Part shown: positions 1-64,000 of the stretch, piece by piece | Layout of the letters: each line of letters begins with the position of its first letter | Numbering within the stretch: position 1 is the stretch's first letter | NCBI GenBank assembly: GCA_009869945.1 | Contig: WIXG01000029.1 | Location: 1-64,000, forward strand | Direction of reading: 5' to 3' | Source: Mesaphorura yosii | Taxonomy: Eukaryota > Arthropoda > Collembola > Poduromorpha > Tullbergiidae | DNA: 64,000 nucleotides | Program-made: the position numbers and the translations under genes | The notes under the pieces: generated by a model | What the model was told of the DNA's origin: nothing | The model's database searches: none | Seen by the model: the letters and a program-made list of their open reading frames with translations, nothing else

Positions 1-16
1 CCCCCCCCCCCCCCCC
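1..16. repeat. Poly-C run at window edge
   Basis: The window opens with 16 consecutive C bases. Nothing upstream is visible. It may be a real homopolymer or an artefact at a contig edge; the sequence alone does not decide. Confidence 0.6.
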
Positions 17-3000
17 ATTTAGAAATGCTACATTTGCGCCAGAAATAGATTGGTTAGTCTCAGTTTACGATGAATCACCAAAATGAATCCGCGAATTCTT
101 CCCGAACGCCCGCCGGCCGCCCTTCGAGGCGCGCTGCCTTCGTTGAGGTTACCATCATATTGCACCAGAATTTGGATGATGACCAATTCGCACTTTGGGA
201 TATTGAGGAGGGTTTATGAGTCATGCAGTCATGGGATGGTTTGGCAGTAGAATTCTTCGCCGAAAAGTACGTGTTCAATGCACGACGGCGAGACAAGTCA
301 GTGCTCGCAATTGCAATTATAAAGTATTTTGTGCCTCCCTGCTGGGCCCAAAGATTAAATTTCACGATGAAAATATATTAAACTGGTCAAGTCAAGGTTC
401 TGTATTAATGTATGAAACAAATAAAAAAGTGAACCTTTCAACTGATTCACTGATTCTGGCCATTCCGGGCCGGACGCAGTGTGAATGAAAATCAAATGAA
501 TTTCAGAAACACCTAAACAGGTACAATTCTAAAATACGAACGTACTTTGTGCTTGTACTCTATCGCTCTTGATGCTAACATTGACCACAACAATAATACC
601 CACAGGACAAAGGAACAAGCATGAATCACTAATACTTAGCCATTGCCTGTAATCCGTATAATTATTGTACTTTTATCCATTTATCAGGTGCAACAAAGAA
701 AGTACCAATTACGCGATGAGTTTCAATTCCTGAACTGAATCATCATTTGTCTGGGCTAATGGAAGGGCGTTTCGGTCAAAGGCAAGATCAAAATTGAGCA
801 AATCATGTAATTGATTATAAAATTATGTTGAACTTTCGTTTGCCCCTGATCGAAGCTGCGATTAAATTTCAGCACGGCGCAAAAGCATTTGTGCATTCCT
901 ACAATACCAAACTTTGTCCAATTAACACAGAGGCAAAGGTCGTCCGCCACAATAGGCGTTATTCAGATGCACTGCCACTCTGCCACTGCTGTTGAATTGA
1001 GTGGACATTGAGCAATAGTGAGACTTAATTAGGTTAAAGCCATAATATGATAATGAGAATGATTGCATTCTGCAATGACTGCAATTGCGCCTTTTCTGTC
1101 CGATTTTGGTATTTTTCCTTTGGTGATTTCATTTCAGATGTCTCGTCCGTTTTAATTAGATAAGCCTTTTATAGAGGATGAAGACGAATGTGCACTTTTG
1201 ACCATTTTTATGTCTTCTTCAAGTTCTTACTCGTTGCGTAGTCATGTTCGAATAGCATCATGGTAGAAGAACGACTTTCACGCGACATTAAATAAAACGA
1301 TTAACGCCAGATACAGATGCTACTGGCCAGAAGTTAAATAATAAAAGCCAAAGTTTGATCCGTCAAAGTCTGTTAAACTAAAGTCTACTAGCAAAATCTA
1401 CGATATTGATTGTGCAATAAAATCCATGCACGTATAGAAAGAACAACAATCACGATTGCCGATGCAAAAGAGCTGAACAGGCTGACTGGCTGACTGACAG
1501 TTGCTTTGTCGCTGTACACGCATGAAACGATGTTCGTGGCTCGTCTCTCATGCATCTTGTCAATGTCACTATGTCAAGTCCAATGAGCTAATAATGCATT
1601 ATTCATCTCATTCTCGCTTGATTTAAACATTTCTGACATTTTAGCTGGAATGCGCCAAGCAACGTAACTCTTCAGTTGGAAAATGTGGTTAACCAATTAA
1701 CCAACCGGCTGTTCCGAGTGAGCTAAATAATTTCGATGAACCTTCGGCTTCGACTCTTTGAAAATCCATTTCAGTGCAATTGTCGAGTCATCTTCCGATT
1801 CTGACTCTCAAGAGTAAAGATGCTCTAATCTTCAATTCTTTTGAAGATTTGAATAATAGCAGAATTAATTGTTCGGACCGAAAATGTTCAGAGTTGATAT
1901 ATGCCTAATCAGTCGCAGCCACACGTGTGGATGCCGCTTGCATATTATTGTTGCAATTACAAATTCATCGTGAAATGAACCGTGCATACAACCAATTGCT
2001 TCACGCTACAATCACAATTTATCATTCTTATTAGGAGTTACGTTCCTACTATTATAATAATGACGTTTCGATTGTTGCCCGACTCAAGCCACGCCACAGT
2101 CAGAGGAAGAAATTAATCGAAAGAAGTCTTTTTACTACGCTCGCATGACTCGCATCAACAAGAAATTGCTCAATTGTTGCGGGAACTGAATCTGAATCTA
2201 GGATATGCATTGGAGTTTGACCGTGAAGAGGTATCAAGATCAACGAGATTGCTTACTCAATCGCAACAATAATGATCAATTGTAATGATTGTGCATAAAA
2301 TTATTTGATGTGCGCTGAAGAACATGTGTTCATCAGCACATTCGTGTATTTTTTGCCATTGAACCTTGTAATGACGATAATGCGGCACTGATAATATTTA
2401 CGGGGCCGCATTTATGTAACAATCGGTACTCTTCATACCGCACCTCGTCTTCGCAGTAACAATGGAATGTTCTTCATGTTCGTGTTCGGTCGCTCTTCTA
2501 TTTTTGCACATTAGTCCGCCTCTTTAATGCCTTACTTAAAAAGTAATTATCACATACGATGCCGAAGCGAATTCTTGTCTCATTGTTCGTCGCATCGCAC
2601 AACCGTGCTAATTTTTTTAACCATCCATCCTGAACGAACCGTGCACAACGTCCGAGGACCATGCCACGATTGCAGAAAATAACATGACATGATGACACGT
2701 CCCTGCATCGCCCACAATGAATGAATGACATAAGTGACGAACTGACACGACGTGACGTGACGACTTCATTCGTACAAATGCTTCCTTCATGAGTGCTTGA
2801 ACGCGAAGAATTATTCATTCATTGACCCTTTTTCCTTTTGAGGTTCACTATCTCACACGTTTCATCGCAGCACTTTATCAAATCATGAATCTGAGGATAC
2901 ATATATAAGCAAGGATTCTTCGGGGTACATTTCCTGAACCACAAATTAGCACAAAAATATCAAATTAGTATTAAGTAGAGATTCATATTCTCGGAAAGAC

Positions 3001-5541
3001 TCAGACAAAGATGTAGGTATTGGTGTATTAGGAAGTAATGCAACAGTGCAGTCACTCAAAATGCACTTTGGAAAGTGTGATGTACATCTTCATTTGCAGT
3101 TGAGTACCTTGTAGCGCTAATTAGCAAGGCAGGCACGCAGTTGTGAATCAATACGGGCTCGGAACTCTCTATTTGAAAGTAAATTTCACTACGCGTTGTA
3201 AATGCTGAAGTCAAACTAAAACTTAAAAAATTGGTAAATGTGTTTCAAATTGAGCTGATATGATAGATAGATCTTACGACTTGAACCTTGGAAAAAATAT
3301 AAAACGCGTGAAAGTATGAAAATATCGAAGAAAGAAAAAGGCGCACATTAAATTTCAGATTTCATGTATCATTTCCTATCATTGCATTTACTTTGGGCAA
3401 CCTGTCAATGTTTCGCTCCACTCTAATTCTGAGAACAGAATTTTGATTGACTGTTTTAATGGAAACATGAATTGTTTAGTACCGGAGAACAAAGCATGAC
3501 TAGCGAAAAGTTAACACTGTTCATTTATAGCCAACAATTTGAAAGTGATCCTGTCTTCTATTAAAAAGTTGAAGCCCTTTCAGGTTGAAACGGAGCCCCA
3601 TTGAACGCGGTAATGCGTACTTAGCACCTCAGCCTTTTTCAACCTGTCTAAATGGTCCTGTACACAATGCGAAGTCAACAATGGTCCATTTCGGAGTATT
3701 TTAACCGTTTCTTCTATCGCATCTTTCAGGTTGCAAGCGTCCCCTTTTAATGTGCGTGAAAGTGTTGCTGAGATGGATGATTCTGTCCTGGAGAACCGGA
3801 GAACCTGCTCGAGCCCAATTCGTGCAAGCCGCGAGATGGAACAAAGAGATGTTGCCTTGTGTACTTTACCATTTAAGAGTACATAAATTCACCAGCATAA
3901 AATGAGGCAAGCAGGTTTTAATATTTAGATAAGTAATGGTTTCAACAGCATTGTTACGTGCTTTCTTCCCCTTTTACGACCACGAATTTATAATGCTCAT
4001 GTTGTTCAACAACAATGCGATGTCCATCATCCATCTTATTTTTTCCTCACGTGCTGGATGCGATTCATTTGTTTTGACTTTTCGAGATGCGTTGCTGGGT
4101 CATACGTGATCACAACAGTGTGCTGAGGGAGAGCGCCAAGACGGTTGATGTATAGTCCAGTCCGAGAGTTTCTTTCTGATTTAATAGCTCTGCCATATAT
4201 GTGCTTAATATTATTCATGGACCTTCTGCTCACGCTCGCTCGCTCGAAGATGTACCTGCTAAGCAGTGCTGTAATCGCATTATTCCATTGTCTTTGACAT
4301 GTCTGGACGAAAAATTACGTTTACGATTCAAATGCTCAAGAGTAAATTTTAATTCCCTGCAGCTACTCAACTGCCCAACTCACACTCACGCGCCGCACTC
4401 GCACTTGATGGGGCAGAAACGATGGACAACTCACGAATTAAATGGGATGAAGAATCGATTATACATGCAACACTTTTGGTTTGGAAGATGAAAGCCAGAA
4501 GTGTTTAATTACATGTCATTAATTAAGCAATTTACTCTTGCCTCGTCCCGTCTGATTAAATAGACACATGTTAAATTCAGACATGCTTTTTGTTCTTTGG
4601 TACGGTGAACGGACAATCCATTTGTTCGGACGAAGATGTGGCTTGCCCATGTCTTGATTAGAAGCACGCTTCTTATCAGCGCCATTGCAATTCGACGAAT
4701 TCGAGGCTTGAATGACAGGGGATAAAATCTGGCGCTGACAATTTATTAGGTAACCACAAACTTAGGCTCAGACGGTGTTCGTGGACAATTTTAATAATAG
4801 TTCAACAATGTGCTCATCAAATTGCATCCAATAAGGTGTGCATGTGATAGAAATTGTCAATTTTGACATCTCTACGTCGTCGGACTAGAATTCGGATTCT
4901 GATTAGTGATGCAATAAATCATTTTCTTCAGATGGAAATAATTTTACATTATTACACAGCATTCATCAAGGTAACACCTTTCGTGTTCGGGTCTCGAAGC
5001 GAGAGATCTTTCTCTATTTTGATGAGTTGATGGCGACTACTCACACGTTCAAGCTATAAAAAGCATTCTTAAGTTGTATGGCACAAACTGTTTTTCTGTT
5101 TACTACATCGCACATAGAGAGGTACAATCGAAGGAAATACGAAATATTAGTATTCATCCCGGACAGCCACATAAGATAGTAGGAATAATGATTAATTGCA
5201 TTATTGCAACAGTGTCCACGCACATCACGAGGCAAAGGCGCAACCGAGTGACTTCAATTAAAATACCACATGAAGGAGTCAAAGGAAATGAACTTGCTCG
5301 CGACTTTAAAACCTGTGACTCAATACGCCAATAGAACAAACTCGCAAATGACAAGATCAGCAAGCTTCGTGTTCGGTGAAGAAGTGGTGGGATTTACAAA
5401 TATCAAAAAGAAGTAGTTTTGGATTTAATTCTTTTTTGTAGTGTCGTATTTTGGCAATTAAAATTGATTTGGTGCAGTGTACCCCTTCATTATAGCTTCA
5501 ATCTGCAATTTAAAACGACAAACCATACCAAAAGTATCAGA
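17..5541. other. Non-coding stretch upstream of RBM8A
   Basis: This is AT-rich sequence with short random open frames on both strands, none over about 110 codons and none resembling a known family. I saw no tRNA-like B box, long repeat or transposon ends. It probably includes the promoter and 5' UTR of RBM8A near its right end. Confidence 0.5.
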
Positions 5542-6288
5542 ATGGCGGATATTTTGGATCTTGAAATTCAACAGGAAGATAACGCCTTTTGCGTCAACGG
5601 CGATCGTAAGTTTGCTCCTTTTACTTTAACCTTGCGACTGATGATTCGGGTTTGTTCTGTCGTCTAGTTGGCATCGAGAGATTGAAGGAGAAAGTTAGAA
5701 CACGTAGAGGTCGTGGGTTTGCCGAAGCCGCAGCGCGAGACCTGGGTGGAACTTACGAGCGTCTACATTTCGCTGGCAGTGACCAGTATGAAGTTCCTGC
5801 TCAAAGATGTAAGATGAGGACTGACAAATAGAACTTGAATATGAATTCAAGTGATACGCTTGGAACTGTTTTACACTTTTACGGTTAAATCCTTGTCAAC
5901 CGATTCCTATTGTTTTAATAGCCGCAGAGGGATGGATTCTCATCATCAGAGGAGTTCATGAAGAAGCACAGGAAGATGACTTCCAGACACGATGTGCAGA
6001 GTTTGGCGAAGTCAAGAATCTTACTTTGAATCTTGATCGCCGTACTGGTTTCCTAAAGGTACTGATACTAATCGTATCTATTGATAGAATAAAACCTCTT
6101 GGAAGTAAACTTATATATAAATGTAATATTCTGCATACGTGCAGGGATATGCCTTGGTTGAATACCCGACATTGACGGAGGCGCTGGCTGCAAAGAACGG
6201 AATGGATGGGACTGCAGTACTTGGAAACATCATCCACGTTGACTTTGCATTTATGAAGAAGTCGTTGTCAAAGACAAGGAAACGCTAA
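5542..6288 (+). CDS. RBM8A: RNA-binding protein 8A (Y14), exon junction complex core subunit
   Basis: Four exons: 5542-5605, 5668-5808, 5922-6058 and 6145-6288, all with GT-AG introns, giving 161 residues. The start MADILDLE matches the family's MADVLDL opening. A basic RRGRGF stretch follows at about residues 33-39. One RRM covers about residues 72-150, with RNP2 in WILIIRGV and RNP1 in LKGYALVEY; the strings VHEEAQEDD and [12 protein letters not shown] are strongly Y14-like. Y14 pairs with Mago nashi in the nuclear exon junction complex and marks spliced mRNA for export, localisation and nonsense-mediated decay. The C-terminus is short and ends in KSLSKTRKR, without the long Arg/Ser-rich tail of the human protein. 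Identity is secure; the divergence in RNP2 and the tail is noted separately. Confidence 0.93.
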
Positions 6289-6478
6289 CCAGTGGCAGTC
6301 AAAAAACTCAAAGTCTCTTTCAAACTTACTTGCTAGAAAATATTTGTCTCAAGAAAAACTCCAGTCTTTTCGGTTACCTTCTGTTGAAATACGAGATGAA
6401 ATGTTCAGTTTCTCAACCATCAACCTGCATTTTGAGGTCATGTTCTAAATGTTCTTGTATTTTAACACTGCTGTTTAT

Positions 6479-6484
6479 AATAAA
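6479..6484 (+). promoter_or_regulatory. Poly(A) signal of RBM8A
   Basis: AATAAA lies 191 bases after the RBM8A stop codon and is the first canonical signal downstream. Confidence 0.65.
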
Positions 6485-6509
6485 ATTTTACAACATGCTG
6501 TAATGCGGA

Positions 6510-9500
6510 GTAACAGAATCCCTTATGAAGTTCGGAGAACTGAGTGAGTTCGACTGTCACCAGCCCAGATGTTTTAACGCAAAACGGGAAATTAAGTCCA
6601 CAGTCATTCTAGCTACGGCCATGGGTTCGAAGGAAAATGAATGGTGCCGGTGTATTTCTTTCATTGGAGCGTTTAAAAAGTCCCGTCAATAATGGTCTCA
6701 CTTTCACTCTTATAACTTCTTTATACCTTCCGGAGACTTAATAAATAACTATTGCTGCCTTTGCTGCTTTGGGTCAATCTTCATGTTGCATAACATAATG
6801 CTGCCCAGAAATTCTCCAGTTCCAAATTGGTTCCATATGAAGGAGTTTGAGCAAGAACTTGTTCTCACCAATTTCATGTCGCGTTTTGCAATGGTAAAAT
6901 CGATACCGGCAGAATATCGGGCCTGACTCTACTACACTAAAATTCATGCAGACCAATTAGTGAGTCCGACTCGAATTTCGTCCATTTTCGCGGTTAATGC
7001 AGACGTTTAAGATTTCTTATTGGTAGAACTACCAATAGACTGTGAGTGATCATCGTAGTTTGGAGTCGTGACAAAGCTTTCCAGCGACATGTGTATCTAA
7101 AATGGATGAAATATGCATTCGACAACAAAACAACGCAAACACATTAAGAAAACGAGAAGCGGAGATTCGAACTCTTTATGCATACACTCGCGCTTGCCAA
7201 TCTCCGTTATATCGCATCATCGTAATAGCTTTATCTTTGGTGGTGCTGGAGCTGAGATCCTCCACTCTGCCGCTAAATCATGCATCGCATCGTAAGAAAA
7301 GAAGATGAAATCTGTGTACGTGTCCTGTATTATTACATAACTTTGTGTTAAATTTTAATGCCCCGAAGGCCGTTTTTGAATACTTGACTGTATTTATATG
7401 AAAACTCAAGTAATTTTTCTTTGCAACACATTACACACGATTACACGTTCTCTCACTCGTACTTCTTGGCTTGGATTTGAACGCGTCTTCTCCGGCCCGT
7501 TGTATTGTATTATTGTGAAGAAGAAATCTCGTTCTCCTGTTCGTGCGCCTTCCACTCTCTCAGTTTTTTGTTCTCCTGTCGTCTCATCCAGCCCTTCCAA
7601 TGCACTCCGTTCATTGTTAAAAGGATACAAAGTGGGTACGACGTGAATCCGAAAGATAAAAAATGCAGAGGTGTCAGAAAAGCTATTAAAGCTCCTCATT
7701 TACACCACACACGAAAAATGTGTGTCTGGGTCTCGGATTCATCAAGACGGGAAAGAACAATGCAAGCTCGCAATTCAGGAGCGGGCATTAATGGCCAGAT
7801 GAGATGAGAAGTTTGTCTTTTTCAATTCTTATTCTTATCCAGCAAACGGTATGCTCCTACCATTGTCCTATTGTGTGACAACCCAATTACCCAATCATCT
7901 CATGCCCAACTGTCCTCGTTCCTCTTCCGTTCACCCTGCGCCTGCTGCCTGCAGTGGCACGCGAAGAACGAAATTTTCGCTATCTCGTACGCAGCATACG
8001 CAAAGTTGGATTAGTTTTTCCCTGCGTTGAGTAGCAGGGAACACAGTTGCTTTCGATTGCAGTTCCTTTGAGATATGAATTACGGTGCGACATGTAAAAC
8101 ATATGAATAATGTCGCCAAAAATTGAAGGATTTATTTGATTAAAAGCAATAAATCTTCCAGATTTGTGCAGGAGGAATCTTGGATTCTTCAAAATGGGAA
8201 CTGCACTGCGAATCCCCTTATCAAATCAAGATTTAGCAGGAGTTCTCGTACTCCTGAAGAATCCTCTATTTCTTTCAAATTCGATTCATTGTTGTAACAA
8301 AATACGTTTACGTTAGAGAAGTTGAAGCAAGTTTCTGTACCGCATAGGCAGTTGAACAGATCGATTTAACTACGATTTTCAACTTGTAAAACGTAATCAG
8401 GAACATTTGGCATCCAAAACCGGACAAGCAACAGGAACAGTACGACGCAAGCAAATTGTGCATGAAGCTTTAAGAGTCTCACGAAAAAATACTTCCAGCA
8501 AGGCAAAAAGTTATTAAATATTATTGTTATTTATAAATGTGTCTACGTTTTATAAGGAAAGTAAGAATGCAACAGCGAAGGAACCGGCAGAGAGGCAATG
8601 GCACTTCTCTCGGGGCTGAAGGCAGATTCATTTAAGTCATATTTTTATTAAAAAGGTACCATCACCATCCACCATCAACTTTTGGGCCATTTCAGCTGAC
8701 TTCCTCGACAACTCCCTTCTATGCTGAAGCCCATTTACCTTATAACTTAAATTTTAAAAATGCATCCATCCCAATTTTGTTTCTTCATTCTGCCACCCGG
8801 AGATTCGTATATTTTCAGTTTTCTCTCCTGGTGCGCCTGAATCTCCGGAGTGCTTCAAGAATGTACACTCGCATTGTGCCCAAGCCCTGCCAGGCTGGAC
8901 TTGAGAATGCTTTCAGGGAAGAGAAAGGCATTTAATAGTTATTGTAAATTGGAATAATGATTATTAGAATGGATGATGTTGGGAGAGATGAGATGCGGAG
9001 AGTGTCCAGTGAAGTAATTGTACAATTGGGAGTTGTTCATCATCATTCTCGTTGAGTCGAAGTTCAAGTCCTCATCCCAGCCAGACAAGCAATGGGCCAG
9101 AGCGAATAAATTATTAAAGGCCATTCTCAGCGTCAATCCGGCAGGCAAAGCAACCAGATTTATGAAATGGACGGAGACAGAGTCCTCACGGTGCTTCGGT
9201 GCTCGGACCCTTGGAGAGAAGACGAACATGCTGCATCGTTGAATGGCAAGCCATGAGTCTGGATAAAATATGAATTATGAAAGACAAAACAAAACATTAA
9301 ATGGCATGCATAGTCTCTACCTTCATTATTGAAGACTGCTCAAGTGCAGATGCTGCCCTTACCTGACCTAGCCATAGTTGCTTTGACTTGAGTTCACGAA
9401 CGGCTAAGCCTAAGTTCAAGCTCAATTAACAGCGCATACTCGATAAACGCAAATTCCTTGTTTCAAACTACGTAATGCACGAATGCTTAATGAAACTGGG

Positions 9501-12500
9501 TCACCGGATTGCAGTAACGGACCTTTGCTTAGGAATTCGGAAGTTGACCGAGCACTGCTCATAATTACGTGAATTTGAAGAGATTATTTCACCGATAAGA
9601 CAATAGAAATGTAATGTTAACGTGAACATTGTCGTGATTTTAGTATTGTGAGAATTTACCGGCGCGTTTTCTCGCGAATGCATTAAGTACATAAAAGATG
9701 CGCATGCATTTCAATTTGCAGCATCAAGAAGAAGCGTATCATTTCTGTAATCTTAATTCTCTTGTAGTACAAACGCTGAAGTTGATAACTGTTAAGAGCG
9801 GTATGCGTACGGTTACGCACAGAAGAGGAGGCAATTGAGTAGTAAGATTGCGTAACACAACTCCTCAGCCGTCAGCCCTACGTTGGCCATGCAATGTGGC
9901 GAATGTGTGCGTTTTTAGTCTTGGAGTGGTTGGGGTTTTCGGTTAGGGAGCAACAACCACAGAACCAAACAACTTGTGTTTTGATTCTTCAGTCGTTAGT
10001 TCAGTCTTCTTTCATCTGTTGTGCGGTTCAGAAGTGCAGAGCGTCCTCAGCGGAAAACCAGCGTGTGTTTCAGTCTCAAGCCGTATATTTGGTGCGGTAT
10101 TTTGTCTGATTTATTTGGCATTGATTACTGATAAGACCCTTGGTGAAGTGAGAAGACCTCGATGGTGTAATGAAAATGACTGCATCATTTGAACTCAGTG
10201 GTGAAAATATTTAGTGATCTTAGTATTTGCGAGTTATTTCAAGTGTAAAATTCTTTTTTTTCAACGACGCTGACGACGAGTTTCTGATTCCGAATTTTGC
10301 GTCGGTGTTGTTGCATTTCTCTTAATAGAAGTGGGACAATTGATAGTAAACATTGGATGAATTCAATGCTCATGACCATTAGCACAGACACCTACAAGTG
10401 GTAAGCTTTTCTAGTTCAAAGATCCATCGCTACATTCGCCCAAGAGAACTATTTTGAAGCATAAGCAGCACAATATTGACTCTACATCTAGGGCGAATCG
10501 TCGTTTTTGTTGCTTGCAAAGTTATTTTATTGGGAGACACCACATCCGTTCGTCCGATCAGTCCGACTCAACGATTCAGTCAGTTCCATGCCCTGCTCAT
10601 ACGTATGTGCCATTAGGAGCCTACCTTTGTTTTTACCTCTGGTCATTATCAGCAGGTTGCTAAAAGGCAGCAGTACAAGTGTTAAATGATGCGAAAGAAA
10701 TTAAAAATAATTTTTTATGCGAAGCCATTGTCCTTTCGTAGCATTGAATTATTTGTATGACAGGTAACTTTTGTTAATCTTCTGCAATCGTACGAGGAGG
10801 ATTTTATGCGTACGACGCGATGCGTTATGTTGGGATGAGATTCCCGAGGCTGAGCCAGCGAGATCGAAACCGTGCGTACACGATACAGGCAAGACGCAGC
10901 TGGTGGCGCGGTCCCCTTTTATATTCTCTTATAAAGTTGATTGATCCTGGAGGCTAATTAAAATTCATTAATATATGTCTAATTAACGTATTTAATCTTA
11001 AATGCAAAGTTATTTCTGCGTCCATGCTTCTAGTCTCACAGATTACATCAGAGATTTCTATTTAAGACTGACTGACGAGCATTCTATTGTGCAAGAGTGA
11101 GCATGAAAGCGAGATTGCACCCTAATATTAAGATTAGAGTGATAAATTGAATCACTGCATGTTAAGCAAAATGTAATCAGACGAGTCACTTCACAATGAA
11201 AGCGGTGACACTTTTAATATGGCGAGCCAAATTAAATCACTAATCACTTGGTCCTGGTTAATCCATTAGCATGCCTTCATTTGTCATTTTTGTTTCTACA
11301 CAATTATGCCCACAATGTTAACATCATAGATCAAGGTTTAAGGACATGTGAAGAACTATGGGGAAACTCTCAGAACTTGAATTTCAAAAAACTTATGTCA
11401 AGGAGTTTTGTTGCATCTTTTGCATGGACGACTTTCTCCAAGTAGTTTATGTTTCATGGGCTTTGATCCAGCTCAAGAATCTCGAGCAAGTCTCGAGTAA
11501 ATAGGGTTTCTTTTGTAGTGGAGGACAACAAAAGTATTTCGAATTCCAGAACTCGGTTCAGTGTATACATAATGAATTTAATGTCTTTGAACCCGTGTCT
11601 TATTATTCAGCCACAGCCTTGGTTGTTATTGCTCGTTTTGTGGCCCCAAACTCTCCTGGTCGAACAAGTCGTTTCTTTGAGTCTCTCCGGCCCGGCCAAA
11701 TATCTCCAGAACAGGAAGTGAAAGGAGAGAAAGTGTGGTTGACTTTGACATGTAATCTGATAGATTGTTCTCATACATGTATTATATATGGCACGGCTGG
11801 CTGGCTGGCTGACTGACTGCACCAAAGAACACTTTAGACGCTGTACTTATTGTGTGAGCTCCTCTACACAAACTTAGCACAGCACACCTCACTTCACAGG
11901 GAACATTAATTTAACAAACGGTAGAGAAAATTAACTCAAATGCTTTTACTCTTCTTAGACCTGTGCCGTGAGCCCTTTATTTGACTTTCCCGACGGCGAA
12001 GTGAATTGAATTAAAATCAGCTGCTGGGTCTAAGTGCTGTGCCATGATTATTAGTGCATTATTATTATAGATAACTTGTACGTATGATTATGATTAATTT
12101 TGGGCTAAAAAGGGGTGTCAGAAATGAGAATGACAAATGAATTACTTGAATAGAAGGCTAACTAGTGTTCGCTGCTTACGTAGGCCGGCAAGTTGCGTTG
12201 GAAGTGGGGCTGAATAACAAACACTACCTCAAATAGTACACGAGCACACCACATTATTGATTTAAGTGTGTTTGTGGGTGAAAGTGAGAGTAAAGTGAAA
12301 GCGAATTGAATTAGGTGGAGCTTCCTTTTCTCTCAATGGAATTCCAATTTATGTAGAACGACAAAGTAATAGCCACAGATACACTTTGCTATGCTTATGC
12401 ATTGCAAGTTCGCAATTCTTCCCAAAGCCATTCTATGTCGAAATTTAATTTTTTTTTGTTTTCTTACGTTCCACAGAATCAGCATCACATGATTTTATTT

Positions 12501-13739
12501 TTGTAGCAAAATCGGCGTCCTCAAATTGATCTTGCACCGACCACCAGCAGCAGCCAGCAATTGCACGCAATTCATTGATTTGTTTGGCTCGGACCTTGGA
12601 TGAGGGGTGTTCTTTATTTTCCCCAAACTTTCCTTTTCTGGCAATTACGCCACGACTTGGCACAAAATTCGAACTCAATGAGGAGCGACGAGGAATGTGG
12701 TGGATACTGAAACAGCCTGAAAGAAACGGGAAGACGCGACGAGACTATAACAAGCAGAAAAATTATTAACATTAACTTTCACTCGCCTACTGCACACCAG
12801 CCTAATCTTTTGGCTCAAGACAACGGATACATAAAGGCCGATGGCGTAATAGCAGTTTACAGCAACACAATAAATGTACACAATACAGTAAATTATTTAA
12901 CGTGAAATGTAAGTGACAGTGACGGACGAGTATCTACTTTGCTACTCTTGAGTGATCAGTTATTTCCTGTGTGTACTTTCACTGCACCATTAAGCTCATC
13001 TGTGCACGGTTGGCATTTGGAAATGGACTACGCCACATTCACTGCGCTATACGCTCCATGACTATAATGTGCTGGCAGTTGCCAAGATAAGCAGAAAATA
13101 GAACGAGGAAGTCTCACTTTCCCTGATTCATTTAATTTAATTAGGGGAGAAGATACGCACGAAGATACCATCCACAGCCCCGCACGCAAAAGTAAGAGTC
13201 GATTTGGCTTTTGGCAGCGGAGAAAACGAATAGAATCAGCAAAAAGACTTTCTAACGGTTATTAAACACCGAACAAGAGTGTTTACTCACAAGACGCCGC
13301 AGATGCGAGAGCCAAGTCCATCAGAAAAGCGAGAGATAAGTCGTCAGCCGTAATCACGCAATTTATGCATTCATATTCAACGAGCCCATCTTGATGACTG
13401 CGTCCGTCTCATGTGCGAACAGTCAGTTCGTAGTGCAGTGACTCAAATGATCTACAAGTCCAAGACGACAAAGAGTAATTTTTGCCCCTTTCTTCCGAAA
13501 CGAGATAACTCGCGGCTGCTGCATCAAGCCTCCAAGCGTGCAGTCTCAGTGGCACTGCCTCTTTATGAAGTTGACAATTTGATGAAAATAAATAGGTTAA
13601 TCTATTCATCAAGTTATAAATGAGGAGCCAAGAAAGTGGTTGCTGTAAAAAAACAATAGAGATAACAAAGGGGCACGCAGCACAAGCACACAGAGGAGAG
13701 AAGAATCTCATAAGTTCGTCACACCATCAACTTTCCTTA
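6510..13739. other. Non-coding spacer between RBM8A and the first CLCA exon
   Basis: About 7 kb without a recognisable coding exon. Open frames are short and look random. The stretch near 9960-10100 has several TCAGT-type motifs that could be initiators of a distant 5' exon of the CLCA gene, but nothing confirms this. A small GGCT/GACT tandem repeat lies at 11795-11818. Confidence 0.45.
11795..11818. repeat. Tetranucleotide microsatellite (GGCT)4(GACT)2
   Basis: Four perfect GGCT units are followed by two GACT units. It is a simple-sequence repeat with no visible coding role. Confidence 0.85.
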
Positions 13740-16700
13740 ATGAAATTAAAAATGACAGGAGTGGAGAAGTTCAAGAAAGTGAAAATGGGAAACCGCAGAC
13801 ACGGCTGCTGCAACTGCGTCCTAATGCTGGAAGTAATTACTGTGGTACTATTCGCAATGCCATTATTCCTGACTATGGCGCATGGAATTCATTTGAACTC
13901 AAATGGGGGATACGAAGACATCGTCGTAACAATCGGGAAGGACGTGCCGCCAATTACGTGTCAACAGCTAATCCAAAATATTCAGGTGAGCCATTAATTT
14001 TTATGTCTTTCAACTTTATCTCAAATGCGACTTCAGATATCGGCATCAGAATGGAACATTGTTTGATGAGAATGAGAACCCAGTCCTCTGTCGGGCAAAT
14101 TGAATTCCTTTCGTGCAAAAATTCTTGCAGTTCATTTTATAGGCATCGCCACTCGCCACCTTCCCACTTCCCAGTCGACAATGTCGCATTTTATGGCGGC
14201 CAGATTCTGATCTGGCTTTCCAGCTCCCAAGTCAGGCGGTAACACCACAATAGGTATTCGCTGTTCATTCTGGGCGTATAAACTTTATGGGCTTTCTATC
14301 ACCAGATCAGCAAATGTGTACAGGACCTCAGCAAACATAAAATTCTGGACAAACAAGTAATAAAAACCGCACGCTTTTGTATGTCATGCAATTGTCGCAA
14401 GTCACAAACCAGGGTGAGTTTAGCCTGACTATCAACCGAAACTGATCTGTGCGATGAGTTTATGCGTGAAGTGAAAGCAAATCAATGCGCAACGCCTCCG
14501 ACATAAAAGACGTTCTTATTTATTTAGTTGAATTCAAGATTTCCGAATGGTGAACTTTTCCGGTGCGGTTCTTCAACATTTTCCTAGTTGGATTTGATGC
14601 GACTTTGTAGGTTGGGCGTGTGAGGACTCTAGTAAACTTTGAATTCGCAAGGATTGAATTGAATCAAAATGAAGGAGACAATTCCCTTCGAGGGTTGACA
14701 TGTTTATAGTATTAGCTTGATCTGGCTTGGAAAACATTTTTCATAAAAATTGCTCTTCCGTACTTCCAATGTGGTTCCAGATAAGAAATGGCATAATTTA
14801 TCGAAACTGTACTTTTGGCAGATAAAGTGCCTTCGTGCAAAAGTCCAAGTCACAAGCACTAGGAGCGATCAAAGAGCAGCAGTATCTGAAATTCAAATCG
14901 ATTGGGCGTTCGAGTTCCAGTGTGGAGCATGAAGTGGGGGTTCTTCTAAGATTGATCTACATCCGCTGTCGATCCTAAGCCCTCTTGAGCCGCCTTGATC
15001 TTCCGTAGCGCAGTCACGGTCATAGTCTTCCGCCAATTTTGCTAATAGGATTCCGGACTTGCCTCTACGCATTATGATGATAGACTTTTCCTTGCAATCT
15101 CTGTGCAATCATGAAATTTGTAGCAAATGACACTTGAAAATGTTATTGTCTACGAACTGCACTTGGATCGGACGCCGGACTTGGTGCTGCTCACAGTCAA
15201 AACTTATTTCATGCACCAAACGAATTATGACATTATGTAACTTGGAGAGCCATGAGAGCAATATTGAACTCATTCAAGACAAATAGACCAGCCCCGATTG
15301 GATTGACCGTATAAAAAGTTCTGCCATTAGTCGCATTCACAACGCAACGTTTCCACGTTACATAATGTTCGAGCCTTCCAGGTTCAAGCAAGGTCCCTTT
15401 CCTGGCTCCATGCCGGGCGTTTGTTGACAAAGTAAAGAAATGCGGAAGAGACTGGGAAAGACTGCAGCGTGTATGTAATGTAATCTAGCTTTACGGGAAA
15501 TGAACTGGAAAAGAGTGCACGCATCAGAGGTTAGCCAAGTTAAAAATCAAACTGGAAAGATGCTCGCTTCCGATAAAGAGAAGTCGCAGTCGAGAATACA
15601 ACCATCAAGCTCCTACAAGAATCTTTGCAAAACAGACTTCTATGTTGTAGTCGTAGTCCCTCTATTTGATCAAGAACGAAGCGGCGGTAGTGAGATTTGC
15701 TTTTCTTTATTGTAAAACGTGCTAGATTGCGATTAGACACTGATATTGGACAACTCGCCGCCATCGTATTGTTTACTTCATAATTCGTGATCTTTGCTAG
15801 TGCCTTCAGCTCGTCGGTCTTTTATCATATTTGCTATTTACTCAACTCCGTAGCGGAGATGAAATGTTTCTGGATGCCGGCCGACTGTTCATCGGGCCAT
15901 GTCTTGTCTTGGGCTACTGCTGCTCGAAGGGTGACGTTGGAATTTTTCCTATTCTTTGTTAGGCCTCACATGACACCAGCGTCGCATTAGAATGACAAGA
16001 GTTCACTACGAACGAGACGGAGTTCAGGCTTCTGAAAAGCTCGAACGTCATAGTCATGGTCATCACGATGAGCTTGCAATAAAAGTCAAAACATTTCTGG
16101 TTACACAATAGGAAGGAGTGCCTTGATGAATTTTGATTTTCGACCAAGCGGCCACCACACACAAGCGACGAGGCAGACACTTGAGACATATTGCATTCAA
16201 TTTATTCTCGTCTGACAAATTATTATGTACGAACTGGAAGTATGTGCTGTGTGCTTCGTGCTGCAACACCTGCAATGATCGATCATTTTCCTCGGAGACT
16301 AAAGCCGGAATTAAAGGGAAACGCAGCGCGAAGTAGGTTCGAAGTTTTAATTACGAATGGACATGCATCAGACTAGGCGTTCCTTACCGTACCCTAGGAG
16401 CAGTTGATGGTGGTGGTGATGATGTGCAGATGCACTCTAAAGTCTTCGCATTATGAATTATGCGGATTATAATGAATTCATGGTGAAGTTCCATACTGTG
16501 AAAAAGAAAAGCAAGAATTACACACGGGATACGATGAAAGAAGCGAGGAACAGCATTGTTTTGGTTTGATCCTGGTTGTATTGTAGCAGAATGCGAGACG
16601 AGATGAATCAACATGCGCTCAACAGTTCCATTCTCCATTCATTAAGTGAACGATTGCACGAAGGGAAGATTTAATGAATAGGTTCCTTACTGTTTCGCGG

Positions 16701-19700
16701 AACGAGCAAATCCAAAGAGCTATTTGTTGCCTTCTGATACACAGCGGAACAACGACACAACAGTTTTTGTTTCGTGGGCCAAAAACAAATGTTTCGGCAT
16801 TGTGTACGCCGCTTCTAATGTGCACGAGCTCTTGGAGTAGGAAACCGAATGTATATTTTTGAAAATTAATAATCTCTTGAAAATTCGAATGTTGCATGCG
16901 TGCCTGCACATCGTTTTCGGTTCATTTATACCCTCACTCACTCGCATTCGCCGCGCAATGGTAACTGCTAGCCATGCCATTTAGCAGGCATGGCATGCTG
17001 ATGGTTTTTAGTTTCTGAAAATGGAAGAGGAAGTGAGTGTTCGGCTGCCCTTCATTATGCTGCTGCAAGAGCTCCATTCAGATTTAAATTCAGAAACAAT
17101 TCAAAACTTACGCTTACTACTAGTTCTGTCTCGCCCCTCGTCTCGCGGGCTTGGCGCTGTGCTGCGTAATCGTTTGTAGAAGCAGTCTCCATTATTGCAC
17201 GAAATATTGCCACGTTCACAGAATTAATTAGTCATTTCTTACACCAACGCAGTGCTTCGCTCCCTGCAAGAAGTGTATGGTGAGAATCCTGCGTGCATCA
17301 GCACAATGTTTGGAATAATTTCCATAATGCAATTTCATTGTCTGCATTTACCTTCCTACGCTTTACTCGTACTTGCAATAATATTTTCTTGTATATTGGC
17401 GTAGCGCAGAATGATAATATTCGGCGCACTTAGTTATACAATTTCTTTCCTAGTTCTTAATTGAACGCGTGCACTTTGCACATTAACAAACGTCTAGTAA
17501 TAATCATAACAAGCAGAGTCATCCTCTTCCTGTATTGCATAATTTCAGACTTGATGAATTCCGAATTCCGAGGTCAAAGCTTTCCCCATAATGTTACTTA
17601 CAAAAATGTGGCGCAATATTTGCACTGCGTAAGAAATGCAAAACTGGACCTTATATGATTGACAGCCATAAATAAACATCGCCGGACAACGCGGACATGC
17701 TCAGCTGGCACTCGGTCACAGACACAAAGACCTGGTCGTATTTATCCAATTCATTGTGTCAACCTGTCATCCATGTTTTCTTATGCCAATTTGAGTTTGT
17801 CCTAGCATGGAACCACTAACACAGAAATGTTGGTTCAGACAATTCGGGTTCTGTAAAATGGGCAAGTTTGCGCAACGTCGGGTTGAGGATGCCCCGTCCA
17901 TTGTGTGACATCGGTGACACAAAGATACAAAAGGCGCTTTCGTATTCTGCGGGAATGTAAATTTTTAATTATGTAATGGAATTTAGACGCATAATATTTC
18001 TAAAGGCCTGCATAAGCCGAAAGGACACCAATTTTCTAACTGCAGCACTGCGGCGGGTGACAATAAAGGTTTGGGATTCAGTCCAGGTACATTAGTGCAA
18101 TGAATTTCCAACAGAAGACTTGGCTTTGAACCGAAATCGAAGGTTTAAATATTTCACCAGAAAGCAACTTGACTACACTGCCTCTCCTTTGCACGTCTGC
18201 AACACGGCACGTGAAAGAAGAGACGAGAGGACGGACACAGTCCGTTTACGCTTCGTATTTGCAAAGAATTACACTGTTCCTTCTCTGGTCGTGCAAATCC
18301 GAAATGGGCTATTTCTTGCAACCGAGGACATTTTTGTATTCCGTTTCTTTCGCATGTGCTTTTGAAATGTCCCATTATTTCACGGCTATTTTCTTCCTTC
18401 TCTAAAATCGTGTAATAAAGTTATAATGAGTTTCTGTGAGTTGTGTTGGCCATTACATTACATGGCCGCCGCGGACATTGTTTCAGGTCTTGAATTCAAA
18501 TTAAATCCAAAAGTCTCCACAGAAAACCTAAAATCGGACATGATTCGCATTCTTAAGGAGTCTGTATAAATATCAAAGTGCTATACCGCGGCTTAGTTCC
18601 ACAATTATGGATTTATTCTTGCTTTCTTACGAAACGCTTACAATGAAAGACGCCAAGGCTGGGATTTGGAAGGTTTTCATGGCTTTGTTTTGTTTGTTTC
18701 TTTCTCATTCTCCAAGCCTGGGCTATTTAAGACTAAACCAACGCAGCATAAACTTAAATCCGGTGTTAGATTAATGATGGTCATTGTGTAAGTCTTTACA
18801 CAAGAATTTAATTTATACATTTTTTAATATTAAGGAGTGCGGACTTAATGCTTTCTTAGATTCAGGTCAACTCAACTCCAGAAGACTGAAATCACTCTCA
18901 TTCTTACTGTGTCAGCGCCCTTAATTACCAAAACAATTTACCTATTTGCCACCAGAAGGCAAACTGTAGTACTTCGTCTTAATGATTTCTGCCCGGCACG
19001 GTAGGAAAGCATTTGATCTTAGCGTTGATTAATCTATTTTTTATTTTCAGTTCTTGGTCTCTTCAGTTTCTTAGGCTGAAAATCGTTAAGAATTTAATTA
19101 GCAATCTAGGTTTCGACTAAATTTTGGCATTGTTAAGATTGTAAGTGGCTGGTTTCAGGCGTCATGATTGCCATATTTCAACGGTCATTTAAGCTCATTT
19201 GCATTTTCTGCTCTATAAACGGCAGACTTAAGAATGCACTCTTCAAACTACGTCCTTAAGAACGCTCAAACACCATAAACTGAATTTCGTATAATTTTGG
19301 GCCTGGAATGAATGTTTTCAGGCGTGGAACTGCCGTTGTTACTAGTCGATTGTGCGTAAGTAAAGGACTAAGGCAGGGATTGAAGAACATAAAAGCGCTA
19401 ACGTGAGAGTTTTGGGTAATTTTTAACACGCAATGATTATTATTCTGTAACATTATTTTTGGGCTTGTATAACATGTAACACGTTGATTATATACAAATC
19501 TGGAAAGTATAAAAAAACAAACATGTTATTTTACAATCATAATAATAAGCTGCCTTTTGAGAATGCTCTTGTTTCTGCCGAAATTGAAACGAAACGAAGG
19601 AATGCAATACGAGGAACGCTCAATCAGTAAAGCCACCACAGGCCCAAAGTCCATTACCAGTGTTCAAGAGCCGTTCGGACAAGTGTAGCATGGATTAGGA

Positions 19701-22700
19701 AATGACGATTGCATTTTGTTCCAGAACACTTTTTAGCTCATGGAAAATATGATTAACTCAATCCTGAGGAATACTGTCACCTCCAATTTTTATGTACCGG
19801 CCGAGCATGCTGCTTTGCTGCACGTTTTGGAAGAGTTTACCAGTATCGCAGTTTCTGGACTCGAAATGCATTCCAAGGGGCTGAGCCTGTGGGTGTTTCA
19901 AATTGTTATTAAAATGGTTTAGACAGCTTAAATAAGTTATTAAGCCCCAAAATCCATATTCCATGTTGCACCACTATTGAATTGCTACACGTAATAATGT
20001 GTTACGATAATGCACATATCGTGATTAATAAAGCATTACTATTACACACATCTTCAGGCTACGGCAAGAGTTAACTCTCAGCGCACGCATTTCAAAGACG
20101 ATGACGCATATTCTCGGAACTGCGTGGTTTGCTTTACCTTCTCATACTAGCGTAATGTCTTTATCTTACCGAACACCGAGAGGAAAAAAGTGAGACCAGT
20201 TTGGAACAATGGCCTTTAAAGAAATGAATGTATCCTGTGTTGTAGGAGGAGGATAATAGCAATGCAATGAAATAGGATTTTTTTAGAATTAAAAAAGCAA
20301 TAGAATTAAAATGTAAATACAAGTGCGATGCGAGTTGCGCATCGTGTGAAGTGTGTGAACACGCGTGGTGGGCCGAATTAAACAAGCTTAGGCTTTATTA
20401 ACCCTATTCTAAGCCCATGCATGTGTGGAACTTAAAAGGATTAGGCGAATAATACACACATTGCGTGAAAATTGTGCGCACTTAATAGAACCATTAAGTA
20501 TCGTTGTAATGGTGCGTTAGATTAACGCACAAAGCGAGACACTTCATCCAAGTCTTGAAAGAATGAGGAAAAAGCACGAAATAAAAATGCTGATTTTTCT
20601 TGGATTCTTGGAATTGCGCCATTTAGCTTTCCATAAAATTGAAAATTGTTTATTTCTGTGCGTTCGGGACATTTGCAAATATAAATTACCCTGCAAATGT
20701 GTGTGTCCCATTTCTATGCTTGATTAAAGGAAATAAACAAAAAGATTGAATCGCATTAACGTAAATCTTAGTTTATTCGGTACTTCATGGGGAGCACGAG
20801 CACAGATTTTGCGCTGGCATAAATATTTCTTCGCAGAATGGGAGGCTAATAATAAATATACTCACGTACACGAGCATATGTACGATTGAGAGCAGTCGGT
20901 GAGTTGTAGGTGCAGAAAGCTTCCGTGTGGCATATTTATCATTGTTGTTGTGACTTATGAACCGTAAAATATTATAATTTAATCGCGAAAAGTCCGTTTT
21001 AAGATTCAATTGTGTGCGTGTTATGCTTATTGAGTCTTTTCCTCTCTGTCTGCGCGTAATTGGCGTAATCAGAATTTTAACAGTAAAACGCACATAAATT
21101 CTTCGTTATTTCCTTTGAACTATTTTCTGTTGTGACTTGACTATTCATACCTCAATTATTTATTCGCGAAGCATATTTTTTAATCCCACATTCTGAGCTG
21201 AGTGGGCTTTGGACTCTTTCAATGGTCAGAAGTTGTTACATTTCACATTTTTGTGTCACAGGTAATAGCCACACTGCTGCGTCAGGCTTTAACAGACACG
21301 TAATCCTGTGCAGCGAGAAATTTGCTCTGCTAACTTACTTTTATTGCCAGAACTGAGAGCGTTGTGTTTTCAACTGTCCTGTATGTGAATTTAACCGGAA
21401 AACTGTTGCGCATTTTTTTGCGAGAAGAAGAAAGAGTTTATAAAAATTATTATTACAAATTGTCACCATTTTATTTTTTCATGCCGGACTTGAAAGGCTT
21501 CATTTATCATAATGTAAAGGTGGAAAACGACTAAGCCATTTTTTGCTCAAAAGAAGTCGCAAGTTTTCTTCTTTTGGTGCACGCATTTTGTTGTGGTATG
21601 AAGAAAAATTAGGTAGTAAATGGAATCTCATTTATTTCGTCTATTTATAAGGAAAAACGCGCCACGCTGCAAAGTTGCGATATTTTCTCATTGTGATTCT
21701 GTCAAATCTTTGTTTTTATTAAATGTTTTCAAAACTTTAAAAACCCACTTTTTCTCATTTTGGTGCCTGTAACTAATGCCAGGCACCAACACAGGTATGA
21801 CTAGCGATTTCTTTTCTTTTGTTAACCCACGCAGCCTGGTCTGGTGGCTTATGCGTCTCGTTATTTTGCGGCTCTGTCTTTATTACATTTCTGTTCAAAT
21901 TCGTTATTTCGGAATATTTGCGAGTAAGAAGTAAAGAGGTCGAAGACATTTCGCATGTCTCACAGTTGTTTTACTCGTCAATACAGAAGAGCTCATATTA
22001 AGAATTGACATGACACTCTGCTTCGTACGGCATGGTTTCTCAATCGAATCCACATGCATGAGGGTTTTATACAACCGTGACCAATAGACATGAATATGAA
22101 ACGAAACCACATGGTGAGACGACAAATGACGGAAGTTGCATTAATGATGATAAATATAAGGAACACGGGAAGAAGATACCGACCGGCCTCAGGCCAATAT
22201 GTTACAGTGTCCTGTCTGTTCTCCGTTGAGATAGCCTGTCGATGTGACGCAGGGTTGATTACAAGGTTATGTGGAAGAATGTACCAAGACAGTTCCCAAG
22301 ATATGAGCCTGAAGTTTAAAGTTGCCATTGTCAAGTTGTCTTTTGCCGTGCCGCCACACCTTAACTTACCTTCTAATAGATCCTTGTAATTTATCAGGCA
22401 TGCAGCAAGTTGAAGTTGGAACTGAAACAAGGACTCAATAAAATTAGGAGACTTATTGGTGTCATGTCTAAAACACAACAGAGTTGATTTTATAGTTTGT
22501 ATTGTTTCAAGTCAATTCGAAATAATGACTCTTCGGTCACCTTTCATCTGCTTTATTGTTATGTCATGATACGGTAACGTACAAACAATATGAAGAGTTA
22601 GGGAGTGTGTTTGGAACTCGGCGAAGCAGAAAGATTTAAAGACACGATGTCCAGAAATCCTTAACTTATTTCTTATTCTCGTGTGCTTGTAGCAATTACA

Positions 22701-25700
22701 TGAGAATCTCATTAAAAGATCTTATCAACACGATTTTATTCAAATTGTTACACCAGCACAAAGGACTTGGTCCGATGCTGATGACAGGACAATAAGCAAG
22801 AAACCGGTAAAGAGCTCCGAACGCACGGAGGAATTGTAAATCACTGTCATATGAAAGTGAGCTTTTGATGAACGTTGAATCCTTTCGATTTCCTTTTCCG
22901 AGGTTCGTAGGTTTCGCCATCTGAACTGTTTAGAATCTTCCGCAGTCAAAATTAAGGAAGGCGAAAGAGATGAGCAATAAGGAAGAATCATCGTTTCAGT
23001 TCCGTGCATTTTTGGATTATATTTTGTGAATGTATGACAAAGAAGACATGAATCTAGATTTAAATCTTGGGAAGCTATGAATTACGCACGCGATCTCGTT
23101 TCGGTTAACGAGCTGTCACATCGCAAAGACACTCAAAATATACGAGATGTGATCTACTTCCTCTTCACGTCTGATGACCATGAACTTGCATTTTAATACT
23201 GCGACGGGGTAAGAGTTTTTCTCTCTAACTCGAAATCTGTAAAATTTAGGATTGTCAGTTGAGCTTAAAAAGTTAGGATGTACATTTTCTTGCGGTTGAA
23301 TAACATACCGAATTTCTAGAGGAATTGCGTACAAAGAGCTGATAATCACTATTCTGTTGGAAATGGACCCCGAATGGAACCATGAAAAAACGAACTACTA
23401 GTTCACTTTTAACTCATTCCACTTTTTTTTTTACTCCCCTCGTGTCTGACCGTCTTCCTTTTGCGGTTTCTTATACTTCTCGATGCTATGCTGAGTGATT
23501 TGAGTCGCGGTCGTAAAGATTACGGGTTGGCAACGATTTTCCTGGAAACCACTTCAATCTGAGGTTCAATAAAGCTGGTCTGGCTCCTGCTTGCTTCTTC
23601 GAAAGCTTATGCGCGCGTTTATGTTTTATGAATTTCAATAACAAACGACAAACAATAAATAACATGCACGTGAACTTTTCTTTTCCTGCTCCTCCTGTTA
23701 CGAACCTGACGTCGTCTTTGAAATATGTAATGCAGCGGACGCGAAAGAAATATAACGAATTATGCGACAAGTGCATAATAAAAAGTAGAGAAGCAATTAT
23801 CATGATTTGTACGACAGGTTTTGTTGACATTGCAATACGTCTTATTTTTATATTCCGTACGATCAAAGTGGAAGTAACGAACTGCAATTGAAGTTTCCGA
23901 AAGGAAGTTGAACTGTCGCTTCAGTCGTGTTCAATATGAGCTTTATTTCGGTATCAGTTGATAAATACGCTGCAGACATTTCACAATTTTGTCAATAATG
24001 TGTGAGACAGTGAGATTCTTTAAAAAAAACACGACCGGCAATTTGTCTGTGCCTTCTCCTTCCGTGCCGCGAGATTGACGATCACTGCTCTTGTATTGTC
24101 ATTCCGATCAAGGGAAGGTCAAGTTCTGGGAAAACCACAAGGCAATCGATGCGCTATGTTTTGTAACAGCTTCGCACATTATGATTCGAGAACATGTTGT
24201 CTTGGGCAAAGTGGATGGAACGAAATGATGTGTGATTTTATGATTTGGTTAAAAATTTCGATGCTATCGATTTATGATATAAATTGTCAAGATTCAAGCA
24301 AATTGTCGAATTCGTGAGAATCTTGTGGTTTATTGATGTAATGTGACGAGGAAAGAATTCTCAATAATTTCAGTAGAGTTTTCCCTCACCTTCAGCGTTT
24401 CTTTTACTTCGAAAGCATCGACTCAAGAAAAATTCCCTGCCATGCCAGGTTGTTTTCCAGTCGCTTCTAATAATCGCATCTTTGAAGCGACGGATATGCC
24501 TAGCACAACACTGCAATTATTATTGCTTCTTGAAAAATTATAACCTCCACACTATTTAAGGAATTACGATCAGAGAAATTGTTGTTATTACAAAAGCCTC
24601 CTAAATTATTTCGAACTTTAATACATGGTCTCGGAGTTTGCTGGAGGATGGCGGCAAGTAATAATCACAGTACAAATTACCAAGACCCACGACCTTAGAG
24701 AGGTGCACAAGAAAAGCTCACAAGATTGGACGACCAAGTGCACTGCGTTGAAGTATTGGAAACTCTAATCATGCACCTAAAATTATCAGAATTATCTTCA
24801 AGTCTTGCACAGAACAGAAGCGGGAGCCAGATTATCGGATGGCTTGACATTTTATTATACGAACTATTATTAGAGATTTCTTTCTCACCGCCTAATTCCC
24901 GAGATTACACTTTACAGTTTGGCAGAATAAAAATTGGTGCTCAAAATTGTGGCTGCATGAAAGGTGAAACTTTCCTTTTGTTGCACAACTTGTTACTTGG
25001 CCCAACCGTCATCAACCATAGTTATAAATTAAAATTGTAATAATCCTTCGTAAACATTATGGGTTTCATAATCATAATTTCAACTTTTAAGTATCAAAGT
25101 TTTCACAATCTTCCTGCAATGTACACAACAAAAGATTAGGCTCAAGACAAGAGAAGAGATAATAACAGTAATAAAAAATAAACCGACGAGGATCATCCTT
25201 TCTTAATCTTTTTAACCCCCCTCGTCTACATCAGTCATCGTGCTTTACCTAGAGACCTTGTTTCAGTTGACCAGACACCAGATCATTGGGTTTGTCCTGT
25301 CTCCCTGAACCTGCAATCATAATTGCACCTTTCAAATTCAAAGTCATCATCCGAATCTTGGGCCAGGCTCGTCTCTCTTCCATTGCCCGGAAATTGTTTG
25401 TGTTAAATTATACTCTTAAAGGCTGTCTTTCTAGGAAAATTCTCGCATGTTTTGACAAATTGTTCCTCTTCAGCATAAAGGGAACAGGTATCCGCATTGC
25501 CATCCACAATTTCAAACTGCAGATAAACCGACATGATTTACGTTCACGCTTTGCACCATTTACACTGCAGAATGCGGGCCATTTGCATTTGCATCGCAAT
25601 TTGCATTTACAACATCGCGGACCCACTTTGCTTAACTAATTTAGCAAGTTCAAGTAGATTTTGACTCATCCAAGCTTTGACTCCGAGCAGTGGCATCGTA

Positions 25701-28700
25701 TTAGCAAGTCAAAATCAGGAATACATTAGGACCGAGGAATAAACTTTGCTTGTCTACGAATTTGAACTGACTTGTCTTGAACGTTGAATTTCCGTGAAAC
25801 CGTTACTTTGCTAATTCGTGCTCTAAAGTGTTAATTTATTATTGACATCCGCGTCAAAATAGGAGGCATTAACGCTATTCGCGGAGTGCATCCTCGCTGA
25901 CTGTTTGAGTAAATAAAAACGGTAGACTCAATGGCTGAGGCCATTAAACGTGTGAAGAAGCATGAATGATGATGATGTGATGGTATAAATGTAAGAGCAG
26001 ACTTCTGAGCTTACGCAGGCTTCTGGCGGGAGCAACATTAGCATGGAATGAAAATTTATGGAATTTCCTCAAGATCGGTGCCTGGGCGCTTGGTTAAATG
26101 ATAAATAGAGGCAAAAAGAAGCATTTCATTCCAACGACTGAAAGGAGCTGAGACTTTATATTTTTCTTTTGTTGTCATTCCGCCGACAAGTTTATGCGTG
26201 AGTTTAATGAGAATGTAATTACGAACAAATATAAACTTTATCAATGCAAATTCCTCTTTGCTTTGCTTGCAGCTCTTGAGTCTTGGAGCCTTTCATGTGA
26301 AAATTTTACTATCGTTTGCCAAACGGGCCGAGCAAAGTATTTCGCGGTGATGCTAAAATGCAGAGATGTATTTTATTCATGCATTTGCAGGCGCCCACAT
26401 AAACAACGTTAATAGGGTTCTTTGTACTCTGCCCAATTTTAGTTTTGGTTTACCTAATTATACACTTGAGGGTTTATATTTAGCTTGTTTCATGTTTCAC
26501 TGAATTAAATTAGCTTCTTTTGTAAACAAACTGACGTAGACTCCAGTAGAGTTCAAGAAACTGGAAATCAAGTCAAATAATTTCCAGAATTACCATGCTG
26601 AACTAGGAAACGAGACTACTTACAGAGCCAAGAGTTTGCTGTGCTCTTTGTGTGCAAATAATTCTGAAATCTGCATATTTGCATCTTAATTCTTAGAATT
26701 TGTGGGAATATGAATTTTTATTTAGCGTGAATTCAGTGAAGTAAAAAAGAGATGAGCACACATCCGTGGACCATTTTGAAGAATATGAAATTGGATTCTT
26801 TTAGACAAATTCAACGAATCAATGCATGAGCCAGGGTCCATTTACATCAGGCCAGTACGGTTCAAATACTCGAATACGAATACTCAGAACAGAATAATAA
26901 TTATCTCAGAACTAAGAACTGTGGAAATTGATTTCAGCTCTCGTTCCCAATTCCTATTTTTTCGCCTGAGACAGGAAGGTCAATGGAAAACGAGAAGGGA
27001 AGGGTCCACGGAAATTGTATAAATTGAGTTTGACGTTATTTGTTTCTACACTACGCTGAAAGAAGAGTTAAGAAACTCATCCAATTACTAGTTAAAAAGT
27101 AAATGATTCCCACATTCTTTACTAAGCAAGCACTTTGAAGTGTGGAAGTGCACGCAATCGTTGCATAATTGAAAGCTTGGATAAATTACCCACAACAAAC
27201 ATGCTTGAGAAAGGCCTGTAAAGATGAAAATTCCACATGGATCTCATTTTCTAACCCATTTCACTTGTTTCGTATTTCGGGCCACAAGAAGTTCAAAAAT
27301 TTGAGAAACATTTTTCGTTTATGACGATAATTTGTAATTTGAGTGCCTTTTATGGTTTTCTCTTACTTCCTTCAGAATAGGCTCGGCTGAGGCTGCAGCC
27401 TGTAATGAAATTATTGAAATTCCAAAGGAAAACGGTTTCAGGAAACATGTTGAGGTTCTTCGATAGTATGACAAGTGCCAGTGTACAAACTACAGAGCTG
27501 TGGTGAAAATCTTAGGACGGGGACAGCAGATGAGATGAAACCTGAAATCTGTCTTGAAATTCAGCAGCATATGCTTGGCTCATTTTACATGCACGGCTCG
27601 ACTCTCAGGTTCTTTGTTTTTCGGAGTCGAAGAGCTGAATACGAAAACCACACACAGCAGCCCGCTATGCCTGCGCTGTGCATGACCACTTGCTGTTGAT
27701 ACCACTGCAATTAAAATTCAAGGAAGTTGGAAAAGCAAAACTTTTGTTTCGAATTTCTAGTTTCTTCTCGGCATCATGAGGAAGTAATTACATGGAAGTC
27801 TCATCCGCCAATTTGGCGGCTGCTTTGCATCGTGTGGAACATGGAATAGTCTTCGACGTTGGACACTTGGAACAAATTGGTGTCAAAGTCAATTGTCACA
27901 CTAGCAAGGGGAGAAACATGGAACCTCGCATGATTCATTCATTCGATTCTGTTACACTGTTTCGCTGCAGCATTATGCTCCGGGCCTAGTATTTCCGATG
28001 CGAAAAGTACTAAAGATGGGCGTAGGTTTGGGTTAGATTTAGCGATGCGGCCCAGTGGTAGTGCAAAATCAAAGCACACAATTTTTGATAAGCATACTGA
28101 GCAGGATACCCTCTCAGATAGAGCCAACTGAATTGTTTTAAGTGCATTAAATTTTAATAAATTGCTTTCTATTATTTTCATCTATTCCTGAAAAGTAAGC
28201 ACATGACTGACTCTTCTGAACGAATTTCGAGAAGCGGTCAATAATGAAGCCCAAGCGTAGTCCATCTGTTCGTCTAGTCATTCAGGGTCTTTTGGGGTAC
28301 AATTTCGGAAATGCGTGATTATGATTAACAATTTTTCACTAAATTCTCATTACATGTTAACTTGTGATTTTACTTTGTTAAAATAATAGCCTACTGCTGA
28401 ATAGAACGAAATCTGCTGAATCGAATGAAAGTGAAGAAGACGTGTCTGCGGTCTTCAATTGGTCAGTATTCTCAGCATGCATATGTTTCCAGTCTTTCAA
28501 GTGCGTGTCTCATTTTTAAGCGCATGGCACATGAACAGAATTTACAATTCACCTTCGGTATTCAGAAGTCGGCTTCGCCGCTTCCCCTTTGAGAAGAAAG
28601 TCCAACTACCATCAACTTTCGGGCTCAATATCAGTCGTTTCTCTAAGTTAATGACTGATGTTGCAACAAATTGCCTGACTTTTATGAAATCAGCCTACTG

Positions 28701-31700
28701 AAATCAACACACTGCAGAGAACACGAAGGTTATTTGCTTGAAATGGTCGGAGTATGTGTAAAATGTGATTATTCTAATGGCGAGGCGAGACGTGATTTAG
28801 CCTCTTTCTGGTATTTATTATCGACGCTTCGAACGAAACAATGGATCCGATTGTGCTTCCGAATAATGACGCGAAGTACGAATTTTGCTGAACCGTTAAA
28901 GTTTGTTCTGACTCTTCTGACATGAAATTCAAACTTCCACTGAAATTACTTTACATTTAGCCCATTTATGTGAATCACGAATTAATTGACACACCATACT
29001 GCATCCTAGCACCATTCCATGTGGTCTCAGAATTAGAGTAACTCTTATTTGCTCTTGTATGAGAGAAACTTGAAAGGGTGGAATAAAAATGCTCCATCGT
29101 CCTGATTTCGTGGACTTGTATAACTAATTTATTTATCTTTCTGCATGCAAAGACGGCACGATTCAATTGAGACTGTGACTCTGTGATAAATTCGTATGAC
29201 ATAACATCCACATAGTACATTTTCGCGCTGAGAGCTTATTTTCACTGCAGTCGCAATTAAAATGCCACACACATTTCGCGATCATCGGGAGAACCGGTTC
29301 CTTGCATAAAGCATTACCGAAACACGATGAAAAAAGGCACAATCCGCTTTTACAATTACCATGTGATAAAAGTCACTCGCCGTTCATTTACATGAGATAG
29401 CAATTAGAATACCATCAGTTTTGGCATTTTTGCCCGTAATCCTGATGAACACTGCGATTTTGTTGCAAAATATAAATCAAAACGTTGCGGTCGTAATTGT
29501 AGTCCAATTTACAAGTTTATTAATTACTTATAAATTATCGTGGTTGCATGTACTCAACATCGTAAACCATGCGTACTTCTAATCAACAAATTAGTATTTT
29601 ATTGTTTGCGACTTTCGCATAAATTATATGACCAGTCTGCCTCGTTTTGTGACTTACAAGTAACATCTGTCATTTGAATAAAACACAAGTTAATTGTTGT
29701 CTTTCTTTCTTGTTTCTGTCCATTAGGGAATATTTACATCAGCGTCGGAATACCTCCATGCAGCCACAGATGGTCGTGTTTACTTCCACCGTGTCATGAT
29801 TGTGATACCACCCATGTGGGACACGAGAGCTTGTGGACGGTCCATTTCAATCAATTCGTACACGTCAAGAAGCAGGACTAATGATGCAGCCATACGAATT
29901 ACCACAGAGCACCCGATCTTCGGGCACCTGCCATGGACTCAGCAATCTAAAGGATGTGGGCTTCCGGGCGACTTCATTTCAATGGGCTATCGTTACGTCT
30001 TGCAGTTCAACGGAACGGGTGGCTCTGCAAATTTGAGCGGCGGTGTTGATGAATCGTCAAGTGACCGAAATAATGATGGATACGGAAACAGCGTTGATGG
30101 CCAGTGGTCGCATGGAAGAAACTCCCCTCGTGGTTTGTCAGACAACACACCGAAAGGTAAGGCTCTCTTAACTAAACTGCTGTATGCAATTGAAATAGGC
30201 AGAGTTGTCGAAAACAACCCGCGTTGACAAATCACAAAATCACAACCTGCGCTGACAACGAGACAGTTCAATCCGACGTTGATACTGACTCATTTTGTGA
30301 ATGCCCGTTCCGTACATGTCACCATGGCGCATTGTGATAGGAGTTCATTAGCAAGGGCGTTGCCGATGGAGATAGCTCTCCATAGAGCCTTTGTCGGAAT
30401 GAGACGACATTCTATCAGGACCAACATGTCCATTCTTTTTAATGAATGCGCTGATGCTGATCTTTCGCTTCTTTAGCCCTAATTTGAATGGTATGACTTC
30501 CTTTTCTTCCAGATCGTGTTTTTGTTCACGAATGGGGCAAGTATCGTTATGGCGTATTTGAAGAAATCGGGTTTCCGAATGATCCAGTCTATCCAGCCGT
30601 CTATTCTGAGAGTGGAAGTGCCGAAACCAAACCGACATCATGTACAAATCACCCTTTACGAGGAAATTGGTAAGTATTTTGTTTTACGCAGGAGCTCGCA
30701 TCTCACATCTCGGATTCTTGATCGAAATGAAACATTTAAACATTTTGCATCGGGTCGGGTCATACATTTCAGGTCGGGAAGCTGTGCAGGTTGGACGCCT
30801 AATTCCAACAACAAAAATTCGACATGCAAGTTCTCTCCGATTACAAACAACCACGAAAACGATCGAGTTACATCCTCCATCATGAGCTTTCCACAAGGTC
30901 GCAATGTTAGAAAATTCTGTGACTCACAAACCCATAACCACCGGGCACCAACAAAACACAATTTCTTGTGCGATCGCAAATCAACGTCTGAAATTATTTA
31001 TGATCACGAAGATTTTCGAGCAGCGCCTTTATTACGGTAAGTCCCTCCCAGTGAAACCTGATTTCGTACGAGTTACGACCCACGCGTGCAGATTGTTACA
31101 GCTTAATGCACTTTCGCTATTAGTGAACACGGCCTGCCTGTCAAATCGATTGCTATGTTATATGTTTTTCCTCATCAAATTTCATCTGTCAGTACCAATT
31201 TCTTTTTGACTCAAGTTCGTGTTTACAGCCTAAACTGGAACACCAGATTACAGATTTTATATATGGTTATGTTTCGACTTGTTTTAGTAACTCATTGATA
31301 ATTATATTTAGTCGTGGCTGGAACATCTTGTAATGGCAAGTTGAATTTTAGCAATGCTTGGCTTGTTTCAAAGCAGGCGATGTGGCTACGATATAGACAC
31401 TCTGTCACCTTTGCGCAAGTGAAATAATTTTCGCCCACCTCGGGATGAGGAAGTGATCAATTTCCCGGCACGATGACAGCTGTCCCCGGGGAACACTATG
31501 CAAGCACGCGTCGACATTGTCTAAAATTATTGTCCCGCTCAACTTTCGCTTTGAATGTACGACTTCGGAAAAGATTCAATGAACAAAGTTACGGCACAAA
31601 TTTTGCAAGTGTTGCAGGATTCTTTGCTCTTCCTCACTGCTTTGTGCATTCTGGTGGGAATTGAGCGGATAAAGTGAATGATAAAAAGCCATAGCCAATA

Positions 31701-34700
31701 AACTCTCAAACCGTAATGCTATTCAAAGACTTAAATATCTTTTGCAATCTTTGCGTGTGTCTAGATTCGAAGAAATAAAGAAAAGTTGTTTCAGCTTCCC
31801 TTTTCTTTACTTAACCTCGCAGAATCAAAAGAAGAAATACGAAGATTCAGTAAACTTTGTGTTTCTCACTTTTAAACTTCTCTTTGCTGGCTGTTTTCTT
31901 GTTTTCGTTCTTTGTGTGCTCCCTTTGCTCGATTGAACTTCTAGTGTCTTGTGGGCCAACTTCTTCTGACACTTTTATGTATTCTTGAGACTTTAGAGGA
32001 AAAGTAAAAAAGACATTCGGAAATTCGAATTACTGCAAACCAAGGAGAGAAGCCTGACGCTTTTGGAGAGAAGAGAAAGCACGGATTAGAGAGCTGAGTT
32101 GAGGAAGTGTTCCTCGCGTGCCCTCGTTTGTTATTGCGCGCGTTTAGAGAAAATAAACCCTCGCCGAGAGAAAGAAGGAAGTTGAATTAAGAGCGAGCTC
32201 GATGATGAAGAACGCAGCGCGGAGAATTAAGTAAAATCACGATGAACTCCACGGTGAAGTTAATTGAAGGTGAAATGTGAATTCTGTGCAGTAAAGCGCA
32301 AGCACTGAACTGGGTTTAAACTTTTGCCTGCCACGAAAAGTATCAATAATTCCCCGTAAATTTAATGTAACAGTGAAGGAAATGGGCAACTCAGGAGCGA
32401 TTCCAATATTCTATACGCACGCACGTGTGTTGCAAAGATCTGTTTCACAGATACCCTTAGCTTATAGTCTATCCCCACTATAAGGAGAGATGTTATGAAT
32501 TAATATGGCAGGAATCTCGAATCTTCTTTAGGTAATGCCGGTTTATGAGGGTTAGAAAATGTCGGCGGCCACAAGCATGGCATAGTTACTCTTGCGCCGT
32601 GTTCTGTCCTATTTTGCTCCGTGAATTGAAACGTATGACTAATCTTGCTTTCTGTATTTTATTCCGAACAGAGATCAGAACATGGGCGTACCACAGACGG
32701 AATTCATTGTCAAGCAAATTACCCAACCCAGATTCGTTTTGCTGGTGGAAGAAACAGGAAACATGAACTTACGGGTAAATATTATTTCAAGAAGTCTAAT
32801 TTTCCTGTCAATTTCTCTGCCTCTAGAAATCCTGTCTTCATCAGCGAATACACTAAAATCCTTTCCTTGTTCCTTCACATTTGACAAGAAACAAGATAAA
32901 GAATCCAAGGAGCGAGTCAAATCAGCTTGTCCAACTTCGTGACATTCTCCCTAATGATTCTGTTTCAAAAAGGGAAATTGTGTATCTACTCATCCCGGCT
33001 AATGAAGTTAGGGGCTCAAATACGCTGGAAAGCGTAAGAAATGTTTGTCCAAGATTGAATCTGAATACGAAGGGCAGAGTCTTATTTTTCCACGGCTGTC
33101 AATTCAACTTACGATAATGTCAACCACTCTTGTTGGTTTTTCCTTCCCAGACCTGTATGCTTAGACATAGATGAGGCTCGCTCCAGATTGACAGGTTTTA
33201 CCATTTACTGATTGACTTGTTTCTCAACAGGATGTATGGAAATTCTTGAAATTGGCGGTGAGGAAGTTTATCAAGTATGACTTGGCTGGTGGCACTGAAA
33301 TTGGAATGATCACAGTGAATTCGAATGACGTTCGGGTCTTGGCCAACATGACTTCACTCCAGTCGCTTACAATCCGTCGCGCGCTGGCTGATAAATTGGC
33401 AAATTATCCGAATGTTGATGGCGGCGGAAATATTGCAATCAGAAGAGGAATATTTCAGGCTGTGGAGGTAATTATTCAAAACTGTCTTTCCATATTTTGA
33501 AATTGCATGTTAATTTGAGCGTTGCAAACGGATAACGCTTTCCTAACCCGCTGATTAATTTGAGACCATTCCGTGGGGCCTTGCCGAGCGTCTATAGTCT
33601 CTCACACTCGCGATCTTCCCCAAACTGCTTCATCGACAGTATTTAGCACTAAAGTTATGTCATTACTTTATGTTAATGATAAAGTATAATTTAGCGGTTT
33701 ATGTTTACATTCAATTTTATATTCCACTTGATTAAAGTTCGACTTCAATATTTCCAGCATGAGAAAGTTTAGTGCTTAGTGTCAGGCGTATTACCACAAT
33801 AACGACCTAATCCACATGCGATCGTGTTAAGCACGGAGAGCAAGAGGCAAAGTCAAAGGATGTTGACTTTTGCAAGAATCCATTAAATATTAAAAGCATG
33901 AGAAACTATACGCAATTTCGTGTTGCAGAGGAAAGTTTAGATGCAAAACGGGATCTTCGCCTTTTGCTTTCGCTGGGCTCGCAAGAGCAAGGTTCAGGAG
34001 CCTTGTGAGAAAGTTGCACCACCGCATATTTTGCGATGATACTTTGCACTTTCTATGTCTTATTACGTAATGTAATATATTTTCACAAATTGAAAATGTT
34101 ATCCAATTACTTTTTTGATGTTGATGTTGAGCGTAGCCTCAGGAAAGTATGTCAACATATCATCATAACGTTGGTATGAGACAAGTTCCTTCCGATGTGC
34201 TTGACAGAGGAACAAAAAGTGAGCCTAGTTCTAGTTCGAGTTCTAGCTTAATATTTAAATTTAAATCGCACGAAATTGGAGTTTCAGTTTCTGCTTCAGT
34301 CAAAGTGCATTTGAGTAGGACAGCACAGCGCACGAGGTGCCAGCGAAGTTAATTTTATCCAGTAACATCCGAAAAGTTTTTAGAATGCGCAAATGATTAA
34401 GCCGTTTGTACCTTGTCTGGTATTACACATCACTCAAACTACTCACTGCGTGAAATCATTCGCAATTCATTTCTGTACCTTAATAATGGCTGGGGCAAAC
34501 TTTTAAGCAAACCGGGAAGTCATTTCATTGCATTTAACGATGCAAGATGAGGCTACACAAATCAAGAGTTAATTAGAATTATCCATTCTCAATTCTTGAC
34601 CAAACGAAATGCAGAAGATTTGTGTCTGACTTTGACACTTGATTGCAGAAAATGAAAGAATGATGATGAGAATGAGTGGTCATTATTTGGACAAGCATCA

Positions 34701-37700
34701 TGCCGATAGTATCTAAGCGCACATTTGCACGCACGCGCACCGGGCATCTCGCACTGAAGAAGCCACATATTCAATTTAGACAGCGAAATAATTTGAACAG
34801 CATGGGTGCAACGGGTGAGCGTGTCATGCATGGAGTAGCGAATTCCACCGTGAATTCAATATCAGCAATGCAAGATAAATATCAACAACAGATTGATTGC
34901 ATTGCAAGCGATACTTGACGTCACAACATCTGAACGAGTCATTGCCACGCTTCGAGTGATCAAGCAGTTTTCTAGCTTGCCCCATGCTGCGTGTAATTGT
35001 CAGTGTCTTCTTTTTACAATCACAAACCCGCTATTGATTGGGTCGAACCAATTGATTTGATTGCGATTTGTTGTACGAGCTCATTAAATGTTTGCATATT
35101 TCGAAGGTAGCCTATTATGGAGCTTGAATGGACTCTGGACTTTTGAAGAAAACGTCTACGCTGGAACTTTTGATTATTGTAAAAAAATTACCACATTACT
35201 GTTTCCAGGTTTTGAAGCGCAATCAGCAACGAGCGGCCGGTTCAGTCATAATTCTGATAAGCCAAGGCACAGTTTCAGCTCTGGACTTGGAAACATCGCT
35301 TGAGTTACTCCGGGAGGAAGAAGTTTCATTGGCGTCTATCGAATATCCTTCATTAAGTAAGTACGAATACTTTGTTGCTGGAGCAGTGGGTGCAATTTTG
35401 TAGCCATTTTAATCTGCGGCCGCGCAACTCCGAACGGTGGAGTACGGTGCTATTGTCGACAGCGAAATGTTTAAAAATTGTAGCTTCAAGCACTTCATTC
35501 AAACCACTTGAAAACAATTGTAAAAAGTGTAGCCAGAAGAAAGTTCCTTGCCTTGCAACTTTTGTTTTTTCTTTGTCGAGTTATACTTTTTGTAATGACG
35601 TTCGAGTAGCTGAGTTTAAGTCGAGGCACACTGCTAAAAAATAAATGGATAAATAAAATCGGCAGAGCCCCAATCGTAAAAGATTCTGTCTGAAGTCCGG
35701 GTCCGGACGGAAGGAGAAGCATCATTAAATATAGCAAAATAAATCCTGACCATACTTTGTGCGCGTGATATTCGTTTTCCATAACTTTCACTTTGTTTCT
35801 GCTCGCAAATAAATTGCAAATGGTACTGTTATTGTTGTTTCGCTTTGTTCTTTCCTTTCCTAACCAGACATCGGAGCTTGTAGTTCACGATTTGTGAATC
35901 AGAAACCTAAAGTAATTCTTTTTCAATCTGATCCGATCTAGCGTTCTGATTCGCAATAGGAATGCTGCCAAAGTTAATATATCGTAATGTAACGTAAATA
36001 ATGATCGCAGAATGGAAGCACTTTCTTTCATTGCTGGACCATTTCTCTGTTGTGCGAACCATGCAGCCGTACTAATGGAAAGCACACACAGTTTCATAGA
36101 GTCAGAAGTCCTGGCTACATATTTTTTAAAAAGGGAAAGTTTAACAAGGTTGAGGAAACACTGCCCGTCACAAAAGGAGACGAGAAATTGTTTGAGTGCT
36201 TTCCTTCCTCTTTCTTGCAAGCATTTTATGTTTAATGCTTGAGGAGAGAATTCTGCCGCAGTTTTGCACATTGAGGCAAAAACCATACTTGTGAGACTCG
36301 TACAAATTCACTGTGGTGCAGTATGCGAAAGTGTATTTGTACTTTTATTTTGCTAACTTGTGAATTTGTTTTTGTGTACGAAGGTGATGGAAAAATTGCG
36401 GCTCTTGCAGAGGGAACTAATGGACCGCACTTCACCATTCGTAAGTTGCATTTCAATATTTCATTTATGCATGAAGAATTTTGTCCAATTTATGCACCCA
36501 AATGCGACTGTAATACATGAAAGGAAAGCATGATTAAGGTTGAAGAAGAATGCAATATGTTTCAATTTTATGTCTTGTCCCTCATACAGGTGAGACTGGA
36601 GTTGGTTCCATGACGCATTTGAGTACGTACATGAATCTCATCAATGCATTGGCTGCAATCCAAAAATTTTACACTGCGGACGTCGTCTCTACGTGGCCAG
36701 TGACGGTATAAAATTAGAGTTTCAGTTTCAGCGCAATTTAGCAATTACAAGCACTTTATATTCATTTTTATGCGTAACTGCAGATTCACCAGATTGAATA
36801 TCGTGGCGATTCTCGTTCGTACATCGAGGCGAACTTCAGCTTTGAGTCCACTGCGGTACAATCGCCAGGAGAGTTCTTCATTTACACGTCAAACCCAAAT
36901 GACCCAAAAATCAACAATGTCGAGTTGATTAGCCCAAATGGTATAAGATACACGACTCAACTATCGGATCTTCACGATATTAACGTCATTAAGATTGATG
37001 CTCTTATAAATGAGGTAAGAAACATGTTGGGGTAATTTGAAAATAAAATGATAATTGGAGATTGCGAAAGATAAGCAAACAGAATAATTTCTGAGTTTAG
37101 TTCATATTTTTATGTTTCGCAACTCACGTGGGTTTTGTTGTGATAATTTTTACCATTTGTTTATTTTACCCAATTTCAGCCTGGCGTGTGGAGGTACAAA
37201 GTAGAAAGATTAGCAGACAGTCATCAGTCACACTTCGTTCAAGTCGTGACCAGAACGACGGCGGAGGACTTACACATTCGACTCTACTCCAACCTTCCCG
37301 AAAATAAGGTTGCGAATCTGAGCGCAACACCTGTCATACTCTACACAGACGTTAGTTTTATTAATGAGATTTAAGCGGGCTTGAAACACTATGAAGAAAG
37401 AATCTGTATTTTGTCAATACGCACAGGTAAAGCGAAAGAATTCTCCCGTAATTGATGCCGATGTGGAGGCTTTGGTCGTGGCTGGCACGAAACGATGGAC
37501 GGTCACTCTTCTGGATAACGGAAACGGAGGTTGGTTGGATGGTATTTAATTTTATTTAATCGAATGAGCAATTGAAGACGTCTTCGTCTTCTCTTTACAG
37601 ACGCCGACGTGACAAAGAATGATGGAGTATATTCAAGATACTTCATTCTTCCTCCCGGGATCAGCTCTTCCCAACTGGAAATCAGTAGCCGAGTAATTGT

Positions 37701-39126
37701 CAACCCGTACAGAGCAAAATTTAGTGTCGTGAGTCAAGACCCTCTGCACGCTTATAACCATCTGCCATGTTGCGGGTCTTTTGTTTCACCGACCGACCCA
37801 AAGCAGCAGTATAAAATTGTACCCTTCGGTGAGAGAATTAGCAACATGCTAAGTCTTCGTGTAGGCGAGAATCCTCCGATGGGATACTATCCACCTGGAC
37901 GAATAGGCGACCTTCGCTTGATATCGACAGACTCATACAATCGAGCGGTCACCATGATGTGGACAGCTCCTGGTGAAGATTACGATCAAGGAATTGTGGC
38001 GTCCTATCAAATATTCTACAGTGTTGACAATTACAATGAAGACTGGAAGTTGCTCTCGGAGTTCACAGCAGACATAGAAGCAGGAATTCAAGACAACACG
38101 ACTGTGAAATTGCCGCACTTTGGACCTTTCCTGTTGGCAATTAGTGCGATAGACTTTTATGGCAAGGCCGGGAAGATTTCCAACATATTACGAGTCGCCG
38201 TGTTCCAACCCGGTAAAGAGCAGCCAAGTGGGCACAGCCAAGGCAATTCCTACGGGATCTCGAGAACGACTCCGTCAACTGAAGAACTGAAAGATTTTGA
38301 TTACTCTATCTATTACTACCTTTACATAATTATCTGCGCAATTGTTGTGATTCTCTTGCTCTCTGCCCTCGTTGTTTTACTCCTTTATTGTCGCAAAATG
38401 GGTTTATCACAAACGAAACCCAGCAAAAATGGAAATGAGGGAAAGATTGCAGCAATTACCGATCCCAAGAGTCCAATCCACTGGTCTGCATCTGAATTGT
38501 TGGGCGAACATGAGAAGAGACACAGTTTGTATGATGGCAGTGGCAGCGCTTCTCCCGGAGAAGGCTCGACAAAATCGAATCACAAGATCATTCAGCATCC
38601 GCATCATTATGTGAATCATGGCCTACAAAATGGCTCGCTGCAACATCATCCGATGCATCTTAATATTGCGGCGCAAGATTTCAACATGGACGGAAACTCA
38701 CCTAGTCGTACCACACAAAGTCCTGCAGATTCGTACGATGACCCGGACAGCCCCACTCCCATTCCAGTTTCTGTAAGGAATCGTCACTTGTCCCCCACTG
38801 AAAGTCCACATGAGATGCCCAACAACATGAGTGGTGCAAATTACTCGCAATCCTCATTACATCCACAATATCGCCAATATCAAGTAACACAGAATAGCAG
38901 CGGGTTTCCTCACCTGAAGGCACCGAACCCTGCGTTAGTGCTTCCTTTGACCCACAATCACTACAGTCATGGTTCCATGAGCGCCAGCAGTAGTACACAC
39001 AGTAGTAATCTTAGTTCTAACAACATGCAGCACGTTCCTCATACGTTAAGGAGCCACTACGATCCTGAAACTCTAGGGTCTACGAATTCAGTAAATAGCA
39101 AAAAGAGAAATATTACGATGGTGTAG
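13740..39126 (+). CDS. Calcium-activated chloride channel regulator (CLCA) family membrane protein
   Basis: Thirteen exons: 13740-13985, 29727-30156, 30513-30669, 30773-31036, 32672-32774, 33231-33467, 35209-35356, 36384-36440, 36590-36705, 36784-37014, 37180-37350, 37427-37529 and 37601-39126. The phases agree and give 1262 residues. Exon 1 holds a signal-peptide-like hydrophobic segment, then the family's NGGYEDIVVTI strand. The N-terminal CLCA domain follows, with FTSASEYLHAAT, the HEW..YRYGVFEE site near residue 231, and SIMSFPQ...FCDSQTHN. A VWA domain spans about residues 380-550. The ectodomain ends before a transmembrane helix at about 992-1018 and a tail of about 240 residues rich in Ser, His and Pro. 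CLCA proteins are secreted or type I membrane proteins that modulate TMEM16-type chloride currents. Here the metalloprotease and MIDAS metal sites are degenerate. Start codons at 13752 and 13785 are alternatives. The family call is firm; the function of this member is unknown. Confidence 0.9.
13986..29726 (+). other. First intron of the CLCA gene (15.7 kb)
   Basis: The donor is CAG|GTGAGC and the acceptor is ATTAG|GG, phase 0. Joining the exons gives LIQNIQ-GIFTSASEYL, the expected order of the CLCA N-terminal domain. I found no convincing nested gene on either strand; the longest open frame is a minus-strand one of 161 codons at 21993-22478 without family features. Regulatory DNA could be here, but none is recognisable. 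Confidence 0.75.
16971..16994. repeat. Short inverted repeat in CLCA intron 1
   Basis: GCCATGCC and GGCATGGC form a perfect 8-bp stem around an 8-base loop. There is no wider symmetry, so it is likely incidental. Confidence 0.4.
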
Positions 39127-39509
39127 GTGATAGAATTACCTTCGCTTCACATAACTTGTTCTGCCGTACACACGCGTTTCTGACCTTAACTAATTTGTAC
39201 CCTGTTTTGTTATCGAGCTTTTACCCAAGTACTTAAATACCATTGCTTTTGGTATATTATCGGTAAGCAAATGCGCTGATGACCTAAGTAGTCAGTGATG
39301 CCCTTTACGTGACAATGAAAATGCAAGACAAGTTGCAACATCAACATGAAATTTTCAACTTTTTATTTAAACGGATTTTATAAGTTCGGTATAACTATAA
39401 TGATCTCATGTAATTTGTATCTGTACAGTAATCGTAAATGTTAACATAATCTATAATCTAAGAATTAATTTATTACTAGCAAATAATTATTAACCCAATG
39501 AAAAAGAAT

Positions 39510-39515
39510 AATAAA
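39510..39515 (+). promoter_or_regulatory. Poly(A) signal of the CLCA gene
   Basis: AATAAA lies 384 bases after the CLCA stop codon. Cleavage expected 10-30 bases on would fall inside the 3' UTR of the opposing SMYD gene. Confidence 0.6.
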
Positions 39516-39526
39516 AAGTGAGGCAA

Positions 39527-39532
39527 TTTATT
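39527..39532 (-). promoter_or_regulatory. Poly(A) signal of the SMYD gene
   Basis: TTTATT on the plus strand reads AATAAA on the minus strand, 70 bases past the SMYD stop codon. It interleaves with the CLCA poly(A) signal 12 bases away. Confidence 0.55.
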
Positions 39533-39601
39533 TGCCATAAGTCAGACTCTCAGCTCAGTCTTACTAATTTTAATGTCACATTGGAAGGAATCCGGATCAG
39601 T

Positions 39602-40780
39602 TCATTTCACACCTCGATTTGGGCGGCGTTGGCGCTTAAGTTCTTCTTGACGATGGTCTCTTTGAGCTTGAACTATTTTTACGTATTCCCTGTAGTCGTA
39701 ATGTCGGGGGCCAAATGTCGTTAGAACATGGCGGCCGATTTCTTGCATCAACTCTTTGTACTTATCTTCTGGAAGCTTGAGTAGGTCCTGTGACCAAGCG
39801 ATCACGTTCAAAAGACGAATGAATTGGTTGGCAATGCGGTCATCATACTCATTGTATATTTGTCTGAGCATCCCCAAAATAGTGTTGTGTTTGTTGATTG
39901 CCTCCGAAAATGACATCCGCTGGAAGTACTTGTTCAGCTCCATTTCTTCAATTAATTTGCTGAGTTTCACATAATTCACCTTCGAGTCAGCTTCAGTTTC
40001 ACACGTGATGCAGTGGCACTCGAAGTGATATCGCTCCTTCAGTAACGCTTGCCGATCCTGCTTTCCCCCGTGCTCCGCGATGTAGCTGATGTAGATTTCT
40101 TCTCCTTGCGATATTTGTGCAGTGGCTCGAATAGTCATCTCAGTGCCCCCATAAGTGCAGAAGAAAGCGTTTGGCTTGCAGCTGTGGTTGAAAATTGACT
40201 GCTCAATGTAAATTCCGCTTCCAAGCACTTTTGTTTGGCCATCATTGTAGACCCGATGTGAATTAGTTTTGTAGACGCTGAACAATTCCATCATATGGTC
40301 GACGGATGCTCTAACGGAGTCTTCTTTCATTTCCAAGTGCATCCTTGTCAGTTCTAGGGCAAGAGCAAGAGATGTCTCCTTTTCTGTATGTGAAGCCAGG
40401 TCCTTGAAGGTCCGTTCAGAGCCATCAACCATTTTATGCTGCTTGTCCATTAGCGATGGATTCTGACAGAATGCGGCGACCATACGAAATACAATCAGCT
40501 TCACGCCAGCATTCGGACCATTAGGACAGCACCCACGGTAGCAGCCTGATTTACATTCAGACTTGTGAGCAAAATTCCAGTCTTCGCCCTGGCACTTTTT
40601 GTCGCAATAATATGCCAACCCGCACTGTGCACATTTCTTAAGGTGGTAACTTTCCTTCAAGCAATTGGTGCACACTTGGCCGATCTTTTCTCTCTCCACG
40701 AACTTAAGTAGCGGTTCACAAGTTTGTATTGCATCACCAGGTTTGTAGTCATGTACGGCCAAAGTCGGACAGGTCGCCAT
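39602..40780 (-). CDS. SET and MYND domain protein (SMYD family), putative lysine methyltransferase
   Basis: A single uninterrupted exon encodes 392 residues. The start at 40780 is the first ATG in frame; a stop codon lies in frame 45 bases upstream. A complete MYND zinc finger occupies residues 37-76, with paired Cys at 37/40, 50/53 and 59/63 and the final His72/Cys76. The SET core has NHSCKPN at 198-204, GEEIYISYI near 221-230, and a post-SET Cys cluster (ECHCITC) near 251-256, followed by a helical C-terminal domain. SMYD proteins methylate lysines on histones or cytosolic proteins. The N-terminal strand aligns from the LAV...KPGD region onward, but the usual GxG SAM-binding motif that precedes it is missing. 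The gene is convergent with CLCA. The subfamily (SMYD3-like or an arthropod-specific branch) is not certain. Confidence 0.88.
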   Translation of the reverse strand: MATCPTLAVHDYKPGDAIQTCEPLLKFVEREKIGQVCTNCLKESYHLKKCAQCGLAYYCDKKCQGEDWNFAHKSECKSGCYRGCCPNGPNAGVKLIVFRMVAAFCQNPSLMDKQHKMVDGSERTFKDLASHTEKETSLALALELTRMHLEMKEDSVRASVDHMMELFSVYKTNSHRVYNDGQTKVLGSGIYIEQSIFNHSCKPNAFFCTYGGTEMTIRATAQISQGEEIYISYIAEHGGKQDRQALLKERYHFECHCITCETEADSKVNYVKLSKLIEEMELNKYFQRMSFSEAINKHNTILGMLRQIYNEYDDRIANQFIRLLNVIAWSQDLLKLPEDKYKELMQEIGRHVLTTFGPRHYDYREYVKIVQAQRDHRQEELKRQRRPNRGVK

Positions 40781-42298
40781 TTGAATAGAAGGTCGTGCTT
40801 GGTTCAATAGGTTTTCTCACCTGTATGAAATAGCGTTGATTCAAATGTATTTGGGGAACATCCGAAATGTAGACACCTGACGACTAACCGAATTTTGCCC
40901 TTTGCAACTCCTCCGAAGTAATTCTTGCGCCGATGCGATGTGTGTAATGAGCTGTCTCTACTCGTCAAACCCAACAATATAATTGGATAAACCAGGAAGT
41001 CAGCGTTTGAAAGTCGCACCAAAGCAATTACACTGCTGGACGCGGACTTGATAAATAATTAGGAGTGCTTGAAAACAGCCACTTGTAAGTCACGGTACAG
41101 GCCCAAAAATGTCTTTCGTCCAACTGCGCTAATAATCAAACTGAAATGGGCGGATAACGAACTATGCTCACCGATACACAAAGCAGTGTGATATTGTAGC
41201 GTAGCATCTCACACGCTGCTACCACCACCACGAATCTAAAACATGGGCCCTCGCTGCCTGGCTCTTCCTGCCATTACCACATATGTGCCTGACTTGCTGA
41301 TCATTCACAAAATTTAAAGAAGTGCACAATATGGGAATATGCCATGTGTGTCTTTGTTGCGAAAATAGGGCAACTGAAGCCGAGTTTGTTGAACGAGCTC
41401 CAAGATGAAGCTAATATCGCGCCAATAATGACCAGTTAAGGTTGGTTGTCAACATTTGGTTGACCTTGACCCGTATGTGAAGTTCTGGCCGACATGTTCT
41501 TTGGGATAAAATGCAAGAAACTTTTTTCTTTGGAACATGCGCATGCATGCGTCGATGCATCCGGGTCACACCATCAACATCGTGCGCCGGACACGCTGTT
41601 GCCAAATGCCATGCTGAAGTTGGACAAGAATGCCCCGTTAATAGAAATGAGCAATATTGGTCACTTGCCGTACTGCGCAAAATTTTTCCTTTTTTTACGC
41701 AATTGAGGCTTCATTGGCACATGTCATGCACAAATGCGCCATTTATTCGAGAAAAGTCCGGCTGAAATTTACAAAGCCTTGCTAAGTCTATAGTCGTTAT
41801 TATTGCAGCAACGGCTTGCTATTATTGCCAAGTATTGTATTTAATTTGTGCCATACATGTTATCATTTTCATACTGAACAAGCGCGTGATATGCAGAACC
41901 TGATAATGGAGAGCTGGTTACTGGACGTATCGGTACAATGTATATGCAAACGCAGCAAAAAATAGCCTCAAGGACGTATATCGCGTTTACATTCACACAC
42001 CGCACGATGATAGTCATTGCTTATGACCAATGCTTGAAGTCGATCACATGAGATGAGGCAAACTTTGGTAGATAATGTTGTCGATTCTATTGTTCAGGTG
42101 CTTCTGAATAACTCTGCACAGCATTATCCGCCAAGCGGGCATTCGTGTTTTAGTTCTTGCTTTGTCATCATTAACTGATTTTGTAACAGGTAATAGCGAA
42201 GGTGAGATTTCACAGGGAATCTTTAGTTGGCTTCTGAATTAACAAATTTATTATTTAGCAATCGATTCCTGGAGGAATTGCAGCAACCAAAAGTCGCA
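40781..42298. other. Divergent spacer between the SMYD and selenoprotein W genes
   Basis: This 1.5-kb stretch should hold both promoters. A minus-strand acceptor-like site, TTTCATACAG|GTGAG, around 40828 hints at a 5' UTR intron in the SMYD gene. No other coding segment is recognisable. Confidence 0.45.
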
Positions 42299-42843
42299 AT
42301 GGGTAAATTGAAGGTTCATGTTGTGTACTGGTAAGTCACCTTTCTCTTGCATTGCCTGCATAAGCTGTCTAGTGAGTAGTTTCAAGTGAACAGGATAATT
42401 AATTAAAGCTCCATTTCACAGTGGCTCCTGAGGGTACGAGCAAAAGTTCTTGGCCCTGAAGAAGGACCTTGAACAAGAATTCCCAAACCAACTGGACATT
42501 GTAAGTTTCCTGCTTGGCCTTTATATTTTAATCCTTTGATGTTCTTGAAGTCTTGAGGTCGCGAATATAAATTCTATACAGACAAGCGAGAAGTCATACA
42601 AAATGTACGTCTTGCCGTCCGGGAAGTTTGAGGTTTCCATCCAGAAATCTTTGGCGGGTAGTGCCGATGACATGGTGTTGATTCATTCAAAGATTGTAAG
42701 TTTTAATGAAGCACGAAATGATGGTACCTGTTCTCGTGCTGTTATTTTGCATTCGTAATTTTTAGGGCGGGGACGGTTTGGTGGACACAGACGGAAAGAT
42801 TCAAAGTATTAAGGCGAAGATCCAGAACGCGATCAAGTCCTAA
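42299..42843 (+). CDS. SELENOW: Selenoprotein W with in-frame UGA selenocysteine codon
   Basis: Four exons: 42299-42330, 42422-42500, 42582-42695 and 42766-42843, all GT-AG, coding for 100 residues if the TGA at 42429-42431 is read as selenocysteine. The N-terminus MGKLKVHVVYCGS-U-GY carries the family's CxxU redox motif (Cys11, Sec14). EQKFLALKKDLEQEFP and QLDI follow, then the C-terminal LIHSK, GGDGLVDT and a helix. This is the thioredoxin-like Rdx fold of SelW/SelT/SelH, cytosolic redox proteins. The match to SelW continues past the TGA through three more exons, and a SECIS hairpin lies in the 3' UTR, so the TGA is not a stop. The protein is about 12 residues longer than mammalian SelW, with an extra segment between KFEV and LIHSK. 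Confidence 0.93.
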
Positions 42844-42908
42844 GCGTTCAGTCCCATGATCGGTGATTATTCACAAATCCGACATTATTTCGTACAATTA
42901 AGTCCAGC

Positions 42909-42993
42909 CAGTATTTTTCATTGTGACGCGATGAAGTGAAAATCCTCCGTGATAACTTCATTGCTGATTTGTTTTTATTGAAAAATTAAGCTG
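42909..42993 (+). promoter_or_regulatory. SECIS element of selenoprotein W
   Basis: The hairpin starts 66 bases past the stop codon. Its quartet strands are GTGA (42923-42926) and TGAT (42965-42968). Between them a 10-bp helix pairs GCGATGAAGT (42928-42937) with ACTTCATTGC (42955-42964), with one G-U pair. A 17-base apical loop begins GAAAA, placing the conserved unpaired A's 12 bases after the quartet. A lower helix pairs ATTTTTCA (42913-42920) with TGAAAAAT (42979-42986), and CAG with CTG at the base. The first quartet base is G where AUGA is usual; the UGA/GA core is intact. A SECIS recruits SBP2 and the Sec-specific elongation factor. Confidence 0.85.
42974..42979 (-). promoter_or_regulatory. 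Likely poly(A) signal of the innexin gene
   Basis: TTTATT on the plus strand is AATAAA for the innexin transcript, 110 bases past its stop codon. It lies inside the SelW SECIS region, in the internal loop of the 3' strand. Confidence 0.5.
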
Positions 42994-43032
42994 ACTGTAG
43001 TTGTATGCGAAATTGAGGAAGTATTAGAATTG

Positions 43033-43038
43033 ATTAAA
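43033..43038 (+). promoter_or_regulatory. Candidate poly(A) signal of selenoprotein W
   Basis: ATTAAA, the commonest variant signal, lies 40 bases after the SECIS, leaving the whole hairpin inside the mature 3' UTR. Confidence 0.5.
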
Positions 43039-43088
43039 GATATAAAAATGAATTATTTTGAACGGCTTTTCGCGATCAAAACAACAAT

Positions 43089-45011
43089 TTAGACAGATTT
43101 CGGTTTCGAACCTTCTTCAACCTGCTCCGACAGTCCATTCAAAAAGTTAATGAATGATCTTTCATATAAGGAGCCTTCAATGAGTGTGAGCATAAACCAG
43201 TCCCCAGCATTGCATTTGTCCAGGAAGGAAGACGCTTTCCTAATATCGCAATATAGGTTGTTTATGTAATGACGTAAAATTAGCCAATTCCGAAATCTGG
43301 CGGAAACCAAAATGATGAAGCGTGAAACTAGATTCAGAATTGTAGCAGCGAGTAATAGGACAAACCAGAACCTGAAAAACACAGGATAAGCGGCACATAA
43401 TTATGTCAGTGGAGCAGCATAGATGCTGTCGATTTTATTGTTGCTTACCACAAAAATGCATAAATCTTTTCGTTCAACACGTTCATCTGCAAGACACACA
43501 GCCCGTCATAGTTGACAATGTTACCACTTGGTCCATACTTGCTGAACGCGCATTTCGTCACTCGAGGAAAGATCTTCGCAAAAACATCGACCCTTTGCTC
43601 CGGATCAGCTTCAAGCAGACCATTCATGACATGCTTCCCGAGCGAACCAAACTCGTGCCCCAGCAGATAATCCATCAGATAAAGCTGGGCAGCGAGGTTG
43701 ACAAGATTCAGCAACTCACAAAATATGAAGTATCGGAAGTATTTATCGTTGTGTTTGAGACCAAACTTAACCTCGTAAATCAAGTATGCTAATGTTGACT
43801 TCTCTTTTGCTGCGCCAGCCGTTCCGCTTTCTAGAGTGTGTGTATGTGTGGGGCTTTCTTGTTGTTCGTGGCCACTTTCGGGGTTTAAAGCAGAACACTG
43901 CGAATACACATTAGCAATTGCACTCTCCGAGTCCGAATCAGTTGAGCTTGATTCAGATTCGTCTTCATTTTCTGATTCTGACTCTTCATCTGTGTCCGTC
44001 GTTGTCGTCTCGTCTGTGCTTTCACCGGTTTCATCATCACTTCCGCCATCATGCTCTTCTTCTTCACTGAGACTGTTTTTAGATCCAACGTCAGGTATTT
44101 CATCGTTCTCCTTGAATATATCCTGCACTCCGTGGATTTCAAGAACTGACCCGTCATTTTCACGTTCAATCTCTACAAATAAAGTAAAGGAATAAAGTAG
44201 CTGTAGTAAGAACACGGCAAATGATTCGTTTTCTATCTCATGTATATTACCTGGTTCTGAACTTGAATTGCTGGTTTTGCATTTGCATTCATGTTCATGA
44301 TGTTGATTATTCACACAAGTGGATTTCTGCATTTGTTTCTTCACGCTCTTCTTTTTCCCCTTCTTTTTATCAGATTTCTTACCATCATCGTCCTTGTTCT
44401 TGTCCTTAGCTTCGTCCGCTTTCGTGTCTTTTGGAGTAGGCATAAGAGGGATCAGCAAATTCCTCATGCGACCATTTTCCAGGCACTTCCAAATGTAGAA
44501 GGGGCCATAAAAAAGAACCGACTGAAAATAGAGGGCTACGGAAACCCACATGTAATAGCTTCTGTAATTGACCGTTTGGGTCTTCCTGTCCAGTGGAGCC
44601 ACGCCAGGGTGTGCATCACCGTAATAACCTGCAAAATATCAGTCAATTAACAAGAAGACCAAAGCATGAATAAAGTTACTAATCAGTCTCTCAGTAAGTC
44701 TTACTTATTTTTTGTTCGTATGTTGGCTTTTGCTCTTCCAAGCTGTATGTGGAATGAACAAAACAGTAAGCATTCAGAAACTCCGTCGGAATGTTCTTGT
44801 CTTCTAGGCAGTTGATCGGATCTCGGAGGTAGGTTGTGGAAGAAATAACCGCACAAATTAGTAAAATCATAGAAGAAAGCCGATAATGCAGTCTGAACGC
44901 GTGATTGTCTATGCGCAAAACGCGGAAAGTGAACTTTTTCTCTTCTTCCTTAACCACGCCTTTTTCTTTAGCCTCTGTCTTTTTCAGCCGTGATTTGAAT
45001 AGCGCCTCCAT
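43089..45011 (-). CDS. Innexin gap-junction protein with an enlarged, highly charged cytoplasmic loop
   Basis: Minus-strand exons 45011-44705, 44628-44251, 44172-43449 and 43371-43089 give 563 residues. The N-terminus reaches HAFRLHYRLSSMILL (TM1, about 43-62). Extracellular loop 1 has Cys68 and Cys83. YYGDAHPGVAP leads to SYYMWV, where most innexins have YYQWV, and TM2. TM3 follows LKHNDKYFRYFIFCELLNLVN. Loop 2 carries FPRVTKCAFSKYGPSG and YDGLCVLQMNVLNEKIYAFLW, then TM4 and a short tail. Innexins form invertebrate gap junctions and hemichannels. The loop between TM2 and TM3 is about 200 residues, much longer than usual, with a Lys/Asp-rich part and a Ser/Glu/Asp-rich part. The intron at 44173-44250 is 78 nt and open in frame. 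An acceptor-like site just above the start suggests a 5' UTR exon upstream. Confidence 0.9.
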
Positions 45012-45034
45012 TTCTGATTTATAATCTGATAACT

Positions 45035-45820
45035 GAAAATAATGAGTGCTCGAAATGCACAAGAAATAAAACGTTCCACTCAATCTACGTTTGAAGAACA
45101 AAATTTAAAGTGGGAAATTGGCCAGCGGACGACGGATTTTGTTTTGTCGGTGCAACTCAAGACGACTTACAACACAACATTACAGAAAGTCATGATGAAA
45201 GGAATGACGAATCACACGGAATTTTGACAGTTGACACCGTCTTATGGAAGGAAATCGAAGTGCTACATTGGTCGGAACGGATTGCACACATTCACAGACA
45301 TTGCAGAGTGCATATATTAACATCAAGCAAGAACTGAGTGATTTTGCTAGCACAAATCTACCTCATACCGTCGATATGAAATTCGCTAGGTTAGCACTAA
45401 ATATTTCATGTTTACAGTACGCAATGTAATCTCTAAACCATTAATTTAAGCACAGATCCAGTAGCGGAAGACAATGACGGCAGTTTATCAGGGCAGAAAG
45501 ATTTAGCAAGTGTAATTTTTCCACCATCCCCACACATATCAAATTATCCCATCGTCACTGAACTCGTACAACCAATGTTGAGAATCTTCCAAGACGTCAA
45601 GCGAGGCAGATAGTCATTATTATTTCCGGCTGTAGCAGAGTAGAATTAGCCAGACAACTTATTCAGCATTGAGCACCGTAAAATTGAGTTACAAAAACTT
45701 AAAGAAAGGAAGTTCCTGCTTGAAAAATGCAAAGTTAACATCTTATTTTATATAAAGTATGAGCTTGTTGTGCCAGCGAAATAATGACAATAGTAATCGC
45801 AAAAGTCGTTTCACAAATAA
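45035..45820. other. Spacer upstream of the innexin coding region
   Basis: The stretch contains short overlapping open frames with no family features. It should carry the innexin 5' UTR and promoter; I see no other gene. Confidence 0.4.
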
Positions 45821-45826
45821 TTTATT
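45821..45826 (-). promoter_or_regulatory. Candidate poly(A) signal of the serine protease gene
   Basis: The minus-strand AATAAA is about 310 bases past the protease stop codon and is the clearest signal in that interval. Confidence 0.4.
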
Positions 45827-46134
45827 GGCTCACTACATTCAAGTTCAACTAGGTTGGAATACGTTGGTTAACTACAGCGCTGGCACTCATGTAAAGCAAA
45901 GTAGCGTCTAGCGTTGTGCTTCCGATGGAATTTCAAATGGCTTATGGATTGGATCAAATAATTCTTGAAAATGCAACTTTATAATTTCTGCGACATAAAA
46001 ATTTGTGACTTCATTTCACGACTTCACACATTCACTTACTTTCTCACTCTAGTATATTAATACTATTTTAAAATGCAGTCACAACCTTTGATGCTTGATT
46101 CGGGAAGTCCATAAGGCAATAGCCCAGTCGTTAA

Positions 46135-47394
46135 CTACTTTGAAGTAACATGAACTATCCAGTCATGAAAGTGTGCGACATTTGTGTAAATGCCGGGAAG
46201 GTCCTTCAAGCCTGCACAAGCAACAATTAGTAAAACCAATGAGCTCACAGTTTTAACAGAGAATTATGACGTGCTTACCACATCCAAATCCGAAGGAAAC
46301 GACGCCGCACAAGACATCGCCGTATTTTTCATGACACGCAAGCGGTCCGCCAGAGTCTCCTACAAAATTCAGTTCGTAAGCGTTAAAAATGAACTTGCGT
46401 CTTACCCCTGTTCACTGTGCGGTTGTGATCTTAACCTTGGCAACTGTCAATCGTTTTGTTCAAATGTCCAGCACAAAATACATTTTCATGCAACGTATAT
46501 TTCTCCTTTTTCTTTCTTTCTTCAAATCCCTTCGTCAAAATTTTATCACATCGAGGCTGAGAAAATACATTCACTTCTGCCACCTGCAGTTCATCTGCAT
46601 ATGCAACATGCGAGTTGTCCAGCAATTCCCGTTTCTTGAGATGACCCCACCCGCTGATTCGAGCCTTTCCTGCAAGGGTGCATTTAAGTCATTTGCAATC
46701 ATTTAGTTTCAGACACACATTTGTACCTTTCGGGGTGTAATTGCAGCCAGGAATTTTAATGGGCCTGACGTGTTGATTAAATTTAAGTGGTTTGGTTAGT
46801 TCAAGTAAGGCGATGTCATTGTTATCGTCCGGGTCATAGAGCGGATGCGAAACTATTTTCTTGACTGGAATAATTTGTTCGCTTTCTTCGGGCAGCCCGA
46901 GTTCATGTTCCCCTGCGGTGATCTGGAAAGCCTCAAGTGCACTACTCGTTCGAAAACAATGCGCAGCGGTAATAATCCATTTTTCTGAGTAAATTGCCCC
47001 TCCACACTTGTGGTGAAAAGAGTTAAAACCTTGCTCCTGAACCGACACCAGGTAATGAACTTCACGTCTTCGAGCTACCCGTCCACCAACTATCCTTCCA
47101 TCGAATGTGGAGTCTTCATCTGAAAGGTGACATCAGTATGAGCCCGTTCAAGGTTAAAGCTACGAATACGAGTACCCGCGGAACCGCTCTTGCTAATTCC
47201 CCGGCCGACATTTAAGCCACAAACTGCAAATCGAGCCTCCAAAGCCCTTAAACGACCATTGATACGACCTGAAAGCAATAAGCGACACAACTTAGATTGA
47301 AATCCTGCTCCTGACCTTACAGAAAGAACGGACTAAGACCTGAAGACAAGAAAATGGCCACCAGTGCAAAAATTGCTATTGTGTGGATGCCCAT
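46135..47394 (-). CDS. Secreted trypsin-like serine protease (S1A family)
   Basis: Catalytic-domain exons on the minus strand are 47119-46727, 46669-46436, 46359-46279 and 46211-46135, with consistent phase-1 junctions. They encode the activation site R|IVGG (47082-47093), CGGAIYSEKWIITAAHC (catalytic His), DNNDIALLEL (catalytic Asp), SGWGHLKKRE, DSCQGDSGGP (catalytic Ser) and LPGIYTNVAHFHDWI. Asp six residues before the Ser, with Gly in SFGFGCG and PGIY, predicts cleavage after Arg or Lys. A signal-peptide exon begins at 47394 with MGIHTIAIFALVAIFLSS. A middle exon of about 47268-47164 may add a linker with a Cys (RFAVCGLNVGRG), but its donor is weak and the signal exon could also join the catalytic part directly in phase. 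It is likely an extracellular digestive or immune-cascade enzyme made as a zymogen; no clip domain is visible. Confidence 0.87.
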
Positions 47395-50300
47395 TAGAGC
47401 CAACGGGAGGAACCAAATACTAGGGGCGACTAGTGACTGTGAGATCAATTACGAGGGCACGTCACAGGTGCTATTTACTGAACACAGAATCTTGAAGAGT
47501 ACGTATGTATGCGATTTCATTACTTTCATTGTTAACGCTATAAGAACATTCATCCCTGTTTAATTACTGTCAAAACTTGTAACAACATTGGCCGACAAGC
47601 TGTCAAGCTGACCTTCAGTGGCTTTAAGAAGGTTAACTGAAAGCACCAAACATCGGCCGCTGCCTTCAGCGTTCAACTTCAAACAAACGGATCATGAATG
47701 GACTGGTTGATTATCGGCGAACCGGCCGCATGAAATTCGCTACTGAATACCGCGTTGTCTGAAATGTGCGGTCTACACAATCGCCGTCTAGATCGTCATG
47801 AGTCATGCGTAAAGCGTTGTGAATTGGTTTGAGATGTCCGGTCTCATGTGCGAATAAAATGACGCGGTTAACACGTCGAACTGGTCAAATGCGTACCTCG
47901 CCTCGTGCAATGCGATGGTGTGATGAGTCCTTCGGGAACAAAGACCATATAAAAAGTCCGCAAGGATGGTGAAGTTTAGTGCGCAGCTCACGCATCACGG
48001 AGAATTGAAAGACACTCACGCAGACTGAGGACGAGGAAACTAAAAAGCTGTGGACAGGCAGGAGTTTCCTTCAGTTTAGTCATTCATTCGATGCGCTTAC
48101 GACCTGAGTTACAACCGAGAACTTTGATATTAGTGTCACAAATCTTAGTTTTTCGTAGTGTAGTTGAATTTAATTGCAGTTAGCGGGTAGTAGCAAGAGT
48201 AGATACTTCTGTAATTGGAACGAGCACGACGACAAGACGGATCATTGATGAGTCAACATCGGAATAGTATCTGTTGAAACCTGGAATAATCCTAATATCA
48301 ATCATCGCTAAAGCACAGCAAGGGCCCGGTTGGGCAGGTCTACGCATTAAGTCAATGTAAGTCCTAAATAATCTTAATGTCTTTTCGAAATTTTCGGCAG
48401 ATGCATGTAAAGATTACGGAATTTTGAAGTTGGCATTTATGTGCGGCTCTGACAGCAAACTTTGACCTTGCATTTATCTACGAGCATAAGTACTTTTGCG
48501 AAGGTTTCTTCGTGTTTTCGTGTTCCATGTTATGGTTCAAGTCATTTACACGGCTACGATCCATGATCCATTCATCAGCCACTGCATCTTGTATGATGAA
48601 TATTTATTCGTAAACATTGGTATTGGCATTCCACGAATGCTGATATGAGCAAGGAAAGATCGGTGAACTCTCTTGACTTCTTGACCCTTGTCTGGTGTAG
48701 CCAATGAGCCTGTATTGTAGACCCTGTTTTGACCATGAGTGCCAGGGTGTGTTTACAGCCGTTTTTAGCCAAGTCTCTTTCTCCCCAGTCGCCCAATCAG
48801 TCGTATCATGTTCGGGAAGGTTAATCTCGATTTGTCTGGTCAAGGATCCGAAGATTAAGTTCAAATTGAACATACCGTGTTTGTGACGCGACGACAGTAC
48901 GGGTCAATAGTACCGTTTTAACTAATATTTGCCCTTTTCCGTGGTTAAAGGTTCATTCGTCATTGAGTACATTCTACTGTGGGAGAGTGGGGTGACGACT
49001 TTCGTGGTGTGTCGCAAATTGCGCCGAACAAAAGGCTGACGAAATTCCAACTAGGCGTGCATTAAACTACCAACACTTAACTTACTAGCTCGTAATAAAA
49101 TTAAAGTTCCGCTCTGCACCGAGTCGTCTTACTTCGGGTCCGCTTTGCCGCTTCTGCATGAAAACGGTTGCATTTAGATTTCTATTTTGATTTTAGTCGT
49201 GTTCTTTCCCAGCGTGGAATCAATTATGGAATAAATTAGAATGGAAGAGGACGAACAAATGTCGAAATATGGTAAACTGAAAATAATGAGAAGTAAAGAT
49301 GGGAACCAGCAGAAGAACAAAGGCCTATCAAATTACTTTGTATACTGTGCAGGTTCTTTCCGAATACAAAGCGATGAAGTTTCCATTCCATTCTCTGTCG
49401 AGGCGGAACACACTTTTATGTTTTATCGACTCAAAATCCTCTTGGTTTATATGCCCCTCAGATCGGAGATAATGTTTCGTATATTGCGTAATCTAAAAGT
49501 GTCTATATTTATATGCGACGAAAGGACACGCCTTTTCAAGCAAACCATTAAATTTTGTGTGGGCTTGTTGATGGTTTAGCAAGCAAATCAACTAAGCTCG
49601 TCATGTATTGACTGAAAGTCGCCGAAAGCGAGTACTTCCATACTTCCTCTTTAGTTTGGCACATGCTTATGGAAATCGCATTCCTGTCCTTGTTTCCAGT
49701 GATTCGTCAGGAAGTCAGGGGCGCACATATCACGCACCACGCCACAGTCACGCCGTCAATCTCACCTTCAACCAACTTCTGCACTCTGCATCTTCCTTAT
49801 AACGGCAGAAGGATGAATAATTTTCAACATGTACAACAAAATCTTGCTGGCTGGGCATGAGACGAGAGATGAGATGAGTTATTGATTGAAATCGCATTAA
49901 TTAATTCCGTCGCGTTTTGTATTCGCCATTCTCGTGTTATTGTTTCAAACGTCAGCATTTTCGGTTGGAAAAGGCGCACTACATACGAGAATCTGACTTT
50001 TTTAATTCCTTAAGTGTACAAGTAGAATTCCTCGTAGAGGCATACTGTCGTGAGCCTTGTATATTACACTGCAATGGCATATGATCGCGTATGGCAATGG
50101 AACAGAAGCCGTTTTTTCAAAGTTGCGGTATTTAGTTCAGGAATTTTTGCTTGTTCAACAATAAGTAGTCTTTTGTACTCTTTGAGCAGGCATTCGTTTC
50201 GTCCCTTTACTTAAACAGAAGAAAAATGATAACCTGTCACAAAATTAATGGACCGCGCCCAGCAAACCTCAGCTCAATTGAGTTCAGCTCAGTTCTGGTT

Positions 50301-53300
50301 TATAGTTCTTTGATCATGAATAATCATTTGGCCATTTTGACTCGGTTATTTTCTATGTGCTGAAAGGTGATTTTTCACTCTCACGCACTTTTCCGTTTTG
50401 TTCGTTGTATACCCTCCTTTGACGCACTTGTACACTTCATGAGAACGTGTCTCGCTGTCGCATCAAATCAATCCATCAAACTTAATACCATCAGTATGAT
50501 TGTCGATCCATCGATCCGATCGTTGTCTGAAGAAATCAAATTCGAATTAGATTCGAGATGGACATTTTGGCGACAAAACACCATCGCAGGCTCAGAAATG
50601 CTCAATTCATCGTGTCATGTCATTGATTTCACATTTCAGGTCGTTTAAATCAAATCACAGCACACATATTCAAAGTGAGCCTAACGATACTTGTCCGTGC
50701 AGTTTCGACGGTTCGGCTACTTGTCAAGGAAGCGGTTAGCCGTTCAGTTCACGGCCTTTCCAGTCGATGTTAAAGTTATTGATTAATTGATTATTGCGTG
50801 AGTTCAGTCTTTCAAGGATTCGGCTCGTTGAAATAATAATAGATGAGTGAACTCTCGCTCGCATTGCGCATTACATGATAAATGTAACCAATACCATGAG
50901 TTCGTGTGCAATTTGTCTCCGTTCGTGTGAAATGCTGTCAATAGACGCTTTTGAAAACGAAAGCAGACGCAAGTGCAACTGAATTGGAGTTGCTTTCGTG
51001 AACACTTAAAGTTGAACTGGACATTGGAATTTTGCACTTGTGAGGCCTTCGAACTCTGCGCGCACTTGAAAAGTACTCTAGCATGTAATCTTGTAATGAC
51101 CTCGATTTGTAACTAATTTAGCATTTAGCACAATACAGAGCAGGTGTTCAATTTAAATTGAGGTAATTGAGCAGCTTGATTGCTTGATTAAGGAGCACGA
51201 ATATGTTGCATGATCAAATTGGTCGGACTCGTCGAACCGACCCTGATGCCGATGTCTAGTACCCGTACCCTGAATCGACATCGCCCTCAGAGTGTTCACA
51301 GAACCATGAGACCAACGAACGTGCCGAAATAGTAGAATGTAAATGTATAGACTGGAGGACCGCTTTGACCAGACTCTAACAAAACCGACTCTGGAATGCC
51401 ACGGGTATTTTCGTTTAATTTCAGTGGGACATTCGTGACTCATGCATGCATGCATGATTCTTCATTTCATTTCAGTGCTGCATAAACAGTAATTAAGACT
51501 AGTTCACTAGCTCCGCTGATGTTGCCCATTCCTGCCCTCTGCTATTACGCCCACGGTCCGTGTTAAGGAAGTAGCATGACAAAAACTCTGAAAAGCAACA
51601 CCAACCGGACATTTTATGCGCATAGTTTGGTAACACTACCACACTCGTTCCTTACCTGAGTAAACAGTCTTAAATTATATTAAATACTCATCTTAATACG
51701 ACATGAAACGAGAAGTGTAGTATACGTTTAGGTAACTGCTTCTGTCCGTACTGGTCAGTTTAATATTAGGAGGCCATTCTGCTTCCCACATTCAATGCGA
51801 AGGTGAGCTAATAATTACGTTCGAATGGATCACGCCACTACTTTTAGAGCCCCAGTGACCAGTGAGACTAAAGCGTGCGTTTGTATTTTGTAATTTATTC
51901 TGTCTGCGGTGGTACTTGTTATTAGCGTCTGGCCTATTAGCTTCTTAGTTCTTGTATGAACGAACAAATGAACCAAGCTCAAGCCTTTCTGCTCATCTGG
52001 CAGCCATTATATATACAGCTAGCTAGCCACTAGTTACGAAACCCCAACTAGTACATTTATGAGAGACTCCTACTGCGACGAGGATCATCGACTCGAGCTT
52101 ACACAAAACACACCGTTTGCACTGAATAATTTAAACGATTGATTTTAAAGTAAAATTCTATACTCAATATGCAGAACGCTTACATTTGTACGATTTTCGA
52201 TCTCCTGGAAGTTTGGAGTTGAAGGAGTTGGAATGGAAGGTTGCACTGCAGGGAAGGACATTCATGAGTATTACCAGACATTCGTCTGGGAATTTGACAA
52301 AAATTATTGCGTAATTAGAGAACTGCGACGCGCTTTTATTAGCTCTCGCTTTGCCCTCTTGAAAGCAGAAAGAAGCAGAATGGAAACTTGTGCTACCAGT
52401 TGTCAGTTGCAAATTTTCTCGTCAGTGACTCATATTACATGCCCATCTAACCATTGCTATGTACATTATGGTTATTAGCTTCGTTACATCGCAGTTAGTA
52501 GTTTTCATCATGAATCGTCGCGCAGATGACAAAACAAACTTTAAGGGAGACTTGGACTGACACTGTGGGCCAAATGAAGTTTACTGAACTTCGCTGACAT
52601 GACACAATTGACTGTAGACACTGACAGAAGTCACACCAGGCTTAACCAGCGGTCAAAATCCAAAAGGGATGACTCTGTTAGTAGCTTTGTAGCTTCAGGC
52701 TAATGCTTATGCGTGGATGATTCAAATTAAGTCAATTGAGGATAATTATTATGCAATATCGAATGTTAAGTGGTTCTCATATGGTTAATAATGGCTATCA
52801 ATGCCGACCATACTCATACTGAGTGAATTCATTTCAAGTCCGGCGTCAGATCATCTGGTGAACTACCGAGCTTGATAAACTCATGTAGTTGTAGTTGACA
52901 TGAGCATGACTCTGTGAATCTCATTATCATTATCATTAGCAAAGTGAATCACAGTCAGTGCAGCAATGAAACATAATAAAGCAGTAGCCTTCCTAAATCC
53001 AAACTTTCGAAAAAACTCTGACAGTGTCAGTTCGCCTCATCTGCTCTGCCGAGTGAGTAATACGGTGCCAATGGTCCCGCCGTTCTTATTGGAAGTAAGT
53101 CAAATTAGAATTTATTTCTGTTTGATTTATCCTGGATCCGAACACCCACTATCCAATATAATTTCCAAACTGCATTTCGAGACTATGGAAGTAAAACAGA
53201 CACATTCAAAATACCTCGCGAGAAAGGTCTTGACCCAGTTTGCAAAGAATTAATTTTTGAAGCTTCATACATGGCTTGGACATTAACCAAAGACCTGAAG

Positions 53301-53745
53301 CAAGTTATACACGTTTTTGTGCAGAAACTGGAAGCTTAGTTTCAGGGAAAGAACAGTGAATGAAGGTAGCTTTAGTTGCTTGTTATTGGATACGGTACTA
53401 TAAACATAAGAGTTTGGGCTATTTTTAGTTTCGCACATGTTGACAGTTCGTGCAGACTGAGACGTCTACAACAAGTTTCGGCTAACAAAGCTTCAGTACT
53501 TGTCTGGGAGTCCATTTAATCTTGTTCTCTGTTTCTGTTTACAGATAAAATACTCAGCACGTTCAACAAATCACAAAATTATGCTGCGAGTACAAAAGGA
53601 ATTAGTTACGGAAACTGAACCAATCTACTGTGCATAAAAAGCGTGCTCTCATCTTGCCTCAGCGTACCTCAATCGTGAGCTGCAAAATCCTTCGTGAGTT
53701 GTTTCCTGTGTTTGGTCACGGAGGAGTTTAGCCAGTCATTGTCAG
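47395..53745. other. Non-coding spacer between the serine protease and ceramide synthase
   Basis: About 6.3 kb without a recognisable exon. An open frame of 112 codons with a real ATG at 49241-49579 has no family features. Small simple repeats occur at 51441-51456 (CATG units) and around 52921 (ATTATC units). The left and right ends should hold the promoters of the two divergent flanking genes. Confidence 0.5.
51441..51456. repeat. CATG tandem repeat, four units
   Basis: Four perfect CATG units, self-complementary. It is a short simple repeat with no visible function. Confidence 0.8.
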
Positions 53746-55401
53746 ATGTTTTCCACACTTTGGTCATGGGTTTGGAGTCCATCTATATGGCTGCCCCGTG
53801 GTTACAACTGGACCGACTTCACTCCAAATGACAAGACGCAGTATGCCAACTTCGATGATCTACTTTACCCCATTCCATTGGCCATTTGCATCATCATAGT
53901 CAGATTCCTGTTTGAAAGGTAGTGTCCTGTTGAAAGGACTTTACTCACAAACTTAAATTAATAAAATCCCTATATTATTCTCTTTCAGATTCATATTTTA
54001 TCCACTGGGAACAAAACTAGGTATAAAGAATGTGCCACGAGTGAGTGTGACTCCGAACCCGATTTTGGAAGCCGTCTACAAAGCGAAAGCAGCCCTCTCA
54101 TATAAAGACATTGAACTGTTAGCCAAGAAAACTGATTTAGAACCGAGACAAGTTGAACGATGGCTGCGAAAACGAATGATTTCGGACCGACCAACAACGC
54201 TTGCCAAATTTAGTGAATCAGGGTATGTATCAGACTAGAAATTAAAATTGAACAAGAATTTATCTGTTAAGCGTCAATTATCAATCGAAGGTTAATTGGT
54301 TTGGTTGTGATTCCAGGTGGCGGTTCTTCTGCTATTCTCTCAGTCCCGTGTTTGGCCTCTACATTTTATGGGACAAGCCATGGTTCTGGGACATAAATTA
54401 TTGTTGGTGAGTTTAAACTCTATCTAAATTCAAGAAAGAAATTTTTCCGGCTGTTCAAATGTTTCTGTGTTTTTTAGGTATGATTATCCACATCATGTAA
54501 GTTTCCTCTGACTTCATTCCACATGTTTCAAGCTTACCTTGAGTCTTCTGGTTCAGCCAATTTTTAGTGCATATTTTTCTTTTCAGAGCATGACGGATGA
54601 TGTATGGTGGTACTACATGATGGGCTCTGGTTTCTATTGGTCGCTTATGTTTTCCCAGTTCATCGACAATAAACGAAAGGATTTTTGGATAATGTTTATT
54701 CATCATTTAAGTACATTGCTCTTGTTAGCCTTTTCTTGGATATGCCATTTTTCAAGAATCGGTACCCTGGTTCTGGTACTTCACGACTGTGCGGATGTGA
54801 CTTTGGAGGTTTGATTTCCAATATTTTCCTGATTTTGGAGCATCGAGCGTCAAAAGTCCTTAATTTTATTGTGACAGATTGCCAAGATGACGCAGTATGC
54901 CGAAATGAAGAAGGCGAGTGACATTTTATTCCCCCTGTTTGCAGTTGTCTGGGTGGTCTCGAGACTCGGAATTTACCCTGGCTATATACTGAACAAGTGA
55001 GTGTGCCTATATGGTATATTAGTTCTTGAAGAACTCAACATTGAACAATGAATGCTTGAATTTTCATTAGTGTGCTGTATGAGTCACCAAAGCTGCTCGA
55101 ATCATTTCCAGCCTGTGATTTCTTAAAAGGCATGCTTCTACTGCTACTGTGTTTGCACATATTTTGGACTTGGTTTATTGTGAAAGCTGTTGCAAAAGCT
55201 GTGACTAATTCCAAGGTAAGCCAAGCAGGCGAGAGTTCGATGAATTTTAATTTACTTTGGAGAAATATTAATTCCTAGATTGGAGGCGATGAACGCAGTT
55301 CCTCAGAAGAGCTTGCAGATTCAGATATCAGCATATCAACTACCATAAAGACAACTGAAATTGCACTTAATCATAATGGAAAACTCGTGGATAGTGATTA
55401 A
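53746..55401 (+). CDS. Ceramide synthase with Hox-like and TLC (Lag1) domains
   Basis: Eight exons: 53746-53918, 53989-54222, 54317-54406, 54478-54496, 54587-54808, 54878-54996, 55071-55215 and 55279-55401, giving 374 residues in frame. The first membrane span is at about 43-62. A Hox-like domain covers about 78-130 and ends QVERWLRKRM. The TLC domain contains FYWSLMFSQF, the Lag1 motif from IHHLSTLLLLAFSW to IGTLVLVLHDCADVTLE, and further membrane segments. The catalytic His-His pair and the HDxxD acidic pair are intact, so the enzyme should be active. It N-acylates sphingoid bases with acyl-CoA in the endoplasmic reticulum. The C-terminus GDERSSSEELADSD resembles the acidic phosphorylated tail of CerS enzymes. 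Exon 4 is a 19-nt microexon. The family relates to CerS5/6 and fly schlank; acyl-chain preference cannot be read from sequence. Confidence 0.94.
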
Positions 55402-56348
55402 GCCATAAGACCAAACCAGAAATCGAAGACCTGGTCTCCTTCAGTAAACGGCGATACCGAACAAAGCTCGCTTCCTGTGTTGATATATTCTCATGTTCAC
55501 TTTGCCTGCCTTTGCAAGGTAGCTACTTAAATAGCATTTAGCTTCATATTCAATTACTTGTTTTATATTCAATCAGTCTCTTAAAATTCTTTACTTACAC
55601 TTTCCACTTTCAATAACATGCATGTATTTTTCTTTGTACTACGCGTTCAGTCTATTTGCAAAACTTTAAGTTGTATACATTGAAGTTCCTGATCCCTTTT
55701 TAGGAAAGTCATTTTTACTAGTGTTACCGTTGAATGGGAGTTAAGACATTATTTACTTAATTCCAACCAGTGACCTCGACCTGAGACTTAATCAATTATA
55801 ATTATTGATATTTTTGTTTGATTTTCAAAAGGGCCCATCAATCGTACGTTGATACTATAAAGTAAGATAATTACACTTTACGAAATATGGAAGACGCGAA
55901 ACTCTCATTACGCGAAAGGTCTCTAAATTGTGTATTCAAGCTGCAGAATCAGCTGGCGTAAGCTAAGGCTAAATACCAAACACCCTTTGCCCGTCATGTG
56001 GCTACAGCCTTTATTAGATTAAGGTCAACGACTTGCTTGTTAGTATTAAATATTCGTAATAATTGTTACGCGAAAAATATTTATCGGTAAATGAATGGAG
56101 TATGACATCAGCAATCGTGCTGCTGTTCATAATGTGTACATTTCTATTTGAAGTGATCACAACTGTTTTACCCAACTTCTCGGTGTGTTGAATTTGATGT
56201 TTTGCATAGATCATTAAAATTACATGTGGAATTGCGTTAAGCTTTGTGCTCAGTTCACCGCCTAATATTAATTATTGAATTCTTGCGTATAATCCTTTCA
56301 TCAAAAAGAAGATTTGACCACATTTATAACGTCAGTTTACTGTGGTGT
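55402..56348. other. Convergent spacer after ceramide synthase
   Basis: This is the 3' flank of two tail-to-tail genes. No canonical AATAAA for ceramide synthase was seen; ATTAAA at 56045-56050 is a possible late signal. No coding segment is recognisable. Confidence 0.4.
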
Positions 56349-56354
56349 TTTATT
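56349..56354 (-). promoter_or_regulatory. Poly(A) signal of the chitin-binding protein gene
   Basis: The minus-strand AATAAA lies about 125 bases past the stop codon of the chitin-binding gene. Confidence 0.6.
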
Positions 56355-56479
56355 CTTGAAGGATTTCTAAATAATTGATGGCTCTATATACTACTTAAAT
56401 AAGGGCTAAGTTGACTACCCATTGTCGGATTGTTTTAAACGCTGTGGCCAGGCTGCCAGTCGCCCCGATTAGACGCCGT

Positions 56480-57667
56480 TCAGGAAATGGTGTTGCCGTT
56501 AGTACCCGAACAAGGAGCTGGATCGCCCACAACACACTGTCCAACAGCAGGATCAAATACGAGACCCGGGGCGCATTCTTGCAGAGCAGGAGTTCCATTA
56601 GCACACAGCCAGTACTTCGAGCAATCGGCTGCGATTAACATAATAGCTTAATCAATTCAGATTGTAAAAGTAGACCGAGTAGTGAAGAAGAGCGCGCTCA
56701 CTATCGTGGGGAAAATTGACAACTCCAGTTGGAGGACAAAGATTGGGACAGAAAACCAAGTGCGCCACGTTGCATTGATGCAATACGGGGTCGAATTTTA
56801 GCCCCTCGGCACAGGTTTGGTGTGAAGGAGTTCCAGCCGCACAAAGCCAGTACCGACTGCAGTTTCCTTTTCAAACGTAAATCCAAAGTCCTTAAAATGT
56901 ACATTAGTATTGGTCAAAAGCAGCAAATGCCATAATTACTTTCATCCGGCAGATTAATAACGCCGGTGGGTGGGCATTCCGGCGGGCACTCGACTTCGGA
57001 CTCAACATTGCACTGTCGAATTGTAGGGTCAAACAGTGTGCCTTCTGGGCATTCGAGTATGTCCGGAAGAAGCTCGAAATTTGCACAAATCATGTACAGA
57101 CTGCAATTCCCTGTGCCAAGAAAAAAATTAGAAATATGAACCCGTGTGTATGTCACGCTGAAGTTAATGTCAGTCGTTGGAACTTTATGAACCTGGGACT
57201 GGAACTAAATAGATGCCAGGGTCAGCGCAGCTGTCATCCGGAGGTCTTGGCGTGGTGGTTGTGGTTGTAGTGGTAGTGGAAGTGTGGGCTGTTGTGGTGG
57301 ATGGTTCTCCGATCGGAGGACGAGTCCCAGCCGAACATTCTGGAACATTCTCTTCCGCGTCGCAAGTCTTTCTCTCCACGTCATAGTACGGCTTTCCAAA
57401 ATTCGTGCATTCATACTGGAACAAGTTTTCATTGAGGCAAACGTAGTAAATGGTGCAGTTGTGTGGATCTCCCTTCGACTCGCCAGTCGCAGCTCCTACG
57501 CAGCAGGAGTCCTTAAATGGTATGATTGTATTAGTTTGGATATTTGGCCAAAATCAGGCTGCAGTTAGTTTTACCGTATCATAGCAAATGCCTTCCCCAG
57601 TGCAAAAGTGGACCAGAAGAGCCAAAGCCACAAGAAACACAATAAAAATTGCGGACACCGCCTTCAT
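56480..57667 (-). CDS. Secreted protein with four type-2 chitin-binding (CBM14/peritrophin-A) domains
   Basis: Minus-strand exons 57667-57575, 57511-57193, 57110-56940, 56866-56702 and 56628-56480 give 298 residues. Exon 1 encodes a signal peptide (MKAVSAIFIVFLVALALLVH). Exon 2 holds a first, more divergent chitin-binding domain (HNCTIYYVCLNE...), then a linker dominated by Thr. Three further domains follow, each with the six-Cys pattern and the family's NCSxYWLC, CAxGLxFDP and QCNV strings; each crosses from one exon into the next at the same place. It probably binds chitin in the peritrophic matrix, cuticle or tracheal lining. The Thr-rich linker is a likely O-glycosylation site. No enzymatic domain (for example chitin deacetylase) is attached. 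An obstructor or peritrophin role cannot be separated from sequence alone. Confidence 0.9.
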
Positions 57668-59260
57668 TTTGAAAGATGGATAGAATGCTCAAGAATCATG
57701 CACTGCACAGCTTAGCAAAATAAGCCCAGTCTGAAATTTGAGGCTGTGAAATGCGTGAACAGCTTCAATTAACTGTTTGAATTGCTTTTGAATGATAGAC
57801 TACACAGTTAATGCATGGCATGATCAGTTTATCAGCAGCCCATCCTATTGTCGCGCTAATTGTAAATCATTTAAAAACTACTTGAGATTGACTCAAGTGC
57901 TAAGCATAATTAAATGCGAATGAATTCCCGATTTTTGCAATCCCGTCCGCGTGGCTTGTGGGGAAAGGGCAGAATGAGTCGAATTGGTCCATTTTAGGCT
58001 TGGGCGAACTTCTAATGAATTAACTATGAGTGCGCCAGTCTTGTATTGCAGTGAGAACAATGTTCAGGCTCCAGCTCATGCAATTCATACAATTCGGTCA
58101 AAGATAGGTGTGTTTGTGAAGGGATACAAGATTTCTAGAAAATCACTTGACCATTTCGATCCATTACACAAATGGTGACATATTTCGATTTCCGAACCGG
58201 GAGCAGTCATCCAAGTTCCATTTTTCCCGAAACTTGAACAATGGGTATTGAAATTAAGGATTTTGGTAATAGTTCATTCGCCGAGACCTTGAATTTAATA
58301 CGAACATGAATTGAGTTTTTTTTACGGCATACGTTTGCTGAGTTTGTGAGAAACGTTCCAACTGTGTATGCCTCCATTCTATGTCATTCTTGGGGAATGT
58401 TTTTGAGGAATGTCAATTTTGTCATTTTGTATTCGACTGTAGTTATTTACTGTCAAGTATGAGTCAAGTCAAGAGCCTACTGTAAAAACGCACAGTAAGA
58501 CCAAGAATTTAGTCATCAGCTACTTCGCATTGGAAAGTCGACAGAGTTCTAATGTTCCTCGAGTAGCAATAGTTGCACGAAGACTGTCGAGCATCTCTAG
58601 ACTGATCAGCAAAAAGTCTCAATTCTCAAATTACTCAAACTTTGATAAGATTAAGATTACAGATTAGTTTAACTTGTACGTTTTGCTCCGATTTGATGTA
58701 GAATTGAATTTACATTATTTTCTTTGTGCTGCTGTCCCAATTGAACATCCAGCATACAATTAAAGCTTCCAAGACGAAACTGAGTGATTGACACTTGATT
58801 CCGTTTATGACGATGGAGTTCTCCAGCAGTCAAGATCCAAAGTGAGTCAAGTCTGACAGCGTCCGAGCCAAGTAGCCAAGGCCTAATTGTATTCATGGGT
58901 ATGTTATTGCCGGATGAATACACTTGTCTTGTATTATTATTGCCATCCGCGTTTAGCGAACATACGTGCATCAAAACTCAAAATTGAGCCCACGCTAACC
59001 TAATGAATCACACTGCCTGAGTTAGTCGTATTATCTGTATTTACACAATGATTTATAACGTGGGGATACATCATCGAACACTCTTAACTTAACCTACTAA
59101 TAATGCATACCCCTCGCCTGTGCACGGGAACGCAACATTCGCTTGTCTCACACGAACGACATACACATGATAATTTATTCCTGCCCTCCAACACCAACTC
59201 CAGTTATGCCTCGCATGCACTTGGCACTTCCCAACTTTGTAAACACTTTCGTTTTCAACA
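57668..59260. other. Spacer between the chitin-binding gene and the hAT element
   Basis: The left end should hold the promoter of the chitin-binding gene. Elsewhere there are only short random open frames; I see no RNA gene or repeat. Confidence 0.45.
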
Positions 59261-59268
59261 TGTATAGT
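59261..59268. repeat. Left target-site duplication of the hAT element
   Basis: The octamer TGTATAGT abuts the left terminal repeat. The right flank has TGCATAGT, identical at seven of eight bases, the size expected for hAT insertion. Confidence 0.75.
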
Positions 59269-59308
59269 CAGAGTACGACTGTGGTTTATACCACTGTGAT
59301 ATCCCAGT

Positions 59309-59380
59309 GGGAAATACTGGTAAATAATGGGGTGGGAAATACTCCATAGAGCGGGAAATTGTGAAATACTGTGAAATATT
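59309..59380 (+). repeat. Left subterminal repeat cluster of the hAT element
   Basis: Five copies of GGGAAATACT or a close variant lie at 59309, 59334, 59353, 59361 and 59371. Such clusters serve as transposase binding sites in hAT elements. Confidence 0.75.
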
Positions 59381-59727
59381 ATTTTCTGAGTGTAGAATGC
59401 ACCCTTGCGTGCGTTGAGTATGCGGTGGCGAGGTTCAAGCTAAAAATGAGAAGGGACGACGAAGGACTCAAAAGCGTCTCACTTCAATCACACTCTTCTC
59501 TTCCATCGAGTTGGGTGTGGCTCAACACAGCATACACACACAAGACCCTGTATAGTGAAACCATTCAGAATTCTAAAGTTGTGGAGACTAGACTAATTCT
59601 TTCTTGGATGCTCTGCTACGAAGAGTAAGGTAAGTTCTACGTTAGCTATTAAATATGTAACCTAACTTGCAAGGGCATCCAACGAACTCATTAAAAATTT
59701 TAATTTTGAACTCTAGATCACCGTAAA

Positions 59728-60332
59728 ATGGATGAGTCTTTCTTAATCTCATCTCCTTTATCACCTCTGCCATCAGTTGGTTCTATCGACCGAGTCCCGT
59801 ATTTGGACTCTGATGATAATTCACGCTTGGAGATGGAGATCGACCTTGGGTCAGACAGTGATGGCTCATTGAAAAGCTCCACAGGGCCATCCACTTCAGC
59901 AGCAAGCCTAATCTCAACTTCAACTGAAAAAGTGTTTGGAAAGGGAGGCAAGCCCAAGGAACTAATCTGGGGATATTTCACTGCTGTGTTGTGCGCCGGA
60001 AGTCCCGGCAAAGTGTTTCAACGGTGCAGCGATCTTGGAAACCTCGTAAGCGCACAAGCACAGAGGATGAACCGCCACCGAGCTAAGTGCACACAACCAA
60101 ATAAGGACAATACGAAAGGTCTGATAAAAATTTTGTATTGATCATCAAATGTCTGTTTGAGTCTGTTCTTTTGGTTTGAACGTCCGTAGGCAAGGAGACA
60201 TGTGATACCTCTTCTGAAGATATTGAACCGGCTTCGCCAACGCACTTTGCGACAACGCAATCAAATTGTTACATTGATTTGATTAATGCATTCAACATTG
60301 GCTACATTTACAGAAATAAAATGTTGTATTGA
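59728..60332 (+). CDS. BED zinc-finger-like protein of the hAT element, without a transposase core
   Basis: Two coding exons, 59728-60118 and 60190-60332, give 177 residues. A probable 5' UTR intron at 59630-59715 has a perfect AG|GTAAGT donor and a CTCTAG acceptor. The N-terminal third is Ser-rich and acidic. A BED-like region runs from KPKELIWGYF to SAQAQRMNRHRAKC. The C-terminal His/Cys half of the finger (HRAKC) is present, but the first Cys pair is not spaced as C-x2-C. No RNase H-like core or dimerisation domain follows, so the protein cannot transpose DNA by itself. AATAAA at 60315-60320 overlaps the end of the coding region. It may bind the element's own subterminal repeats; that is an inference. 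Confidence 0.65.
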
Positions 60333-60353
60333 TGGCATAAAGCGGTATTTACC

Positions 60354-60421
60354 AGTATTTCCCACTCGGTTCGTATTTAACACTATTTCACAGTTTCATG
60401 CACGATTTCCCAGTATTTCAC
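60354..60421 (-). repeat. Right subterminal repeat cluster of the hAT element
   Basis: Four inverted copies of the left motif occur: AGTATTTCCC at 60354, ACTATTTCAC at 60382, GATTTCCC near 60404 and AGTATTTCAC at 60412. Confidence 0.72.
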
Positions 60422-60467
60422 AGTGGGTTGTGATATTCTCTCAAAAAGTGTGATTTGTCGTACTCTG

Positions 60468-60475
60468 TGCATAGT
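60468..60475. repeat. Right target-site duplication of the hAT element
   Basis: TGCATAGT directly follows the right terminal repeat and matches the left octamer at seven of eight positions. Confidence 0.75.
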
Positions 60476-60664
60476 GTTCTGTTCAATTTCTTAATTTAAT
60501 TCCAGAATTCAATTCAAATCTCAAGTTGCTTTAGCCCGCAATCTAAATAATTATGTACAGGACTAGGAATTGCATTTTGAATTGTACTGGTGTCAGTACT
60601 CAACGAGCCCCATCGGTCCCATGTGCGACCAGATCTAAACTCTGAATAATATCTAATGATTAAA

Positions 60665-63600
60665 ATGGGATCCTTCCGCAGTTACGTGGGCCTGGATGAG
60701 TACGAGATGAAGGTAATTCTAATTAAGCACAGCAGGGCCTTCTTTTAGGTAAACTGTAATGTAAAACTGATTATAAATTCTTGCAGGCTCCTAATCTTGC
60801 CACAAGTTCGTTTCTGCAGCCACATTTTCTACCCGGGGAATTAGTTGTTGCTGCCGCTCACAACGTGCTGAAGTTTACATCTGCGTCAAAGAAGCAGGGT
60901 GTTTCTGGGTCGCTGTTTGTGACTAATGCAAGATTAGTTTTTGTGTCCTCGTCCGCATCTGAGTTATCACCTTCAACCTCTTCGTTGTCAGCGAACTCAG
61001 AGGACTCCGTGCCACTTCTGTCAATTCATACACTGTGTTACCAGGATGGCTCAACTAATCACCTTGGTGGAAAGAAAACCAAGAAGAAAGTCCATCTGGG
61101 TCCCTGGACTTCGTCTCTTGGAAACTCCTTAACCTCTAGTATTACAAGCTCAACCTCATCGATTTCAAATTCATCCCCAATAAACAGTAGTAATTCCAGT
61201 GCATCGACTTCAAACTCACACCTATTTTGCAGTGCATCAACTCGAGTTCATGAGCTCAATGTGATTTGTTCAAACTTTCGAACATTACGGGTTTCTTTCA
61301 AATTTTCACCAGTTGATCAAGGGCAAAAAATTTGTAACGCGTTGATTCACTGGTCTTTCCCTCAACAAGTTGAGAAATTATTCTACTTAGATTATTGCAG
61401 AGATTTGGACAAGAAACAGAACATTAATCAGAGCAACACAAGTGGTTTTATAGATAGCTTCTATTCTCCGAAATCGACAACAATTGCTGCAGGGTTTATT
61501 GCAAGTTGGATTCCCTCCTACTCTGTTCCAGGTTAGTATTAAACTAATTAAACTCATATTCACTAGATAATTTCAACATGCCGTAACTCTGCTCTTTGCC
61601 ATGCAGGTGATTGGTTAAGAGAATTAAAAATTACTAGATCACCAGGATTCCGATTGACGGATGCAAATGTCAACTTTGAACTGTGTCAATCGTAAGTGGT
61701 TCACCAATCAACGTAGCATTAAGTATAGTGCTGATATATTTTGCTTTATCATTGGTCTTTTAGACTACCAGAAAATTTTGTTGTGCCTGCTGGAATGACT
61801 GATGTTAGACTTATAAGCATGGCCGGTAAATTACGTGGGAATCGGCCTCCATTTTGGGTTTGGGTAGGTATTTAGTACTTACATCATCTTATACTTACAC
61901 AACCTGATTTAAATCATTGTTAATTTAAGGGAGATGCAAATGGGGCAGCAATTCTTCGAATGGCGAAACTGTATAATGAGGTTGACAGGTTAGAGAACGT
62001 GTTTTTAGCACAGGATTCGACTAAACTTAATTGTATCAGTGCTTGTTACAGTTCTGCCGAGAATGCATTTTATGAAATGCTGAGGAAGGAAAATCCGCAA
62101 AGAAAACGACCAAGAATATATGACCTTGATAATGCCGTCACGATAAAAGAATTGAGACAATCATTAACAAAATTGTCAGAACTATGCTGTCCCGAATCGT
62201 CTTCACATCATGAAGAACAGGACGTTAAATTCTACTCTCAACTTGAAAATACAAAATGGATGCTTTGGGTTTCGAGGATCATACACTTGGCACGGGAAAT
62301 TACCGACGTCATGGTCAGCACAAATGGAATCATTATACTTCAAGGCAAGCATTTTTTCTAAGATGATTCCAAGTGGTAGCTTGATGACTAACATTTTTGT
62401 AACAATGCAGAAAACGAATCACGAGACACATCCTGCTTGTTGAGCTCCATCATACAAGTAATCATCGATGCAAGATTTCGAACAATCACCGGCTTCTTTT
62501 CCCTTATTCAGAAAGAATGGGTTACGACCGGCCACCAGTTTCATTCAGTGTACATGCACACTAGCCCAGTATTTTTGCTTTTCTTGGATGTTGTGCACCA
62601 ATTGCTTCGACAAAACCCGTTCGACTTTGAGTTTAGTGAGGAATTACTGAGTGATCTGTGGGACTCAACATTTGATTCGTCGACTGGAACATTTTTATTT
62701 GACTCGCCAAGCCAGCGACGAGATCTGGTAGAAAATCTTTCCTGAATTAACATGAATGCACTCGTACCTCTGCCGCTGAATTTGTTGATAATATGACTTC
62801 TGTTTTCGCTTACAGGAATTAAGAAAAGACCTGACGGCTTGGTTCAGAATTCTGACAAAAGAGGAGATAAATGATGGGGAAAGCAAACCTCCACTTTCCT
62901 CAGCCTCAATTCCCGTAATACCAAAGTGTCTTTGCAATCCCATGTTCAAGCTGAAGTCCCTTTTGCATCCGCCGTCGGTGGACAAGTTCATGTTCAACCA
63001 AGCAGCAGTGTCACTGCCGTTAATTCAATCATCTTGGGCTATGCCAGACTTGGATCTCTGGAGCTCACTGTACCTCAACCGGGCTTTGGAGAATTTCACT
63101 TCACTGCCTTCAACGCTGACTGTTAGCAGTCCCTCGCTTCTACCGTTTGCCAAAACTTATGGTGCCACAATTCCACAAACTCCTGCGTCGGGACTTCGAA
63201 GCCCAATGCAGTCGGCAGTGTTTTTATTCTCTTCTGCGATTAATAATAACGTTGAGATTATTGGTGGAGAATCGACATCGACCTCAATAATGACAGGACG
63301 AGATTTAATGCATGAAATGAAATTAGTCGAAACACTTTTAAACAAGCTTTCGGTGTCGACAAGTTATCGGCGAAATAATCATGTCCGAGTTGCTCCGCCA
63401 GTACCTTCATCCTCCTATCAGCAGCGTGGAATTGGAGGAAATGAAAGAAGCGGCAACATTCTTCCAAGACAGAGCCTGCAGGAGTCTCCCAAGCCTGCAT
63501 CTCTGCAAATGTTCAAGCCACCATCTGTCCCGGGCTATGCACGTCCTGGAATTGAACGACCTTTGCCAAAGCCACGAACCACCCGGGCGCCCTTACCAGC

Positions 63601-63676
63601 ACATAATGAATCAGACTCGGCTGCAAGGAGGAAAAATCCCTTTTTTAGTAGTGTGCCAGAACAAGATTGTGAGTGA
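60665..63676 (+). CDS. Myotubularin-related pseudophosphatase (MTMR10/11/12 type)
   Basis: Seven exons: 60665-60712, 60787-61531, 61607-61691, 61764-61863, 61930-62344, 62411-62727 and 62816-63676, giving 856 residues in frame. The PH-GRAM domain includes LPGELVVAAAHNVLKFTS and GSLFVTNARLVFVSS and contains a Ser-rich insert. The myotubularin domain follows, with RSPGFRLTDAN, PPFWVWGDANGAAILRM, FRTITGFFSLIQKEWV and SPVFLLFLDVVHQLL. The phosphatase P-loop CX5R is absent: the site reads GIIILQENESRDTSCLLSS near residue 465, as in the inactive MTMR10/12 branch. Such proteins act as adaptors for active myotubularins that dephosphorylate PI3P and PI(3,5)P2 on endosomes. The C-terminal region (LWSSLYLNRALENF) and a basic, Pro-rich tail close the protein. 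Intron 5 is of GC-AG type. An hAT insertion ends 189 bases before the start. Confidence 0.92.
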
Positions 63677-64000
63677 AGGGAAGGAAGGCTCGGGTAAACT
63701 CCTAAACTTTAAAGTGCAATTTTTAGAGATTTTATGCACGAGTTTTAATCGTACAAAGCTCTTTTATACGCTGTTGTGCAATTCTTGTTATACTTTATTA
63801 CTACAAATCTGTTATATTACCTGAGTACTTTTATTTAAGTCTCTTGTATAAAAAGGCAGCGTATGTTTCACTGTCGGCCTACTGAATGTAAAATATCGAA
63901 TTGAACCTTGCAATTCATGACACAAGTGCAACTTTGTTAGAAATCTTTCATTTTGTTAGCATAATTGTGTGAAGCGTTCGCTTTCTAGAGCCGTGTGATG
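63677..64000. other. 3' flank of the myotubularin-related gene
   Basis: This is presumably 3' UTR. I see no canonical AATAAA before the window ends, so the transcript end may lie outside it. Confidence 0.4.

Follow-up and report, generated by a model that had tools for sequence, protein, structure and literature searches.

Does the TGA at positions 42429-42431 end an open reading frame, or does it encode selenocysteine (Sec) within a longer protein? The window that was analyzed is a 64,000-nucleotide stretch (G000:C29:1-64000), and the genome searched alongside it comprises 93.0 Mb in 1127 contigs. The original prediction placed a four-exon gene with an in-frame UGA at 42299-42843 on the plus strand, and these coordinates were borne out. 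The frame opens with ATG at 42299, closes with a TAA stop ending at 42843, and contains a single in-frame TGA, which follows TGT GGC TCC. The Cys codon of this series is split by intron 1, and a CxxU motif (TGT GGC TCC TGA) is present across that intron. The exons (32 + 79 + 114 + 78 nt) join to 303 nt, and all three introns begin with GTAAGT and end with AG. The parts of the gene are as follows.

42299..42330, plus strand: SelW exon 1, encoding MGKLKVHVVY and, with its last two bases (TG), opening the first Cys codon of CxxU
42331..42421, plus strand: intron 1, 91 nt, GTAAGT..CAG, phase 2, interrupting the redox motif at its first Cys codon
42422..42500, plus strand: SelW exon 2
42429..42431, plus strand: in-frame TGA, proposed Sec codon of C-G-S-U, in the same column in three SelW paralogs
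42501..42581, plus strand: intron 2, 81 nt, phase 0
42582..42695, plus strand: SelW exon 3
42696..42765, plus strand: intron 3, 70 nt, phase 0
42766..42843, plus strand: SelW exon 4, including the TAA stop

Eight AG dinucleotides between 42400 and 42499 were tried as acceptors. Exons 3 and 4 remained in frame only with the AG that keeps the TGA, and all seven alternatives failed to restore the frame. This result (1/8) carries weight for a TGA within the coding frame. The original prediction also argued that the summed exon length is a multiple of three only when the UGA is read through; that argument fails, since the total is 303 nt in both cases.

When Cys was typed at the TGA, the window protein matched the Pfam Rdx family (PF10262) with an E value of 7.7e-12 over residues 5-91, and the domain scored 45.7 bits against a curated cut-off of 22.6. 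The same sequence matched PDB entry 2npb, a selenoprotein W, with an E value of 2.7e-13 over residues 4-97. Both matches span the TGA, in agreement with the prediction that homology continues past the UGA, and the homology of this protein to Rdx/SelW is far beyond chance. A profile of the four paralogs described below matched 2npb with an E value of 2.5e-25. The next comparison was with C17orf37, which we take to be Rdx12, and its E values were 0.093 with the single sequence and 0.018 with the profile, leaving 2npb as the closest solved structure among the matches listed, which included no SelT or SelH chain. Like known SELENOW proteins, the window protein has about 100 residues, a CxxU motif after a VVY strand near the N terminus, GDG-VDT near the C terminus, and a SECIS element, here a candidate, in the 3' untranslated region (UTR). 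It differs from SELENOW in having L-V-D instead of Y-V-D. A SelW pattern search of prokaryote genomes matched 29 stretches, of which none was confirmed.

The original prediction did not include a SECIS element, and a candidate was found in the follow-up. It was first spotted by visual inspection and was then the sole match when 42844-44400 was scanned by structure (GTGA, 10-bp helix, apical AAAA, TGAT). The candidate begins 79 nt beyond the SelW stop and lies upstream of both the ATTAAA at 43033 and the end of an innexin gene.

42913..42920, plus strand: candidate SECIS helix I, 5' arm ATTTTTCA
42923..42968, plus strand: candidate SECIS core, with GTGA quartet side, 10-bp helix II (42928-42937 with 42955-42964), apical AA at 42939-42940, and TGAT quartet side
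42979..42986, plus strand: candidate SECIS helix I, 3' arm TGAAAAAT, 8/8 paired with the 5' arm
43033..43038, plus strand: ATTAAA, possible poly(A) signal 3' of the SECIS candidate, consensus match only

The quartet (GUGA, a known variant), helix II, and apical AA are thus all present, in what would presumably be the 3' part of the transcript. The 80 nt at 42911-42990 folded at -16.4 kcal/mol (z -2.85), and 1 of 200 shuffles was as good.

A leave-out model, R2, was derived from five SECIS elements that lie behind genes other than SelW in the same genome. With filters off, on both strands of the window, R2 ranked 42923-42968 first, at 17.5 bits versus 14.9 for the next match (E 0.4), and over the 701 nt around the candidate the E value was 0.0043. 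With default filters, R2 missed both this element and that of the C211a paralog; with filters off, its best two matches in the paralog loci were the C211a SelW element (16.2 bits, E 0.2) and the C85 SelW element (15.8 bits, E 0.25). Rfam found no SECIS in the window at the gathering score and none in 41800-44400 up to an E value of 10, and the candidate was not among the matches of a genome search with Rfam SECIS_1. The designation of 42923-42968 as a candidate SECIS rests on position and structure jointly, since the leave-out score alone has a window-wide E value of 0.4.

The elements used for comparison were those of GPx C141, GPx C426, SelT C196, SPS2 C589, and SelS C322, among which only SelS C322 exceeded the Rfam cut-off (35 bits); the others were picked by scans demanding motifs and a helix. 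A flanked alignment (A1) failed to align the cores, and the cores were hence cut at the quartets first, giving a seven-row alignment (A3). In A3 the TGA, AA, and GAT columns were invariant, 90% of 70 helix cells were paired versus 28.6 to 50% with the partners slid, all 10 helix pairs showed change on both sides, and RNAalifold gave the same helix; this conservation is partly built in, because the elements were selected by motif and helix and their cores were trimmed to the quartets.

The early pattern scans were either too permissive or too restrictive. One early structural scan found the SelW element and missed those of SelT and SelS, another gave 36 matches on one window strand and 29 on the other, and in an early segment scoring 14 of 228 window segments equaled the score of the SelW segment. 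A looser scan, run over both window strands, gave 38 matches and placed the SelW site fifth. A strict template gave 11 matches in 471,198 overlapping bases, which fall at seven separate sites, six of which follow selenoprotein genes, though the template is partly circular in that its spacing was derived from six genes, SelW included. GPx C426 passed it at a relaxed threshold only. Among 5000 Markov 3' UTRs, 13 contained a match to the strict template and none had a helix II at -13 or better. A SECIS-like match to the strict template at 47652-47695 on the minus strand of the window (reverse-complement position 16306) was taken as chance.

The genome was found to contain four SelW genes, the window copy and three others, with the TGA in the same alignment column in 4/4.

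C211:103344-103886, minus strand: SelW C211a
C211:100290-100815, plus strand: SelW C211b
C85:72443-72960, minus strand: SelW C85

All four were reconstructed from manually chosen splice sites and have four exons each. C211a was reached from the second SECIS match that Rfam gave for the genome, a weak one (22.8 bits, E 2.23), upstream of which the gene lies. A six-frame genome search with PF10262 returned three loci and failed to detect C211a, C211b, or C85; more SelW genes were found with the C211a protein as the query. The C211a and C211b genes (C211:100290-103886) are on opposite strands, facing each other, about 2.5 kb apart. A six-species table lists up to three SelW genes per species (PMC3473315).

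The window protein is 50, 45, and 40% identical to the three paralogs, and after the UGA it shares 36/80, 30/80, and 28/77 residues with them. It differs from C211a in its LDI-LIHSK loops, which are six residues longer (insertions of four and two). After the UGA, third codon positions change most in all six pairs among the four genes. For the window gene and C211a, the 80 codons after the UGA show 32, 25, and 54 changes at the first, second, and third positions, with an NG86 dN of 0.56 and a dS of 2.16; dS is near saturation for this and other pairs and could not be computed in 2/6. An excess of third-position changes after the UGA is predicted if the downstream part is translated.

The original prediction named the Sec machinery as a check, and the components sought, tRNA-Sec, SepSecS, SPS2 with a TGA, eEFSec, and SBP2, were all found in the genome. 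A tRNA-Sec on C32 scored 74.6 bits, over the cut-off, and has the anticodon TCA, as read by eye, and 86 bases; it was the only one of four matches to be counted, and in a control all 14 named genomes gave a match, five of them over the cut-off. It contains no intron, unlike two tRNA-Sec genes described for Daphnia pulex (PMC5330540). A tRNA search of the 64-kb window found none. SepSecS is on C190 (five matches, best E 3.8e-20), and SPS2 on C589 has its in-frame TGA in K-G-U-G-C-K. An eEFSec domain was found on C108 (8.2e-10), with no match in a control of 14 genomes. SBP2 was found on C312 with a protein query (E 3.5e-7, 33% identity), and the sequence upstream of this match looks SBP2-like. 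Seven PF01248 matches were considered as SBP2 and rejected, being read as ribosomal or snoRNP proteins.

Other selenoprotein genes were also identified, the names SelS, SelT, SPS2, and PurL being assigned from reading translations alongside family matches. SelS on C322 has an in-frame TGA and ends in G-G-U-G. The GPx copies on C426 and C141 have an in-frame TGA and that on C262 has Cys; a fourth GPx locus is on C1052. No PF10961 (SelK) match was found in the genome, but the control also gave no match. On C14, PF02769 also matched PurL, and on C419 it matched a long open frame. The C419 stretch (L026) has a higher GC content (0.51) and contains an open frame of 893 residues that matches AIRS_C; the stretch is perhaps bacterial contamination of the assembly.

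The genome therefore holds at least nine UGA-containing selenoprotein genes (four SelW, SPS2, SelS, SelT, and two GPx), which places the animal among those retaining at least nine. SelW itself occurs in most selenoprotein-containing eukaryotes (PMC2375036). One to three selenoprotein genes are given for four insect species and many for shrimp (PMC2375036), and Table 3 of PMC5330540 lists seven for the insect Machilis hrabei and 7 to 17 predicted genes for non-dipteran arthropods. Set against the insect counts, the nine or more genes found here make an insect source less likely. Selenoprotein losses are described in insects and in two mites (PMC2500217, PMC5330540). In its available portion, the tardigrade genome paper PMC5531438 nowhere mentions "seleno."

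Taken together, the gene structure, protein family, UGA position, SECIS candidate, Sec machinery, and third-position changes in the paralogs indicate that the locus is very probably a functional animal SelW paralog with its UGA decoded as Sec via the 3' UTR SECIS. The original reading of a Sec-type selenoprotein W is supported by the SelW homology, the SECIS candidate, the machinery, and the three TGA-containing paralogs. Another explanation is a decaying duplicate, in which translation terminates at the UGA, or Sec is inserted poorly through the GUGA SECIS, and the gene is heading for loss. The three further SelW copies in the genome fit such a course, but the frame, splice sites, and stop of the window gene are intact. 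The window copy shares the fewest residues with its paralogs after the UGA (C85 is close behind) and has the longer loop; nevertheless, its changes fall most often at third codon positions, with the limit set by the near-saturated dS given above. Its SECIS candidate is the sole GUGA of nine examined, yet GUGA is described as the rule in Ostreococcus (PMC2375036), and of 21 elements described for the sponge, 12 have GUGA_AA (PMC3473315). In addition, all 10 helix pairs are kept between the window and C211a elements, although six differ, two of them by change on both sides; two rows make the shuffle control for this comparison weak, and 125 of 500 shuffles reached the same result. We consider decay very unlikely.

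Removal of the UGA by alternative splicing or editing, or its reading as another amino acid, has a smaller probability still, close to nil. No point in support of it was found. Against it stand the acceptor test (0/7 other AG dinucleotides restored the frame), the Sec machinery in the genome, and the UGA itself, which four SelW genes and one SelT gene share at this point of the motif. If the window gene is a functional Sec-type SelW, its mRNA would be spliced from four exons, and SBP2 would bind the GUGA-type element at 42923-42968 in the 3' UTR, directing eEFSec to supply the UGA at 42429 with Sec-tRNA(Sec). The predicted product, 100 residues long, would have a thioredoxin fold and carry the redox motif C-G-S-U. 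SelW has been proposed to act as a thiol reductant, and this would probably be the function of the window protein. Automated gene annotation will probably truncate the window gene at the UGA or break it in two there, and all four SelW genes are candidates for mis-annotation.

Sec-type SelW and GUGA SECIS elements are both already published. Among the nine SECIS candidates examined here, AUGA was found in seven, GUGA in the window copy alone, and AUGG in C211b. The window element resembles GUGA-type elements of Ostreococcus, sponge, and several zebrafish and nematode genes in having G for A before the quartet and in keeping the apical AA. Unlike GUGA-type systems, this genome has GUGA in only 1/9 examined elements and AUGA in 7/9. 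Nearly all SECIS elements of invertebrates outside the sponge are described as AUGA (PMC3473315), and one GUGA with seven AUGA elements in one genome bears on the view expressed there that the SECIS core type follows the organism, not the gene.

The four SelW genes differ in both redox motif and SECIS core. The motifs are CGSU (window), CGAU, CGVU, and GGGU (C85), and the cores are AUGA in two genes, GUGA in the window gene, and AUGG in C211b. In C85 the resolving Cys of CxxU is replaced by Gly, and the TGA is kept with an AUGA-type SECIS candidate on its 3' side; the fold of this candidate is weak (z -0.94), and that of the C211a element is better (z -2.04). The C211b candidate (C211:100907-100951, plus strand) has ATGG where the quartet ATGA is expected. 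It matched model R1 only (16.2 bits, E 0.1), with no match to R2, and folded no better than shuffles (z -0.49). This doubtful element may be degenerate, the wrong candidate, or an assembly error. It is conceivable, and we put it forward tentatively, that the four Sec-type genes have diverged in redox motif and SECIS core and are tuned to differing Sec insertion efficiency and redox chemistry. If so, the four copies would form a natural series for testing the pre-quartet residue and the CxxU cysteine in an animal.

Two further Rdx family genes, on C196 (L022) and C264 (L021), are presumably SelT, as judged from their resemblance to SelT sequences. The C196 copy has a UGA and the C264 copy has Cys at the same place. 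Both share with the window SelW the phase-2 intron at the same spot in the first Cys codon, but they differ from it in having a long N-terminal region and in that one copy is a Cys version. In all, 4/4 SelW genes and both SelT genes carry a phase-2 intron within the first codon of CxxU/CxxC (in C85 this is the Gly codon). Because the same codon is interrupted in every SelW and SelT gene found, this intron may be older than the divergence of SelW and SelT.

The innexin gene at 43089-44602 of the window (minus strand, E 3.9e-48) is convergent with SelW, and its stop at 43089, which was read with the last exon from the open reading frame list, is about 245 nt from the SelW stop. It carries a long acidic insert rich in Ser, Glu, and Asp between two innexin stretches. 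The presence of an innexin points to an animal, and this one appears arthropod-like. On the other side of SelW, judging by eye, we take 37576-39126 (plus strand) to be the end of a CLCA-like chloride channel regulator and 39602-40816 (minus strand) to be a SMYD-like SET/MYND protein.
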